In this document: piece by piece, positions 1 through 64,000 of the stretch | Layout: every line of letters begins with the position of its first letter | Position numbering within the stretch: the stretch's first letter is position 1 | Origin: Leucobacter allii | Lineage (GTDB): Bacteria; Actinomycetota; Actinomycetes; Actinomycetales; Microbacteriaceae | Direction: 5' to 3' | DNA length: 64,000 bases | Assembly: GCF_022919155.1 (NCBI RefSeq) | Contig: NZ_CP095045.1 | Coordinates: 1,054,001-1,118,000 of the forward strand | Program-made: the position numbers and the translations under genes | Notes under the pieces: generated by a model | The model's input: the letters and a program-made list of their open reading frames with translations, nothing else | What the model was told of the DNA's origin: nothing | Database searches by the model: none

Positions 1-249
1 GTACAGCAGTTCGCCCGCGGTCGTGCGCGCGGAGTAGCGGCCGTCGATCTCGATCGAACCGTCCGACCGCACGATCTGCCAATCGGCGCCGCCCGGCAGG
101 ATCTCGGCCTCGAGCGCGCCGGTGATCCTGCCGCCGACGATGGGGATGACGCGCCGGTGCCCGGCGCGGGTGGCGCCGTGGTCCTCGAGGGCGCCGAGGG
201 CGACCTCGACGTCGAAGACGTGCGCGAGGGAGGGGACGGGGAGGGTCAT
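1..249 (-). CDS. DUF3237 domain protein (3' end outside window)
   Basis: The visible 83 residues begin MTLPVPSLAHVFDVEVALG and continue through GGRITGALEAEILPGGADW and a DGRYSARTTAGE stretch, the pattern of DUF3237 proteins, small beta-barrel proteins of unknown function often found beside aromatic-degradation enzymes. The C-terminus runs off the left edge. Its ATG overlaps the TGA stop of the MarR gene (ATGA), so it is probably translationally coupled as the third gene of the monooxygenase-marR-DUF3237 operon. Family membership is recognised from memory of the pattern. The substrate or function is unknown. Confidence 0.7.
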   Translation of the reverse strand, partial: MTLPVPSLAHVFDVEVALGALEDHGATRAGHRRVIPIVGGRITGALEAEILPGGADWQIVRSDGSIEIDGRYSARTTAGELLY

Positions 250-806
250 GCTCGTTCCTGTTCTGCGCCGCCGCTCGTGGCGACGGCCGCGGGATCGATG
301 GCGGCCGCGGGACCGGCGCGGTCCGCGGGATCGGGGTCGGGTTCAGGGGCGTCGGCGAGCGCCTCGGAGAGCCGCTCGAGCGCGGGCAGGGCGGCGCCGA
401 TCGTCGCGAGCTCCTCGGGGCGCAGCGCCCCGCTCGCGCGGGCGAGGAGCCGGGAGCTCGCGTCGTCGAAGGCGGCGAAGATCCCGCGCGCCCGGGCGGA
501 GAGGCTGACCCGCACGAAGCGGCGGTCCGCGGGGCTGCGTCGTCGCTCGACGAGGCCGGAGCGCTCCATCGCCGCGAGCAGGTTGCTGATCGTCGAGCGG
601 TCGAGCCGCAGCCGCGTGGCGAGCTCGCCCGGCGTGGGGGCCTCGGCCGTCTCGAGCGCGCGGATGATCTGGATCTGCGCGTCGGGGATGTCGGGGAGGG
701 AACCCGCCGCGCGCGCGGCCGCGAGCAGCGTGCGCCGCAGCGGCGAGATCACGGCGGCGAGCCGTGCCGGGTCGAAGCCGGCCGAGGCTCCGGGCGCAGC
801 GGTCAT
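246..806 (-). CDS. MarR-family transcriptional regulator
   Basis: This 186-residue protein has a typical MarR winged helix-turn-helix core: ALETAEAPTPGELATRLRL, then DRSTISNLLAAMERSGLVER and a wing containing RRSPADRRFVRVSLS, which matches the family DxR signature. The N-terminal helix (FDPARLAAVISPLRRTLL) and C-terminal helices would form the dimer interface. The last 25 residues are a disordered Asp/Pro/Ala tail. The ATG overlaps the stop of the upstream FAD monooxygenase gene (ATGA) and its own stop overlaps the DUF3237 start. It probably represses its own operon, in response to a small phenolic ligand, by binding the palindrome at 2098-2110. That role is inferred from position only. Confidence 0.88.
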   Translation of the reverse strand: MTAAPGASAGFDPARLAAVISPLRRTLLAAARAAGSLPDIPDAQIQIIRALETAEAPTPGELATRLRLDRSTISNLLAAMERSGLVERRRSPADRRFVRVSLSARARGIFAAFDDASSRLLARASGALRPEELATIGAALPALERLSEALADAPEPDPDPADRAGPAAAIDPAAVATSGGAEQERA

Positions 807-2059
807 CCGCGCACGGTCAGCGACGAGCGCGCGTTCAGGGACTCGGGATGGAATCCGGCCGCGCGCTTGTAGCCCGCGGCGATGTCCTCGAGCTCCTCGG
901 GCGCGATCACCTCGTGGATGTGCGCGAAGCCCTGCGGCGCCCGTTCGGCGGCGAGGAGCATCACCCGCTCCGGTCCCGTGCCGCGCGTCTGCGCGTGGAG
1001 CGCCGTCGTGGCCGGGCGGCGCTCGGCCTCGTAGGCCGCGAGCCCCTCCTCCGGCGTCGCCGCCGTCGCGAGGCGGTGCGCGAGCGTGCGCGCGTCGAGC
1101 ACGGCCTGCGAGGCCCCGTTCGAGCCGTTCGGGTACATCGCGTGGGCCGCGTCGCCGAGCAGCGTCGCGTTCCCGAAGGTCCAGCGCGGCAGCGCGTCGC
1201 GGTCGACCATGGGGTACTCGAGGATCTCGTCGGCGGAGCGGATGAGGGCGGGGACGTCGAGCCAGTCGAAGCGCCAGTCCGCGAAGCGTTCGGCGATCGG
1301 CTCCACGGGCACGGCGCGGTTCCACTCGGCGGCGCGCGATGCGCCGCCGGCCTCGCGGCGCTCCGCGATGAAGTTGATGGGCATCCGCCCGTCCGCCTCG
1401 ACCGGCCCGAGCGGGTAGGCGACGAACTTCAGCTCCCCGTCGCCCGCCATGATCATGGTGCGCCCGTCGAGGAAGGGGGCGGCGCGCGCGACGCCGCGCC
1501 ACAGGGTCAGCCCGTTCGAGGGCGGGGCGCCCTCGGCGGGGTAGTGCTGCGCGCGGAGCGCGGAGTGGATGCCGTCGGCGCCGATGACGACGTCGGCCGC
1601 GACCTCCTGCGCGCCCCGTCCGGTGGCGAAGCGCGCGAGCGCGCGGCCCGCGGCGTCCGCCCCGGAGCGGACGTCGACGAGTCGATGGTCGGTGCGGATC
1701 ACCTCGCCCAGCCGTTCCCGGACGAGGTCCCGGAGGACGAGCTGGAGCCGGCCGCGGTGCACCGACAGCTGCGGCCAGCGGTAGCCCGCCGCGGTGCCGC
1801 GCGGTTCGCTCCAGATCGACTGGCCGAAGGCGTTGAAGTAGGCGAGCGACGTCGGCCGGACGGCGTGCGCCGCGATGTCGTCGACGATCCCGAGCTCGGT
1901 GAGTTCGCGGACGGCGTGGGGGAGGAGGTTGATGCCGACGCCGAGGCCGCGGATCTCCGCCGAGCGTTCGTAGACGCCGATGTCGTCGAAGCCCGCGGCC
2001 TCGAGGCTCAGCGCCGTGAGCAGTCCGCCGATGCCGGCCCCCGCGATCGCGATCCTCAT
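803..2059 (-). CDS. FAD-dependent monooxygenase (PhzS / salicylate-hydroxylase-like)
   Basis: A 418-residue class A flavoprotein monooxygenase. The N-terminus has the dinucleotide-binding motif GAGIGGLLTALSLEAAG, ending in an acidic residue of the YER type. The DG motif is VIGADGIHSALR and the third FAD motif is LLGDAAHAMYPNGSNGASQA. The GSNGASQA version resembles PhzS-like flavin oxidoreductases more than classical salicylate hydroxylase. No transmembrane or signal sequence is seen. The enzyme should hydroxylate an aromatic substrate using NAD(P)H and O2. The substrate cannot be read from the sequence. It is the first gene of an operon with the MarR regulator and the DUF3237 protein, downstream of a short perfect palindrome. 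Confidence 0.85.
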   Translation of the reverse strand: MRIAIAGAGIGGLLTALSLEAAGFDDIGVYERSAEIRGLGVGINLLPHAVRELTELGIVDDIAAHAVRPTSLAYFNAFGQSIWSEPRGTAAGYRWPQLSVHRGRLQLVLRDLVRERLGEVIRTDHRLVDVRSGADAAGRALARFATGRGAQEVAADVVIGADGIHSALRAQHYPAEGAPPSNGLTLWRGVARAAPFLDGRTMIMAGDGELKFVAYPLGPVEADGRMPINFIAERREAGGASRAAEWNRAVPVEPIAERFADWRFDWLDVPALIRSADEILEYPMVDRDALPRWTFGNATLLGDAAHAMYPNGSNGASQAVLDARTLAHRLATAATPEEGLAAYEAERRPATTALHAQTRGTGPERVMLLAAERAPQGFAHIHEVIAPEELEDIAAGYKRAAGFHPESLNARSSLTVRG

Positions 2060-2097
2060 CGATCCTCCCGTACCGGTCCGGCGGACCGCGCTAGTGA

Positions 2098-2110
2098 TTT
2101 TGTGACAAAA
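2098..2110. promoter_or_regulatory. Perfect 13-bp palindrome, candidate MarR operator
   Basis: TTTTGTGACAAAA is a perfect inverted repeat (6+1+6) in an AT-rich island 39 bp upstream of the monooxygenase start, in a genome of about 70% GC. MarR proteins usually bind short palindromes of 12-20 bp at promoters. The minus-strand sequence CAAAAT inside it could serve as a poor -10. The link to the MarR gene of this operon is inference. Confidence 0.5.
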
Positions 2111-2152
2111 CTAATGCAGCCCGGCGCCGATGTCCACTCCGCGGCGGCGGCA

Positions 2153-3136
2153 TCAGTCGGAGAGCCGGCCCATCATGCGCGCGGCCTCGAAGCGGAGCCG
2201 GCCGTCGGCCGCGCGGGGGTCGTAGCCGAGCTGCCGCACGAGCGAGGCGTGCCGCTGCTGCAGGCTGCTGTGGTGCACGCCGAGCTCCTCCGCGGCGGCG
2301 CGCACGCTCGGCGCCCGCACGAGCGCGTCCAGGAGTTCGAGCGTGCGCGCGTCGAGCGGGGACAGCGCGGCGACGTCGGGGTGCGCGCGGATCCGGGACG
2401 CCTCAGACCGGGCGAGCTCGATGAGGACGCCCAGGTCCTCGGCGCGCACGACCGGCCGCCGCCGGTCGGCGAGCCGGAGCGCGATCCTCGCGTCGCGCCA
2501 GGCGTCGGGGAGCGCTCCCGGGTGCGGCGCGACCGCCGTACCGGCGGGCTCCCCCGGGGCGGGGGCCGCGGGATCCGCGAGTCGCGCGCGCAGCGGCCCG
2601 AGGCGGTCGACCAGCACGGCGCCGCGGCCGGTGCCCGGTTCCGCGTCCTCCGCCCGGAGGGCCCAGACGGCGACAGGCGCGCCGGAGGAGAGCCGCAGGC
2701 GGGCGGCGGCCGTCGCCCGCTCGGCCTCGGAGCGCGCGCCGTCGAGCAGGATCTCGAGGGCCGTCGCCTCCGGATGGCTGCGCGCGTCGAGCGCGGACAC
2801 GGCGAGCAGGAACCGCTCGAGGATCAGCTCGTCGTGCGGCTGCGGTTCGCCCGAGCGCTCCAACCGCACCGCCGCGCCGCCGGCACGGAGCTCGGGCCAG
2901 TCCGGCGCCCCGGCCGTGTCGGCGGCGTCGCGGCTGCGCACCCCGTCGGCGTCGACGCGGATGCGGCGCCCGGGCAGGATCGCGGCGGCCGGCGCGCCGC
3001 CGAGCACGGCGGCGGCGCGCACGACGGCCTCGAGCCCCGCGCCGTCCGCCACGAGCGCGTCGAAGTAGGCGATGACCTTGAGCGACTCCCCGGCCTCGGG
3101 GGAGAGCGCCGACAGGCGCCCGGCGAGTTCCTGCAT
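2153..3136 (-). CDS. PucR/CdaR-like helix-turn-helix regulator
   Basis: A 327-residue protein starting MQELAGRLSALSPEAG, chosen because a strong GGGAGGAG ribosome-binding site lies 6 nt upstream of this ATG. The C-terminus (LLDALVRAPSVRAAAEELGVHHSSLQQRHASL) resembles the PucR-type HTH found in purine-catabolism and sugar-diacid regulators, although the usual H-R-N-T recognition motif is replaced by HHSSLQQR. The N-terminal part is a GAF-like segment with a glycine/alanine-rich core that I cannot assign firmly. It lies 40 bp downstream of the alpha/beta-hydrolase gene on the same strand and probably regulates it. Confidence in the HTH is fair; the effector is unknown. Confidence 0.65.
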   Translation of the reverse strand: MQELAGRLSALSPEAGESLKVIAYFDALVADGAGLEAVVRAAAVLGGAPAAAILPGRRIRVDADGVRSRDAADTAGAPDWPELRAGGAAVRLERSGEPQPHDELILERFLLAVSALDARSHPEATALEILLDGARSEAERATAAARLRLSSGAPVAVWALRAEDAEPGTGRGAVLVDRLGPLRARLADPAAPAPGEPAGTAVAPHPGALPDAWRDARIALRLADRRRPVVRAEDLGVLIELARSEASRIRAHPDVAALSPLDARTLELLDALVRAPSVRAAAEELGVHHSSLQQRHASLVRQLGYDPRAADGRLRFEAARMMGRLSD

Positions 3137-3176
3137 CGGCACTCCTCCCTGCACGCTCGTCGGGCGCCGTGCGCCC

Positions 3177-4145
3177 TCAGGACCCGAGTATGCGGTCCAC
3201 CCAATTGTCGCGCGCCGCGAGCATCTTCTGCGACAGGGCCGCCTGAGGGGCGAACCCCTCGAAGGCGTGGAATCCGCCGGGCCAGACGTGGAGCTCGGCG
3301 TCGCCGCCGGCGGCCCAGATCGCCGAGGCGTAGGCGACGTCCTCATCCCGGAACACCTCGGAGGAGCCGCAGTCGATGAAGGCGGGCGGCAGGCCGGAGA
3401 GATCCGTGGCGCGCGCCGGCGCGGCGTAGATGGAGACGTCGTCGCCGCCCCGTCGATCCCCGAGGAGGGCCGTCCATCCGGTGAGGTTGCTCGTGCGGTC
3501 CCAGACGCCGACCCCGTCGATCTGCCGGGTCGACACCGTCGTGTCGCGGTCGTCGATCATCGGGTACATGAGCAGCTGCCCGCACAGTCGGGGGCCTCCC
3601 CGGTCCCGCGCCAGGAGCGCCGTGCCCGCGGCGAGCCCGCCGCCGGCGCTGCCGCCCGCGATGAGCAGCCGGTCGGGGTCGATGCCGAGCTCCGCCGCGT
3701 GCTCCGCCGTCCACGCGAGCCCGGCGTAGCAGTCCTCGACGGGCACGGGGTCGGGGAACTCGGGCGCGAGCCGGTACTCGACGGTCACGGCGACCGCGTT
3801 GTGCTTCACGATCCAGCCGAAGAGCCCCGCGATCCCGGTCCAGCGGTCCCCGATGATCATGCCGCCGCCGTGGGTGTGGTAGATGCCGGGTCCCGTGCCG
3901 GTGCGTCCTCGTGCCTGCACGATGCTGACGATGATCGCATCGCCCCGGTAGCCGGGGATCTCGACATCGCGCCGCTCGAGGCCGGCCGCGTCGAACGCGT
4001 CGTCGTCGATCGCGAGCGCCGGATTGCCGGTGCGCATCGCCGGGATCATCTCCGGCGTGATCGTCGGCGGGGAAACCTCGGCCAGGACCGCGAGCGCGGC
4101 GCCGAGCTCGGGGTCGAACGGGGGATACCGGGTCTCGGTCGTCAT
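3177..4145 (-). CDS. Alpha/beta hydrolase, HSL (hormone-sensitive lipase) family
   Basis: A 322-residue cytoplasmic esterase. The HSL oxyanion-hole motif HGGG is at residues 92-95 and the nucleophile elbow GGSAGG at 164-169, with Ser166 as nucleophile. The catalytic His is probably in GGFHAFEG (about 293), and the acid lies in the SSEVFRDED segment. Length and motif spacing are normal for family IV esterases. The MTTETRYPPF start was chosen because GAAGGAG precedes it. It should hydrolyse short acyl esters or lactones. It lies upstream of the PucR-like regulator, probably in one transcript, and near the aromatic monooxygenase operon, so a role in degrading an ester or lactone intermediate is possible but unproven. 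Confidence 0.85.
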   Translation of the reverse strand: MTTETRYPPFDPELGAALAVLAEVSPPTITPEMIPAMRTGNPALAIDDDAFDAAGLERRDVEIPGYRGDAIIVSIVQARGRTGTGPGIYHTHGGGMIIGDRWTGIAGLFGWIVKHNAVAVTVEYRLAPEFPDPVPVEDCYAGLAWTAEHAAELGIDPDRLLIAGGSAGGGLAAGTALLARDRGGPRLCGQLLMYPMIDDRDTTVSTRQIDGVGVWDRTSNLTGWTALLGDRRGGDDVSIYAAPARATDLSGLPPAFIDCGSSEVFRDEDVAYASAIWAAGGDAELHVWPGGFHAFEGFAPQAALSQKMLAARDNWVDRILGS

Positions 4146-4269
4146 GCGAACTCCTTCGTTCCGTCGTCGCCTCGTCGCGACACTGCCATTCTTCGCCACG
4201 CGCATGTGCGGCGCACCCGCCGGACGGCCGGGATGCCGACGGTCCCGACCCGCCACGGCGCATCGCCCC

Positions 4270-5763
4270 TCAGGCGCACCAGCTGGGCGCGCCGCCGATC
4301 ACCGAGCGGGGCGCGGCGGCCTCGCCGTCGATCGCGAGGAAGCTCGTCGAGGCCTCGCCGCCCTGCGCGGGGAGGCGCTCGACCGCGAGCCGTTCGCCGT
4401 TCGGCGAGAGGCAGATCCGCCCGATGCGCGTGTCCTTCGCCGCGGGGGCGTAGAGCGTCCGCGAGCCCGCCGCGGTGCGCAGTTCGATGCGCTCGGATCC
4501 GTCGGATGCGGCGACGACGTCGACGACGGTCCCCGCGTCCAGGTGGAGGGCCCCGCCGGCGGGGGCACCGGACGGGACGAGCGCCGACGTCTCCGGGAGC
4601 GGAAGCCGCACGTCGCCGGTCCGGGCCCCCGAGAGCTCCAGGATCCGCGCATCGCCGCCCGCCGCGTCGAGCACGGCGAGCGCGGTCCCGCCAGGCAGCA
4701 GCGCGCCCAGCTCCGGGGCGCGCCCCGGCCCGGCGAGGCCGAGATCGGTGACGCGCGCCTCGGGGAAGGACTCGGAGAGGAGGATCCTCCCGGAGCCGTC
4801 CCGCACGACGACCGCGCCGGTGCCCGGCACGAAGCGCCAGTCGTCGACGACGAGCGGCGTCCCGTCGGCGTCGGCGAGGGCGGTGACCGCGGGGGCGTCG
4901 ACGCCCGGGGCGGCGTCGATGAGGAAGAGCGTGCGGTCGCGCGCGACCCCGTCGGTGCCGGTGCCGCTGCCCACCACGCCGATCAGGCCGCCCCGCGGAT
5001 CGGCGCGGAGCTGCTCGAGCCGGTCGAGCGCGATGAGCGGGAGCCGTGGGGCGGCGCCCGGAGCCGTCGCGCCCGCGGCGTCCGGATCGCTCATCCCGTG
5101 CGCCTCGCCGTCGCGGGCGGGCACCGTCACGAGGCGCAGTTCCGACCCCGGGGCGGTCCGTCCCGAAGGCTCGACCGCGCCGCCCGTCGGCAGGGCGTCC
5201 GTGACGACGGCGAGGCGGTCCCCGGAGGCGGCGAACTCCCGGATGGCGGGCGCGCCGGGGAGCGTCGCGGCGTCGAGCACGGTGCGCGTCGCCGCGGGAT
5301 CGCCGAGGCGGTGCTCGAGGATGCGCTCGCCGCCGACGAGGGTGGTGACGGGCGGATCGGCCGTGGTGAACGCCGTCCCGACCGTGCGCGTCGTGCCGAG
5401 CGCCGCGCTGCGCACGAGCGCCTCGACGGTGTACCGGGTGTCGGTGGCGAGCATGCCGGTGAAGCGGATGGTGACGTCGGACCCCTCCGTCGAAAGGACG
5501 AAGGGGGCGTCGGGTGAGACGTCGACATCGCCGGGCGCGAGCGCCTCGAGCGGCTGATTCAGGCGGAGCACCAGACGCTGGTCGGTGCGGGAGACGACGA
5601 GCCCGGGGTGCACCTCGGCCGTCCGCAGCCGGGGCCCCTGGGCGAGGTTCGCCGCGGCGAGGCCGAGCGCCAGGAGGGCCAGCAGGGCGACGGCGGCGGC
5701 CCGCACGACGGAGCGCCGTCCGCGGCTGCGTCCGCGCTCGCCGCCTCCGCGCTCAGTACACAT
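4270..5763 (-). CDS. Membrane-anchored Ig-like / beta-propeller protein
   Basis: A 497-residue protein with an Arg-rich cytoplasmic N-terminus, one transmembrane segment (about 20-40, AVALLALLALGLAAANLA), then an Ig-like (Big_5-type) domain running from LRTAEVHPGLVV to about residue 130. The rest, with many repeated hydrophobic strands and GDRLAVVTDALP- or NGERLAVERLP-like blades, looks like a beta-propeller on the outer face. The C-terminus is SVIGGAPSWCA, with a penultimate Cys. The start overlaps the preceding gene by 11 bp, so it is coupled to the YraQ-DUF1980 operon. The function is unknown; a role with the two membrane proteins at the cell surface is inference. Confidence 0.7.
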   Translation of the reverse strand: MCTERGGGERGRSRGRRSVVRAAAVALLALLALGLAAANLAQGPRLRTAEVHPGLVVSRTDQRLVLRLNQPLEALAPGDVDVSPDAPFVLSTEGSDVTIRFTGMLATDTRYTVEALVRSAALGTTRTVGTAFTTADPPVTTLVGGERILEHRLGDPAATRTVLDAATLPGAPAIREFAASGDRLAVVTDALPTGGAVEPSGRTAPGSELRLVTVPARDGEAHGMSDPDAAGATAPGAAPRLPLIALDRLEQLRADPRGGLIGVVGSGTGTDGVARDRTLFLIDAAPGVDAPAVTALADADGTPLVVDDWRFVPGTGAVVVRDGSGRILLSESFPEARVTDLGLAGPGRAPELGALLPGGTALAVLDAAGGDARILELSGARTGDVRLPLPETSALVPSGAPAGGALHLDAGTVVDVVAASDGSERIELRTAAGSRTLYAPAAKDTRIGRICLSPNGERLAVERLPAQGGEASTSFLAIDGEAAAPRSVIGGAPSWCA

Positions 5764-6604
5764 ACGGATCCTCCGGTGCGTCGATCTCGGTGATCTCGGC
5801 GGGCCGCAGCACCACGGCGTTCGGGCTCGTCGGGTCGGGGTTCGCGACGAAGACGCCGGCGACCCGCACCCAGCTCCCCTCGGCGTACCGGTCCGCCCAG
5901 CCCGCGAGCGCGACGGGCACCCCCACCGGCTGCGCGTCGACCGCGCAGCAGGACACGGCGAATCGGGCGACGGCGAACTCCGCGGCCGCGCTCCCGGCGT
6001 CCGTGCCGTCGGCGAGCACGAAACCGCTGATGGTCGCGCGACGGCCCTCGAGGGCGACGCCGCCGTTCTGCCGGAGCATCCCCGCCCAGTCGCGCACGGT
6101 CGGCGCGTCGCCGTCAGCCGCGTCCCCGTCGCCTGCGGCCTCGGCGGGCGCCGTGCCCGGTCCGCCGGGCGCGGCGGGGAGGCTCGTCGCCGAGGTCCCC
6201 TCGGCGAGCTGGCGCTGCTGGGCGAGCGCGGTCGAGAGCGTGGCGGGCGGGGCGATGAGCAGCCCGGCGCAGGCGAGCGCGACGAGCAGCCACCCTCCCT
6301 GCTCCGCGAGTCTCGCGCGTCGGGCCGGTCGACCGTGACGGTCGACCGACGCGGCGACGGTCCCGCCCGCGCGCCCGGCGTCCGCCTCCCGGCCCGGCCC
6401 GTTCCGCGTCCGCTCGATCAGCAGGGAGGCGGCGCCCGCGAGACCGAGCGCCGCGACGGCGCACATCGTGACGGTGAAGGCCGCGTAGCGCGGATGGATG
6501 TACCAGCCGAGCCGGCCGGTGGCGGCGAGCCACAGCACGGCCGCGATCCCGATCATGCCGAGGACCGGTCCGATCCAGAGCCGGGAGCCGGTGCTACGCG
6601 ACAA
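5753..6604 (-). CDS. TIGR03943 / DUF1980 family membrane protein (YcgQ-like)
   Basis: A 283-residue protein with two N-terminal transmembrane helices (VLGMIGIAAVLWLAATG and [20 protein letters not shown]), a third helix near residue 95, and a C-terminal OB-like domain containing FVLADGTDAGS, AVSCCAVDAQPVGV and WVRVAGVFV. This is the layout of the family that pairs with YraQ/YcgR permeases. The frame opens with TTG, 11 bp inside the permease gene and after a GGGGGA ribosome-binding site; a later ATG at residue 17 is a possible alternative. The paired CC of the C-terminal domain is a family hallmark and could bind a metal. Zur-controlled metal handling is suggested by the upstream box but not proven. 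Confidence 0.82.
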   Translation of the reverse strand: MSRSTGSRLWIGPVLGMIGIAAVLWLAATGRLGWYIHPRYAAFTVTMCAVAALGLAGAASLLIERTRNGPGREADAGRAGGTVAASVDRHGRPARRARLAEQGGWLLVALACAGLLIAPPATLSTALAQQRQLAEGTSATSLPAAPGGPGTAPAEAAGDGDAADGDAPTVRDWAGMLRQNGGVALEGRRATISGFVLADGTDAGSAAAEFAVARFAVSCCAVDAQPVGVPVALAGWADRYAEGSWVRVAGVFVANPDPTSPNAVVLRPAEITEIDAPEDPYVY

Positions 6605-7607
6605 GGTTCATCCCCCATCCGATCACGAGGCAGCTCAGCCCGACGACGGCCGCGAGATACGCGAGCGCCCGACCGCGGAACGTCGTGCGCAGCAGCGCGA
6701 GCATCTTGAGATCCATCATCGCGCCGAAGAGCAGGAAGGCGACGATGCTGCCCGGCATGAACGTCGAGCCCAGCGACAGGATGAAGAAGGCATCGACGCT
6801 CGAGCAGATCGAGATGACGAAGGCGAGCGCCATGAGGGCGAGCGCGGACCAGAGCGGATGGGCGCCGAGGACGAGCAGGAGCTCCCGCGGGACGCCGACC
6901 TGGATGGCCCCGGCGAGCGCGGAGCCGATGACGAGCGCCGGCAGCAGCGCGCTCGTCTCCTCCGCGAGGCCCTCGAGGCTGCGCCGCAGGCGCCCGCCAG
7001 GCGCCGCATGCTCGTGGCCGCACGCGGCGCGGAATCGAGGTTCGAGCAGCGCCCCCGGCTCGGGGTGGGTGCTGAGGAGCCATCCGACGAGATTCGCGAC
7101 GGCGAAGCCGCCCGCGATGCGGGCGATCAGGATCCCGTGGTCCCAGCCGAAGGCGTGGTAGGTCGTCAGGATCGTGACGGGGTTCAGGATCGGTGCGGCG
7201 AGGAGGAACGTGGCGGCCTCGGCCACGGAGAAGCCGCGCATCATGAGCCCGCGGGCGAGCGGCACGTTGCCGCACTCGCAGACGGGCATGACGACGCCGA
7301 CCAGGGAGAGCGCGGCGCGGCGGAGCGCCGGGGAACGCGGGAGGACGCGATCGATGACGCGCTCGGGGACCCAGACGCGGACGAGCGTCGAGCAGACGAT
7401 CCCGAGGAAGACGAAGGGCAGGGACTCGATGAACACGCTGAGGGAGAGCGTCACGAGGTCCGCCGCCGCGGCGGGCAGGCCGGGGAGCAGGGCGCCGCTC
7501 GCGGCGCGGACGGCGAGCAGCGCGGCCAGGAGGGCGAGGGCGATCGCGGCGCCGAACGCGATGCGGAGGGCCGGGCCCGTGCGCGCGGGCCGCGCGGTCG
7601 ACGGCAT
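6594..7607 (-). CDS. YraQ / UPF0718 family permease
   Basis: A 337-residue polytopic membrane protein with eight or nine hydrophobic helices. The conserved VVMPVCECGNVPLARGL and SICSSVDAFFILSLG motifs are hallmarks of the YraQ (DUF318) permeases; the CECG cysteines may bind metal. The start MPSTARP was chosen because GGAGGGGG precedes it. It heads an operon with the DUF1980 protein and the Ig/propeller protein, each pair overlapping by 11 bp. The region upstream carries a 15-bp element closely resembling an actinobacterial Zur box, 40 bp before the start codon. Transport substrate unknown; linkage to zinc limitation is inference. Confidence 0.85.
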   Translation of the reverse strand: MPSTARPARTGPALRIAFGAAIALALLAALLAVRAASGALLPGLPAAAADLVTLSLSVFIESLPFVFLGIVCSTLVRVWVPERVIDRVLPRSPALRRAALSLVGVVMPVCECGNVPLARGLMMRGFSVAEAATFLLAAPILNPVTILTTYHAFGWDHGILIARIAGGFAVANLVGWLLSTHPEPGALLEPRFRAACGHEHAAPGGRLRRSLEGLAEETSALLPALVIGSALAGAIQVGVPRELLLVLGAHPLWSALALMALAFVISICSSVDAFFILSLGSTFMPGSIVAFLLFGAMMDLKMLALLRTTFRGRALAYLAAVVGLSCLVIGWGMNLVA

Positions 7608-7647
7608 GCATCCCCCTCCGGCGTGCGAGACGACCGATTGCTGCGAA

Positions 7648-7662
7648 TGAGAACGAATATCA
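7648..7662. promoter_or_regulatory. Candidate Zur box
   Basis: TGAGAACGAATATCA is flanked by TGA/TCA ends and matches 12 of 15 positions of the high-GC Zur-like sequence TGAAAACGATTTTCA as I remember it. It sits 40 bp upstream of the YraQ permease start, over a plausible minus-strand -10 region (TACACT at 7667-7662). DUF1980/YraQ pairs are known members of some predicted zinc regulons, which supports the call. The consensus used is from memory. Confidence 0.5.
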
Positions 7663-7749
7663 GTGTAGGGCATGGGGCGGGCGGTTCCCCTCGGCGCCGC
7701 GCCGTCGCCGCGGCGACCCGGCTCGCCGCGCGGCCGCGCGGCCGCGCGC

Positions 7750-7755
7750 TAGGCT
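7750..7755 (+). promoter_or_regulatory. -10 hexamer TAGGCT, leaderless promoter of the GlxA-type regulator
   Basis: TAGGCT is followed by 7 nt and then the ATG at 7763. No ribosome-binding site is present in between, so the mRNA probably starts at or near the start codon. The same layout recurs at many genes in this window. Confidence 0.6.
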
Positions 7756-7762
7756 GGGCCGC

Positions 7763-8704
7763 ATGAGACGGGTCGCGGTCGTCGTGCTCGAGGGGGCCAA
7801 GCCCCTCGATGTCGGCATCCCCGCCCAGGTGTTCACGACGCGGGCCAGCATGCCGTACTCGGTCGACGTCTGCGGCGTCCGTCCCGGCGCCATCGCGGGC
7901 GGCGACGGCCTCTCCTATCACGTCGAGCACGGCCTCGAGGCGCTCGAAGCGGCCGACCTCGTCTTCGTGCCCGGATACCGCCACCCCGACCGGGAGCCGC
8001 CGCCTGCGGCGCTCGCGGACGCGCTCCGCGCGGCCCACGCGCGGGGCGCGCGCCTCGCCGCGATCTCGACGGGGGCGTTCGCGCTCGCCGAGACCGGGCT
8101 CCTCGACGGGCTCCGCGCGACGACCCACTGGCACTACTCGCGGATTCTCGCCGAGCGCTACCCGCGGATCCGCGTCGACGAGCGCGTGCTCTTCGTCGAT
8201 GAGGGCTCCGTGCTCACCTCCGCGGGCGCCGCCTCCGGCATCGACCTCTGCCTGCACATCCTCCGCAAGGAGTCGGGGATGGCCGTCGCGAACCACGCGG
8301 CGCGCCGGCTCGTCGCGGCGCCCTACCGCAGCGGGGGTCAGGCGCAGTTCGTGCCGCAGAGCGTGCCGGAGACCCACGGGGAGCGATTCGCGCAGACGCG
8401 CGAATGGGCGCTGCGGCACCTCGGCGATCCGATCGGGATCGCCCGTCTCGCGGAGCACGCCAGGGTGTCGCCGCGCACCTTCTCCCGGCGGTTCCTCGAC
8501 GAAACCGGGTACACGCCCATGCAGTGGGTGATGCGGGCCCGCGTGGATCGCGCCAGGGAGATCCTCGAGGAGACGGATCTCGGCGTCGACGAGATCGCCG
8601 CGACCGTCGGCCTCGGCACCGCCACGAACCTCCGCAGGCACTTCCGCGCGGTGCTCGGGACGACCCCGACGGAGTACCGGAGGGCCTTCTCCGAGGGGTC
8701 CTGA
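7763..8704 (+). CDS. GlxA-type AraC regulator (DJ-1/PfpI domain + HTH)
   Basis: A 313-residue protein. Residues 1-180 form a DJ-1/PfpI-like sensor domain (VAVVVLEGAKPLDVGIPAQVF, then LLDGLRATTHWHY). The C-terminal 110 residues are an AraC double HTH (IARLAEHARVSPRTFSRRF and IAATVGLGTATNLRRHF). In most GlxA regulators the nucleophile-elbow position reads SxCTGAF; here it is AAISTGAF, with serine in place of cysteine, so the domain probably senses a ligand rather than acting catalytically. Nothing nearby identifies the target; gap, 130 bp downstream on the same strand, is not an obvious partner. Confidence 0.88.
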   Translation: MRRVAVVVLEGAKPLDVGIPAQVFTTRASMPYSVDVCGVRPGAIAGGDGLSYHVEHGLEALEAADLVFVPGYRHPDREPPPAALADALRAAHARGARLAAISTGAFALAETGLLDGLRATTHWHYSRILAERYPRIRVDERVLFVDEGSVLTSAGAASGIDLCLHILRKESGMAVANHAARRLVAAPYRSGGQAQFVPQSVPETHGERFAQTREWALRHLGDPIGIARLAEHARVSPRTFSRRFLDETGYTPMQWVMRARVDRAREILEETDLGVDEIAATVGLGTATNLRRHFRAVLGTTPTEYRRAFSEGS

Positions 8705-8777
8705 GCGACACGCCCGAGCGTTGGCAGATTAGGTTCGAACTATGGCATCTGTGCCACTGGTCGCCCCGCTCGGAACG

Positions 8778-8796
8778 GTCCAATCTAGTACTGGAC
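8778..8796. promoter_or_regulatory. Inverted repeat upstream of gap
   Basis: GTCCAATCTAGTACTGGAC has perfect 5-bp outer arms (GTCCA/TGGAC) with two further symmetrical positions around a CTAG core. It ends 37 bp before the gap start codon and could be an operator for a glycolytic regulator. A second small repeat, TGGCA-TCTG-TGCCA, lies at 8743-8756. Neither is a recognised consensus. Confidence 0.35.
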
Positions 8797-8833
8797 AACG
8801 AGTGACCCGGTATCTGAAAGGGAACGCATATTC

Positions 8834-9832
8834 ATGACCGGTCGAGTGGCAATCAACGGCTTCGGACGCATCGGACGCGGGGTGCTGCGCGCGATGCTCG
8901 AGCAGGACAGCGGACTGGAGCTCGTCGCGATCAACGACCTCACGGACGCGGCGACGCTGGCCCACCTGCTTGCACGTGACAGCCTGTACGGCAAGCTCCC
9001 GGAGCCCGTCTCCGTCGACGGCGGCGACCTCATCGTCGGCGAACGCCGCATCAAGATCCTCGCGGAGCGCGACCCCGCGAAGCTCCCCTGGGGGGAGCTC
9101 GGCGTCGACGCCGTGCTCGAGTCGACGGGCTTCTTCACGAAGCGGGAGGACGCCCACAAGCACGTCGAGGCCGGTGCCCGCCGCGTGCTCGTGAGTGCGC
9201 CGGCGAAGGGCGCGGACCTGACCGTCGTGGTCGGCGTGAACGACGGGCTCTACGACCCCGAGCAGCACACGATCCTCTCGAACGCCTCGTGCACGACGAA
9301 CGCCCTCGCCCCCATCGCGCAGGTGCTCGACGAGCTCGCCGGGATCGAGTACGGGTCCATGCTCACCGTGCACGCCTACACGGCCGACCAGCGCCTGCAG
9401 GACGCGCCGCACGCCGACCTGCGCCGTGCCCGTGCCGCCGGCCTGAACATCGTGCCGACCTCGACGGGCGCCGCGACGGCGATCGGGCTCGTGCTGCCGC
9501 AGCTCGACGGCAAGCTCAGCGGGGGCTCCGTGCGGGTGCCGGTGCCCGTCGGATCGATCGTCGAGCTCACGGCCACGGTCTCCCGCGAGGTCACGAGGGA
9601 CGAGGTGCTCGCGGCCTATCGCGCCGCCGCCGCCGGGCCGCTCGCCGGGGTGCTCGAGTACTCGGAGGAGCCGCTGGTCTCCTCCGATATCGTCGGCGAC
9701 CCGCACTCCTCGGTGTTCGACTCCGAACTCACCCACGTGGACGGCAGGCACGTCAAGGTGACCGCCTGGTACGACAACGAGTGGGGCTTCTCCAACCGCG
9801 CGGTGCAGGTGCTCACGAAGCTCGCCGCCTGA
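8834..9832 (+). CDS. gap: Type I glyceraldehyde-3-phosphate dehydrogenase
   Basis: A 332-residue cytosolic enzyme of normal length. It oxidises glyceraldehyde-3-phosphate to 1,3-bisphosphoglycerate with NAD+ and phosphate. The nucleotide fold is INGFGRIGRGVLRA, and Asp35 after the second strand (AINDLTD) favours NAD over NADP. The catalytic Cys153 lies in SNASCTTNALAP and the activating His180 in LTVHAYTADQ. The C-terminus WYDNEWGFSNRAVQ is classical. It stands alone, not in a gap-pgk-tpi operon. A short AAAGGGA sequence 12 nt upstream may be the ribosome-binding site. Two GC-rich hairpins follow the gene. Confidence 0.97.
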   Translation: MTGRVAINGFGRIGRGVLRAMLEQDSGLELVAINDLTDAATLAHLLARDSLYGKLPEPVSVDGGDLIVGERRIKILAERDPAKLPWGELGVDAVLESTGFFTKREDAHKHVEAGARRVLVSAPAKGADLTVVVGVNDGLYDPEQHTILSNASCTTNALAPIAQVLDELAGIEYGSMLTVHAYTADQRLQDAPHADLRRARAAGLNIVPTSTGAATAIGLVLPQLDGKLSGGSVRVPVPVGSIVELTATVSREVTRDEVLAAYRAAAAGPLAGVLEYSEEPLVSSDIVGDPHSSVFDSELTHVDGRHVKVTAWYDNEWGFSNRAVQVLTKLAA

Positions 9833-9837
9833 GCGCA

Positions 9838-9856
9838 GCCGGAGCGGTGCTCCGGC
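9838..9856 (+). terminator. gap: Hairpin after gap
   Basis: An 8-bp perfect stem (GCCGGAGC/GCTCCGGC) with a 3-nt loop starts 6 bp after the gap stop codon. There is no T tract, as is common in high-GC actinobacteria. Confidence 0.5.
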
Positions 9857-9908
9857 CTCCAGACCGCAGTCGATCGCGCGAGTGGCCCGCTCGTGCGGAC
9901 GGCTGTCC

Positions 9909-9940
9909 GATGCCCCGTCCCGATCCCGGGGCGGGGCATC
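9909..9940. terminator. Bidirectional terminator between gap and the DUF3054 gene
   Basis: A 9-bp perfect stem, GATGCCCCG/CGGGGCATC, encloses a GC-rich 14-nt loop and lies between two convergent genes, 9 bp from the end of the DUF3054 gene. Confidence 0.6.
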
Positions 9941-9949
9941 CCCCTTGTG

Positions 9950-10378
9950 CTACCGGGTGCGCTCGGCGCGCGCGGGAAGGCGCCGCAGCAGCGCGGCGAT
10001 CAGGCGCCAGCCGACCAGGAAGGCGCCGAGCGCGACGGCGGTGACGACGACGAAGGGCAGCGCGAGTCCGCCGCCGCCGAGACCCCGCAGAGCGAGCCCG
10101 AGCGCCACGGTGCCGAGCCAGACGGGCAGGCCCGAGCGCAGCGGCGCGAGCGGGCGCCGGAAGACGGCCGCCGCGATCCAGACGACCGTGAGGGCTGCGA
10201 GGAACGGCCAGGCCGTGCCGAACAGGCCGCCCAGCGTGGCCTCGCGCGCATGCTCGCTCCGGCCGAGCCAGGCGAACAGCACGACGAGCGTGGCGTCGAG
10301 GACGAGCGCCCCGACGATGCTCCCCGTCCCCGCGGCGCGCCGCCCGGCCTGGGCGACCGCGGTGGTCGCGCCGCTCAC
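9950..10378 (-). CDS. DUF3054 domain membrane protein
   Basis: A 142-residue protein with four predicted transmembrane helices (SIVGALVLDATLVVLFAWLG, WPFLAALTVVWIAAAVF, VWLGTVALGLALRGL and LPFVVVTAVALGAFLVGW), the layout of DUF3054 proteins. The start is GTG, whose last two bases plus the next base form the TGA stop of hisN (GTGA overlap), so translation is probably coupled. No function is known for the family; the pairing with hisN may be incidental. Confidence 0.78.
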   Translation of the reverse strand: MSGATTAVAQAGRRAAGTGSIVGALVLDATLVVLFAWLGRSEHAREATLGGLFGTAWPFLAALTVVWIAAAVFRRPLAPLRSGLPVWLGTVALGLALRGLGGGGLALPFVVVTAVALGAFLVGWRLIAALLRRLPARAERTR

Positions 10379-11178
10379 GCGCGCGCCCCGTCGATGAGCG
10401 CGACCACCGCGTCGTGCAGCGCCCCGTTCGTCGCGAGGGAGCTGCCGTTCCAGGCGCTCGCGTTGCCGGCGATGTCGGTGAAGCGACCGCCGGCCTCTCG
10501 CACGATGGGGACGAGCGCGGCGAGGTCGTAGGGCTTCACATCGAACTCCGCGACGATGTCGACGAGCCCCTCGGCGAGCAGCATGTACGACCACATGTCC
10601 CCGTAGGCGCGGTCCCGCCACACCGACCGGGCGAGGGCGATCAGGGGCTGCAGATAGCCGGCGAGATCCCACTGCTCGATGCTCTGGAAGCTCAGCGAGG
10701 CGTGCTCGAGCTCGCGCACGCCGGAGACGCGCAGGCGTCGCACGGCCTCGCCCGCGGTCCGGCTCCACGCCCCGCCGCCCGTCTCGGCCCACCAGCGCGC
10801 CCCGAAGGCCGGGGCCGAGACGACGCCGACGGTCGGCGAGCCGGCGATCTCGAGGGCGATGAGCGTCCCCCAGTTGGGCACGCCGCGGAGGAAGTTCGAG
10901 GTGCCGTCGATGGGATCGATGATCCACCTCCGGTCCCCGCGCTCGGCGCGGCCGGACTCCTCGCCGAAGAAGCTGTCGCCGGGACGCTCCGACTCGATCC
11001 GCGCCCGCAGCGCCTCCTCCACCGCCCGATCGGCATCGGTGACGAAGGTGCGGTCGGGCTTCGTCTCCACGGCGAGGTCGGCGGCGCGGAACCGGGGGAG
11101 CGAGATCGCATCCGCGAGCTCCGCGAGCTCGAGGGCGAACGCGAGATCCGCGGAGGGGGCGGGGGGCGTGTCGGTCAT
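10375..11178 (-). CDS. hisN: Histidinol-phosphatase (inositol monophosphatase family)
   Basis: A 267-residue Mg2+-dependent phosphatase. The metal-binding motifs are visible: the acidic pair in FFGEESG (Glu73, Glu74), DPIDGTSNF (Asp88, Asp91) and, near the C-terminus, KPYDLAALVPIVREAGG. Length and the RGVPNWGTLIALE segment fit the HisN type used by actinobacteria for the histidinol-phosphate step of histidine synthesis, rather than inositol phosphatases. A GAAGGACG ribosome-binding site precedes the ATG, and the stop overlaps the next gene. HisN versus another IMPase substrate is a family-level inference. Confidence 0.82.
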   Translation of the reverse strand: MTDTPPAPSADLAFALELAELADAISLPRFRAADLAVETKPDRTFVTDADRAVEEALRARIESERPGDSFFGEESGRAERGDRRWIIDPIDGTSNFLRGVPNWGTLIALEIAGSPTVGVVSAPAFGARWWAETGGGAWSRTAGEAVRRLRVSGVRELEHASLSFQSIEQWDLAGYLQPLIALARSVWRDRAYGDMWSYMLLAEGLVDIVAEFDVKPYDLAALVPIVREAGGRFTDIAGNASAWNGSSLATNGALHDAVVALIDGARA

Positions 11179-11237
11179 GGGCGTCCTTCGCGAATGTGGC
11201 GTGAACTGGGGGTGAATCGATTCCGGAACAACGACAA

Positions 11238-11266
11238 AGGCCCGAGATCGTGATGATCTCGGGCCT
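11238..11266 (-). terminator. Intrinsic terminator of tRNA-Lys
   Basis: A perfect 12-bp stem (AGGCCCGAGATC/GATCTCGGGCCT) with a 5-nt loop begins 7 bp past the tRNA 3' end. On the minus strand it is followed by TTTGTCGTTGTT, a weak T-rich tract. Confidence 0.85.
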
Positions 11267-11272
11267 GAACCG

Positions 11273-11345
<73 letters not shown>

Positions 11346-11388
11346 ATTCCGCCGCCCGGGAGGCCATCCTCGCCGTGCAACAGAGAAA

Positions 11389-11417
11389 ACTCTAGCACGG
11401 CCGCGAGGCGCTCCCAA
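11389..11417 (-). promoter_or_regulatory. Promoter of tRNA-Lys
   Basis: On the minus strand, TTGGGA (11417-11412) and TAGAGT (11394-11389) are separated by exactly 17 bp. This is one of the few sigma70-type pairs in the window with both hexamers recognisable. Transcription would start about 37 nt before the mature tRNA. Confidence 0.65.
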
Positions 11418-11475
11418 ATCCGAGGCGGCGGCGCACGGATTCCGCGCGTGTCACGTCGCGCGGTCGGACCGCGCG

Positions 11476-11688
11476 CTACTTCCGCGCTTTGCGCGCCGAG
11501 TCGAAGTCGTCGTCCTGCTCCTGCATCGCGACGCTCGCGACGGCGAGGGCGAGGCCCGCGAGCCAGACGCCCCAGACGAGGAGGCGGCGCCAGTCCCTCC
11601 GCATGCCGGCGGTCCGCTTGGCGGTCGACGCGGCGCCCAGCGCCGCGCCGAGGACTCCCGGGTTCGTGACGTACTTGCCGATCGACAT
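11476..11688 (-). CDS. Small single-pass membrane protein, unknown function
   Basis: A 70-residue protein beginning MSIGKYVTNPGVLGAALGAA, preceded by a strong GGAGGAG ribosome-binding site. One transmembrane helix (LLVWGVWLAGLALAVASVAM) is followed by an acidic then basic tail (QEQDDDFDSARKARK). No family is recognised. Codon use matches its neighbours, and the ribosome-binding site argues for a real gene. Confidence 0.65.
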   Translation of the reverse strand: MSIGKYVTNPGVLGAALGAASTAKRTAGMRRDWRRLLVWGVWLAGLALAVASVAMQEQDDDFDSARKARK

Positions 11689-11845
11689 GCTCGCTCCTCC
11701 GCCGCTCGTCCGTCTGGTGCCGACGGCCTCCAGCCTAGCGTCCGCGCCGCCCCGCGTGCGATATCCTGGCAGCGCGACCCCGCATCCCGCGGGGCGCGAC
11801 GTGCCAGCGGCACGCAGACGTCGACACCGTGAAGGAGTGCCCAGG

Positions 11846-12085
11846 ATGGCGAAGCAGGAGACCGGGAACCTGTTCGAGGAGAGCTCGCAGGGCGCGGTGG
11901 GCGCGGTGACCGCCGTCGTCTTCATCCTCTCGATGGTGCTCGCGTTCGGCGGCTTCGTCCTCATGAGCTACGGCGTCAACCCCGAGCTCGGCGCCGCGGA
12001 GGTTTGGACGTTCGCCGCGGGCCTCGCCGCGACGATCCTCGGCTTCGTGATCCCCTTCACCTGGCTCCCCGCGATCGGCAAGTAG
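11846..12085 (+). CDS. Small two-helix membrane protein, unknown function
   Basis: A 79-residue protein (MAKQETGNLFEESSQG start) with a GAAGGAG ribosome-binding site 8 nt upstream. Two transmembrane helices are evident: AVTAVVFILSMVLAFGGFVLMSYG and VWTFAAGLAATILGFVIPF. The C-terminus WLPAIGK is short and cytoplasmic. No family is recognised. It lies 61 bp before ilvD, which has its own promoter. Confidence 0.65.
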   Translation: MAKQETGNLFEESSQGAVGAVTAVVFILSMVLAFGGFVLMSYGVNPELGAAEVWTFAAGLAATILGFVIPFTWLPAIGK

Positions 12086-12134
12086 CGCCGGGGCCGGGGC
12101 CGCGCCGCGGCCCCTCCGGGCATGCCGCAGGGCA

Positions 12135-12140
12135 TAGACT
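12135..12140 (+). promoter_or_regulatory. ilvD: -10 hexamer TAGACT, leaderless promoter of ilvD
   Basis: TAGACT is followed by 6 nt and the ATG at 12147. An in-frame GTG two codons earlier lies where transcription would start and is less likely to be used. No ribosome-binding site is present. Confidence 0.6.
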
Positions 12141-12146
12141 GTGCGC

Positions 12147-13841
12147 ATGGCAGAGATCGATATGAAGCCGCGCAGTCGCGACGTCACCGACGGGATCGAG
12201 AAGGCCGCCGCCCGGGGCATGCTCCGAGCGGTCGGCATGGGGGATGAGGACTGGGACAAGCCCCAGATCGGCATCGCGAGCTCCTGGAACGAGATCACCC
12301 CGTGCAACCTGAGCCTCGACCGGCTCGCGCAGGGCGCGAAGGAGGGCGTGCACTCCGGGGGCGGCTACCCGCTCCAGTTCGGCACGGTCTCGGTCTCCGA
12401 CGGCATCTCGATGGGCCACGAGGGCATGCACTTCTCCCTCGTCTCGCGCGAGGTCATCGCGGACTCCGTCGAGACCGTGATGATGGCCGAGCGCCTCGAC
12501 GGCTCGGTGCTGCTGGCCGGCTGCGACAAGTCCCTGCCCGGCATGCTCATGGCCGCGGCCCGCCTCGACCTCGCCTCCGTCTTCCTGTACGCCGGGTCGA
12601 TCGCGCCGGGCTGGGTGAAGCTCACCGACGGCACTGAGAAGGAAGTCACCATCATCGACGCCTTCGAAGCGGTCGGGGCGTGCAAGGCCGGCACCATGAG
12701 CGAGGAGGACCTCAAGCGCATCGAGTGCGCCATCGCCCCGGGCGAGGGCGCCTGCGGCGGCATGTACACGGCCAACACCATGGCCTCGATCGCCGAGGCG
12801 CTCGGCATGAGCCTGCCGGGCTCCGCGGCGCCGCCGAGCGCCGACCGCCGACGCGATTACTACGCGCACCGCTCCGGCGAAGCGGTGGTGAACATGCTGC
12901 GCCTCGGCATCACGGCGCGCGACATCCTCACCAAGAAGGCGTTCGAGAACGCGATCACGCTGCTCATGGCGTACGGCGGATCCACGAACGCGGTGCTGCA
13001 CCTCCTCGCGATCGCCCGCGAGGCCGAGGTGGATCTCACGCTCGAGGACTTCAACCGCATCGGCGCGAAGGTGCCCCACCTCGCCGACATGAAGCCCTTC
13101 GGCAAGTACGTCATGGCCGACATCGATCGCCAGGGCGGCGTGCCCGTCGTGCTCAAGGCCCTGCTCGACGCCGGGCTGCTGCACGGCGACGCGCTCACGG
13201 TCACCGGCAAGACCATGGCCGAGAACCTCGCCGAGCTGAACCCCGATCCGCTCGACGGCGAGGTCGTGCATCAGCTCGACGATCCGATCCACGAGACGGG
13301 CGGCCTCACCATCCTGCACGGCACGCTCGCCCCCGAGGGCGCCGTCGTGAAGACCGCGGGCTTCGACGCCGACGTCTTCGAGGGGCCCGCCCGGGTGTTC
13401 GAGCGCGAGCGCGCGGCGATGGACGCCCTCACCGAGGGCAAGATCGGCAAGGGCGACATCGTCGTCATCCGCTACGAGGGTCCGAAGGGCGGGCCCGGCA
13501 TGCGCGAGATGCTCGCGATCACCGGCGCCATCAAGGGCGCGGGGCTCGGGAAAGATGTACTACTATTGACGGACGGACGATTCTCGGGCGGCACAACCGG
13601 CCTCTGCATCGGCCATATTGCACCTGAGGCGACGGACGGCGGTCCGGTCGCACTGGTTCGCGACGGAGACCTGATTCGGGTCGATATCGCCGCACGAACG
13701 CTCGATCTGCTGGTAGAACCCGCTGAGCTCGAGGCCCGACGAGACACCTGGGCCCCGCTTCCCCCGCGGTACACGCGCGGCGTCCTCGCGAAGTACGCGA
13801 AACTCGTGGGCTCGGCCTCCGAAGGCGCCGTCACCGGCTAG
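12147..13841 (+). CDS. ilvD: Dihydroxy-acid dehydratase
   Basis: A 564-residue Fe-S enzyme that dehydrates 2,3-dihydroxy acids to 2-keto acids in isoleucine, valine and pantothenate synthesis. Cluster cysteines are visible in NEITPCN (about 53), [11 protein letters not shown] (about 127) and [14 protein letters not shown] (about 202). The C-terminal [20 protein letters not shown] segment is typical. It heads the ilv cluster and is separated from ilvB by 75 bp. Oddly, roughly 13552-13735 is rich in codons rare in its neighbours (GTA, CTA, TTG, ATT, CGA) although the protein sequence there is conserved. Confidence 0.97.
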
Positions 13842-13896
13842 CACGTCGACCCGCGCGCCCCGCGCGCCGGCTCGGCCCGTGGACCGCGACTCCATC

Positions 13897-13902
13897 TACG
13901 AT
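13897..13902 (+). promoter_or_regulatory. Candidate -10 (TACGAT) for ilvB
   Basis: TACGAT lies 14 nt before the ilvB ATG and fits the TANNNT pattern. The short leader would hold only a weak GAAAG ribosome-binding site. No attenuator or leader peptide is evident, because there is no room for one. Confidence 0.35.
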
Positions 13903-13916
13903 CACGAAAGCTTGAC

Positions 13917-15713
13917 ATGACCTCGGATTCGAGTGCAATCCCCTCACCCTCCGCGTCCACGCGCGGCGAACGGATGACCGGCGCGCAAGCGGTCATCCGC
14001 AGCCTCGAGGCGCTCGGCGTCAGCGACGTCTTCGGCCTGCCCGGCGGCGCGGTGCTTCCCCTGTACGACGCGCTCATGGACGCCGACACCCTGCGCCACG
14101 TGCTCGTGCGCCACGAGCAGGGCGGCGGCCACGCGGCCGAGGGCTTCGCCGCGGCCTCCGGAGAGGTCGGCGTCTGCATCGCCACCTCAGGCCCCGGCGC
14201 GACGAACCTCGTCACCGCGATCGCCGACGCCTACATGGACTCGGTGCCGCTGCTCGCGATCACCGGGCAGGTGTTCTCGCACCTCATGGGGACGGACGCC
14301 TTCCAGGAGGCGGACATCGTCGGGATCACGATGCCGATCACCAAGCACTCCTTCCAGGTGCTCCGCGCGGAGGACGTGCCGGGGGCGATCGCGGCCGCGT
14401 ACCACCTCGCCTCGACCGGTCGGCCCGGCCCGGTGCTCGTCGACATCACGAAGGACGCGCAGGAGGACGAGTTCGACTTCGTCTGGGATCCGCGCGTCGA
14501 GCTCGCGGGCTACCGACCGATCACGAAGGCGAACAGCAAGCAGATCCAGGCCGCGGCCGATCTCATCGCCGAGGCGAAGCGCCCCGTGTTCTACGTCGGC
14601 GGCGGCGTCGTGCGCGCCGGAGCGGCGGCGGAGCTGCGGCAGCTCGTCGAGCTCGTCGGCGCGCCCGTCGTGACGACGCTCATGGCGCGCGGCGTCTTCC
14701 CCGACTCGCACCGCCAGCATCTCGGCATGCCAGGCATGCACGGCACGGTGCCCGCCGTGCTCGCGCTGCAGGAGGCCGATCTGCTCATCACGCTCGGCGC
14801 CCGATTCGACGATCGGGTGACGGGCAAGGCGGCGCTCTTCGCCCCCGAGGCGAAGGTGATCCACGCCGACATCGACCCGGCCGAGATCGGCAAGATCCGG
14901 GCGGCGGACGTGCCGATCGTCGGCGACGCCGCCGAGGTGATCGCCGACCTCTTCGCCGCCGTCTCCACCGCCAAGGTGAGCCGCGAGTGCGCGAACCTCG
15001 GCGAGTGGTGGCAGCGCCTCGACGCGCTGCGCGCGAAGTTCCCGCTCGGATACCAGGAGACGAGCGACGGGCTGCTCTCGCCCCAGCACGTCATCCAGCG
15101 GATCGGCGAGCTGACGGGGCCGGAGGGGGTGTACGCCGCCGGCGTCGGCCAGCACCAGATGTGGGCCGCCCAGTTCATCGGGTACGAGCGGCCGAACGCG
15201 TGGCTGAACTCTGGCGGGGCCGGCACCATGGGCTACGCCGTGCCCGCCGCCATGGGGGCGAAGGTCGCCGAGCCCGAGCGCGTCGTGTGGGCGATCGACG
15301 GCGACGGCTGCTTCCAGATGACGAACCAGGAGCTCGCCACCTGCGTGGTGAACGACATCCCGATCAAGGTCGCGGTGATCAACAACTCCTCGCTCGGCAT
15401 GGTGCGGCAGTGGCAGACCCTCATCTACGACGGCCGCTACTCGAACACCGAGCTCAACACGGGCCACGGCTCGCAGCGCGTGCCCGACTTCGTCAAGCTC
15501 GGGGAGGCCTACGGCTGCCTCGCGATCCGCGTGGAGCGGGAGGATCAGGTCGACGACGCGATCCGGCTCGCGCTCGAGACCAACGACCGCCCCGTCGTGA
15601 TCGACTTCGTCGTGAGCGCCGACGCCATGGTGTGGCCGATGGTCCGCCAGGGCACTTCGAACAGCGACGTCCAGTACGCACTCGATCACAGCCCCGAATG
15701 GGAGGGGGAGTAA
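13917..15713 (+). CDS. ilvB: Acetolactate synthase large subunit
   Basis: A 598-residue TPP enzyme condensing pyruvate with pyruvate or 2-ketobutyrate, the first common step of branched-chain amino acid synthesis. The catalytic Glu67 is in [14 protein letters not shown], where many homologues have GAGH. The central FAD-binding domain follows, and the TPP/Mg motif begins at about 461 ([15 protein letters not shown], ending in NN). About 19 extra N-terminal Ser/Pro-rich residues precede the conserved [15 protein letters not shown] 13974 would give the shorter form. It is followed 2 bp later by ilvN, the regulatory subunit. Confidence 0.96.
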
Positions 15714-15715
15714 CC

Positions 15716-17339
<1,624 letters not shown>

Positions 17340-17354
17340 TCGACTGCGCGAGAC

Positions 17355-17390
17355 GAGGCCCCGGGGATCCGCACGGATCCCCGGGGCCTC
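17355..17390. terminator. Strong terminator after ilvC
   Basis: A perfect 16-bp stem (GAGGCCCCGGGGATCC and its complement) with a 4-nt loop starts 15 bp after the ilvC stop. It lies between convergent genes and may work in both directions. Confidence 0.85.
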
Positions 17391-17450
17391 GGTCGTGCGG
17401 TGCGGCCTCCGGGCGCGGGCCCGGCGGTCCGCCGCGCGGCCGTGCGGCGT

Positions 17451-18275
17451 TCAGCGGTCCGCGCTGCGGGGGAATCGCCAGGCGATGAGGACCGCCGACA
17501 CGGCGATGATCCCGAGGCACCAGGCGAGCGCCGCGAGGCCGTGCGGTGCTCCCGCGCCGGTGAGGGCCCAGCGGATGGTGTCCACGAGCGGACCGACCGG
17601 CTGGTGCTCGGCGAAGCCCCTGAGCCACACGGGCATCGTGTCGACGGGCACGAACGCGCTCGAGAGGTAGGGCAGGAACAGCAGCGCGAACCCGTACCCG
17701 TTGGCGGTCTCGGGGCTCGAGGCGACCATGCCGACGAAGGCGAAGAGCGCCGTGATGGCGAGGATCCAGAGCGCCACGAGCCCGAGAGCCGCGCCCCAGC
17801 CCGCGAGCCCCGCGCTCGGGCGGAAGCCGAGCGCGAAGGCCGCTCCGATGACGATCGCCGTGGCCAGCAGGTTCCTGATGAGGCTGGCGACGATGTGCCC
17901 GACCAGCACGGTCGGCACGCTGACGGGCATGGTGCGGAAGCGGCGCATGGCCCCGAGCGTGAAGTCGCGGTTCACCGCGACCGCGACCGAGGAGGCGCCG
18001 AAGCCGGCGCAGACCAGGATCACTCCGGGGACCACGAAGTCGATGTACCCCTGCGGTTTGATGGCGCCGCCGAAGATCAGCGTGAAGACGAGCATGAGGA
18101 GCACGGGCAGGGCGATGGCCATGATGAGGCCCTCGCCGTCGCGCAGGCTGTGGAGGAGGCTGCGGCGGATGAAGACGCCGCTCGAGCGGAGCGGGCCGGC
18201 GCCGCGGTGGTCGGCGGCCGCCCGGTGGGCGGATCCGTCCGTCGCGGTCGGGGCGGAGCGGCGGGGTGCGGTCAT
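17451..18275 (-). CDS. ABC-2 type transporter permease (DrrB-like)
   Basis: A 274-residue membrane protein with about six helices, among them ALPVLLMLVFTLIFGGAI, GVILVCAGFGASSVAVAV, NLLATAIVIGAAFALGF and LWILAITALFAFVGMVASS. The ETANGYGFALLFLPYLSSAFVPVDTMP segment is the ABC2 signature of DrrB exporters. The first 35 residues are a disordered cytoplasmic tail. Its ATG overlaps the stop of the ATPase gene (ATGA), so the two subunits are co-translated. Together they should export a hydrophobic compound, probably a drug; the substrate is unknown. Confidence 0.88.
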   Translation of the reverse strand: MTAPRRSAPTATDGSAHRAAADHRGAGPLRSSGVFIRRSLLHSLRDGEGLIMAIALPVLLMLVFTLIFGGAIKPQGYIDFVVPGVILVCAGFGASSVAVAVNRDFTLGAMRRFRTMPVSVPTVLVGHIVASLIRNLLATAIVIGAAFALGFRPSAGLAGWGAALGLVALWILAITALFAFVGMVASSPETANGYGFALLFLPYLSSAFVPVDTMPVWLRGFAEHQPVGPLVDTIRWALTGAGAPHGLAALAWCLGIIAVSAVLIAWRFPRSADR

Positions 18276-19141
18276 GATCGTCCTTCCGGGGTGCTGCCGA
18301 CGAGCGCCCGGAAGGCGTCGTCGAGGGTGGGGGTGCGCAGTTCGACGCGCGCGCCGCGATCCGTCTCGGGCAGGGCGTCGAGGGCCGCCCGGATCGATGC
18401 GGCGCTGCCGTCCGTGTCGATCGAGCGCCGCGCGTCGCCCGCGTCGTCGAGGAGCACGAGCTGCGAGCCGCCGACGCGCGCGGTGAGCTCGGCGGCCGTG
18501 CCGTCGGCGATGATGCGCCCGTGCTCGAGCACCGCGATGCGGTCGGCGAGGGCCTCGGCCTCGTCGAGGGTCTGGGTGGTGAGGAAGACGGTGGTGCCGG
18601 TCGCCGCGAAGCGCCGTACGTCGTCCCAGAGGCTGCGGCGGCTGAGCGGATCGAGACCCGTGGTCGGCTCGTCGAGGAAGAGCACGGGCGGCTGGGTGAT
18701 GAACGACGCGGCGAGGTCCAGCCGTCGTCGCATGCCGCCCGAGTAGCCCGAGACCGGTCGATCGGCGGCCTCGACGAGGGCGAACTGCTCGAGCAGCTCG
18801 TCGGCCCGGCGCGCCCCGCGGCGGCCGAGTCCGAGGAGCGCCGACAGCATGACGAGGTTCTCGCGGCCGGTGAGCAGCTGATCGAGGGTCGCCTCCTGGC
18901 CGGTGGCGCCGATGCGCCTCCGGGCAGCCGCGGGGGAGCGCACGACGTCGACGCCGCAGATGGTGGCTGTGCCCGCGTCGGGGGCGACGAGCGTCGTGAG
19001 GATCGAGACGAGCGTCGACTTGCCCGCGCCGTTGCGGCCGAGCAGGGCGAAGACGCCGCCGTCGATCTCGAGGTCGAGGCGGTCGAGCACCGGGTGCCGG
19101 TAGCGCTTCACGAGTCCTGTGATGCGGATCGCGCGGTCCAT
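18272..19141 (-). CDS. ABC transporter ATP-binding protein (DrrA-like)
   Basis: A 289-residue ATPase. Walker A is LLGRNGAGKSTLVSIL (about 34-49), the signature is YSGGMRRRLDLAAS, Walker B is PVLFLDEPTTGLDPLSR, and the H-loop position is glutamine in FLTTQTLDEAEALADR, as in many DrrA proteins. The C-terminal 80 residues are the DrrA-type extension (RTPTLDDAFRALVG). It lies divergent from the TetR regulator, with tandem operator-like repeats in the shared 106-bp intergenic region. Confidence 0.9.
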   Translation of the reverse strand: MDRAIRITGLVKRYRHPVLDRLDLEIDGGVFALLGRNGAGKSTLVSILTTLVAPDAGTATICGVDVVRSPAAARRRIGATGQEATLDQLLTGRENLVMLSALLGLGRRGARRADELLEQFALVEAADRPVSGYSGGMRRRLDLAASFITQPPVLFLDEPTTGLDPLSRRSLWDDVRRFAATGTTVFLTTQTLDEAEALADRIAVLEHGRIIADGTAAELTARVGGSQLVLLDDAGDARRSIDTDGSAASIRAALDALPETDRGARVELRTPTLDDAFRALVGSTPEGRS

Positions 19142-19163
19142 GGGGGTCCTTTCCCGAGAGGTG

Positions 19164-19195
19164 TATGCGACATAAGCAGTATGCGTCATAAACTG
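19164..19195. promoter_or_regulatory. Tandem operator repeats between the ABC exporter and tetR
   Basis: Two 16-bp direct repeats, TATGCGACATAAGCAG and TATGCGTCATAAACTG, are joined head to tail and agree at 13 of 16 positions. Each contains the inverted repeat TATG-N3-CATA. They lie in the AT-rich centre of the divergent promoter region, the expected place for a TetR operator controlling both directions. A 16-bp period puts the two palindromes about 1.5 helical turns apart. Confidence 0.6.
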
Positions 19196-19247
19196 TATGT
19201 GTGCAACACCGTGTGCCTGGCATACAGTGGAGGCGGAAGGTGGGTGC

Positions 19248-20237
19248 ATGTCGGAAGCAGTGTCACGGCTGATCTCGCTCGCGTGGGGCGTCGCGGCCGC
19301 CCCGCAGCGCGGTCCCAAGCGCGAGCTCAGCCACGAGCGGATCGTGGAGGCGGCGATCGGCATCGCCGATGCCGAGGGGCTCGCGGCGGTCACCATGCAG
19401 CGGGTGGCGCAGAGCTTCGGCTTCACGACCATGGCCCTGTACCGGTACGTCGCCTCGAAGGACGAGCTCTCGCAGCTCATGCTCGACGCGGCCTCGGGCG
19501 ACGCCGAGTGGGCCGTCGACGAGAGCGATTGGCGCCTCGGGCTCGAGCAGTGGGCGCGCGAACTCGAGGCGCTCCACGAACGGCACCCGTGGATCATCGA
19601 GATCCCGCCCGCCGTGGAGGCGCTGCTCATGCCCGCGCAGATGCGCATCGTCGACACCGGGATGCGGGCCATGCGGACGCTGCCGGGGGACGACGAGCAG
19701 AAGCTCGCCGTGCTCATGCTGCTCTCCGTGCTCGTGTCCGGCTTCGCCCGGCAGCGCCGCAGCCTCGCCGCGGAGACGCCGCTGACGCCCGGTACCGTCG
19801 CGTTCGTCAGGGAGATCGTCGGCCAGGGGGCGTTCCCCGACGTGGAGCGGCTGATCGTCTCCGGCGCGTTCTTCGGCGACGGGGCCGGCGACGCCGCATC
19901 CGACGACCTGGGAGTGGTGCTGGATCTGCTGCTGCCCGGCATCGCCGACGGGATCGCCGCGACCGCGCGCGCGGATGACGCGGACGGCGGCTCCGGGGCG
20001 GATGACGCGGAGCCGTCCCCGGCGCGCGAACTCGCGCGCGCCGAACGTGAGCTCGCGGCCGCCACGGCGCTGCGGGCGGCGACGCAGCGCCGTGCCGGCG
20101 AGCTCGAGCGCCGGGTGGCGCGACTGCGCGAGCAGCGCGACCGCGCCAAGGACGCCGCGAAGGCGGCGGCGAAGGCGGCCGCCCGCGCCGCGGCGAAACC
20201 GGACCCCGGCGGCGCGGCGCGCGGACGGGGAGCCTAG
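19248..20237 (+). CDS. TetR-family regulator with long coiled-coil tail
   Basis: A 329-residue protein. The HTH is at about residues 25-75 (HERIVEAAIGIADAEGLAAV, then TMQRVAQSFGFTTMALYRYV), followed by a TetR_C ligand domain to about 245. The last 70-80 residues (ARAERELAAATALRAA, ending in a K/A-rich run) look like a coiled coil plus a basic tail, unusual for TetR and possibly aiding DNA binding or dimerisation. The start ATG has GGAGG upstream. It is divergent from the DrrAB-like exporter and is its likely repressor. Its TAG stop shares the CTAG tetranucleotide with the stop of the convergent hrpB gene. Confidence 0.88.
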   Translation: MSEAVSRLISLAWGVAAAPQRGPKRELSHERIVEAAIGIADAEGLAAVTMQRVAQSFGFTTMALYRYVASKDELSQLMLDAASGDAEWAVDESDWRLGLEQWARELEALHERHPWIIEIPPAVEALLMPAQMRIVDTGMRAMRTLPGDDEQKLAVLMLLSVLVSGFARQRRSLAAETPLTPGTVAFVREIVGQGAFPDVERLIVSGAFFGDGAGDAASDDLGVVLDLLLPGIADGIAATARADDADGGSGADDAEPSPARELARAERELAAATALRAATQRRAGELERRVARLREQRDRAKDAAKAAAKAAARAAAKPDPGGAARGRGA

Positions 20238-22873
20238 CCCGGCCTCCCCGCGGCGGACCGCTTCGTCCGAGCCGTCGCCTGCGCCGTCCACGGATCCTCG
20301 GGCCAGGGATGCTTCGGATAGCGGCCGCGCATCTCGCGCCTCACCTCCTGATAGGGCCCGTTCCAGAAGGAGGAGAGATCCGCCGTGACGGCGAGCGGAC
20401 GCCGCGCCGGCGAGAGGAGATGGACGAGCACGGGGACGCGTCCGGCGACGAGCCGCGGGGTGTCGGCGAGGCCGAAGCACTCCTGCAGCTTCGCCGCGAT
20501 CACGGGCAGCTCGGCGTGCGCGCCGTCGTCCACCGCGCCGCGCCCCGGGGCGGGGTAGTCGATCCTCGCCGAGCCGCCCGAGGGCAGCGGCAGGCGCTCC
20601 GGCGCGAGCGCGTCCAGCTGCGCCGCCTCGGGCCAGGGGAGGAGCCGGCGCAGCGCCGTCGCCATGTCGAGGCGGTCGAGGGACGCGCCGGGGCGCAGCC
20701 GCGCGAGCTCCGGCCCGAGCCAGTCCTCGAGGCGGCCGAGCAGGGACGCGTCGTCCATGCGCGGCCACGGCTCGCCGAGCTCCCGGTGCAGCAGCGCGAG
20801 ACGGCCGCGCAGGGAGACCGCGGCCGCCGGCCAGTCGAGCGCCCCGAGTCCGAGCTCCCTGAGGTGCGCCGTGAACGCCGGCGCCGTGTCCTCGGGGCGG
20901 GCGGCCACGGGCGTCGCCGCGAGCAGGATCGCGCCGAGGCGCCGCTCCTCGCGCACTCGCACGCGGCCGTCCTCGATGCGGGAGGCGCGCGTGCGGGTCA
21001 GGAGGGCGTCGCCGAGGGCGAGCGCTCCGGACTCCTCGAACGGAGCGGCGAGGCGGATGACGGCGCCCGTGCCGGCCGCGGCGCGCCCCTCGGCGCGCTG
21101 CACCTCCCGCACGGCGATCCATTCGCCGTCCAGGAGCGCGCTGCCCTCGGGGAGTGCCGCGCGCGTGCCGCTGGCGAGCAGGTAGGCCCGGGAGCCCTCG
21201 GAGACGCGCCGCGCGATCCACTCGGGCCGCGCGAGTGCGAGAACGATGCCGGCCGCCGCCGCGTCCGAACGTGCGACCGCGCCCGCCGCGCCCGTTCCGG
21301 CGGCGGGGCCCGACGTCGCAGCGTGCTCGCGGGCGATGCGCGCGAGCCGATCCCGCTCGCGGCGCCAGCGCGCCGCACCGGGCGCACGGCCGCCGCGGAG
21401 CTCGCGGAGGAGGCGCGGCAGATCCGCGCCCGCATCGCGATGATCGTCGGCGATCGCCGCCACGACCTCGGCGGCGCGCGCCGCGTCGCCGAGCGCGACG
21501 GCTCCCGCGAGCAGCGCGCGCGCCTCCCGCACCCCGACCGGCAGGCCCGCGACCGTGCGGCCGAGCGGCGTGATGCCGCCGGTGCCCGGCGACACGAGGC
21601 CGAGCGCGCCGAGCGTCGCCTCGGCGCGGGCCATCGCGCCCGGGGGCGGCGGCGTGGGGAAGCGGAAGCCGCGGCCTCCCGGGGCGCCCCAGGCCGCGAG
21701 CGCGAGGGCGGCGTCCGCGAGGTCGGCCGAAGCGATCTCGGGAGCCGCATCGGGGAGCATGCGCGCGAACTCCGCCTCCGAGTAGGCGCGGATCGCGCGC
21801 CCCGGGCCCTGCCGCGCCGCGCGGCCCGCGCGCTGCTCGGCGCTGGAGCGGGAGGCGCTGACGGTGACGAGGCCGGTCATGTCGCGGGAGCGGTCGCGAC
21901 GGAGCTCCCGCGAGAGTCCGGCGTCGATCACGAGTCGCACGCCCGGCACCGTGAGCGAGCTCTCGGCGAGCGCCGTGCTCACGACGATGCGGGGCGGTTC
22001 GTCGACCCGCCTGCCGCGGACCGCGCGATCCTGATCCCGTGCCGGCACTCGGCCGTGCAGCGGCAGCACCTCGACGCCGCCGGCGCGCACCTCCGGCCGA
22101 CCGCGCAGCAGCGCCAGCAGTGCGTCGACCTCGCGCGCGCCCGGCACGAACACGAGGGCGTCGACGCCGTCCTCGCGCTGCGCGCGCGCCGCGAGCTCCG
22201 CGAGGTGCGCGAGGAACCCGCGGGCGGCGCCTCGCGCGTCGAGGCGGGCCTCCGCCGGCGGCGCGTACTCGACGCGGAGGGGGTGCAGCGCCGCGGGCAC
22301 CGCCACGATCGGCGCGGCGCCGCTCGCGTCGCCGAGCACCTCGGCGACGCGGTCGGCGTCGAGGGTCGCGGACATCGCCACGAGGAGGAGATCCTCCCGC
22401 AGGCTCCGCAGCTCGGCGAGCATGCCGAGCAGCAGCTCCCCGTCGAGGGAGCGCTCGTGCACCTCGTCGAGGATCACCGCGTCCACGCCGGCGAGCTCGG
22501 GGTCGCCCAGGAGGCGCCGCAGCAGCACCCCGGGCGTCACGGCCTCGAGGCGCGTCCCGGCGCCGACCGCGCGCTCGCCGCGGACGGTGAAGCCGACCGC
22601 GCCGCCGACGGCGCCGCCGTCGAGCGCGGCGATGCGAGCGGCCGCCGCGCGCACCGCCACCCGTCGCGGCTGCGTCAGCACGGTGCGACCGCCGCCGCGA
22701 GCCGCCACGAGGTCCGCGACGAGCGCCGGCACGAAGGTCGTCTTCCCGGTGCCGGGCGGCGCGGTGACGACCATCACGCCCCGCGCGGCGGAGGCCCGCA
22801 GCTCCGCCTCGGCCGCCGCGACGGGCAGGCCGGCGCCGATGGCGTCGAGGGCGAAGCGGTGCGCGGCGGTCAT
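20234..22873 (-). CDS. hrpB: ATP-dependent helicase HrpB
   Basis: An 879-residue DEAH-type helicase. Motif I is TAPPGTGKTTFVPAL, motif Ia LTQPRRVAVRAAA, motif II ILDEVHERSLDGE, motif III MSATLDADR and motif VI SRSSAEQRAGRAARQGPG. The helicase-associated region follows, then the HrpB C-terminal domain, including FWNGPYQEVRREMRGRYPKHPW. Length is close to the family norm of 800-850. RNA processing is suspected from homologues, but no cellular role is certain. It is convergent with tetR; the two stop codons overlap in the palindrome CTAG at 20234-20237. Confidence 0.93.
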   Translation of the reverse strand: MTAAHRFALDAIGAGLPVAAAEAELRASAARGVMVVTAPPGTGKTTFVPALVADLVAARGGGRTVLTQPRRVAVRAAAARIAALDGGAVGGAVGFTVRGERAVGAGTRLEAVTPGVLLRRLLGDPELAGVDAVILDEVHERSLDGELLLGMLAELRSLREDLLLVAMSATLDADRVAEVLGDASGAAPIVAVPAALHPLRVEYAPPAEARLDARGAARGFLAHLAELAARAQREDGVDALVFVPGAREVDALLALLRGRPEVRAGGVEVLPLHGRVPARDQDRAVRGRRVDEPPRIVVSTALAESSLTVPGVRLVIDAGLSRELRRDRSRDMTGLVTVSASRSSAEQRAGRAARQGPGRAIRAYSEAEFARMLPDAAPEIASADLADAALALAAWGAPGGRGFRFPTPPPPGAMARAEATLGALGLVSPGTGGITPLGRTVAGLPVGVREARALLAGAVALGDAARAAEVVAAIADDHRDAGADLPRLLRELRGGRAPGAARWRRERDRLARIAREHAATSGPAAGTGAAGAVARSDAAAAGIVLALARPEWIARRVSEGSRAYLLASGTRAALPEGSALLDGEWIAVREVQRAEGRAAAGTGAVIRLAAPFEESGALALGDALLTRTRASRIEDGRVRVREERRLGAILLAATPVAARPEDTAPAFTAHLRELGLGALDWPAAAVSLRGRLALLHRELGEPWPRMDDASLLGRLEDWLGPELARLRPGASLDRLDMATALRRLLPWPEAAQLDALAPERLPLPSGGSARIDYPAPGRGAVDDGAHAELPVIAAKLQECFGLADTPRLVAGRVPVLVHLLSPARRPLAVTADLSSFWNGPYQEVRREMRGRYPKHPWPEDPWTAQATARTKRSAAGRPG

Positions 22874-22883
22874 GCCCTCCAGC

Positions 22884-23819
22884 TTAGGGAGTGGCCGACT
22901 GCTCGGTGCCGGTCTCCTCGGTGCCGGTCTCCTCGGTGCCGCTCTCCTCGGTGCCGCTGGCTCCGGTGCCGGCCTCCCCGCTGCCCGGTTCGTCCGCGCC
23001 GGTGGCGGGATCGCCGACCGCCGGGCCCTCGCCGGAGACCGCAGCCTCGACGGCGGCGACCTGCTCGTCGCTGTAGCCGCAGTAGTTCACGGCCTCGCTC
23101 TGCCAGCGCTTGGTCAGGCGTTCCTTGCCGGCCTCGTGCGCGGCGGCCACGGTGCCCTGATAGATCTGCCCGTCTGCGGACTCCTTGTTGACGTCCGGCA
23201 CGGCCTCGCAGACGTGGAACACCGAGCCGCCCTTCACCCAGTACACGAGATCCTCGCCCGTGAGCTGCTGCACGATGTTCGTCTCCTCCGCGTACTGCTC
23301 CTGCGAGGGGGAGTCGTACGAGATGCCGAACGCCGCCGCGATGAGCAGCACGACGACGCCGATGCCGCCCGCCACGGCCTTCTGCTTGCCGTCCATGTTC
23401 TTGTTCATGAAGATCAGGATGATGAGCGGCAGGAACGCGATGATCGCCACGATCGCGCCGAGCTGGTTCTGGATGAAGAACCGCACTGCATCCTGCCGGG
23501 ATGCCGGATCGAGGCGGTTCGCCTGCTTCCAGACGAGCGAGCCGAGCACCGACAGCACGCCGGTCGCGACGATGAGCACGATCAGCAGCCAGAAGATCAC
23601 CGGCACCTGCTTGAGCACCCAGAAGATCGCGAAGGCCTCGAGCCCGATCGCGACGATCCAGGCCGCCCAGGCGATCCAGCGCAGGCGGGTCGCCTTCGCC
23701 TTCGCCTCGGGCGTCGGGGTCCACGCCGGGCCGGCGCCGGGGTCTCCCGACGAGTGCGCACCCGGCGCCTGGGCGCGCTGCTCGACGCGGACGACCTTCT
23801 TCTGCGGCGTATCGGACAC
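22884..23819 (-). CDS. Four-helix membrane protein with a Gly-Thr-Glu repeat tail
   Basis: A 311-residue protein: a disordered N-terminus, two adjacent helices (WIAWAAWIVAIGLEAFAIFW and VIFWLLIVLIVATGVLSVLG), two more (AIVAIIAFLPLIILIFM and GIGVVVLLIAAAFGISY), then an outer or cytoplasmic domain with two cysteines (FHVCEAVPD, NYCGYSDEQ) that may pair. The tail is a run of GTEE(T/S) repeats encoded by 15-bp tandem repeats. No family is recognised. It begins 92 bp from a divergent membrane-protein gene pair. Confidence 0.65.
   Translation of the reverse strand: MSDTPQKKVVRVEQRAQAPGAHSSGDPGAGPAWTPTPEAKAKATRLRWIAWAAWIVAIGLEAFAIFWVLKQVPVIFWLLIVLIVATGVLSVLGSLVWKQANRLDPASRQDAVRFFIQNQLGAIVAIIAFLPLIILIFMNKNMDGKQKAVAGGIGVVVLLIAAAFGISYDSPSQEQYAEETNIVQQLTGEDLVYWVKGGSVFHVCEAVPDVNKESADGQIYQGTVAAAHEAGKERLTKRWQSEAVNYCGYSDEQVAAVEAAVSGEGPAVGDPATGADEPGSGEAGTGASGTEESGTEETGTEETGTEQSATP
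22906..22980. repeat. 15-bp tandem repeat, five units, inside a coding region
   Basis: Units follow GTGCCGGTCTCCTCG: the first two are identical, the third differs by one base, and the last two are degenerate. They encode the acidic GTEET/GTEES tail of the membrane protein and are a multiple of three, so copy number can change without a frameshift. Confidence 0.85.
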
Positions 23820-23898
23820 GGGAGCTCCTCCGGTGTGGCTCGGCGACCTGGGAATGCTCTCAGACTAGCGGGATCGGCGAGTTCGGAGGTAGCGCCGA

Positions 23899-23904
23899 TA
23901 CGCT
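23899..23904 (+). promoter_or_regulatory. -10 hexamer TACGCT, leaderless promoter
   Basis: TACGCT lies 6 nt before the ATG at 23911, with six G residues between. It fits the recurrent leaderless layout. Confidence 0.5.
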
Positions 23905-23910
23905 GGGGGG

Positions 23911-24390
23911 ATGCGCAAGAAGACCCCACGCGAGCCTCGGGAGAGCGCACTCGCGAGCGGATGGACGGTCGAGGGCGAGGGCGCCGGGATCGCTGAGGAG
24001 CCGCCCGTCGCCGACCCCGTCGCCGCGATCGACGCCGCGACGGCCGATCCGCCGGAGCCGGGGGAGGAGGGCGCCCCGCGGCAGATGTCGAACGGCGCGC
24101 TCGTCGTGCTCGGCGTCTTCGGGGGCCTGTACATGCTCTACGCCTGGGGCTGGCTCGTCATCGCGCAGGCCTACGCCGAGTTCACGGCGTTCACCGCCGC
24201 CGGCAGCGGTGCGCTCGGGCAGACCCTGCAGCAGATCCTGCTCTGGGCGGCGCCCGGCGCGCCGGTGCTCTGGTTCCTCGCGGCGCTCGCCGCGAGCCGC
24301 GGCGGACGCACCCGGCGCCTGGCGCTCCTGCTGCTCGTCGGCGCGGTCGTGCTGCTGCCCCTGCCCATGCTCGTCGCGAGTGGAGCCTGA
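23911..24390 (+). CDS. Membrane protein of unknown function
   Basis: A 159-residue protein. The first 60 residues are acidic, Ala/Pro/Glu-rich and probably disordered in the cytoplasm. Three transmembrane helices follow: ALVVLGVFGGLYMLYAWGWLVI, LLWAAPGAPVLWFLAALAAS and LALLLLVGAVVLLPLPML. No domain is recognised. It is followed after 1 bp by another small membrane-protein gene, so the two probably form a pair or complex. Confidence 0.65.
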   Translation: MRKKTPREPRESALASGWTVEGEGAGIAEEPPVADPVAAIDAATADPPEPGEEGAPRQMSNGALVVLGVFGGLYMLYAWGWLVIAQAYAEFTAFTAAGSGALGQTLQQILLWAAPGAPVLWFLAALAASRGGRTRRLALLLLVGAVVLLPLPMLVASGA

Positions 24391-24391
24391 G

Positions 24392-24715
24392 ATGATCCGC
24401 ACCGTCACCGTCTGGATCATCGGGATCCTCCTCGCCGGGCTCTACGTCTACGCGGCGATCGCCGGCGTCGGCAACTTCATCGGCATGCACGGACTCGGCG
24501 CCGCCCTCGGCACGGGGCTCAGCGCGTCGGGGTGGGTGTGGCTCATGCTCGGGATCGCGCTGCCGATCGCGCTGCTCGCCGCGGCGCTCCTCCTCGGTCG
24601 GCGGCGGTCGTCGGGCTTCAGGCTGCTGCTGCTCGCCGCGGGCATCGCGGTGCTCGGGGCGCTGCAGATCGACATCATGCACCTCGTCCCCGAGTCGACG
24701 TATTTCGCGGCGTAA
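24392..24715 (+). CDS. Small membrane protein of unknown function
   Basis: A 107-residue protein with three transmembrane helices (TVTVWIIGILLAGLYVYAAIAG, WVWLMLGIALPIALLAAALLL and FRLLLLAAGIAVLGALQIDI). A TGGAG ribosome-binding site overlaps the end of the upstream gene, and the start lies 1 bp after its stop, so translation is coupled. No family is recognised. Confidence 0.62.
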   Translation: MIRTVTVWIIGILLAGLYVYAAIAGVGNFIGMHGLGAALGTGLSASGWVWLMLGIALPIALLAAALLLGRRRSSGFRLLLLAAGIAVLGALQIDIMHLVPESTYFAA

Positions 24716-24747
24716 CGGGCCCGCGCGGGGGCGGCGCCCGCGCGCAG

Positions 24748-24753
24748 TAGACT
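24748..24753 (+). promoter_or_regulatory. serA: Candidate -10 (TAGACT) for serA
   Basis: TAGACT lies 55 nt before the serA start. Unlike most such motifs in this window it gives a transcript with a leader, which carries an AAGGA ribosome-binding site. Confidence 0.45.
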
Positions 24754-24808
24754 GGGAAGCGCGTGCCATGCGCGCATGTCCTCGTCACTGAACTGAAGGA
24801 TCCGCTTG

Positions 24809-26401
24809 ATGTCTGCGCCGGTCGTGCTGATCGCCGAACAACTGTCTCCCGCCACCATCGCCGCGCTCGGCCCGGACTTCGAGGTGGTGCACGTCGACGG
24901 CACCGACCGCGAGGCGCTCCGCTCGGCGCTCCGATCGGCCGATGCGATCCTCGTCCGCTCGGCGACGCAGCTCGACGCCGAGGCGATCGGCTGGGCGCCG
25001 CGGCTCAAGGTGATCGCCCGGGCCGGCGTCGGACTCGACAACGTCGACATCAAGGCCGCGACCCAGGCCGGTGTCATGGTGGTCAATGCGCCGACCTCGA
25101 ACATCATCAGCGCCGCCGAGCTCACCGTCGCCCACATCCTCGGCCTCGCCAGGCATCTGCCGCGCGCCCACGCGTCGCTCTCCGCCGGCGCCTGGAAGCG
25201 GTCGGCGTTCACCGGCATCGAGCTCTACGAGAAGACCGTCGGCATCATCGGCCTCGGCCGCATCGGCGCCCTCGTCGCCGAGCGCCTGCGCGGATTCGGC
25301 GTGGAGCTCGTCGCCTACGATCCCTACGTCACGGCGGCGCGCGCCCAGCAGCTCGGCGTGCAGCTCGTCTCCCTCGAGGAGCTCGTCGAGCGCGCCGACT
25401 TCCTCACCATCCACATGCCGCGCACGCCGGAGACCCTCGGCATGATCGGCGAGGCGCAGCTCAAGGCCATGAAGTCCTCCGCCTACGTCGTGAACGTCGC
25501 CCGCGGCGGCCTCATCGACGAGGCGGCGCTCGCCGCCGCGCTCGCCGCGGGCGAGATCGCCGGCGCGGCGCTCGACGTGTTCGTGCAGGAGCCCCCCGCC
25601 GACACCGCGCTCACGGGTCTCGACCGCGTGAACGTCACCCCCCACCTGGGCGCCTCGACGGAGGAGGCCCAGGAGAAGGCCGGCGTCGCCGTCGCGAAGT
25701 CGGTGCGCCTCGCCCTCGCAGGCGACCTCGTGCCCGACGCGGTGAACGTCGCCGGAGGCGTCATCGACGAGTACGTGCGTCCCGGGCTCCCCCTCACCGA
25801 GAAGCTGGGCCAGGTGTTCGCCGGCCTCGCCGACGGGGCCATCGCATCCCTCGACATCGAGGTGCACGGCGAGCTCGCCGAGCACAAGGTCGAGGCGCTG
25901 CGCCTCGGCGCGCTCAAGGGGATCTTCTCGAAGGTCGTGAGCGACCCGGTCTCCTACGTCAACGCCCCGCTCCTCGCCGAGCAGCGCAACGTCGAGGTCC
26001 GGTTCACCGTCGATACCGTCTCCGAGAGCTACCGCAACGTCATCACCATCCGCGGTGCGCTCACCGACGGCACGACGCTGTCGGTCTCCGGAACGCTCAC
26101 GGGCCCCAAGCAGGTCGAGAAGATCGTCGAGATCAACGGCTACGAGGTGGAGCTGCCGATCCCCGAGCACCTCGTCGTCTTCAGCTACACCGACCGCCCC
26201 GGCATCGTCGCGACCTACGGCGGCGTGCTCGGCGAGGCGGGCGTGAACATCGCCGGCCTGCAGATCGCGCGCGACGAGAAGCTCGGGAAGGCCCTGTCCG
26301 TGCTCTCCGTCGACGCCCCCGTGGAGGAATCGCTCATCGGTCTGCTGCGCGGTGCGATCGGCGCCGACGCGATCCACATGATCGATATCGACACGGTCTG
26401 A
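24809..26401 (+). CDS. serA: D-3-phosphoglycerate dehydrogenase
   Basis: A 530-residue enzyme that oxidises 3-phosphoglycerate with NAD+, the first step of serine synthesis. The NAD-binding motif is VGIIGLGRIGALVAERLRGFG with Asp in VAYDPY. Catalytic residues lie in VNVARGGLID (Arg), FVQEPP (Glu) and VTPHLGAST (His). The C-terminal half has the actinobacterial intervening (ASB) domain and then an ACT domain (VFSYTDRPGIVATYGGVL) that binds serine for feedback. ATG 24809 is preferred to the adjacent TTG. A strong hairpin follows. Confidence 0.96.
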   Translation: MSAPVVLIAEQLSPATIAALGPDFEVVHVDGTDREALRSALRSADAILVRSATQLDAEAIGWAPRLKVIARAGVGLDNVDIKAATQAGVMVVNAPTSNIISAAELTVAHILGLARHLPRAHASLSAGAWKRSAFTGIELYEKTVGIIGLGRIGALVAERLRGFGVELVAYDPYVTAARAQQLGVQLVSLEELVERADFLTIHMPRTPETLGMIGEAQLKAMKSSAYVVNVARGGLIDEAALAAALAAGEIAGAALDVFVQEPPADTALTGLDRVNVTPHLGASTEEAQEKAGVAVAKSVRLALAGDLVPDAVNVAGGVIDEYVRPGLPLTEKLGQVFAGLADGAIASLDIEVHGELAEHKVEALRLGALKGIFSKVVSDPVSYVNAPLLAEQRNVEVRFTVDTVSESYRNVITIRGALTDGTTLSVSGTLTGPKQVEKIVEINGYEVELPIPEHLVVFSYTDRPGIVATYGGVLGEAGVNIAGLQIARDEKLGKALSVLSVDAPVEESLIGLLRGAIGADAIHMIDIDTV

Positions 26402-26434
26402 GGCCGCGGCGCCCGGGGCGCGACGGCTCGGCGC

Positions 26435-26460
26435 GGGCCCGGTGCGCGAGCACCGGGCCC
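26435..26460 (+). terminator. serA: Terminator after serA
   Basis: A perfect 11-bp stem (GGGCCCGGTGC/GCACCGGGCCC) with a GCGA tetraloop begins 34 bp after the stop codon. There is no T tract. Confidence 0.75.
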
Positions 26461-26483
26461 TCGCCATGCGCGGCGCGGCGGCG

Positions 26484-26489
26484 TAGGCT
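26484..26489 (+). promoter_or_regulatory. -10 hexamer TAGGCT, leaderless promoter
   Basis: TAGGCT is followed by CGGCCC and the ATG at 26496 (6 nt). No ribosome-binding site is present. Confidence 0.55.
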
Positions 26490-26495
26490 CGGCCC

Positions 26496-26990
26496 ATGAG
26501 CAGCGCAGCCGCACCCGATCCGGGCGAGATGCAGGAACTGGAATTCACCGTCTTCGGCTTCATCGCGAAGCCGCCGGCCGAGGTGTACGAGGCCGTCGCC
26601 GACCCCGGGATCCTCAGCCGCTACTTCACCACCGGCGGCGCGTCGGGGCGTGCGGAGACCGGCGCGACGGTGCAGTGGGACTTCGCCGACTTCCCCGGGG
26701 CCTTCCCGGTCGAGGTGCTCTCGGCCGAGCCGCCCGAGCGGATCGTCCTCCGCTGGGGCGGCGAGCCCGAGGCGACCGTCGACCCGCGGGGGACGGAGGT
26801 CGCCTTCGTCTTCACGGGCGTGGACGCGGGCAGCCGCACGGAGGTGCGCATCACCGAGCGCGCCTGGCGCGTGACGGCCGGCGGGGCCCAGGGGGCCTTC
26901 GGCAACTGCATGGGGTGGAGCGGGATGCTCGCTGCCATGAAGGCGTGGCTCGAGCACGGCATCAATCTGCGCGAGGGCTTCTACCGCTAG
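26496..26990 (+). CDS. SRPBCC (AHSA1-like) domain protein
   Basis: A 164-residue protein with the START/Bet-v-1-like fold seen in AHSA1 proteins: FTVFGFIAKPPAEVYEAVADPGILSRYF at the N-terminus, a central WDFADFPGAFPVEVL strand pair, and a C-terminal helix (GNCMGWSGMLAAMKAWLEHGI). Such domains bind small hydrophobic ligands. The specific ligand cannot be inferred. It has a leaderless promoter and precedes an SDR gene in the same direction, with a 33-bp gap. Confidence 0.82.
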   Translation: MSSAAAPDPGEMQELEFTVFGFIAKPPAEVYEAVADPGILSRYFTTGGASGRAETGATVQWDFADFPGAFPVEVLSAEPPERIVLRWGGEPEATVDPRGTEVAFVFTGVDAGSRTEVRITERAWRVTAGGAQGAFGNCMGWSGMLAAMKAWLEHGINLREGFYR

Positions 26991-27023
26991 ACCGGGGCGC
27001 CCGCACTCGGGGAGAATGGGGCC

Positions 27024-27812
27024 GTGAGCACCGGATCCGCAGCAGACTCCCGCCCCGTCGCGATCGTCACCGGCGCGGGCGCGCCCGACGGCATCGGCAT
27101 GGCGTGCGCGCGAGCGCTCGCGCCCACCCACCGGCTGATCGTGGCCGCCACGAGCGAGCGCATCCACGCGCGGGCCGATGCGCTCGCGAGCTCGGGCGGC
27201 GAGGCCCTCGGCTTCGTGGGAGACCTCACCGATCCCGCGGCGGCCGAAGCGCTCGTGAGCCTCGCGCGTTCGCGGTGGGGTCGGCTCGACGCCCTCGTGA
27301 ACAACGCCGGCATGGTCTCGGTGACCTCGAGCGACGAGCCCGCGCCGCTCGGCGCCACCACCGACGCGCAGTGGCGGCGCTCGGTCTCGCGGAATCTCGA
27401 CACCACGTTCCTGGTCTCCCGCGCCGCCCTCGCCCCCATGCGCGAGGCCGGATTCGGCCGCATCGTGAACGTCGGCTCGCTCTCCGGGGCGGTCATGGCC
27501 TATCGCGGCGACGCCGCCTACCACGCGGCCAAGGCGGGCATCGTCGGCCTCAGCCGATCCCTCGCGGTCGACTACGCGCGGGCGGGGATCACCTGCAACG
27601 TCGTCGCGCCCGGGTGGATCGCCACGGGGTCGGCCACCGCGGAGGAGATCGAGATGGGCTCGCGGACGCCGATGGGCCGTCCCGGACGGCCCGAGGAGGT
27701 CGCCTCGCTCGTCGCCTACCTGGTCTCGCCCGCGGCCTCCTACCTCACGGGGCAGGTGCTCGTGGTCGACGGCGGCAACTCGGTGGACGAGGAGCCGGGC
27801 GCCGCGCGGTGA
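27024..27812 (+). CDS. SDR-family oxidoreductase (FabG-like)
   Basis: A 262-residue classical short-chain dehydrogenase. The nucleotide motif is [19 protein letters not shown], which departs from TGxxxGIG by an inserted proline-aspartate. The structural Asn lies in LVNNAGMVS, and the catalytic Ser and Tyr-x3-Lys are in VGSLSG and [14 protein letters not shown]. The C-terminus [17 protein letters not shown] is typical. The start is GTG; GAGAAT ends 6 nt upstream and may be a leaderless -10. The substrate, a hydroxy- or keto-acyl compound, cannot be named. In many actinobacteria rpsO would lie here, before pnp. Confidence 0.85.
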
Positions 27813-27881
27813 CGCTGCGGCGCCCGCGGAGGGAGACCCGGCCGATGGCGCGCGCACTGGGGTCTTTCGGGGCGGCGGTGC

Positions 27882-28095
27882 TACGCTGATACCGCAGACG
27901 AACGTCTGCGTCAACGAAGAACCGAGCACGTCGACGGGCGGGCTGGTCTTCGGTGGTGGATCCCCCTGGCGGCCGCGACGAGATGTCGCGTCGGGAGCAG
28001 GGTGGCCTTCTACTGAACATCAGCTCCGGTCCACGCGGCCATCGCTGCGGCGACCCGGACTGTCCGTCGCGTGCTCTCGTGAGTAAGGAGAACCC
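27882..28095 (+). promoter_or_regulatory. pnp: pnp promoter and structured 5' leader
   Basis: TACGCT (27882-27887) is a likely -10, so RNA would begin close to 27894. A perfect 7-bp hairpin, GCAGACG-AA-CGTCTGC, occupies 27894-27909, right at the predicted 5' end. A longer bulged stem pairs 27915-27927 with 27942-27952, and CGCGAC-GAGAT-GTCGCG folds at 27974-27990. The leader is about 200 nt and carries AAGGAG before the GTG. Such structure suits RNase-dependent autoregulation of pnp as known in E. coli, but that is inference here. Confidence 0.5.
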
Positions 28096-30360
28096 GTGGA
28101 GGGTCCTGAAATCAAGTTCGCCGAGGCCGTGCTCGACAACGGCTCGTTCGGCAAGCGCACCATCCGCTTCGAGGCGGGCCGTCTCGCGCAGCAGGCGCAG
28201 GGCGCCGTCGCCGCGTACCTCGACGAGGAGACCATGCTCCTCTCGGCGACCAGCGCCTCGAAGCACCCGAAGGATCACTTCGACTTCTTCCCGCTGACCG
28301 TCGACGTGGAGGAGCGCTCCTACGCCGCGGGCAAGATCCCCGGCTCCTTCTTCCGTCGCGAGGGCCGCCCGTCGACCGAGGCCATCCTCGTCTGCCGCCT
28401 GATCGACCGCCCGCTGCGCCCGTCGTTCGTCGACGGCCTCCGCAACGAGGTGCAGATCGTCGTCACCGTGCTCTCGATCGCGCCCGGCGAGTTCTACGAC
28501 GCGCTCGCGATCAACGCGGCCTCGATGTCGACGCAGATCTCCGGTCTGCCCTTCTCGGGCCCGATCGCCGGCGTGCGCCTCGCGCTCATCGGCGACCAGT
28601 GGGTCGCGTTCCCCACCGCGGAGCAGCTGCAGGACGCCGTCTTCGACCTCATGGTCGCTGGCCGGGTCGTGACGCAGGCCGACGGCACCGAGGACGTCGC
28701 GATCATGATGGTCGAGGCCGAGGCGACCGAGGGCTCCTGGAACCTCATCAAGGCCGGCGCGACCAAGCCCGACGAGGCCGTCGTCGCGCAGGGCCTCGAG
28801 GCGGCGAAGCCGTTCCTCACCCAGCTCGTGAAGGCGCAGGAGCAGCTCGCCGCGCAGTCGGCGAAGGAGGTGCAGGAGTACCCCGTGTTCCCGCCCTACA
28901 CCGACGAGGTGTACGCCGCGGTCGAGGCGCTCGCCGAGGGCGAGCTCGCCGGCATCTACCAGATCGCCGACAAGCAGGAGCGTCAGGACGCCGACGACGC
29001 GCTGAAGGCCCGCGTCAAGGAGGCCGTCGCCGCCAAGGTCGCGGCGGGCGAGCTCGACGCCTCGGCCGAGGGCCAGGTCTCCGGCGCGTACAAGTCGGTC
29101 ACCAAGAAGATCGTCCGCGGCCGCATCCTCTCCGAGGGCGCCCGCATCGACGGCCGCGGTCTGCGCGACATCCGCGCGCTCGACGCCGAGGTCCAGGTGA
29201 TCCCCCGGGTGCACGGCTCGGCGATCTTCCAGCGCGGCGAGACCCAGATCCTGGGCGTCTCCACGCTGAACATGCTGAAGATGGAGCAGCAGATCGACTC
29301 GCTGTCGCCCACGACCAGCAAGCGCTACATGCACCACTACAACTTCCCGCCCTACTCGACCGGTGAGACCGGCCGCGTCGGCAGCCCGAAGCGCCGCGAG
29401 ATCGGCCACGGCTTCCTCGCGGAGCGGGCGCTCGTGCCCGTGCTGCCGAGCCGCGAGGAGTTCCCGTACGCCATCCGCCAGGTCTCCGAGGCGCTCGGCT
29501 CCAACGGCTCGACCTCGATGGGGTCGGTCTGCGCGTCGACGCTCTCGCTGCTCAACGCGGGCGTGCCGCTGCGCGCCCCCGTCGCGGGCATCGCGATGGG
29601 CCTCGTCTCCGATCAGGTCGACGGCGAGACGCGCTACGCGACCCTCACCGACATCCTGGGCGCGGAGGATGCGCTCGGCGACATGGACTTCAAGGTCGCC
29701 GGCACCTCCGAGTTCGTGACGGCCCTCCAGCTCGACACGAAGCTCGACGGGATCCCCTCCGACGTCCTCGCCGGCGCGCTGTCGCAGGCGAAGGAGGCCC
29801 GGACGACGATCCTCGACGTCCTCTCGCAGGCGATCGACACCCCCGACGAGATGGCGCCGACCGCGCCGCGCGTCATCTCCGTGCAGATCCCGGTCGCGAA
29901 GATCGGCGAGCTCATCGGGCCCAAGGGCAAGACGATCAACGGCATCCAGGACGAGACCGGCGCCGACATCTCGATCGACGACGACGGCACCGTGTACATC
30001 GGCGCGGTCGACGGCCCCTCGGCCGAGGCGGCTCGGGCGCAGGTCAACGCCATCGCGAACCCGCAGAACCCCGAGGTCGGGGAGCAGTACCTCGGCACCG
30101 TGGTGAAGAACGCCGCCTTCGGCGCGTTCGTCTCCCTGCTCCCGGGCAAGGACGGCCTGCTGCACATCTCCGAGGTGCGCAAGCTCGCCGGCGGCAAGCG
30201 CATCGAGAGCGTGGACGACGTGCTCTCGATCGGCCAGAAGGTGCTCGTCAAGATCACCAAGGTCGACGACCGCGGCAAGCTCTCCCTCGAGCCCGTGCTC
30301 GAGGAGCAGGCGGAGGCCCCCGCGGCCGAGGCGGCCGAGGAGGCGCCCGCGGCCGAATAG
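28096..30360 (+). CDS. pnp: Polyribonucleotide nucleotidyltransferase (PNPase)
   Basis: A 754-residue 3'-5' exoribonuclease that phosphorolyses RNA and can add 3' tails. Two RNase PH domains are visible: the first contains [20 protein letters not shown], the second [15 protein letters not shown] and [20 protein letters not shown]. The inter-domain helical region lies between them. A KH domain begins at about 597 ([20 protein letters not shown]) and an S1 domain at about 660 ([19 protein letters not shown]). The tail is Ala/Glu-rich. GTG is the start, after AAGGAG. A long hairpin terminator follows. Confidence 0.97.
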
Positions 30361-30374
30361 CCCGCTCCGCTCCA

Positions 30375-30425
30375 CGACGTCCGCCCGCCCCGCGCTGCTC
30401 GGCAGCCCGGGGTGGGCGGACGTCG
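30375..30425 (+). terminator. pnp: Terminator after pnp
   Basis: A 17-bp stem with one G-T mismatch pairs 30375-30391 (CGACGTCCGCCCGCCCC) with 30409-30425. It begins 15 bp after the pnp stop. Confidence 0.8.
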
Positions 30426-30536
30426 TCGTGCCGCCGGTCGCGGCGCACCCGAGGCGCGCCCGACGCGCCCGGCTCGTCCGGCTCGCCCGCCGAGCGCACG
30501 GCTGTTCCGTGCGGCTCGCGACCAGGGGCGAGGCCC

Positions 30537-30542
30537 TAGGCT
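30537..30542 (+). promoter_or_regulatory. -10 hexamer TAGGCT, leaderless promoter of the M16 peptidase
   Basis: TAGGCT is followed by GGGAGG and the ATG at 30549 (6 nt). The intervening GGGAGG abuts the ATG and is too close to act as a ribosome-binding site. Confidence 0.55.
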
Positions 30543-30548
30543 GGGAGG

Positions 30549-31960
30549 ATGCGCGATCCGATCCTCCTGCCCCTCGACCGCCCCGAGCTGACCGCCGAGC
30601 TCGGCGGCGGCACGGTCCGCCGCACGGTGCATCCGAGCGGCCTGCGGGTCCTCACGGAGCGGATGCCGGGGGCGCGCAGCGCATCGATCGGCTTCTGGGT
30701 GGGCGTCGGCTCGCGCGATGAGCAGGCCGAGCGGGGGACGCGCCCGGCAGCCTCGGCTCCACGCACTTCCTCGAGCATCTGCTCTTCAAGGGCACGCCGA
30801 CGCGGGACGCCTTCCAGATCGCCACGAGCTTCGACCGCATCGGCGCCGAGCACAACGCGCTCACCGCGAAGGAGTACACCTGCTACTACGCGAAGGTGCG
30901 CGACGCCGACCTCGACGGTGCGGTGACCGTGCTGGCCGACATGGTGACGAACTCGGTGCTCGACGGCGGCGAGTTCGAGAACGAGCGCGAGGTCATCCTC
31001 GAGGAGCTCGCGATGGCCGCCGACGATCTCGCCGACGTCGCGAACGAGCGCTTCTTCGAGGCGGTGCTCGGCGAGCACCCGCTCGGCCGGCCGATCGGCG
31101 GCCTGCCCGAGACGATCCGCGAGGCGCGCCGCGACGACGTCGACGCGCACTACCGCGGCCGCTACGACCCGGCGACCCTCGTCGTCACCGCCGCGGGCGC
31201 CGTCGACCACGATCACCTCGTCGCGCAGATCGTCGCCGCGCTCGACGCCTCGCCCGAGGAGCGCTGGCACACGGATCGGGCCTCCCTGCCCGCCCGTCGC
31301 CTCCCGGGCGCCGGTGCGGCGGGGCGCGTCGACGGCGCCGCGATGGCCGACGCGACCGGGGGCGCGGCGTCCGCGGCCGAGGCCCGGCTGCAGCTCACGG
31401 AGCGCCCGAGCGAGCAGGTGCACCTCCTCATCGGCACGGAGGGGCTGCGCTCGGGGGATCCGCGGCGCTTCGCCTTCGGGATCATGAACTCCGTGCTCGG
31501 CGGCGGCATGTCGAGCCGCCTTTTCCAGGAGATCCGGGAGAAGCGCGGGCTCGCCTACACGGCCTACTCCTTCGGCGCGAGCTACTCGGATTCCGGGGTC
31601 TTCGGCATGTACGCGGGATCGGCTCCCGAGAAGGCGGCCGAGGTCGTCGAGCTCAGCCGGGTCGAACTCGGCAGGGTCGCGGACTCGGGGATCACCGAGG
31701 AGGAGCACGAGCGGGCGCTCGGGCAGATCGCCGGTTCCTCGGCGCTCGCCCTCGAGGACTCGGACACCCGCATGGGCCGTCTCGCGCGCGCCGAGCTCGG
31801 CTCGGGGGAGCTCTACGATCTCGACGCCTCCCTCGAACGCTTCGCCGCCGTCACGGCCGAGGAGATCCGCGAGATCGCGGCGCTGCTCGCGGGGCGGCCG
31901 CAGACGGTGGTCGCCGTGGGGGACACCGCGCGATCCGGGCTGGGCGGGGCGCGCCGGTAG
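30549..31960 (+). pseudogene. M16 zinc metalloprotease, frameshifted (probably one base missing)
   Basis: The N-terminal 60 codons read in one frame up to VGSRDEQAERG. The active-site stretch GSLGSTHFLEHLLFKGTP and everything after it (EHNALTAKEYTCYYAKVRD, then ENEREVILEELAMAADDLAD) read in the -1 frame to the stop at 31958. Adding one G to the five-G run at 30733-30737 restores a continuous 470-residue insulinase-family protein with the HxxEH motif at 30764-30778 and the downstream Glu ligand in EREVILEE. Position after pnp and before dapB is classical for the actinobacterial M16 peptidase. A sequencing error is more likely than true loss, since the rest is perfectly conserved. Confidence 0.85.
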
Positions 31961-31963
31961 GCT
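31958..31963 (+). promoter_or_regulatory. dapB: -10 hexamer TAGGCT, leaderless promoter of dapB
   Basis: TAGGCT is followed by 6 nt and the ATG at 31970. Its first three bases are the TAG stop codon of the preceding M16 gene. Confidence 0.55.
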
Positions 31964-31969
31964 GAGGGC

Positions 31970-32713
31970 ATGTCGAAGCGCGTAGCGGTGGCCGGGGCCT
32001 CCGGCCGGCTGGGATCACTCATCTGCGAGGTCGTCGAGGCGCACCCCGGCTTCGCGCTCGTCGACCGATTGGGGAGCGCCTCGCCGATCGACGCGGGGGC
32101 CGACGCCGAGATCCTCATCGACGCCAGCCACCCCGAGGCGTCGGCGGGGATCGTCGACCGGGCGCTGTCGCGGGGCCAGCAGGTGATCGTGGGGACGAGC
32201 GGCTGGTCGGCCGATCGGCTCGCCGTGCTGCGGGATCGGCTCGCGGCCGCCCCGGAGCGCGGCGTCATCGTCGTCCCCAACTTCTCGCTCGGCTCGGTGC
32301 TCGGCACCGCGCTCGCGCGCATCGCTGCCCCGTACTTCGACGCCGTCGAGATCATCGAGGCCCACCATCCGAAGAAGGTCGACTCGCCGAGCGGCACCGC
32401 CGTGCGCACGGCCGAGATCATCGCCGAGGCGCGCGGCGGCCGGGCGACCGAGGCCCCCTTCGCCGAGCAGCCCGCCCGCGGCGAACTCGTCGCCGGAATC
32501 CCGATCCACAGCCTGCGCCTCGCCGGTGTCGTCGCGAAGCAAGAGGTCCGCTTCGGCGGGCCGGGCGAGGTGCTGACGCTCACCCACGACACCCACTCGA
32601 ACGAGGCCTACCGCGCCGGGATCCGTGCCGCGCTCGAGGCCGCTCCCGGGGCCCGGGGCCTCACGATCGGGCTCGACGCGCTGCTCGGCCTGGACGCCGG
32701 GGGCGCCGCGTGA
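31970..32713 (+). CDS. dapB: 4-hydroxy-tetrahydrodipicolinate reductase
   Basis: A 247-residue NAD(P)H-dependent reductase in the DAP/lysine pathway. The nucleotide motif is VAVAGASGRLGSLICEVVEA and the active-site segments are EAHHPKKVDSPSGTA and the VVPNFSLG loop. Length is the usual 245-250. It is followed by a TPR membrane protein whose GTG start overlaps its stop (GTGA). dapA and dapF lie elsewhere in this window. Confidence 0.96.
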   Translation: MSKRVAVAGASGRLGSLICEVVEAHPGFALVDRLGSASPIDAGADAEILIDASHPEASAGIVDRALSRGQQVIVGTSGWSADRLAVLRDRLAAAPERGVIVVPNFSLGSVLGTALARIAAPYFDAVEIIEAHHPKKVDSPSGTAVRTAEIIAEARGGRATEAPFAEQPARGELVAGIPIHSLRLAGVVAKQEVRFGGPGEVLTLTHDTHSNEAYRAGIRAALEAAPGARGLTIGLDALLGLDAGGAA

Positions 32714-33180
32714 GCGCACGTGCGCGGGCGATCGCCGGGGTCGCCGTCATGAGCGCGCTGCTCGTGCTCTACTTCGTGTTCGCCGGGATCCGTGCGATCG
32801 CGCTGCTCGCCTCGGGGGAGGCCGTCCCCGTCGTCATGGGGGCGGCCATGCTCATCCTCCCGCTCATCGGCGCCTGGGCGCTCGGGCGCGAGATCCTCTT
32901 CGGCGCGCAGTCCACCGGGCTCGCGGACCGGCTCGAGGCGGAGGGGCTGCTCCCCGAGGAGCCGGTCGCCACGCACCCCTCCGGGCGGCCGGTGCGGGAG
33001 GACGCCGACGCGGCGTTCCCGCGCTACCGGGCCGAGACCGAGGCCGATCCGGATTCCTGGCGCGCGTGGATGCGGCTCGGGATCGTCTACGACGCTTGCG
33101 GGGACCGCAAGCGCGCCCGCGCGGCGATCCGCGAGGCCATCGCGCTCGCCCGGCGGGACCGCCGCACCGCCACGAACTGA
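32710..33180 (+). CDS. Small membrane protein with a TPR-like C-terminus
   Basis: A 156-residue protein with two N-terminal transmembrane helices (AIAGVAVMSALLVLYFVFAG and AVPVVMGAAMLILPLIGAWAL) and a cytoplasmic C-terminus holding one tetratricopeptide-like pair (DSWRAWMRLGIVYDACGDRKRARAAIREAIALA). The GTG start overlaps the dapB stop. Proteins of this type follow dapB in several actinobacteria, but no function is known. Confidence 0.72.
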   Translation: MSARARAIAGVAVMSALLVLYFVFAGIRAIALLASGEAVPVVMGAAMLILPLIGAWALGREILFGAQSTGLADRLEAEGLLPEEPVATHPSGRPVREDADAAFPRYRAETEADPDSWRAWMRLGIVYDACGDRKRARAAIREAIALARRDRRTATN

Positions 33181-33294
33181 GGAGATCCCCCGCCTCGTCA
33201 TCGAATTCGAGGGATCGGCACAGTAAACGGGGCGAAATGCAACGGATTCCGATGATTTCCTCAAGAGGATTCGCGAAATGCGGAGCGAGCTGCC

Positions 33295-33402
33295 TAGAAT
33301 CGTCGGCGGACCGCACCGGCCTCAGTCGATGAGACTCTGCGCACAGCCCGCCGGTGCCGAAGTGATCCGGGGCTCACGACGCCCCGAGAGAGACGAGCTT
33401 CC
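33295..33402 (+). promoter_or_regulatory. Promoter and structured leader of the APC permease
   Basis: TAGAAT at 33295-33300 is a very good -10; a TTCGCG at 33270-33275 is a poor -35. The leader of about 95 nt can fold GCACCGGC (33313-33320) with GCCGGTGC (33350-33357), then CGGGGC (33368-33373) with GCCCCG (33381-33386) just before the start codon. Upstream of the -10 lie two copies of GCGAAATGC (33232-33240 and 33273-33281) and the inverted repeat TCCTC-AA-GAGGA (33258-33269). Confidence 0.45.
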
Positions 33403-35001
33403 ATGGCAAGCAAGGGCGCACCCGCGAGCCCCCCGACCCGAGCACTCGACTCCGTCAGCGGCATCAGCCGCAAGGGACTGGAGTCGGGCACGGTGACCGT
33501 CTTCGGGGCCGTCATCATCGGCCTCTCCGTGTGCGCGCCCGCCTACACGCTCACCTCGGCGGTCGGGCCGGCGGCCCAGGGCGTCGGCTGGCAGACGCCG
33601 GCCATCTTCCTCGCGGGCTTCATCCCGATGCTGCTCGTCGCCTTCGGGTACCGCGCACTCAACGATCGCATGCCGGACTCCGGTACCTCATTCACCTGGG
33701 CGACGCGCGCCTTCGGCCCGTGGATCGGCTGGATGGCGGGGTGGGGGCTCATCGCCGCGACGGTGCTCGTGCTCTCGAACCTCGCCGGCGTCGCCGTCGA
33801 CTTCCTCTACGAGACCCTCGCGATCGCGCTCGGCGATCCCGGCATCGCCGACCTCGCCGACAATGTGGGCATCAACATCGTCACCTGCCTCGCCTTCATG
33901 GCGCTCGCCACATGGGTGTCGTACTCGGGCATGACCTCGACGAAGATCTTCCAGTACATCACCGTCTTCTTCCAGATGGGCGTAATGGTCTGGTTCATCC
34001 TCGCGATGTTCTTCTTCGCGGATCCGAACCCGAACACCGGCGTCCGCTACACCCCGGAACTCTCCTGGTTCAACCCCTTCGCGATCGACGGGCTGAGCGC
34101 GTTCGCCGCCGGCCTCGCCGTGTCCATCTTCGTCTACTGGGGCTGGGACACCGTGCTCACCCTCGGCGAGGAGACGAAGCGCTCGAAGGGGCGCATGTCC
34201 ACCGAGGGCAAGGCGGCCATGATCCTCGTGGCGATCCTGCTCGTGATGTACGTCGGCACGGCGACCGCCACCCTCGTCTGGGCCGGCGTCGGCACCGACA
34301 GCTACGGTCTCGCGAACACCTCGATCGCGGAGAACGTGTTCGCCGCGATCTCGCACCCGGTCATGGGCGGGGCCGCGATCCTGCTCACCCTCGGCATTCT
34401 CCTCAGCGCGGTCTCCTCCATCAACACGACCGCGATCTCGCCCGCGCGCACCCTGCTCGCGATGTCGCACTACGGCGCGCTGCCCGCATCGATCAAGAAG
34501 ATCCACCCCAAGCACAAGTCGCCGTACGTCGCCCTGCTGTGGTCCTCCGTCGTCGCGTCGGCCTTCTACGCGATCATGCGCTTCCTCAGCGAGGACGTGC
34601 TCTGGGACACCATCACCGCGCTCGGCATGATGGTCTGCTTCTACTACGGCATCACCGCGCTCTCGAGCACGTGGTACTTCCGCAAGACCGCCGGCCGCGA
34701 AGGCTTCGGCGCGCTCTGCCTGAAGGTCCTGCTGCCCGGACTCGGCGGCGTCTTCCTGCTGTTCACCTTCGTGCAGACGACCATCGACAGCTTCGATCCG
34801 GCCTTCGGCTCCGGGAGCAGCCTCTGGGGCATGGGCCTCGTCGGCGTGCTGGGCGTGCTCGTCCTCGTCATCGGCGTCGTACTGATGCTCGTCTGGTCGC
34901 GGAGGTCCCCGGCGTTCTTCCGCGGGCAGGTCATCACCCGCGGCGACGACAGCGAGGGGGCCGACGCCGCGCCGGTCTTCGACGACGGCATCCCCGGCTG
35001 A
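33403..35001 (+). CDS. APC-family amino acid permease
   Basis: A 532-residue secondary transporter with about 12 transmembrane helices. The first helix region ([21 protein letters not shown]) and the segment [20 protein letters not shown] match APC permeases, as does the cytoplasmic [12 protein letters not shown] loop. The start ATG follows a weak purine stretch (GAGAGAGACGAG). Substrate specificity is not readable; an amino acid or polyamine is likely. It lies 28 bp before the GGDEF gene and is part of an insertion into the dapB-thyA backbone. The upstream region is unusually AT-rich, with repeats suggesting regulation. Confidence 0.88.
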
Positions 35002-35029
35002 GCGCGGCCGGGGGCGGAGGCGGGGAGCG

Positions 35030-36889
<1,860 letters not shown>

Positions 36890-36891
36890 CC

Positions 36892-37524
36892 GTGCGGCTC
36901 GGGATGGTGTGGGCGGAGGCCCGCGGCGCCGGCGGGCGGGGCGCCATCGGCCGCGGCGGCACCATGCCGTGGCGGCTCCCCGAGGATCTCGCGCATTTCA
37001 AGCGCGTGACGCTCGGTGCGCCCGTGATCATGGGGCGGCGCACCTGGGAGTCGCTCCCCGAGCGCTTCCGTCCGCTGCCCGGGCGCACGAATCTCGTCGT
37101 CACGCGCGCCGCGGAACTCGACGCGCCCGGGGCGGTCGTCGTCCGATCGCTCGAGGACGCGGTCGCGCGCGCCGCGGAGGCCGCGGGATCGTCCGGGACT
37201 CGCGCGGCCGAGTCCACGAGTGCGCACGCGCCCCGCACCGACGCTTCCGGGGCCGATGCGGATGCGGATGCGGACGCGCCTGGGACGGCCGCGCCCGCGG
37301 ACGAGGCCTCCGACACCGCCTGGATCATGGGCGGCGGCTCGCTCTACGCCGCGGCCATGCCGCTCGCCGATGAGCTGATCGTCACGCGGATCGATCTCGA
37401 GGTGCCGGATGCCGACACCTTCGCCCCGCCGATCGGCTCCGAGTGGACGCTCGTCGACCCCGGGGAACCGCTCGTCTCGCGGTCGGGCCTCGGCTACCGC
37501 TTCGAGCGCTGGCACCGCGCCTGA
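36892..37524 (+). CDS. folA: Dihydrofolate reductase with low-complexity insertion
   Basis: A 210-residue enzyme reducing dihydrofolate with NADPH. The core is classical: [20 protein letters not shown] then TMPWRLPEDLAHFKRVTLG, VIMGRRTWESLP, LVVTR, and IMGGGSLYAAAMPLADELIVTRI. It is about 45 residues longer than usual because of an Ala/Ser/Thr/Asp-rich insertion at roughly 98-142 containing a run of Ala-Asp, encoded by GATGCG-type repeats. This insertion lies before the strand carrying MGGGS, probably in a surface loop. The GTG start is 2 bp after thyA. Confidence 0.93.
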   Translation: MRLGMVWAEARGAGGRGAIGRGGTMPWRLPEDLAHFKRVTLGAPVIMGRRTWESLPERFRPLPGRTNLVVTRAAELDAPGAVVVRSLEDAVARAAEAAGSSGTRAAESTSAHAPRTDASGADADADADAPGTAAPADEASDTAWIMGGGSLYAAAMPLADELIVTRIDLEVPDADTFAPPIGSEWTLVDPGEPLVSRSGLGYRFERWHRA

Positions 37525-37582
37525 GCGGCGCTCCCTCGCGCGCCCGATGTCCTGTCGCGCGCGTCCCGACTGGCCTGCGATG

Positions 37583-37626
37583 CACGCGAACGGGCCTGAA
37601 CTCGTGACGTGAGCCCCGTTCGCGTG
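37583..37626. repeat. 12-bp inverted repeat (stem-loop) between convergent folA and DUF559 genes
   Basis: CACGCGAACGGG and its exact complement CCCGTTCGCGTG flank a 20-nt loop that itself contains CTCGTGACGTGAG. It may be a bidirectional terminator, since it lies between convergent genes. The right arm overlaps a 14-bp sequence repeated inverted beyond the DUF559 gene. Confidence 0.6.
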
Positions 37627-37634
37627 AATTCCGC
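37621..37634 (+). repeat. Left copy of a 14-bp inverted repeat flanking the DUF559 gene
   Basis: CGCGTGAATTCCGC is repeated exactly, in inverted orientation, at 38809-38822. The two copies bracket the DUF559 gene and span about 1.2 kb. Confidence 0.6.
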
Positions 37635-37693
37635 GGGGTCTCGGGCGTTTGGAGTGGCGGGCGTGCCGGGGCGCGACGAGCCGGGCGGGGCGT

Positions 37694-38698
37694 TCAGTGC
37701 GTGGGCGCGTGGAGGTAGCGGGCGAGGCCGCGGGGCACCGGACGGGGGTCGCGGCCGAGGAAGGCGAGCATGCGCGCCCCGGTGCTCGAGAGCTGCGCGT
37801 CGAAGAAGTCCTCCCGGTGCAGTCGCAGCACGGCGAAGCCCTCCTCGCGCACCTGGTCGAGCCTGCGCTCGTCGCGGAGATACTGCCGACGATCCGTGCG
37901 ATGCTGCTCGCCGTCGTACTCGACGATGCGCCTGCGCTCGCGGTCCGCGGCATCGAACCGTCCGATGAAACGCCCCCGCCGATCGCGGATCACGGCCTGC
38001 AGCTCCAGCGTGTCGTTCCCGAGCTTCGCGAGTTCGAGATGCATGAGCGTCTCCATGCGGGACTCGGCGCCGGCTCTGGCCGCCTGCAGCGCCATGCGCA
38101 GCTTCTGGATCCCCGCGCCGCGGCTGCGAGCGGCCAGCGCGATCAGCTCCGCGTGCGCGATGAGCGGGCTCCCGCCGCGGACCGGCGCGATGAGGTGATC
38201 GGCGGCGACCACGAGCTCCCGGAACGCGAGCAGCGGCGCCGCCTGGATCAGGGCGATGCCCGGCGGCACGCAGGGGAGGAGGCGCCCGCTCGCCCGGATG
38301 ACGTGCGGGGCGAAGGGCACCGCGGTGCTGTGCCCGTGGACACCGGCGGTTCTCGCCGGCCCGTGCGGTCGCGGGATCACGACGTGGACCTCGACGCGGG
38401 TGAGGCGGATCGGGGCGCCGTGCAGCAGGAGCGCGGTCGTGCCGCTGAAGAGCTCGCCCCGCTCGGCCCTGAGCAGCGGCAGGTACGCGACGGCCGAATG
38501 CAGCAGCCGCAGACGCAGCGGGTCCGGGGAGGATCCGGCGCCGTCGGCTCGATCCGCCGCCGCGCGGACCCCGCGGTACGGGCGCAGAAGGTCGCGTCCG
38601 CGCAGGCGGTCGTCGGTGAGCCCGGCGGCGCGGCCCTCGCGCACCGAGAACGGCGCGAGCCGGAGACGGGGCGGTAGCGGCTGCGGGTGTCGCGACAT
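37694..38698 (-). CDS. DUF559 protein with a VSR/PD-(D/E)XK nuclease-like domain
   Basis: A 334-residue protein. The C-terminal 110 residues resemble the DUF559 endonuclease fold, with LGNDTLELQAVIRDRRGRF, then RIVEYDGEQHRTDRRQYLRDE and VLRLHREDFF: the YDGEQH element provides the Asp of a PD-(D/E)XK-like site. The N-terminal 200 residues resemble AbiEi-type antitoxin-like proteins (LLRPYRGVRAAAD, then GTTALLLHGAPIRL) common in actinobacteria. The start MSRHPQPLPPRLRL is chosen by similarity of layout; its ribosome-binding site is weak. It is an island between folA and dapA, transcribed against both. Biological role is unknown, possibly mobile or defence related. Confidence 0.75.
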   Translation of the reverse strand: MSRHPQPLPPRLRLAPFSVREGRAAGLTDDRLRGRDLLRPYRGVRAAADRADGAGSSPDPLRLRLLHSAVAYLPLLRAERGELFSGTTALLLHGAPIRLTRVEVHVVIPRPHGPARTAGVHGHSTAVPFAPHVIRASGRLLPCVPPGIALIQAAPLLAFRELVVAADHLIAPVRGGSPLIAHAELIALAARSRGAGIQKLRMALQAARAGAESRMETLMHLELAKLGNDTLELQAVIRDRRGRFIGRFDAADRERRRIVEYDGEQHRTDRRQYLRDERRLDQVREEGFAVLRLHREDFFDAQLSSTGARMLAFLGRDPRPVPRGLARYLHAPTH

Positions 38699-38808
38699 GC
38701 TCCGATGCTGCCCCGGCGCAGCGCGGATCCCGTGATATCCACAGGGCGCACCCGACGCACGCGGGCTCGGCGCGCCTGTGAGCGGCATCCGCTCCGCCCG
38801 ATGCGGCT

Positions 38809-38822
38809 GCGGAATTCACGCG
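38809..38822 (-). repeat. Right copy of the 14-bp inverted repeat
   Basis: GCGGAATTCACGCG is the exact complement of 37621-37634. Flanking bases do not extend the match. Confidence 0.6.
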
Positions 38823-39005
38823 CGGCGGGGCGACTGCGCGGAATGCGCCCGCTTCGCGTCATCCGCGGCGCTTTCCCCCCCCGGGGGGGGGAGAGGAGCG
38901 GGGACGGTGCCGCGACGCGCCCCGGGAGCAGGGGCGGAGCCCCGGGCCGCCCGAGGGAGTGCGGAGGGGCGGAGCCGCCTGGGCGCCCGGAGCCGAAAGG
39001 TCCGG

Positions 39006-39011
39006 TAGCCT
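39006..39011 (+). promoter_or_regulatory. dapA: -10 hexamer TAGCCT, leaderless promoter of dapA
   Basis: TAGCCT is followed by AGGAGG and then GTG at 39018. AGGAGG directly abuts the start codon, too close to work as a ribosome-binding site, so a leaderless start is preferred. Confidence 0.5.
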
Positions 39012-39017
39012 AGGAGG

Positions 39018-39995
39018 GTGGCACACCAGGAAAACCCCTTCGGTCAGGTCCTCGTCGCGCTCGTCACGCCCTTCCAGGCCGACGGCGAAGTCGATTGGGC
39101 CGCGACCGAGAAGCACATCGACGACTGCATCCAGAGCGGCGCCGACGGCATCGTGGTCACCGGGACGACCGGCGAGACCTCGACGCTGACGGACCCCGAG
39201 AAGATCAGGCTCGTCGAGGTCGCGAAGTCGGTGTCCGCGGGCCGCGCCAAGATCATCACGGGCGGCGGCTCCAACGAGACCGCGCACGCCATCGAGCTCT
39301 ACCGCGCCAGCGAGCGGGCCGGGGCCGACGGCGTCATGATCGTCACGCCGTACTACAACAAGCCGACGCAGGCGGGCCTGCTCACGCACTTCCGCCTCGT
39401 CGCCGATGCGACCGACCTCCCGGTGATCCTCTACGACATCCCCGGCCGCACGGGCGTGCCCATCATGTACGAGACGATCCTCCGCCTCGCCAAGCACCCC
39501 AACATCCTCGCCGTGAAGGACGCCAAGGGCGACCTCAGCGAGGTGAGCCGCGTGCTCAACCAGACCGACCTCATGTACTTCTCCGGGGACGACGCGAACG
39601 TGCTCCCCGAGCTGGCGATCGGCGCGACCGGCCTCATCGGCGTCACGGCGAACATCGCCTCGGCGCCGTACCGCGCCATCATCGACGCGGTCAACGCCGG
39701 CGACCTGCACACCGCGCGCGACATGCACCAGCGGCTCGAGCCGCTCGTGCGCGCCGTCATGACGCACGTGCCCGGTACTGTGTCGACGAAGTACATCCTG
39801 CACGGGCTCGGCCGCATCGGCAGCCCCCGTGTCCGACTGCCCCTCGTGGGTCCGGAGGAGTGGGAGGCCGCCCTCATCGAGGACGAGCTCTCCCTCGTGA
39901 CGGACGTCCCGGGCGTCGATTTCTCGAACTTCAGGCCGGACCGCAACGCGGCTGCCGGCGGTGCCCTGCCCCAGATCGCAGGCACCACCCGCTAA
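39018..39995 (+). CDS. dapA: 4-hydroxy-tetrahydrodipicolinate synthase
   Basis: A 325-residue class I aldolase that condenses pyruvate with aspartate semialdehyde, the committed step to DAP and lysine. The Schiff-base lysine lies in ILAVKDAKGDLSEV. The Thr/Thr/Tyr relay is in VVTGTTGETSTL and VTPYYNKPTQAG, and YDIPGRTGVP is classical. GTG is the start. RNase J begins 14 bp downstream with its own GGAGG site, so the two genes are probably co-transcribed. Confidence 0.96.
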   Translation: MAHQENPFGQVLVALVTPFQADGEVDWAATEKHIDDCIQSGADGIVVTGTTGETSTLTDPEKIRLVEVAKSVSAGRAKIITGGGSNETAHAIELYRASERAGADGVMIVTPYYNKPTQAGLLTHFRLVADATDLPVILYDIPGRTGVPIMYETILRLAKHPNILAVKDAKGDLSEVSRVLNQTDLMYFSGDDANVLPELAIGATGLIGVTANIASAPYRAIIDAVNAGDLHTARDMHQRLEPLVRAVMTHVPGTVSTKYILHGLGRIGSPRVRLPLVGPEEWEAALIEDELSLVTDVPGVDFSNFRPDRNAAAGGALPQIAGTTR

Positions 39996-40009
39996 TAACA
40001 GGAGGCCCA

Positions 40010-41685
40010 GTGCCCAACCCCCCATCACCCCGCCCGCACTCGAAGCGGGCACCCTCCGCGTCACGCCGCTCGGCGGACTCGGCGAAGTCGGCCGCAACAT
40101 GACGGTCTACGAGATCGACGGCAAGCTGCTCGTCGTGGACTGCGGCGTGCTCTTCCCCGAGGAGCACCAGCCGGGCGTGGATCTCATCCTCCCCGACATC
40201 TCGAAGATCGAGGATCGGCTCGGCGACATCGTCGCCGTGGTCCTCACGCACGGCCACGAGGACCATATCGGCGGTGTGCCGTACCTGCTCAAGCGCCGCG
40301 AGAACATCCCGCTGATCGGATCGAAGCTCACCCTCGCCTTCGTCGAGGCGAAGCTGAAGGAGCACCGCATCCGCCCCGAGACGCGCGTCGTCGCCGAGGG
40401 CGACCGCATCACCACGGGCCCCTTCGATCTCGAGTTCATCGCGGTGAACCACTCGATCCCCGACGCGCTCGCGGTCGCGATCCGCACGGACGCCGGCCTC
40501 GTGATCGGCACGGGCGACTTCAAGATGGACCAGCTGCCGCTCGACGGCCGCATCACCGATCTGCGCGCCTTCGCCCGCCTGGGCGAGGAGGGCGTCGACC
40601 TCTTCATGACGGACTCGACGAACGCCGAGGTGCCCGGCTTCACCCCGCTCGAGAAGGACATCGGGCCCGTGCTCGAGCGCGTCATCGAGAAGGCCACGGG
40701 CAAGGTCGTCGTCGCGAGCTTCTCGAGTCACGTCCACCGCGTGCAGCAGGTGCTCGACGCCGCTCAGAAGAACGGCCGCCGTGTCGTGCTGCTCGGCCGC
40801 TCCATGGTGCGCAACATGAAGATCGCCTCCGACCTCGGCTACCTCGAGGTGCCCGAGGGCGTGCTCGTCGACCTCAAGAAGAGCGGCGACATCCCGGACG
40901 AGCGCATCGTCTACATGTCCACCGGCTCCCAGGGCGAGCCGATGGCGGTGCTCAGCCGCATGGCGAACCAGGAGCACCAGGTCGAGATCGGCGCGGGCGA
41001 CACGGTGATCCTCGCGTCGAGCCTCATCCCGGGCAACGAGAACTCGGTGTACCGCGTCATCAACGGCCTCATGAAGCTCGGCGCGCACGTCGTGCACAAG
41101 GGCAACGCGAAGGTGCACGTCTCCGGCCACGCCTCGGCGGGCGAGCTCATGTACTGCTACAACATCGTGCGGCCGAAGAACGTCATGCCGATCCACGGCG
41201 AGTACCGGCACCTCATCGCGAACGCGGGCGTCGCGATCGAGACCGGGGTGCCGCAGAACCGCACCATCATCGGCGAGAACGGCACGGTCGTCGACCTCGT
41301 CGACGGCGTGGCGCGCAAGGTCGGCCAGCTCGAGATCGATTTCATCTACGTCGACGGCAAGAGCGTCGGCCGCGTCACCGACGACGATCTGCGGGATCGC
41401 CGCACGCTCGCCGAGGAGGGCTTCATCTCGGTGATCACTGTCGTCGAGACGAGCCTCGGCCAGATCGTCTCCGGTCCCGAGGTGCACGCCAAGGGCGTCG
41501 CCGAGGACGACCGGGTCTTCGACAAGATCAAGCCGCAGATCGCCGATGCGCTCGAGCAGGCCATGAAGGACGGCGTCACCGATCAGCACGCCCTGCAGCA
41601 GATCACCCGCCGCACGGTCGGCCGCTGGGTCGGCACGAAGCTGCGCCGCAAGTCGATGATCGTCCCCGTCGTGGTGGTGGTGTAG
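40010..41685 (+). pseudogene. rnj: Ribonuclease J, frameshifted near its start (probably one base missing)
   Basis: The expected start is GTG 40010, after GGAGG. From it the frame reads VPNPP and then leaves the RNase J frame; ITPPALEAGTLRVTPLGG and all the rest read in the -1 frame. Adding one C to the six-C run at 40018-40023 gives VPNPPITPPALEAG and an uninterrupted 558-residue protein, the normal length. The metallo-beta-lactamase motif LTHGHEDHIGG, the beta-CASP domain (ASFSSHVHRVQQVLDAA, then STGSQGEPMAVLSRMA) and the C-terminal domain are complete. The enzyme is a 5'-3' exo- and endoribonuclease. A sequencing error is the simplest reading; an open upstream start inside dapA is unlikely. 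Confidence 0.88.
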
Positions 41686-41688
41686 GGG

Positions 41689-42801
41689 GTGGCTCCCGCC
41701 GCATCCGACGCCGTCGCCCGTTTCGCGACCGAGGCCGAGCGCTCCGAGTGGGACGCGCTCGTCGCGGCGAACCCGGGCGGCGGCGAGGTGTGGATGGGCG
41801 ACGCCTACCTGGGCGTGAAGCGCCGAGAGGGGCGGTACCGGGATCGGCGCGTCATCGTCGAGCGGACCGCGGCGCCGCCCGTCGCGGTCGGCGTGCTCGC
41901 CAAGCGCGTGCCGCTGCTCGGCGAGTGGTGGCATCTGCCGGCGGGTCCCGCGGGCGAGGATCCCGAGGCGGTGCTCGCCGTCTCGGCCGCGGTGGCCGCG
42001 CTCGCGCGCCGCAGCGGCGCGTTCCTCCTGAAGATCGAACCGCGCCTCGCCCCGGCCGCGCGGCCCGCGATCCGCGCCGCCGGGTACCGCGAGACCGTCC
42101 GGATCATCCCGAACCCGTCGACCGTGCTCGTCGACGTCGCGACGGAGGCCGCCCCGGGAACGCCCGAGGCGGATCGCGAGCTCCTCGCCGGGCTCGGGAA
42201 GAAGGCCCGCAACGCGATCACGCGCGCCGCGCGCGACGGCATCGTCGCCTCGCGGGTCCCCGCGACGGAGGAGAACTGCGCCGCGTTCGTCCGTCTGCTC
42301 CAGGAGACCGCCGAGGGTCGGTTCGTGCTGCGCTCGGAGCGGTACTACCGCGAGTTCTGGCAGAGCTTCTCCCGCTCGGGCGACGGCCAGCTGTTCCTCG
42401 CCCATCGCCCGGACGCCGATGGCGCGCCGGTGCTCGTCGCCGGCGCCTTCGCCATGGGGCTCGGCGCGAAGACCACCTACAAGGACGGCGCCTCGGTGCG
42501 GGCGAAGACCGCGTACGGCGCGTCGCACGCGCTGCAGTGGGAGGTCCTGCGGTGGGCGAACGCGCGAGGCGCGACCGTGCACGACCTGTGCGGGGCGCCC
42601 CCGAGCGATCGCGCGGACGACCGCGAGCATCCGCTCTTCGGCGTCGGCCAGTTCAAGCGATCCTTCCAGCCCGTGATCACGGACTACGCGGGCGCCTACG
42701 ATCTGCCGCTGCGACGGCGCGCCTACGCGCTGTGGACCCGGCTCGGCGATCGGATCGCGCGCCGCGCCTCCCTCGCCCTGCAGAAGGACCCCTACTACTG
42801 A
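41689..42801 (+). CDS. FemAB/FemX-like aminoacyltransferase (first of two)
   Basis: A 370-residue cytoplasmic protein of the peptidoglycan bridge-forming (FemABX) family, with two GNAT-like halves. Recognisable segments are the GLGKKARNAITRAARDGIV motif, the RSERYYREFWQSFSRSG helix and the C-terminal YGASHALQWEVLRWANARGA, which precedes the HDLCGAPPS strand. Such enzymes use aminoacyl-tRNA to add residues to the stem peptide of lipid II. The GTG start is 3 bp after rnj, and its TGA overlaps the ATG of the MurJ-like gene. The tRNA or amino acid used cannot be inferred. Confidence 0.8.
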   Translation: MAPAASDAVARFATEAERSEWDALVAANPGGGEVWMGDAYLGVKRREGRYRDRRVIVERTAAPPVAVGVLAKRVPLLGEWWHLPAGPAGEDPEAVLAVSAAVAALARRSGAFLLKIEPRLAPAARPAIRAAGYRETVRIIPNPSTVLVDVATEAAPGTPEADRELLAGLGKKARNAITRAARDGIVASRVPATEENCAAFVRLLQETAEGRFVLRSERYYREFWQSFSRSGDGQLFLAHRPDADGAPVLVAGAFAMGLGAKTTYKDGASVRAKTAYGASHALQWEVLRWANARGATVHDLCGAPPSDRADDREHPLFGVGQFKRSFQPVITDYAGAYDLPLRRRAYALWTRLGDRIARRASLALQKDPYY

Positions 42802-44420
42802 TGGCCGCAGGACTCATCCGCGCGAGCGCCGTGATGGCGTCGGGCACCATGGTGTCGCGCATCCTCGGCCTCGTGAAGGCCGTGCTGCTCGCCTACGCGA
42901 TCGGCTCCGTCGGCGCCGTCTCCGCCGACGCCTTCGCCAACGGCAACCTGCTGCCGAACACCCTGTACATGGTGCTCCTCGGCGGCATGCTCAACGCGGT
43001 GCTCGTGCCGCAGATCGTCCGGGCCGCGCACGGCCCCGACGGCGGCGCGGGCTACATCAACAAGATCCTCACGCTGATCTCCGCCGTGCTCTTCGCGATC
43101 ACGGTGATCGCGATGCTCGCGGCCCCCTGGATCGTGTGGCTGACCGCGGTGCACTGGCCGCCCGAGCAGCTGGCGCTCGCGACGGGCTTCGCGTACTGGT
43201 GCCTCCCGCAGATCGTGTTCTACGGCCTCTACACGGTGCTCGGCGAGGTGCTCAACGCCAAGAGCGTGTTCGGCCCGTTCACCTGGGCCCCCGTGCTCAA
43301 CAACGTCATCGGCATCGCGGGCATCGTGCTCTTCATCGTGCTCTTCGGCGCCGACCCGCACGGCTCCCGCACGGTCTTCGAATGGGACCCGCTCTCGATC
43401 GGCGTGCTCGCCGGCAGTGCGACGCTCGGCGTGGTCGCGCAGGCGCTGATCCTCTTCGTCTCCTGGCGGAAGGCGGGGATCCGCTACCGTCCCGACTTCA
43501 AGTGGAAGGGCATGGGCCTCGGCCGCACCGCCCGCATCGCGAGCTGGAGCCTCGCGACGATCACCGTGATGCAGCTCGGCGGCTTCGTGACGAACAACAT
43601 CGTCGCGATCGGCTCGGGCGACGGGCCGTCCACGAGCGCGATGCAGAACGTGTGGCTCATCTTCATGATGCCGCACTCGGTGATCGCCGTCTCGCTCGCG
43701 ACCGCGTACTTCACGCGGCTCTCCGAATGGGGGCAGACCGGGCGGATGGCGGAGTTCCGCGCCGACTTCTCCGCCTCGGCGCGGCAGATCGCGCTCGTCA
43801 TGGTGCTCGGCTCGGCGGCGCTCTTCGCGGCGGCGCCCTTCGTGGCCCGCATCATCAACTTCGGGGCGACGGCGCTGCAGGTGGAGCAGTTCGCGCAGGC
43901 GCTCCAGGCGTACGTGGTGAGCCTCGCCGCCTACAGCTTCCTCTTCGTCGTGCAGCGGGCCTTCTACGCCCTCTCCGACACCCGCACGCCGTTCGTCTTC
44001 ACCTCCGTGCAGATGGGCATCGTGATCGCGCTGTCCCTGTGCCTGCCCGCCGTGCTCCCCGCGGCGCGCATCGGCATGGGCTTCGCGCTCGTCTGGTCCT
44101 TCGCCACGATCGTGCAGGCGCTCCTCGCGAGCTGGATGCTGCGGCGCAAGATCGGGGCGATCGACGGCCGCCGGATCCTGCGCAGCGTCGTCACCTTCGT
44201 GCTGGCCGCCGCGCCGGCGCTCCTGCTCGGCCTGCTCGTCGCGTGGCTGCTCCGTCTCGCCGTGCCCGACGCCGGCGCGCCCATCGCCCTCGCCTTCGCC
44301 CTCGCCGTCACCGCCGTCGTCGCCGGCGCCTACGTCCTCTGCCTGGGCCTGCTCCGCTCGCCAGAGCTCGCCGAGCTCACCGCATTCGTCTCCCGCAAAC
44401 TCCGAAGGAACCGCTCGTGA
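42801..44420 (+). CDS. MurJ-like lipid II flippase
   Basis: A 539-residue membrane protein of the MOP/MviN superfamily with about 14 helices. The N-terminus RASAVMASGTMVSRILGLVKAVLLAYAIG is the classic MurJ opening, followed by DAFANGNLLPNTLYMVLLGGMLNAVLVP. It lacks the large C-terminal pseudokinase part found in many actinobacterial MviN proteins, so it may be a second paralogue. Its ATG overlaps the stop of the first FemX-like gene (ATG within TGATG), and its stop overlaps the GTG of the second, which argues for a tightly coupled lipid II branching and export module. Confidence 0.85.
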   Translation: MAAGLIRASAVMASGTMVSRILGLVKAVLLAYAIGSVGAVSADAFANGNLLPNTLYMVLLGGMLNAVLVPQIVRAAHGPDGGAGYINKILTLISAVLFAITVIAMLAAPWIVWLTAVHWPPEQLALATGFAYWCLPQIVFYGLYTVLGEVLNAKSVFGPFTWAPVLNNVIGIAGIVLFIVLFGADPHGSRTVFEWDPLSIGVLAGSATLGVVAQALILFVSWRKAGIRYRPDFKWKGMGLGRTARIASWSLATITVMQLGGFVTNNIVAIGSGDGPSTSAMQNVWLIFMMPHSVIAVSLATAYFTRLSEWGQTGRMAEFRADFSASARQIALVMVLGSAALFAAAPFVARIINFGATALQVEQFAQALQAYVVSLAAYSFLFVVQRAFYALSDTRTPFVFTSVQMGIVIALSLCLPAVLPAARIGMGFALVWSFATIVQALLASWMLRRKIGAIDGRRILRSVVTFVLAAAPALLLGLLVAWLLRLAVPDAGAPIALAFALAVTAVVAGAYVLCLGLLRSPELAELTAFVSRKLRRNRS

Positions 44421-45451
44421 CCTCCGCCGCGAACCTCACCGTCACCCCCTGCACCGATCGCGCCGAGTGGGACGCGACCATCAGGCGCCTCGGCGGCCAC
44501 CCCCTGCAGCTGTGGGGCTGGGGCGAACTGAAGGCCGCGCACCGCTGGAGCGCCGAGCGCGTGCTCGTCCGCGCCGGCGACGGGAGCGTCGTCGGCGCCT
44601 GCCAGCTCCTCACGCGCCGACTGCCCGGCCCGCTCGGCGGCTTCGTCTACGCGCCGCGCGGCCCCGTCGTGGCCCGCGACGCCGCCGATCCCGAGCGGCC
44701 CGCCGCCGAGCCCGGCCCCGCCGCCATCGCGGAGGCCGTCGCCGAGCACGTGCGCGCCACCCGTCGCGCCGTCGCCGTGTCGATCGAGCCCGATGAGGAC
44801 GCCGGCGCCTTCCCGCTCGGGCCGAAGTGGCGGGAGGCCCGGACGCCCGTGCTGCCCGCGCGCACGCTGATCCTCGACCTGCGCACGCCGGAGGACGAGC
44901 TGCTCGGCGACATGTCGAAGAAGCACCGGCAGTACGTGCGCAAGGCCGGTCGGGAGGAGTCGCTCGAGATCCGCCCCGTGGAGACGCGCGCGCAGCTCGA
45001 CGCGTGCCTCGAGGTCTACCGGCGGACGAGCGAGCGCGCCGACTTCGGCCTGCACGAGGACTCCTACTACCACGACGCGTTCACGATGCTCGGGGAGGAC
45101 GCGCCGGTGTGGGCGGCCTACGTCGAGGACCGCCCCGTCGCCTTCCTCTTCATGGCGAAATCGGAGCGCACCGCCTTCGAGCTCTACGGCGGCATGGACG
45201 AGACGGGGCAGCGGCTCCGCGCGAACTACGCGCTGAAGTGGCACGTGATCCGGCACATGCGCTCGATCGGGATCGAGCGCTACGACTTCGGCGGCCTCAT
45301 CAACGACGGCGTGACGACCTTCAAGAAGGGCTGGGCCTCGCACGAGAACCTGCTCGCGGGCTCGTGGGACCGCCCGGGGCCGGGGTACGGGATCTGGACC
45401 GAGGGGCTGCCGCTCGCCAAGCGGGTCGTGCGCGCGCTCCGCCGCCGCTGA
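44417..45451 (+). CDS. FemAB/FemX-like aminoacyltransferase (second of two)
   Basis: A 344-residue protein with strong FemX features: the substrate-site segment HPLQLWGWGELKAAHRW, LLGDMSKKHRQYVRKAGREE, VYRRTSERADFGLHEDSYY, and a C-terminal YDFGGLINDGVTTFKKGW. Compared with the first copy it keeps the classic KxRxxVRKA core. GTG is the start, overlapping the MurJ-like stop (GTGA), with GAAGGA upstream. It ends 6 bp before jetA. Together the two transferases could add an interpeptide bridge residue pair; this is inference. Confidence 0.85.
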   Translation: MTSAANLTVTPCTDRAEWDATIRRLGGHPLQLWGWGELKAAHRWSAERVLVRAGDGSVVGACQLLTRRLPGPLGGFVYAPRGPVVARDAADPERPAAEPGPAAIAEAVAEHVRATRRAVAVSIEPDEDAGAFPLGPKWREARTPVLPARTLILDLRTPEDELLGDMSKKHRQYVRKAGREESLEIRPVETRAQLDACLEVYRRTSERADFGLHEDSYYHDAFTMLGEDAPVWAAYVEDRPVAFLFMAKSERTAFELYGGMDETGQRLRANYALKWHVIRHMRSIGIERYDFGGLINDGVTTFKKGWASHENLLAGSWDRPGPGYGIWTEGLPLAKRVVRALRRR

Positions 45452-45457
45452 GCCCGC

Positions 45458-47026
45458 GTGACCGCCACCCGCGCCGCGGGCGCCTACCGGCGCGCCCTCG
45501 CGGCATTCACGAACCCCACGCTCGACCTCCTGCACGGGCGCCACGCGCCGTTCGTCGTCGCCGTGCTGTCGCTCGTCTTCACGGCCGATCGACCGGCCGT
45601 CGCGATCCCCGACGCGCACGCCGAGATCGGCGAGGCCGTCGAGGAGCTGCGCGCCGCCGGCTACGCCGAGGAGGGCCGAGGGCTGCCCTCCGGCACGCCG
45701 CGCGAGCTCTGCCGCTCCTGGGTGCGGCTCGGCTGGCTCGTGCCGCAGATCGTCGACGGCGCGGAGGTCTACCGGCTCTCGGCGCAGGCCGTCGGCGCGC
45801 TCGAGATCGCGGGGCGCGCGGGCGGCGGCCGCAGCCGCGTCTCGCGCTCCCGCGTGCGCACGCTGCTCGACTCGGTCGAGCAGCTCGTGCAGCACGCCGA
45901 GACCGATCCCGCGGAGCGCCTCGCCCGGCTCCACGGGGAGCGTGCGGCGCTCGATGCGGAGATCGCGCGGCTGGAGGCGGCCGAGCGCGAGGGGCGGGCG
46001 ATGGATCCGCCCGACGAGGAGCAGCTCATCGAGGGCGCGGAGCACGTGCTCCACCTCTCCCGCGAGCTGCCCGCCGATTTCTCCCGGGTGGCCGAGTCGA
46101 TCAACGCCATGCAGCGCGACGTCGTCGCCGAACTGCGCCGCGACGTCCGCCCGGCGGGCGAGGTGCTCAGGGAGTACCTGCAGCGCGGGCAGCACGTCAT
46201 GCAGGCGACCCCCGAGGGACGCGCGTTCTCGGGCGCGCTCGCCCTCATCGGGGATCCGGAGCACATCGATCGGCTCACGGAACAGCTCCGCGCGCTCCTC
46301 GGGCAGCCCTTCGCCCGGCTGCTCGGGGCGCAGCAGCGGGACGACCTCGACGCCGTCGCCCGCAGGGTCGAGCAGGGCGTGCAGGAGGTGCTCACGGCGC
46401 AGCGGGGCGCCTCGCACGTCATCACCGCCCAGGTGCGCACCCACGATCCCGCGCGGGACCGCGAGGTGGACGAACTGCTGCGGAGCGTCATGTCCGGGCT
46501 GCAGGGATGGATGCGCAGCTCGCGGCCGGGCGAGGAGGTGGCGCCGGTGCGCGGCTTCCCGAGCGCGGGCATCGGGCACCTCAGGCAGACCGTCAGCGAG
46601 CTCCGCCCGCCGCGCACCCCCGCCCCGCTCGCGGACGGCGCGGCCGAGGCGGAGTTCGCCGATGCCGATACCCGTGCCTGGGGCGGTCCCCGCTACGCCG
46701 AGCTCGAGGCGTACGTCGCGGGCCTCGGCGACCGCTTCGACCTCGCCGAGGCCTTCGCGGGCGCCGACGCGTCCACGCGGCGCCCGGTCGACCTGCTCGG
46801 CCTCCTCGAGATCGCCCACCGCAACGGCATGACCGAGGGGGAGGAGGTCTCCGTGGCCCGCGCGGTCCGCCCCGACGGCACGCGGCGCGAGTTCGCCTTC
46901 GCCGCCGTCACGGCGTCCGCCGACCCCGGGCCCGACCCCGCGCCCGATCCCGACGCCGCCTCCGCGCCCGACGCCGCCCCCGCGCCCGCTCCCGCCCCCG
47001 CAGACAAGGACCCCGACGATGATTGA
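45458..47026 (+). CDS. jetA: JetA: DUF3375 (MukF/kleisin-like) subunit of a Wadjet system
   Basis: A 522-residue protein with the DUF3375 layout: an N-terminal winged-helix region ([23 protein letters not shown]), a central coiled coil ([22 protein letters not shown]), and [21 protein letters not shown] followed by [20 protein letters not shown] helical C-terminus ([19 protein letters not shown]) is followed by a Pro/Ala/Asp-rich tail. DUF3375 proteins act as the kleisin of the JetABC SMC-like complex that, with JetD, recognises and destroys small circular plasmids. GTG start, 6 bp after the FemX-like gene; the end overlaps jetB by 8 bp. Confidence 0.82.
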
Positions 47027-47699
47027 TCCCGTGCCCGCCCCGGACCCCGCGCGCCCCGATCCCGAGCCCTTCGTCGCCCCGCTGCCGATGGAGGGCGATC
47101 CCGACGCCTGCTTCGCCGGCGACCGCGGCGTGCTCGACCCCGCGGTGCGGCGCGTGCTGGTGCGGCTCCTGCAGCGCCGCTTCCTGCTGGCCGAGCGGCA
47201 TCCCGAGGACTGGCGGGTGCTCCTCGACCACCAGCACCTCGTGGAGTCCCGGCTGCACGAGCTCTTCGTCCGCCTGGTCGTCGACCAGGGGCGCGGCGTC
47301 GCCTACAAGCAGCAGGTGCGGGCCGAGGGCCTCGACGCGCCGATCCTGCTGCGCGACGAGGCCTACTCCCGCGCGGAGACCCTCGTCCTCGTGTATCTGC
47401 GGACGGTCTATCAGCGCGAGTCGAGCTCCGGGGAGCCCGCGGCCCGCGTCGACGTCGAGGAGGTCGAGCAGACGGTGCTCAGCTACTTCGCGGAGACCGA
47501 CGGCGATCTCGCGAAGCGCCAGCGCGCCGTGCGCTCGGCGCTCACGCGGCTGCGCCAGGACGGCATCGTCGACGAGGAGTCCGAGGGCCGCTACCGCGTC
47601 GGCCCCCTCGTCGAGATCGTGCTGAGCGCCGAGCGGCTGCGCGAGCTCGACGCGTGGCTGCGCGAGCGGACCGCGGAACCGGAGGGGGCGACCCGATGA
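47019..47699 (+). CDS. jetB: JetB: DUF4194 (MukE/KITE-like) subunit of a Wadjet system
   Basis: A 226-residue protein of the DUF4194 family: [21 protein letters not shown], then the conserved [24 protein letters not shown] and a C-terminal wHTH-like [20 protein letters not shown] segment ending [16 protein letters not shown]4194 proteins are the small KITE-like subunit bridging JetA and JetC. The ATG lies inside the jetA end (8-bp overlap), and the stop overlaps the jetC start (ATGA), so the three proteins are coupled in the order usual for Wadjet type I. Confidence 0.84.
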
Positions 47700-50600
47700 C
47701 CATGCTCGACACGCTCTTCGGGCTGATCCCCGCGGGGTCCCGCGGCCAGCAGTGGCTCGCCGAGGACCTCCAGCTCGTCAACTGGGGCGGCTACGACGGC
47801 GCGCACCGCGTGCGGTTCTCGCCGCGGGCGACGCTGCTGTGCGGCGGGTCGGGATCGGGCAAGTCGACGCTCATGGACGCCTACATCGCCCTCATGATGC
47901 CGCACACCACGCCGTTCAACGGCGCATCGAACGGCGGGGTCATGGGGCGGGCGCGCGGCGAGGAGCAGCGCAACATCCTCTCCTACGCGCGGGGCAAGCT
48001 CGACGTGTCGCGCAGCGAGGAGGGCACCCGCACCCGCGTGCTGCGCGGCGACGGCGCCGACACCTGGACGGCGATCGCCATGACCTGGGTCGACCACGAC
48101 GGATCGCGGTTCTCGGCCGTGCGCGCCTGGTACATCCCGGCCGGCGCCCGGGCGCTCGAGGAGACCGTGCGGGTGCGCGCGAGCGCCGACGGCCCGGTCG
48201 AGCTGCGGGATCTCGAGGCCGCCGCGGCCCGCCGGTTCTCGGACGCGGCCCTGCGCGCGGCCGGCCTCGAGCCCGTGCCGACCGATCGCGAGTTCTCGGC
48301 GCGGCTCCATGCGGTGCTCGGGATCGGCGCGGCCGGCGCCGGGGCGAAGGCGATGAGCCTCCTCGCCCGCATCCAGGCGGGGCAGCAGATCACCACGGTC
48401 GACGAGCTCTACAAGCGGATGGTGCTCGAGGAGCCGGAGTCGCTCGCGACCGCCGACGCCGTCGTCGCGCACTTCGACGAGCTCGAGGGCACGCGCGAGC
48501 GCATGGTGACGGCGCAGAAGCAGGTGCGCGCGCTGCGCCCCATCGCGGGCATGCGGGAACGGATCGATGCCGCGATCGACCGGCTGCGGCTGCTCGAGGA
48601 GCTCGGCCGGCCCGCCGACCCCGGCTCGCTCGTGGCGCTCTGGCGCAGCGACCGCAGACTCGCGCGCCTGCGCGCGGCCGAGGCCGAACTGCAGCGGCGC
48701 GCCAGACGCGCCGAGGCCGAGGTGCGCGAGCAGCAGGCGGCCGCGGCGGCGGCCGAGGCCGACCGCGACGGCCTGCGCGAACTGCTGCGGGCGTCTGGCG
48801 GCGACCGGATCGAGACCGCGGAGCGCGAGCTGCGCGGGATCGCGCGCCGTCTGGAGACGGTACGCGCGGCGCGCGGCCGGCTCGACGAGCTGCTCGCGCC
48901 GCTCGGGCTCGCCGCGGGCACCGCGGCAGAGTTCGCGGCCCTCGCCGAGGAGGCCGCGGCAGCACTCGCGACGACCGGCGCGAAGTCGGCGCCGCGCGAG
49001 GCCTACGCCGAGGCGCGCGCCGCGCGCACCGCGCTCGCCGCCGAACTCGCCGCCGCCGAGACCGAACGCCGGGAGGCGGGCGAGCGCAGCAGCAACATCC
49101 CCGCCGCGCTGCAGCAGGCGCGCGAGCGCCTCGCCGACGCGGCGGGGCTCCGCGCCGACGAGCTGCCGTTCGTCGGCGAGCTGCTCGAGGTGCGCACCGA
49201 GTTCGAGCCGTGGCGCGAGGCCTGCAACCTCGCGCTCGGCGGGTTCACGACGAAGCTGCTCGTCGACCGCGAACGGCTCGCGGGCTTCCGCGCGGCCATC
49301 GACGGCGTGCCGGCTCCGGTGCGCCTGAGCTACGAGGGCGCACGAGCGGGTCTCGCGCGCCCCGCGGCGGCCGATCCCGCGACGCTCCCCGGCCGCCTCG
49401 AGGTGCGCGACGGCGCCTTCGCCGGGTGGCTGGAGGAACGGCTGAGGGACGGCTTCGACTTCGTCTGCGTCGACAGCGCCGCCGAGCTCGGCCGGCATCC
49501 GGCCGCGCTCACCATCACGGGGCAGAGCTCCCGCGGCGGCTCGGGCGCGCACGGCGGGCAGGGCCGCGCGAACGCGCTCGGCACCTCGAACCGCCGGCGG
49601 CTCGCCGCGCTCGACGCGGAGATCGAGCGGCTGCGCGAGCGCCTCGCCGCCGCCGCCGAGACGGAGCGGCTGGCGGCGGCCGCGCTCGACGAGCTCGATG
49701 CCAGGAGCGCCGTCTACGCGCGCATCGCCGAACTGCGCTGGAGCGAGCTCGACGTCGACGCCGTGCTGCGGGAGCAGGCGCGCTGGGAGGCGGTGATCGC
49801 GGGGATCTCGGACGGTGATGCGCGGGTGACCGAGCTGCAGCGGCGCCTCGCCGACGCGGGGCGGCGCGCAGCCGCGCTGCAGGAGGACGTCGGCCGGGCC
49901 AAGGCCGTCCGCGAGCGGATCGCCGAGCGCTGGGCCGCGCTGAGCGACGAGGTCGATGCGGCGCAGGGCGCGGTCGACGCCGCGGAGCACGCCGGCCGCG
50001 CCCTGGCGCCCGCCCAGGCGGCCTACCTCGACGACCGCTTCGCGTCGGGCACCGACGGCACGGGCCCCGCGCCGGATGCCGCGCCGGATGCCGCGACGTA
50101 TGCCGCGCCGGATGCCGCGCCGGACGAGGAACTGCGCTGCTTCGACGCCGTGATGGAGACGGCGGCGAAGCGCCTCCTCGAGGACCGGCGCCTCGCGCAG
50201 GAGACGCTCGAGGACCAGCGAGCGGCGCTCGCGCGGGTCTTCGAGGGATTCCTGGAGAGCTGGCCGAACCCGAACCTCCGCGCCGACCCCGACACCTCCT
50301 TCGGGGACTTCGCGCGCATCCTCGCCGAACTCGAGACGAGCGGACTGCACGAACTCGAGGCCGAATGGCGCGACAGCCTGCTCAAGCTCTCCGGCAACGA
50401 CCTGACGAACCTCGAGTCGACGCTGCGGCGCGCGCTGCGCGAGATCGGCGACCGGATCGAGCCGATCAACCGCATCATGCGCGCGCTCCCGTTCTCCGAC
50501 GACGCGCACCGGCTGCAGATCGCCACGCGGGAGACCCGGTCGGAGGCGCGGACGCGCTTCCGCAGGGAGCTGCGCGAGGTGCGCGCGCGCATCGAGGCGG

Positions 50601-51094
50601 CCGAGAGCGACGAGGATCGTGCTGGGGCCTACGACCGGATGTCCCGGGTGATCGAGCGGATCCGTCGCACCGCGCCCGACTTCGCCGACCTCGTCGACGT
50701 GCGCGGGCACGTGCGGGTGAGCGCGGAGAAGGTGCGCGCCGAGACGGGGGAGCACGTGGCGCTCTACGATCACATCGGCGAGAAGTCGGGCGGCGAGTCC
50801 CAGGAGCTCATCGCGTTCATCGTGGGGGCGGCGCTGCGCTACCAGCTCGGCGACGCGGGCGCCGAACGGCCCCGCTACGCCCCGGTGTTCCTCGACGAGG
50901 CGCTCATCAAGGCCGACGCGCACTTCACGAAGCGCGCGATCGGGGCGTGGCGCGGCCTCGGTTTCCAGCTCGTCATCGGCGCCCCGAACGACAAGTACAG
51001 CGCGATCGAGCCGCACGTGGACGTCGAGTACGACATCCTCAAGGACACGGCCGGCCGATCCTGGGCGAAGCCGAAGGTCGCGCTCCCGGGCTGA
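47696..51094 (+). CDS. jetC: JetC: SMC/MukB-like ATPase of a Wadjet system
   Basis: A 1132-residue ATPase of the MksB/JetC type. Walker A is [20 protein letters not shown] (Lys56). Long coiled-coil segments flank a hinge region near residues 500-650. The ABC signature is [12 protein letters not shown] (about 1030) and Walker B is [16 protein letters not shown] (Asp at about 1067). A GGAGG-rich ribosome-binding site precedes the ATG. A Pro/Asp/Ala linker made of 12-bp repeats interrupts the second coiled coil. It should load on and extrude DNA in complex with JetA and JetB. The next gene is ftsK, so the usual fourth gene, jetD, is not here. Confidence 0.87.
50069..50128 (+). repeat. jetC: 12-bp tandem repeat in jetC, five units
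   Basis: Units follow GCGCCGGATGCC; three are exact, one is GCGACGTATGCC and the last is degenerate. They encode an Ala-Pro-Asp-Ala linker and are in frame, so copy number can vary. Confidence 0.8.
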
Positions 51095-51102
51095 CCTGAC
51101 GC

Positions 51103-51143
51103 CCCGGGCACCCCCGTCGGCTCGGCCGGCTCGGCGGCCCGGG
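51103..51143 (+). terminator. Possible terminator after jetC
   Basis: CCCGGGC (51103-51109) can pair with GCCCGGG (51137-51143) across a GC-rich loop, followed shortly by GGGGTTTTC. It lies between the jetC stop and the ftsK promoter. Confidence 0.35.
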
Positions 51144-51202
51144 TCGTGCGGGGTTTTCGGGACCGCCCGGAGCGCCTGTTCGCCATTGTCGGCGGCTGAA
51201 CG

Positions 51203-51208
51203 TACCCT
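51203..51208 (+). promoter_or_regulatory. ftsK: -10 hexamer TACCCT, leaderless promoter of ftsK
   Basis: TACCCT is followed by GGTCCC and the ATG at 51215 (6 nt), separating ftsK transcription from the jetABC unit. Confidence 0.5.
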
Positions 51209-51214
51209 GGTCCC

Positions 51215-54115
51215 ATGGCTAGCAAGACGTCGTCGCGCGAAAAATCGGGCAAGCCCGCCGGGCGGGGCTCCCGCGCGGCGAGCACCCGGACCTCCGCGAA
51301 GACGCGGGTGCTCGCCGAACCGGAGCCCCAGGACGGGGTCGTGGTGCGCGCCTGGAACGGCCTCGCGCACGCCGTCGGCGGCGCGGCCCGCGCCTTCCGG
51401 CTCGAGCCGCTCGCGCCTGAGGACCGCCGAGACGGGATCCCGCTGCTGCTCGTGCTGCTCGCCGTCGCCGGCGCCGTGGTGGAGTGGTTCCTCATCGGGC
51501 AGCCCGTGGCCGCGCAGCTGGACGCCTGGACCTTCGGCGGGCTCTTCGGGCGGGTCGCCTTCGGCCTGCCGATCATCATGGCGGGCTTCGCGCTCTGGCT
51601 CTTCAACCATCCCTCGAGCGTGAACGACAACCGGCGCATCGCGATCGGGCTCTTCCTCGCGGTCGCGGGGGTCTCGGGGCTGACGCATCTCTACGGCGGT
51701 CGGCCGAACCCGCAGGAGGGCATGCCGGCGCTCGCCGAGGCCGGCGGTCTGCTGGGCTGGATGGTGGGCGCCCCGCTCGGCGCGCTCACGCTCTGGGTCG
51801 CGACGCCGGTGCTCTCGCTCCTGCTTCTCTTCGCCGTGCTCATCGTGACGAAGACGCCGCCGTCGCGCATCGCCCGCCGACTGCGGGAGGCCTACGACTT
51901 CCTCTTCGGGGTCGCGGCGGAGGCGCCGGAGGAGGCTCCGGAACCCGCCCGCAAGCGACGCGGGCGCGCCGCGTCGGACGACACGCTCTTCGACCTCGAG
52001 GAGCAGGAGGGCGACGGCGGGGCGCTGCCCTGGTGGCGCCGCAACGCCTCGGGGCGCGAGGAGGATCCGGCCTACGCCGGCGACGCCTCGGCGCTCGACG
52101 CGGCCCTCGGCGCGGGGGAGCCGGAGTCCCGGGCGGAGGGCGCCTTCGAGTCGGCCCTCGCGCCCGACGCGCCCGCCGCGACGAACGCGTTCCCCGCGGA
52201 GCTCTTCGACGAGCTCGATCAGGCCGAAGCCGCGGTGCAGGCGGCCGACCCCGCCCCGGCGTCGGGGCTCGGAGACGACTCCTGGGACGACTTCGCCGCC
52301 CCCGCGGAACCGCGGTCGGGCGACGAGCCCGCCGAGACGACGCCCTTCGCTGTCGCGCCGCCGCACGAGCCCGGGTCGACGGCGGAGTACCGCCTGCCCG
52401 ATCAGTCGGCCCTCTCCGCCGGCGACGCGCCGCGGGCGCACACCGAGGCGAACGACCAGATCATGGCCGCCCTCGCGCGCGTATTCGAGGAGTTCAAGGT
52501 CGACGCCCGCGTCACCGGATTCTCCCGGGGGCCGACGGTCACCCAGTACGAGGTGGAGCTCGGGCCCGGCGTGAAGGTCGAGAAGGTCACGGCGCTGTCG
52601 AAGAACCTCTCGTACGCCGTCGCCTCCAACGAGGTGCGCATCCTCTCGCCGATCCCCGGCAAGAGCGCCATCGGCATCGAGATCCCGAACCAGGACCGCG
52701 AGAACGTCGCACTCGGGGACGTGCTGCGCTCGAGCAAGGCGCAGCGCAGCCCGCACCCGATGACGATCGGCGTCGGCAAGGACGTGAAGGGCGGCTTCGT
52801 CGTCGCGAACCTCGCGAAGATGCCGCACCTGCTCGTCGCGGGCGCGACGGGATCGGGCAAGTCGAGCTTCATCAATTCGATGATCACGAGCATCCTCATG
52901 CGGGCGACCCCCGCGGAGGTGCGCATGGTGCTCGTCGACCCGAAGCGGGTGGAGCTCACCGTCTACCAGGGCGTCCCGCACCTCATCACCCCCATCATCA
53001 CGAACCCGAAGAAGGCGGCCGAGGCGCTGCAGTGGGTCGTGAAGGAGATGGACATGCGCTACGACGATCTGGCGAGTTTCGGCTTCCGCCACATCGACGA
53101 CTTCAACGAGGCCGTGCGCTCCGGCAGCATCGTCCTCCCCGCGGGGAGTCAGCGCGTGCTCAAGCCCTACCCGTACCTGCTCGTCGTCGTCGACGAGCTC
53201 GCGGACCTCATGCTCATCGCCCCGCGCGACGTCGAGGACTCGATCCAGCGCATCACGCAGCTCGCCCGTGCGGCGGGCATCCACCTCGTGCTCGCGACCC
53301 AGCGGCCTTCGGTGAACGTGGTCACGGGCGTCATCAAGTCGAACGTCCCGAGCCGCTACGCCTTCGCGGTCGCCTCGGGCACGGACTCCCGCGTCATCCT
53401 CGACGAGGTCGGCGCGGAGCGGCTCATCGGTCAGGGCGACGGCCTGCTGCTGCTCAACGGCGAGTCGAGCCCGATGCGCGTGCAGGGCGCATGGGTGAAC
53501 GAGACGGAGATCGCCCAGGTGGTGAGCCACGTCAAGGCGCAGGCGCAGCCGGAGTACCGGGCCGATGTGGCGCAGGCGGCCGAGAAGAAGGAGATCGACG
53601 AGGACATCGGCGACGATCTCGAGGTGCTGGTCGCGGCCATCGACCTCGTGGTCTCCTCGCAGTTCGGCTCGACCTCGATGCTGCAGCGCAAGCTCCGCGT
53701 CGGTTTCGCGAAGGCCGGGCGGCTCATGGATCTCATGGAATCGCGCGACATCGTCGGGCCCTCCGAGGGGTCGAAGGCCCGCGACGTGCTCGTGACGCCG
53801 GAGCAGCTCCCGGAGGTGCTCGCGCGGATCACGGGCGCCGGCGCGAGCCGGCCGGCGTTCGCGGCTCCGCAGGCCTCGGCTCCGCAGACCGCGGCTCCGC
53901 AGGCCTCGGCTCCGCAGGCCTCGATGGCGGCGGGCGCGTCCGCGGTCGGGGCGGGTGCGCCCGACGCGGCGCCGGACGGAGAGTCCGCCACGGACGTGAT
54001 CGCTCCGCTCGGCGACGATCGCTACGACGACCCGATCGGGCAGTACGAGGCCGGCCTCGAGGAGGTCGACGGGGACGGCGACGAGGACGCCTGGCAGTTG
54101 ACCGGGCGCGACTGA
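51215..54115 (+). CDS. ftsK: DNA translocase FtsK
   Basis: A 966-residue septal DNA pump that segregates chromosome ends at division. The N-terminus has a basic tail, then four transmembrane helices ([19 protein letters not shown] and three more) to about 210. A long acidic, Ala/Pro-rich linker leads to the motor: Walker [19 protein letters not shown] (GATGSGKSS at 543-551), Walker [16 protein letters not shown], and [18 protein letters not shown]. The C-terminal gamma winged helix ([20 protein letters not shown]) reads KOPS-type sequences. A 15-bp tandem repeat encodes an APQAS tail after it. Confidence 0.96.
53864..53923 (+). repeat. ftsK: 15-bp tandem repeat in ftsK, four units
   Basis: Units follow GCTCCGCAGGCCTCG; three are identical and the second differs at two positions. 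They encode [10 protein letters not shown] repeats in the region after the gamma domain. Confidence 0.85.
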
Positions 54116-54125
54116 CGGAGGCGAC

Positions 54126-55088
54126 ATGAACGCTCGATGGGGCTGGACGCTCACAGCCGTGCTCACGGTGCTCGTGCTCGGCGGGGCCGGCGCGGCGATC
54201 GCGGTGGACGCCGGCACGCACAACAGCGGCGCGGTGCGCGAGGTCGCCGAGGACTACGTCGCGGCCGTCGCCGCCGGCGACGCGGAACGCGCGGACGCGC
54301 TCGCCGTGTCGCCCCTCGGCCCGGGCGTCGACCCCGAGGCCGTCGCGTCGGCCGAGCATATCGCCGACGCCGAGCTGCGCGGGTTCCGCGTCGACTTCGA
54401 TCGCGGCCGGGCCGGCGGGGACGTCAGCTACGCGCTCGAGGGGGAGCGTCACCGGGAACGGCTCGAGCTGCTGCGGGTCGACGGCGAGTGGCGCGTCGCC
54501 GAGGGGCTGCGCACCTCCGTGCTCGCCGACTCGGAGCTCACCTCCGTGCTGGCCTTTCGGGGCATGGCCGAACCCTTCCCTCGCGCCGGCGGGGAGATCC
54601 CCGTCTACGCGGGCGCCTACACGCTCATCTCCTTCAGCGAGTTCTTCGAGCTCCGCCCGAACGCGGTGGTGTCCACGGCCGGCGGCTCGCCCTACCTCTC
54701 GGCCGAGGAGTGGCTCGTGCCCGCCGAGGCGTACGCGGAGGAGGTGCAACGGCAGATCGACGACTGGTACGAGGAGTGCGCCGAGCGCACCGAACCGAGC
54801 GCGCTGCGCGAGTGCGGCATCGAGATCGACGCGGCCGCGACCGATCTCGCCGCGGGGAGCGAGCTCGTCGCGGAGGTCGAGATGCTCGAGGCTCCGCGGG
54901 CGACGGAGTTCACCGACGCCTACGGATGGGGCGCGCTCGCGGATCTCGGCCGCTTCTCCGTCGAGCTGTCGGGGCGGGACGACTCGGGCGCGCGCGTGTC
55001 CGCATCGGGCACCGCCCGCGCGGTCGACGCCGAGATCGAGGTCGGCGCCGCTCGCGATGCGCTCGACGTGTCGATCCTCCCGTACTGA
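54126..55088 (+). CDS. Secreted or membrane-anchored protein of unknown function
   Basis: A 320-residue protein with one N-terminal helix (WTLTAVLTVLVLGGAGAAIAV) and no lipobox, so it is probably anchored in the membrane. The extracellular part starts with a helical DUF4878/SnoaL-like segment (REVAEDYVAAVAAGDAERADAL) and then several beta-rich stretches. Two cysteines (YEECAER, LRECGIEI) may form a disulphide. GGAGGCGAC precedes the ATG 10 bp after ftsK, so it is likely co-transcribed with ftsK. No function is known. Confidence 0.68.
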   Translation: MNARWGWTLTAVLTVLVLGGAGAAIAVDAGTHNSGAVREVAEDYVAAVAAGDAERADALAVSPLGPGVDPEAVASAEHIADAELRGFRVDFDRGRAGGDVSYALEGERHRERLELLRVDGEWRVAEGLRTSVLADSELTSVLAFRGMAEPFPRAGGEIPVYAGAYTLISFSEFFELRPNAVVSTAGGSPYLSAEEWLVPAEAYAEEVQRQIDDWYEECAERTEPSALRECGIEIDAAATDLAAGSELVAEVEMLEAPRATEFTDAYGWGALADLGRFSVELSGRDDSGARVSASGTARAVDAEIEVGAARDALDVSILPY

Positions 55089-55152
55089 GCGGTCGGCGCC
55101 CCCGAGGCTCGGCCGCGCATCGGCGCCCCCGGGGCGTCGGAGCGCCCTCCAG

Positions 55153-55158
55153 TAGGCT
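55153..55158 (+). promoter_or_regulatory. pgsA: -10 hexamer TAGGCT, leaderless promoter of pgsA
   Basis: TAGGCT is followed by 7 nt and the ATG at 55166. Confidence 0.55.
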
Positions 55159-55165
55159 GCAGGGT

Positions 55166-55762
55166 ATGAGCAGCGATGCACCGGCGACGGCACCGAGCAA
55201 CTGGAACGCACCCAACATCATCACGGGCGCCCGTATCGTCGCGACCCCGTTCTTCCTGTGGATGCTGCTCGCCGACGGCGGAGCGGACGGGCCGCTGCGC
55301 TGGGCGGCCGCGGCCTTCTTCGTGCTCGCGATCGCCACCGACGCGTGGGACGGGCACCTCGCGCGCTCGCGCGGGCTCATCACGAACCTCGGCAAGCTGC
55401 TCGATCCGATCGCCGACAAGTTCCTCACCGGGGCGGCGCTCGTCGGACTCTCGATCCTCGCCGAGCTGCCGTGGTGGGTCACGGGCGTGGTGCTGCTGCG
55501 CGAGGTCGGCGTGACCGTCCATCGCCTCATGATCGCGAGCGAGGTCGTCGTCGCGGCCGCCTGGATGGGCAAGCTCAAGACGGTGGTGCAGTCCGTGGCG
55601 ATCACCCTCGCGCTGCTGCCGCTCGCGAGCGTGCTCGGAGCGGCGGCGCCCGTCGCCGTCTGGGCGAACATCCTCACCATGTCGGCCGCCGTGATCCTCA
55701 CGATCCTCAGCGGGATCGACTACATCCTCGGCTTCCTCCGTGCGGGTCGGGTCGGCGGATGA
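55166..55762 (+). CDS. pgsA: CDP-diacylglycerol-glycerol-3-phosphate 3-phosphatidyltransferase
   Basis: A 198-residue integral membrane enzyme making phosphatidylglycerol phosphate. The CDP-alcohol phosphatidyltransferase signature D-X2-DG-X2-AR-X8-G-X3-D-X3-D is intact in TDAWDGHLARSRGLITNLG plus KLLDPIADK (Asp59, Asp62, Asp80, Asp84). About five or six helices are predicted. Position between ftsK and cinA is characteristic of actinobacterial pgsA. Its stop overlaps the cinA ATG. Confidence 0.93.
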   Translation: MSSDAPATAPSNWNAPNIITGARIVATPFFLWMLLADGGADGPLRWAAAAFFVLAIATDAWDGHLARSRGLITNLGKLLDPIADKFLTGAALVGLSILAELPWWVTGVVLLREVGVTVHRLMIASEVVVAAAWMGKLKTVVQSVAITLALLPLASVLGAAAPVAVWANILTMSAAVILTILSGIDYILGFLRAGRVGG

Positions 55763-56340
55763 CCGACGGGAACCCGGGGTCCACGGCCGAACTGGGCGCG
55801 GCGCTCGTCGCGCGCGCGGGGGAGCTCGGCATCAGGGTCGCCGTCGCGGAGTCCCTCACCGGAGGGCTCCTCGCCGACGCCATCGTGACGGTCCCCGGCG
55901 CCTCCCGGGTGTTCAGCGGAGGCATCATCGCCTACGACACGGCGCTCAAGGCCGCGCTGCTCGGCGTCGACGTCGCACTGCTGCGGGAGCGGGGCCCGGT
56001 CGACGGCGACGTGGCCGAGCAGATGGCCGCCGGCGTCAGGCGCGCCTGCGCCGTCCCGCCGTGCGCGCCGGCGGCGGGTGCCGCCGGGCGGGAAGCCGAC
56101 GATCGCGGTGCGGTCGCCGAAGCGGCCTGGCTCGGCGTCGCGACGACCGGCGTCGCCGGGCCCGATCCCGATCCCCAGACCGGTCAGCCCGCCGGCACGG
56201 TCTGGGTCGCGGTGGACGCGGGCGGATCCCGCCGCGCGCGTCGGCTCCAGACGTCCGGCGGACGCGCGGAGATCCGCTCCGCCACGGTGCGCGCCGCGCT
56301 CGCGCTCGCGCTCGCCGCGCTCGATCCGGATCAAACTTGA
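55759..56340 (+). CDS. cinA: CinA C-terminal domain protein (nicotinamide-nucleotide amidohydrolase family)
   Basis: A 193-residue stand-alone CinA_C protein that probably deamidates NMN to NaMN, as in the PncC family. The motifs VAVAESLTGGLLADAI, SRVFSGGIIAYDTALKAALLG and GVATTGVAGPDPDPQTGQPAGTVW are complete. A 25-residue Ala/Pro/Arg insertion lies around residues 97-122. The ATG overlaps the pgsA stop (ATGA). Typical context is upstream of clgR and recA. Confidence 0.92.
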   Translation: MTDGNPGSTAELGAALVARAGELGIRVAVAESLTGGLLADAIVTVPGASRVFSGGIIAYDTALKAALLGVDVALLRERGPVDGDVAEQMAAGVRRACAVPPCAPAAGAAGREADDRGAVAEAAWLGVATTGVAGPDPDPQTGQPAGTVWVAVDAGGSRRARRLQTSGGRAEIRSATVRAALALALAALDPDQT

Positions 56341-56358
56341 GCCCAATTGACTCAAGTT
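56334..56358. repeat. AT-rich 8-bp inverted repeat across the cinA stop codon
   Basis: AACTTGAG and CTCAAGTT are exact complements separated by CCCAATTGA. The left arm contains the cinA TGA. TTGACT (56347-56352) inside it would be a near-perfect -35. It may be an operator or a weak terminator. Confidence 0.45.
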
Positions 56359-56410
56359 CAGCGAAGTTTCAGGAATAGCCGCGGTAGTGTCGAGGTTATC
56401 TCCTGTGACA

Positions 56411-56427
56411 CCGACCATCGTGGTCGG
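56411..56427 (+). other. Hairpin CCGACCA-TCG-TGGTCGG upstream of clgR
   Basis: This perfect 7-bp hairpin lies between cinA and the putative clgR -10. It could terminate the pgsA-cinA transcript or act as an operator. Confidence 0.4.
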
Positions 56428-56462
56428 AGGTTCCCGCAGCGGCGATCCCGCGGCAGAGCGGG

Positions 56463-56468
56463 TAGGGT
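56463..56468 (+). promoter_or_regulatory. Candidate -10 (TAGGGT) for clgR
   Basis: TAGGGT lies 42 nt before the clgR start, giving a transcript with a leader and a strong AAGGAGG ribosome-binding site, unlike the leaderless genes around it. Confidence 0.45.
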
Positions 56469-56510
56469 GGATGCACGACCCGGGCGTTGTGCGAGTGAAG
56501 GAGGACCCAC

Positions 56511-56831
56511 ATGGTGCTGATGCGTCAGGAAATCGGCGACGTGCTGCGTGACTTCCGACTGCAGAAGGGGCGCACGCTCCGTCAGGTCGCCGGCGAGGCG
56601 AGCGTGGCGCTGGGCTACCTGAGCGAGGTCGAGCGCGGGCAGAAGGAAGCGTCGAGCGAGATCCTCGCGGCGGTCGCCGATGCGCTCGATACGCCGCTGT
56701 CCGTGATCATGGGCGAGGTGAGCGAGCGGCTCGCGGTGGTCGAGGGGCTCGCGCTCCCGATCGTCGACCGCGTGCCCGACACGATCCCCGCGGATCTCGT
56801 CTCGGGCTACGCGCCCGAGCTCGTCTCCTGA
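56511..56831 (+). CDS. clgR: XRE-family regulator ClgR
   Basis: A 106-residue HTH protein: [43 protein letters not shown], followed by [21 protein letters not shown], matches ClgR, the actinobacterial activator of clp protease genes and other stress genes. The C-terminus ends [14 protein letters not shown]. In relatives ClgR itself is a Clp substrate via its C-terminus; here the end is VS rather than AA. AAGGAGG lies 6 nt before the ATG. It is followed by a strong terminator. Confidence 0.9.
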
Positions 56832-56853
56832 GTCCCGCGGACCGCCGGCGGCA

Positions 56854-56893
56854 CGAGGCGCCCGCCCCCGCGCACGCGGGAGCGGGCGCCTCG
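56854..56893 (+). terminator. clgR: Terminator after clgR
   Basis: A perfect 12-bp outer stem (CGAGGCGCCCGC/GCGGGCGCCTCG) encloses a second GC-rich stem (CCCGCG-CA-CGCGGG). It begins 22 bp after the clgR stop. Confidence 0.8.
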
Positions 56894-56928
56894 CGCTGCG
56901 CGGCGCCGATCCGAGAGGAACGGCCGTC

Positions 56929-57150
56929 ATGAAGCTGAGCGAGTTCCGGCGAGCGTGCGCCGCGGAGTTCGGCGCGGAATACGCCGGGGTGCTGCTGCGC
57001 GACCACTGGCTGGCGGCGCTCGGCGGGACGGCGGAGGAGGCCCTCGAGCGCGGCGTCGCCGCCCGGGCCGTCTGGGAGGCGCTCTGCGCGGACCTCGACG
57101 TGCCCCCCGAGCGGCGCTACGGTCGCGGATTGCCCGATCCGCGGGACTGA
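56929..57150 (+). CDS. DUF3046 domain protein
   Basis: A 73-residue protein, MKLSEFRRACAAEFGAEYAG with HWLAALGGTAEEAL and VWEALCADLDVPPERRYG. These are the hallmarks of DUF3046, a small actinobacterial protein encoded just before recA. A GAGAGGAAC site precedes the ATG. Function unknown. In this genome an arr gene separates it from recA. Confidence 0.88.
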   Translation: MKLSEFRRACAAEFGAEYAGVLLRDHWLAALGGTAEEALERGVAARAVWEALCADLDVPPERRYGRGLPDPRD

Positions 57151-57204
57151 ACCGGTCTTCCCCGGAGCGCCGCGGTGTGCCAGGCTGATCGGGAGGGGGC
57201 GCGC

Positions 57205-57621
57205 ATGGGCGAGGAAACGGGGCCGTTCTTCCACGGCACGATCGCCGAGCTGCGCGCCGGCGATCTGATCACCCCCGGCCGCCCGTCGAACTATCGCCCC
57301 GAGGTGGTCATGCGCCACGTCTACTTCACCGCGCTGCCCGACGGTGCGGGGCTCGCGGCCGAACTCGCGGGCGAACTGGCGGGCGGCTCGGCGACCCCGC
57401 GCGTGTACGAGGTGGCGCCCACCGGCGCGTTCGAGGACGACCCCAACGTGACCGATCGCAAGTTCCCGGGAAACCCCACGCGCTCGTATCGGAGCGCCGC
57501 GCCGCTGCGCGTCGTCCGCGAGCTCGGCGAGTGGCCGCGGCTGACGCCCGAGGCGCTGCGCGGCTGGCGGGAGCGCCTCGTGGACGTGCCCGCGCACCGG
57601 CGGGGCGAGATCCTCAACTGA
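57205..57621 (+). CDS. arr: NAD+-rifampin ADP-ribosyltransferase
   Basis: A 138-residue enzyme inactivating rifampicin by ADP-ribosylation. The N-terminal FFHGTIAELRAGDLITPG holds the catalytic His10; the YRPEVVMRHVYFTALPDGA segment follows, and the FEDDPNVTDRKFPGNPTRSY motif contains the conserved Asp residues of Arr. Length is close to the 140-150 of known Arr. ATG 57205 is chosen because GGGAGGGGG precedes it. GC content and codons match the host, so it is probably resident rather than recently acquired. A CAGGCT just upstream could be a -10. Confidence 0.92.
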   Translation: MGEETGPFFHGTIAELRAGDLITPGRPSNYRPEVVMRHVYFTALPDGAGLAAELAGELAGGSATPRVYEVAPTGAFEDDPNVTDRKFPGNPTRSYRSAAPLRVVRELGEWPRLTPEALRGWRERLVDVPAHRRGEILN

Positions 57622-57652
57622 GCCCGTCGAGCGAGACACGCCGCGCATCGCT

Positions 57653-57668
57653 TCGAAGATGTGTTCGA
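57653..57668. promoter_or_regulatory. recA: LexA (SOS) box and recA promoter
   Basis: TCGAAGATGTGTTCGA matches the actinobacterial LexA consensus TCGAAC-N4-GTTCGA at 11 of 12 fixed positions. TAGCTT (57676-57681) is a plausible -10, with the box overlapping the -35, so LexA would repress recA. The box starts 32 bp after the arr stop. A second -10-like TAGGGT lies at 57755-57760. Confidence 0.88.
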
Positions 57669-57863
57669 ATCGTGCTAGCTTCGTCCACAGGTCGGCAGTT
57701 CGCCCGATCATCCACAGATCCGCCCTCCGCCACCCCGATGTCGGAGGCCCGTCCTAGGGTGTGAAGCAACAGCCGCCCAACGCCTTGTCCCGGGGCCACC
57801 GCCCCGGACAGTCGGTAGGCAGCAACCCAGCGGCGGCGCCGCGCACAGCTAAAGGAGCAGGAC

Positions 57864-58937
<1,074 letters not shown>

Positions 58938-58941
58938 CGCC

Positions 58942-59733
58942 ATGGCGGTGCGATTCCTGCCCCCGCCCGAAGCGCCGCGACCGGAGCGCGCGGCGGAGCG
59001 CGGCGACCTCGCGGAGGTCATCGAGCTCCGCTCGCGGCTGGCGCAGCGCTCCTGGCTCCCGGCGTCCGAGGGGCCCGAGCCCGGCGGAGCCGCCTCCGGC
59101 GCCCCCGCGCGCGGCGCTCCCGAGCTCGGCGGAGCCGAGCCCGATGTCGATCCCGGGGAGGTCCCTGGGGCGGAACCCGGGGAGCTGCCGAGCATCGCGC
59201 GCGCGCCGGTCGCCATCGACGAGCCCGCAACGGAGGCCCCGTCGGAGCGCGCCGGCTGCGCCGAGGACGGCGTACGGATCCTCGCGCGCCGCGCGCGATC
59301 CAGCGGAGAGCTGCGCGAAGAACTGCTCCGGCTCGAGCACGACGCCGGGGAGGTCGAGACCGTCATCGACGAGTTCATCGCGAGCCACTACCTCGACGAT
59401 TCCGGGCTCGCCCGCGCGGTCACCGAGAAGCTGCGGAGCTCCAAGCGCGCGAGCCGCTCCCAGATCCGGGTGAAGCTCCGCGGCCGGAAGCTGCCGGACG
59501 CGGTCATCGAGGAGGCGCTCGGAGCACTCGACGTCGACGAGGAGTTCGCGCTGCTGCGGGAGACCGCGGTCGATCGGGCCCGCAAGCTCGGCGGGCTCGA
59601 CCGGCAGACCGCCGAACGACGCCTCCTCGGCTTCCTTGCACGGCGCGGCTGGTCCGGCGAGCCCGCGGCGCGGGCCGCGCGCGAGGCGCTCGACGGCGCC
59701 GGTCGCCCCTCCGGCGGCGTCCGCTTCAGCTGA
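58942..59733 (+). CDS. recX: Regulatory protein RecX with long disordered N-terminus
   Basis: A 263-residue protein. Only the last 160 residues form the RecX three-helix repeats (GVRILARRARSSGELREELL, then YLDDSGLARAVTEKLRSSKRASRSQI and KLGGLDRQTAERRLLGFLARRGWSG). The first 100 are rich in Pro, Gly, Ala and Glu and probably disordered, making it longer than the usual 150-220. RecX limits RecA filament growth. The ATG lies 4 bp after recA, and its stop codon is part of a 21-bp tandem duplication. Confidence 0.9.
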   Translation: MAVRFLPPPEAPRPERAAERGDLAEVIELRSRLAQRSWLPASEGPEPGGAASGAPARGAPELGGAEPDVDPGEVPGAEPGELPSIARAPVAIDEPATEAPSERAGCAEDGVRILARRARSSGELREELLRLEHDAGEVETVIDEFIASHYLDDSGLARAVTEKLRSSKRASRSQIRVKLRGRKLPDAVIEEALGALDVDEEFALLRETAVDRARKLGGLDRQTAERRLLGFLARRGWSGEPAARAAREALDGAGRPSGGVRFS

Positions 59734-59771
59734 TCCCGGGCGCACGGCGCCTGATCCCGGGCGCACGGCGC
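59730..59771 (+). repeat. Perfect 21-bp tandem duplication at the recX stop codon
   Basis: CTGATCCCGGGCGCACGGCGC occurs twice without a break. The first copy contains the recX TGA. Confidence 0.95.
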
Positions 59772-59787
59772 CGCCGGGGCCGCTCGG

Positions 59788-59793
59788 TAGACT
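59788..59793 (+). promoter_or_regulatory. miaB: -10 hexamer TAGACT, leaderless promoter of miaB
   Basis: TAGACT is followed by GGGCGC and the ATG at 59800 (6 nt). Confidence 0.55.
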
Positions 59794-59799
59794 GGGCGC

Positions 59800-61356
59800 A
59801 TGAGTCTCGCCATCGCCGATCCCACCGAGATCGCGCCGTCGCCCGCGGCGCTCCGCCCCGACGGCACCCCGCGCAGCTACACGGTGCGCACGCTCGGGTG
59901 CCAGATGAACGTGCACGACTCCGAGCGGCTCTCCGGCTCGCTCGAGGCCGCGGGATACGTCGCCGCGGAGGACGCGGATGCGGCCGACGTCGTCGTCATC
60001 AACACCTGCGCCGTGCGCGAGAACGCCGCGAAGAAGCTCTACGGCAGCCTCGGCACGCTCGCCGGGGTGAAGCGGCAGCGCGAGGGGATGCAGATCGCCG
60101 TCGGGGGATGCCTCGCGCAGAAGGATCAGGGGGAGATCGTCGCGAAGGCCCCCTGGGTCGACGTCGTCTTCGGTACGCACAACATGGGCTCCCTGCCCGT
60201 GCTGCTCGAGCGCGCGCGACACAACGCCGAGGCCCAGATCGAGATCCTCGAGTCCCTCGAGGTGTTCCCCTCCACGCTGCCGACGAAGCGCGATTCGGCA
60301 TCGAGCGGCTGGGTCTCCATCTCGGTCGGCTGCAACAACACCTGCACCTTCTGCATCGTCCCCTCGCTGCGGGGCAAGGAGAAGGACCGTCGACCGGGCG
60401 ACATCCTCGCCGAGGTGCGGGCCCTCGTCGACGACGGCGCCATCGAGGTGACGCTGCTCGGGCAGAACGTCAACACCTACGGCGTCGAGTTCGGCGACCG
60501 GCAGGCCTTCGGCAAGCTGCTGCGCGCCATGGGCGAGATCGAGGGCCTCGAGCGCGTGCGCTTCACGAGCCCGCACCCCGCCGCGTTCACCGACGACGTG
60601 ATCGCCGCGATGGCCGAGACCCCGAATGCGATGCCGCAGCTCCACATGCCGCTGCAGTCGGGGTCGGACGCCGTGCTCAAGGCGATGCGGCGCTCCTACC
60701 GTTCGAAGCGCTTCCTCGGCATCCTCGACGCCGTGCGCGCGCGCATTCCGCACGCGGCGATCACGACCGACATCATCGTCGGGTTCCCCGGCGAGACGGA
60801 GGAGGACTTCCAGGAGACCCTTCGCGTCGTCGAGGCGTCCCGATTCTCGAGCGCGTTCACCTTCCAGTACTCGATCCGCCCGGGCACCCCGGCGGCCGAG
60901 ATGCCTGACCAGCTGCCCAAGGCGGTCGTGCAGGAGCGCTACGAGCGGCTGCTCGCCCTGCAGGAGCGGATCTCGCACGAGGAGAACCTCGCGCAGATCG
61001 GGCGCACGCTCGAGGTGCTCGTCGCCGTCGGCGAGGGCAAGAAGGACGCCGCGACGCGCCGGCTCTCCGGCCGGGCTGAGGACAACCGCCTCGTCCACTT
61101 CGCCCTCCCCGAGGGCGCCGAGGAGCCCCGACCGGGCGATGTCGTCACGGTCGAGGTGACGAGCGCCGCGCCGCACTTCCTCATCGCCGACTCCGCCGTG
61201 GCCGCGACGCCCCGGTACGCGGTGCGGCGCACGCGCGCCGGCGACGCGTGGGATCGGCGTCAGGCGGAGAGCTGCGGCGTCCCCGCCCCGGCGGCGGCGA
61301 GCGGCAGCGCGCCGCGCGTCGTGAGCCTCGGGCTGCCGGCGCTCCGGACGAGATGA
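59800..61356 (+). CDS. miaB: tRNA-2-methylthio-N6-dimethylallyladenosine synthase
   Basis: A 518-residue radical SAM methylthiotransferase acting on A37 of tRNAs after MiaA. The UPF0004 domain has its three cysteines in [17 protein letters not shown] and VGGCLAQKD. The radical SAM cluster motif CNNTCTFC is intact, and a TRAM domain follows ([14 protein letters not shown]). The C-terminus carries about 50 extra residues of low conservation. The stop overlaps miaA. Confidence 0.96.
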
Positions 61357-62300
61357 TGCCCGGGCAGGCCCCGGCCCCGCGGCTGTGGGCCGTGGTCGGC
61401 GCGACGGGGACCGGCAAGTCCGCCCTCTCCCTCGACCTCGCGGAGGCGCTGGCCGCGCAGGGCCGCCGGGCCGAGATCGTGAACGCCGACGCGATGCAGC
61501 TCTACCGCGGCATGGACATCGGCACGGCGAAGCTCGCCCCCGCGGAGCGCCGGGGCATCCCGCACCACCTCTTCGACGCGCTGACCCCTGCGGAGGAGGC
61601 GACGGTGGCCTGGTACCAGCCGCGCGCCCGTGGGGCCATCGCGGGCATCCACGCCCGCGGCGCCGACGCGATCCTCGTCGGCGGATCCGGCCTCTACGCC
61701 TCGAGCGTGCTCTTCGACTTCCGCTTCCCGCCGCGCGACGACGCGCTGCGGGCCGAGCTCGAGGCGGAGGCCGCGCGCGCCGGCGTCGATCCGCTGCTCG
61801 AACGGCTGCGCGGCATCGACGCGCGCGCCGCCGCAGCGGTCGATGCGCGCAATCCGCGCCGCGTCGTGCGGGCGCTCGAAGTGGCCCTGCTCGGCGGCGA
61901 GGCCCAGACGGAGCTGCCCGCGGCGCCCGAGCACTGGTACGGCGGATTCCCGGGCGCGACCCGCCTCCTCGGGGTGCACTGCGAGCGGTCCGAGCTCGTA
62001 CCGCGGCTCGACCGCCGAGTCGAATCGATGTGGGCTGCGGGGCTCCTCGACGAGGTGCGCGGCCTCCTCCCGTACGGCATCGCCCACGGCCCGACCGCTT
62101 CGCGGGCGATCGGGTATGCGCAGGCGCTCGCGCAGCTCGAGGGCCGCATGACGGAGGCGGAGGCGATCGCCGAGACGCAGGCGCTCACCCGTCGCTATGC
62201 GCGGCGCCAGGTGAGCTGGTTCAGACGCTACGCGGGCATCGAATGGCTCGCCGCCGGGGAACTGCCCGGGGCGCTGCTGCGCGCGCGTGCGGATGCGTGA
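61353..62300 (+). CDS. miaA: tRNA dimethylallyltransferase
   Basis: A 315-residue enzyme adding the dimethylallyl group to A37 of UNN-decoding tRNAs, the substrate for MiaB. The P-loop is [17 protein letters not shown] (Lys22), then [32 protein letters not shown] and the [14 protein letters not shown] motif near the C-terminus. The first ATG overlaps the miaB stop (ATGA); the next ATG, three bases on, is an equally possible start. miaB-miaA coupling fits their sequential action. Confidence 0.96.
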
Positions 62301-62311
62301 GGAGGACGAGC

Positions 62312-62842
62312 ATGGGAGTCGCGCTGCGCGCCTTCGATACGGCGGACACCGAGGAGGTCGTCGCGCTCTGGAAGCGGTGCGGGCTCACGCGACCGTGGAA
62401 CGACCCCCGCGCCGACATCGCCCGCAAGCTGACGGTGCAGCCCGAGCTCTTCCGCCTCGCGGTGGAACGCGCTCCCGTCCCCGAGGCGGGTGCGCCGAGG
62501 GGCGACGTCGCCGCTCCGGAGGCCATCGTGGGCAGCGTCATGGCGGGATACGACGGGCATCGCGGATGGATGTACTATCTCGCCGTCCACCCGGCGCGAC
62601 GGGGCGCGGGGATCGCCCGGGCCCTGGTGGCCGACGCCGAGGCGCGGCTCCTGGCCCTCGGCTGCCCGAAGGCCATGCTCATGGTGCGCCGCGACAACGG
62701 CGATGCGCTCGGACTGTACGACGCCCTCGGCTACCGCACCGACGAGGTGCACGTGCGCGGCAGACGGCTCATCGCGGATCATGCCCCGGCCTCCGAGCCG
62801 CGGGACGCCCCCGCGGCAGCGCCCCGTAGACTGGGGCGATGA
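62312..62842 (+). CDS. GNAT-family N-acetyltransferase
   Basis: A 176-residue acetyltransferase of the YpeA type. The acetyl-CoA motif is [22 protein letters not shown], preceded by a beta-strand with GWMYYLAV and followed by [20 protein letters not shown]. The N-terminal [21 protein letters not shown] is diagnostic of this subgroup. GGAGGACGAGC precedes the ATG; the stop overlaps dapF (ATGA). The substrate is unknown. Confidence 0.9.
62827..62832 (+). promoter_or_regulatory. dapF: -10 hexamer TAGACT, leaderless promoter of dapF
   Basis: TAGACT lies inside the end of the GNAT gene, 6 nt before the dapF ATG, so dapF can be transcribed independently. Confidence 0.5.
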
Positions 62843-63720
62843 CCACCCTCGCGTTCACCAAGGGCCACGGCACCGGCAACGACTTCGTGCTCTACACCGA
62901 TCCCGAAGGAACGCGCCCGCTCACGCCTGAGCAGATCCGCTTCCTGTGCGACCGCCGCTTCGGCATCGGCGCGGACGGCGTCATCCGCGCCGTGCGCTCG
63001 CGCGCGCTCCCCGAAGGGGCGGCGAGCCTCGCGGAGGAGCCGGAGGCCGAGTGGTTCATGGACTACTGGAACGCCGACGGCACGCCGGCCGAGATGTGCG
63101 GCAACGGGATCCGCGTCTACGCGCACTACCTCATAGCCGAGGGGCTCGTCGCTCCGGAGCGCCGGGACACGCTCCCCATCGGCACCCGCGCGGGCGTCAA
63201 GGACGTGCTCGCCGGGGTCTCCGGCTACACCGTCGACCTCGGTCGGTGGCGGCTCGCGCCGGAGCGGCTCGTCGCGGCGCACGGTCTCGACGTCGCCAGG
63301 CCCGGCCTCGGTATCGACCTCGGCAACCCCCACATCGTCGCGGCGCTCGCGCACGACGGGGAGCTCGACGCGCTCGACCTCGGTCGACGCCCCGCACTCG
63401 ACCCGGAGCCCGCCGACGGTGCGAACGTGGAGTTCGTGGTGCCCGCCGATCCGCTGGTGAAGGACGGCGTCGCGAGGATCCGCATGCGCGTGCACGAGCG
63501 CGGCGTCGGCGAGACGCTCTCCTGCGGCACCGGCACCGCCGCTGCGGCGCTCGCGTTCCGGCATTGGGGCGGCGAGGGCATGCCGAACCACTGGCGGGTC
63601 GACGTGCCGGGAGGGCGGCTCGCCGTGCGGATGTTCCCGACGGAGGAGGGCGAGCACGTCTCCCTGAACGGGCCGGCGGAGCTCGTCTACTCGGGCGAGA
63701 TCGAGCTGCCCGAGGCCTGA
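62839..63720 (+). CDS. dapF: Diaminopimelate epimerase
   Basis: A 293-residue cofactor-independent racemase converting LL-DAP to meso-DAP for lysine. The two catalytic cysteines are present: Cys87 in [13 protein letters not shown] and Cys229 in [14 protein letters not shown]. The opening [16 protein letters not shown] is classical. Residues 50-72 are a small insertion ([20 protein letters not shown]) between strands. It follows the GNAT gene with an ATGA overlap. The ribosome GTPase gene hflX often follows next in actinobacteria but is not visible here. Confidence 0.96.
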
Positions 63721-63857
63721 TCCCGGTCGGCCCCGCGGAGTCGTCCCGATCGCGCACCCGCCCCGCGGGATCGCCGCGCGGAGGACGCGCAAGGGGCTCT
63801 GCGGCCGAATGGACCCCGGTCGCGTGCGTTCCGCGCGGCCGCCGCGATCCGTAGCTC

Positions 63858-63863
63858 TACGAT
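63858..63863 (+). promoter_or_regulatory. -10 hexamer TACGAT, leaderless promoter of the terminal lipoprotein gene
   Basis: TACGAT is followed by GGGGGC and the ATG at 63870 (6 nt). Confidence 0.5.
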
Positions 63864-63869
63864 GGGGGC

Positions 63870-64000
63870 ATGCGCTCCGATGCACCGGTCCGACCGTACG
63901 CCCGCGTCGTCGGGGCGATGCTCGCGGGAGCGCTCGCGCTCGGGGCCGTCGCCTGCTCCGGGCGCACGCCGATCGGCGCGGAGGGATCGTCGGGAGCCGC
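63870..64000 (+). CDS. Putative lipoprotein (3' end outside window)
   Basis: The visible 43 residues are MRSDAPVRPYARVVGAM, a hydrophobic core (LAGALALGAVA) and then CSGRTPIG. GAVAC fits a lipobox, with the cysteine at position 29 becoming lipidated after signal peptidase II cleavage. The mature part has just begun at the window edge, so no family can be assigned. Confidence 0.65.
   Translation, partial: MRSDAPVRPYARVVGAMLAGALALGAVACSGRTPIGAEGSSGA

Follow-up and report, generated by a model that had tools for sequence, protein, structure and literature searches.

The window, a 64,000-nucleotide stretch of the Leucobacter allii genome, carries three full-length overlapping genes (45458-51094) that together resemble a type I Wadjet system lacking its DNA-cleaving subunit, JetD. 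The analyses of the window, of the rest of this one-contig genome and of related genomes suggested that jetD was probably ancestral to such trios and, on a loss-only count, was lost about 20 times, with jetABC retained under strong constraint. We tentatively favor the reading that the trio is a type I Wadjet motor derived from a four-gene JetABCD system, now nuclease-free and acting mainly on extrachromosomal or invading DNA without cutting it, a proposal to which we give slightly less than even credence. Sequence comparison supported its composition, the absence of a recognizable JetD, the likely ancestral state and repeated loss of jetD, the upkeep of JetABC after loss and the insertion of the trio as a unit.

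A type I jetABC trio and its site

All three genes lie on the forward strand. The first, jetA (45458..47026), has a GTG start and encodes an MksF-like kleisin of 522 aa with a proline/alanine-rich C-terminal tail. The next gene, jetB (47019..47699), encodes an MksE-like KITE protein of 226 aa, and its first 8 bases overlap the jetA stop. The jetC gene (47696..51094) encodes an MksB-like SMC ATPase of 1132 aa, counted from the ATG within ATGA. The jetC frame is open from 47654; the start region pointed to the ATG at 47696 as the likely start, as this codon overlaps the jetB stop as ATGA and is preceded just upstream by a GGAGGGGG stretch, and the resulting beginning, MTM(L/I/V)(D/E)TLFG, was the same in the jetC frames of several relatives.

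Profile searches agreed with the initial annotation of these genes as jetA, jetB and jetC, with every Pfam score above its cut-off: JetA matched DUF3375 (357.5 bits, cut-off 28.6), JetB matched DUF4194 (144.3 bits, cut-off 32.7) and JetC matched both AAA_29 (75.1 bits) and SbcC_Walker_B (77.2 bits; cut-offs 27). The best PADLOC models were those of type I, JetA1, JetB1 and JetC1, with nearly the whole of each profile covered (PDLC00464, 691 bits; PDLC00473, 357 bits; and PDLC00517, 1585 bits, respectively). Comparisons with the solved Jet chains gave E-values of about 1e-13 for JetA, 5.6e-9 for JetB and 2.4e-47 for JetC. The ATPase motifs of JetC, described at the outset as intact, could all be read (Walker A; signature, KSGGESQ; Walker B, VFLDEAL). 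Two other assignments were rejected: Lamassu, whose LmuB model scored only 37 bits on JetC versus 1585 for JetC1 in PADLOC, and a HEPN_SAV_6107 domain in JetA, which scored under its cut-off.

A search of the whole genome with the JetD_C profile (PF09983) returned zero matches. The same search detected Corynebacterium glutamicum among 14 controls, and JetDs from the clade to which the window trio belongs scored about 110 bits. The single genome-wide match to DUF3322 scored 22.4 bits (cut-off 22) and fell inside a frame that, from its sequence, we take to be TatB-like. These results upheld the initial description of a JetABC set without jetD and, within the reach of the PF09983 and PF11795 profiles, refuted for this genome the suggestion that an unlinked jetD is encoded elsewhere.

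The trio is flanked, as first described, by a cell-wall gene of the FemAB family (44465..45451, forward strand, assumed start; Pfam FemAB, 86 bits) and by ftsK (51215..54115, forward strand; FtsK_SpoIIIE, 223 bits), which begins 120 bp after jetC (51095-51214). Neither neighbor belongs to the system. Of 12 genomes of the same genus that were examined at this site, six had the FemAB and ftsK genes adjacent with no jetABC in the gap; in the other six there was no jetABC in the 1.5 kb beside ftsK, and the FemAB neighbor was not found in the same arrangement. Alignment of the six empty sites by blastn placed the left end of the break at 45449-45465 and the right resumption at 51165-51214. The missing segment (45452..51165, no strand assigned) is thus about 5.7 kb, with edges known to roughly 15-50 bases, and contains jetABC only. 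The cassette therefore looks like an insertion into a gap empty in relatives and its proximity to ftsK incidental, contrary to an early hint that this neighbor was relevant; relatives carry jetABC at varying places, and ftsK lay beside jetC only in locus L041 among 43 named loci. On these grounds a functional link with ftsK was rejected.

Absence and probable ancestry of jetD in relatives

Genomes were scored as carriers at a JetA score of at least 180 bits and as having JetD at 40 bits or more. By these thresholds JetD was absent from 28 of 54 JetA-bearing genomes in the class sample and from 29 of 48 in the family sample. Among the named genomes with close relatives of the trio, several of them drafts or MAGs, JetD was missing in 36 of 42; in a further three it adjoined a different jetC and might serve in trans. 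Five genomes (G004, G181, G206, G041 and G059) had both a jetD-less set and a complete system. JetC matches on mobile records comprised 14 plasmids and one phage, all at less than 60% identity.

Where jetD was present in the two clades designated W and X it was found directly 3' of jetC in all 12 loci. The nearest jetD-bearing named relatives of the window trio were Microbacterium and Agromyces loci of this kind, and the Microbacterium JetD scored best as JetD1. In the trees, which were short LG+G4 searches with long-branch warnings, the window trio nested among jetD-bearing type I operons. The JetA+JetC tree required 15 changes of jetD state, at least 14 of them forced by starred branches, compared with 35.5 for shuffled labels; a loss-only count gave 24 events, or 20 with weak branches collapsed. 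Three damaged loci were left out of the tree rows (L110, in which no jetC was found, and L153 and L154, with jetA stumps). The JetDs of clade W (7 rows) and of clade X (5 rows) each formed one group, with 100/99 support, and those of L177 and L086 fell inside the clade W/X JetD groups. As the JetDs that survive fall into the same clades as their own JetABC, jetD was probably ancestral and lost repeatedly, some 20 times on the loss-only count.

Traces of loss were also sought directly. In L038 a deletion of about 1.0 kb has left both ends of jetD in place (the right flank matches over 73 bp at 83.6% identity, E 7e-17), and its sister L040 has jetD; this was the only clear scar in the tblastn remnant search. 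L044 retains an N-terminal part of jetD, out of frame. L121 and L122 form another sister pair differing in jetD, and the losses in L038 and L122 are recent. The top remnant matches were discarded because they lay inside the jetC 3' end, arising from JetD frames extended upstream into jetC.

Sets of this composition have already been published as bare annotation. PADLOC makes a Wadjet call only when the four Jet genes are all present, and it places partial or Muk-like sets under "other" (PMC9252829). For Paenarthrobacter lasiusi S21, one table row reads "Wadjet: JetA, JetB, JetC", and the strain also has a complete type I system (PMC11719660). The likeness of the Paenarthrobacter entry to the window trio lies in the genes listed; the passages on JetABC-only sets in the two papers are annotation entries that do not discuss how jetD was lost, how often this happened or how JetABC is kept up. 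A full-text literature search worded for jetD absence returned no match.

Constraint on JetABC and candidate functions

Among rows holding the complete trio, the cores of Walker A, signature and Walker B were intact in all 78 that lack jetD, and the JetA match was at least 478 aa in 106 of 106. For jetA and jetC, dN/dS was 0.02-0.17 in every one of the 18 jetD-less pairs tried; in the L121/L122 pair it was higher for jetC, at 0.21. Mean JetABC identity was about equal with and without JetD, indicating no relaxed constraint, and a sliding-window scan for a JetD-contacting region with looser constraint where JetD is missing gave similar extremes in both directions. Together with the repeated loss of jetD, this undiminished constraint supported the option, raised initially and left standing here, that the complex works without cleavage.

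Under the reading we favor, JetABC would still dimerize, load on DNA and extrude loops by ATP hydrolysis. Its action mainly on extrachromosomal or invading DNA, the least certain step, is suggested by the cassette being patchy, located at varying places and present alongside a ScpA gene. On a small circle, extrusion would continue until it stalled, leaving the DNA held compacted, and replication, expression or partition of the held circle could be hindered without cleavage. Several considerations weigh against this proposal. A nuclease-free motor may give no plasmid restriction at all, because DNA cutting in JetABCD is done by JetD (PMC10586767) and, in C. glutamicum, losing mksG has an effect on plasmid copy number similar to that of losing mksB (PMC10123090). 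The JetDs beside another jetC in three named genomes might act in trans, and a few loci are damaged. Clade X trios recur in several genera and could have a vertically kept, non-defense role. Lastly, some jetD-less cases could be in early decay, given the recent losses in L038 and L122 and the higher jetC dN/dS of the L121/L122 pair.

The first alternative, that the motor was co-opted once JetD had gone, as an MksBEF-like condensin that folds or segregates the chromosome of the host beside SMC-ScpAB, we consider unlikely. It draws on the nuclease-free three-gene architecture shared with MksBEF, on the MksE match of JetB (34.7 bits, above cut-off), on the strong constraint and on a review that suggests Wadjet as a possible ancestor of MukBEF and MksBEF (PMC10586767). 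In addition, matches were found in 3-4 genomes each, among the genomes listed, of the clade X genera g36, g49, g67, g79 and g93 and of g53 in clade Y. However, JetA of any kind occurred in 21 of 37 genomes of the window's genus, at varying places and with the window's site empty in others, and the window genome has its own ScpA gene; for clade W, such a patchy distribution speaks against a core function in the chromosome.

More doubtful again is that some other nuclease or effector, from elsewhere in the genome, stands in for JetD as the partner of JetABC. The N-terminal IFDR motif of JetB has been reported to contact JetD (PMC10586767), and clade W has a common N-terminal JetB pattern, a candidate equivalent of IFDR, in 52 of 55 jetD-less rows and in 6 of 7 jetD-bearing rows; in clade X the pattern is mostly absent (present in 2 of 27 and 0 of 5 rows, respectively). 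Four loci have an AAA_16 ATPase gene near jetABC, a rare arrangement, and of the two copies scanned one gave a weak PADLOC mad8 match (22.9 bits). Against such a partner, the inserted segment holds jetABC only, and clustering of flanking ORFs found no neighbor gene shared by jetD-less loci from different genera, unlike jetD, which follows jetC in 12 of 12 clade W/X loci. The replacement nuclease proposed initially thus fails as a linked gene and would have to be an unlinked partner.

A decaying, functionless remnant of a broken Wadjet is very improbable. Damage does occur, as in the jetD remains of L038 and L044, the split jetB of L124, the locus with no jetC found and the two with jetA stumps noted above, and the L203 operon, whose genes extend over more than 10 kb, but for the jetD-less group this reading is already contradicted by the intact motifs, JetA lengths, low dN/dS and undiminished constraint, and the insert in the window holds a complete trio. 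That the trio acts as a brake, competing with complete JetABCD or shielding a beneficial plasmid from cutting, has the five genomes with both kinds in its favor and is just as improbable, as JetD is missing from 36 of the 42 named carriers, which leaves nothing to inhibit, and the subunits are only 23-31% identical where the kinds were compared (L001-L010), making mixing unlikely.

Wadjet is understood as a motor plus a cutter, in which JetABC measures DNA and JetD cuts it. With about half of the JetA-bearing genomes in our samples showing no JetD, either the motor alone is useful or defense motors have been recruited repeatedly for other DNA work; if the former, sensing would be uncoupled from cutting in the Wadjet family. 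For the class as a whole, we regard it as evenly balanced whether there were some 20 separate conversions of a cleaving immune complex into a selected, mobile three-gene SMC motor, representing non-cleaving immunity or intermediates from defense to condensin. For annotation there is a caution here, as scoring JetABC by itself as active anti-plasmid defense may be an overstatement.

Comparison with known systems

The trio is distant from SMC-ScpAB by sequence (SMC_prok_A, 18.1 bits, cut-off 729.4), and the genome of the window encodes a separate ScpA. SMC-ScpAB has the same layout of SMC ATPase, kleisin and KITE as JetABC. The MukB N-terminal profile was matched weakly, at 21.9 bits, under its cut-off of 23. 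MksBEF of Pseudomonas is likewise a three-gene, nuclease-free kleisin-KITE-SMC operon and offers a comparison of how the trio might work, the likeness being one of layout; the best PADLOC models of the window trio were those of type I, and in the trees it nested among jetD-bearing type I operons. JetB scored 144.3 bits for DUF4194 versus 34.7 for MksE, a comparison that covered JetB.

Wadjet type I (JetABCD; MksBEFG in Corynebacterium) has the same families, gene order, overlaps and ATPase motifs, and the window trio differs from it in that no JetD was recognized in its operon or elsewhere in the genome. In line with the reading favored here, MksB of C. glutamicum acts on plasmids and leaves chromosome architecture unaffected (PMC7083940). 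The sister pairs L040/L038 and L121/L122, which differ in jetD, are natural experiments on the idea, raised in a review (PMC10586767), of a Wadjet-like origin of the condensin-like MksBEF and MukBEF.

The jetABC genes and the search for jetD

Profile searches identified three overlapping genes on the forward strand, jetA (45458-47026; Pfam DUF3375, 357.5 bits), jetB (47019-47699; DUF4194, 144.3 bits) and jetC (open frame 47654-51094; AAA_29 and SbcC_Walker_B). The PADLOC type I Wadjet models scored these at 691, 357 and 1585 bits, respectively, with matches spanning almost the entire profiles, and the top matches of all three proteins among known structures were solved Jet chains. These are real, full-length genes, as the initial annotation of JetABC at 45458-51094 had proposed. 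The overlap of jetA and jetB is 8 bases, and the most likely start of jetC is the ATG at 47696, which overlaps the jetB stop and gives a protein of 1132 aa; the same residues open the jetC frames in several relatives. Repeats at a 12-base spacing within jetC (50067-50124) add a P/D/A-rich stretch approximately 790 residues into the protein. The neighbors were also as first described, with ftsK starting 120 bp past the end of jetC and a cell-wall gene, of the FemAB family, upstream of jetA.

The initial annotation had further claimed that jetD, the gene for the DNA-cutting subunit, was missing from the locus, and searches of the L. allii genome (a single contig of 3,562,128 bases) supported this, as PF09983 (JetD_C) had no match anywhere in it. 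The sensitivity of this search was sufficient for the window's clade, since it recovered JetDs of that clade at ~110 bits and, from the controls, C. glutamicum. The single match of PF11795 (DUF3322) in the genome, at 22.4 bits (cut-off 22), was taken as chance because it sits inside the frame of what, from its sequence, we take to be a TatB-like protein.

Distribution and descent of jetD

Within the genus, JetA of any kind was found in 21 of 37 genomes (the window's included, and some incomplete) and JetD in three. JetA scored at least 180 bits in 48 genomes of a family sample (n = 199) and 54 of a class sample (n = 295); JetD reached at least 40 bits in 19 and 26 of these, respectively, and had no match at that level in 29 and 28. 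The presence of JetD followed the JetA subfamily. Genomes whose best JetA scored at least 400 bits had JetD alongside in 13/14 (family) and 19/20 (class) cases, and those with a lower-scoring best JetA in only 6/34 and 7/34. The window's JetA, used as query, found 43 named loci in Leucobacter, Microbacterium, Agromyces, Gulosibacter, Frigoribacterium, Tessaracoccus, Nocardioides and Actinomyces. In three of these (L040, L044 and L049) jetD lay directly 3' of jetC; five of the 43 loci run out inside or ahead of jetC. JetD_C matched anywhere in the genome in six of the 42 genomes searched (all but that of L069), and the three matches unlinked to named loci each adjoined another jetC-like frame.

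Trees of JetABC (108 operons) and of JetA+JetC (146 hand-picked operons across the class, 106 without and 40 with jetD) both placed the window in clade W, beside clade X; L084, with a contig that stops at jetC, was counted as jetD-less. Of the 94 operons in W and X combined, 12 have jetD. On the JetA+JetC tree the jetD state required 15 changes, at least 14 of them forced by starred branches, versus 35.5 with shuffled labels. The JetDs of W (n = 7) and X (n = 5) each formed one group in the JetD tree (support 100/99), indicating that JetD tracks its own JetABC; L177, a JetD-only place, fell inside W and L086 inside X. In our view the best reading is that the ancestor of W and X carried jetD and that, under a loss-only count, the gene was lost approximately 20 to 24 times, a number that would fall if a W-type jetD moved between W members.

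In L038 (Microbacterium psychrotolerans), the region right after jetC (15560-15900) is the scar of a deleted jetD. The match to its jetD-bearing sister L040 runs ~32 bases past the jetC stop, skips ~1.0 kb and then resumes over 73 bases (83.6%, E 7e-17), and JetD ends are recognizable in translation. In L044 (Agromyces humi; 15571-16772), the N-terminal portion of jetD lies in a different frame from the remainder, owing to either a frameshift or a sequencing error. Clade Y comprises five distant jetD-less operons (L147-L151), four in one genus and the fifth in another. JetD genes without a complete JetABC in the fetched stretch were seen in L095 (7934-9139), L177, L178, in which JetD is short, and L153, which retains a jetA stump; these represent either a reverse kind of decay or solo JetD.

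Genomic setting and proposed role

The surroundings of jetABC differ from species to species, and no gene beside it was found to be conserved across genera among the loci compared. Of 12 genomes hand-picked from the same genus, six have the FemAB gene adjoining ftsK with no jetABC between. Blastn alignments of these six sites break off at 45449-45465 and pick up at 51165-51214; therefore, the window has a ~5.7-kb segment, with jetABC its sole content, that is missing from those genomes, one of which (G027) has jetABC at another place. L041 shares the window's arrangement on both sides, and L035 and L015 share it on the left side at least, so the insertion is common to a few species. Loss of jetABC from the empty-site genomes, rather than its gain in the window, is possible but less simple.

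An AAA_16-type ATPase of ~400 aa lies near jetABC in four loci (L043, 15554-16759; L048, 15603-16805; L037, 16309-17514; L066, 8699-9919); in three of them it is downstream of jetABC and in the fourth upstream. JetC-like proteins (32-45% identity) were also observed in records of large Mycolicibacterium and Rhodococcus plasmids (CP089609.1, NZ_CP069241.1 and NC_008269.1). ScpA is present in the window genome, and canonical SMC-ScpAB is therefore probably there.

JetABC is described as a dimeric, ATP-driven extruder that reels in circular DNA, which JetD then cuts (PMC10586767, PMC12647877, PMC12287153). Without JetD, the complex should extrude and then stall. For clade W, because it is patchy, we prefer a stalled motor that may hinder plasmids or phages; for clade X, with matches in three to four genomes of each of five genera, a motor that would serve the chromosome is more attractive. 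Non-cleaving immunity has to be weighed against reports that C. glutamicum mksG nulls have a plasmid effect like that of mksB nulls (PMC10123090) and that defence requires all four jet genes (PMC11719660). The four-subunit C. glutamicum complex was reported to affect plasmids and not chromosome architecture, and its authors set it against P. aeruginosa MksBEF, for which a chromosomal role is assumed (PMC7083940).

Upkeep of the trio and comparison with Wadjet

Although some loci are damaged (L110, L153 and L154, left out of the trees, and L124, with a split jetB), the jetD-less trio as a group is not in decay. The Walker A, SGG signature and Walker B cores were intact in all 78 jetD-less rows having all three genes, and the JetA match was at least 478 aa in 106/106 rows scored jetD-less. 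In 18 jetD-less pairs, dN/dS was 0.02-0.17 for jetA and jetC in every pair and 0.07-0.41 for jetB (>0.2 in five); three jetD-bearing pairs gave 0.11-0.13 (jetA), 0.10-0.23 (jetC) and 0.18-0.30 (jetB), and the mixed pair L121/L122 gave 0.21 for jetC. Mean identities of the 11 jetD-bearing W/X rows (A 0.495, B 0.478, C 0.486) were close to those in 150 draws of equally many jetD-less rows (0.481, 0.475 and 0.494; SD ~0.013-0.015). The operon of L203 (G047) is spread out, with jetB ~5.5 kb and jetC ~12.7 kb past jetA, as though other DNA had been inserted.

Published annotation already includes JetABC sets that lack JetD. The defence table of Paenarthrobacter lasiusi S21 has a row of JetA, JetB and JetC, with no JetD, in addition to a complete type I Wadjet (PMC11719660), an earlier, unremarked case. 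In the portions of the open-licence literature covered we found no account of recurrent jetD loss with JetABC upkeep, which is weak evidence. PADLOC calls Wadjet only when all four genes are present and places partial sets of this kind under Wadjet "other" (PMC9252829). Judged by its sequence, the trio would work in the manner of a Jet/Mks-type SMC extruder and is probably a Wadjet-derived, nuclease-free JetABC. We do not class it as Wadjet because JetD, one of the defining features, was tested for and is absent, and it is in this missing subunit that the trio differs from type I Wadjet.
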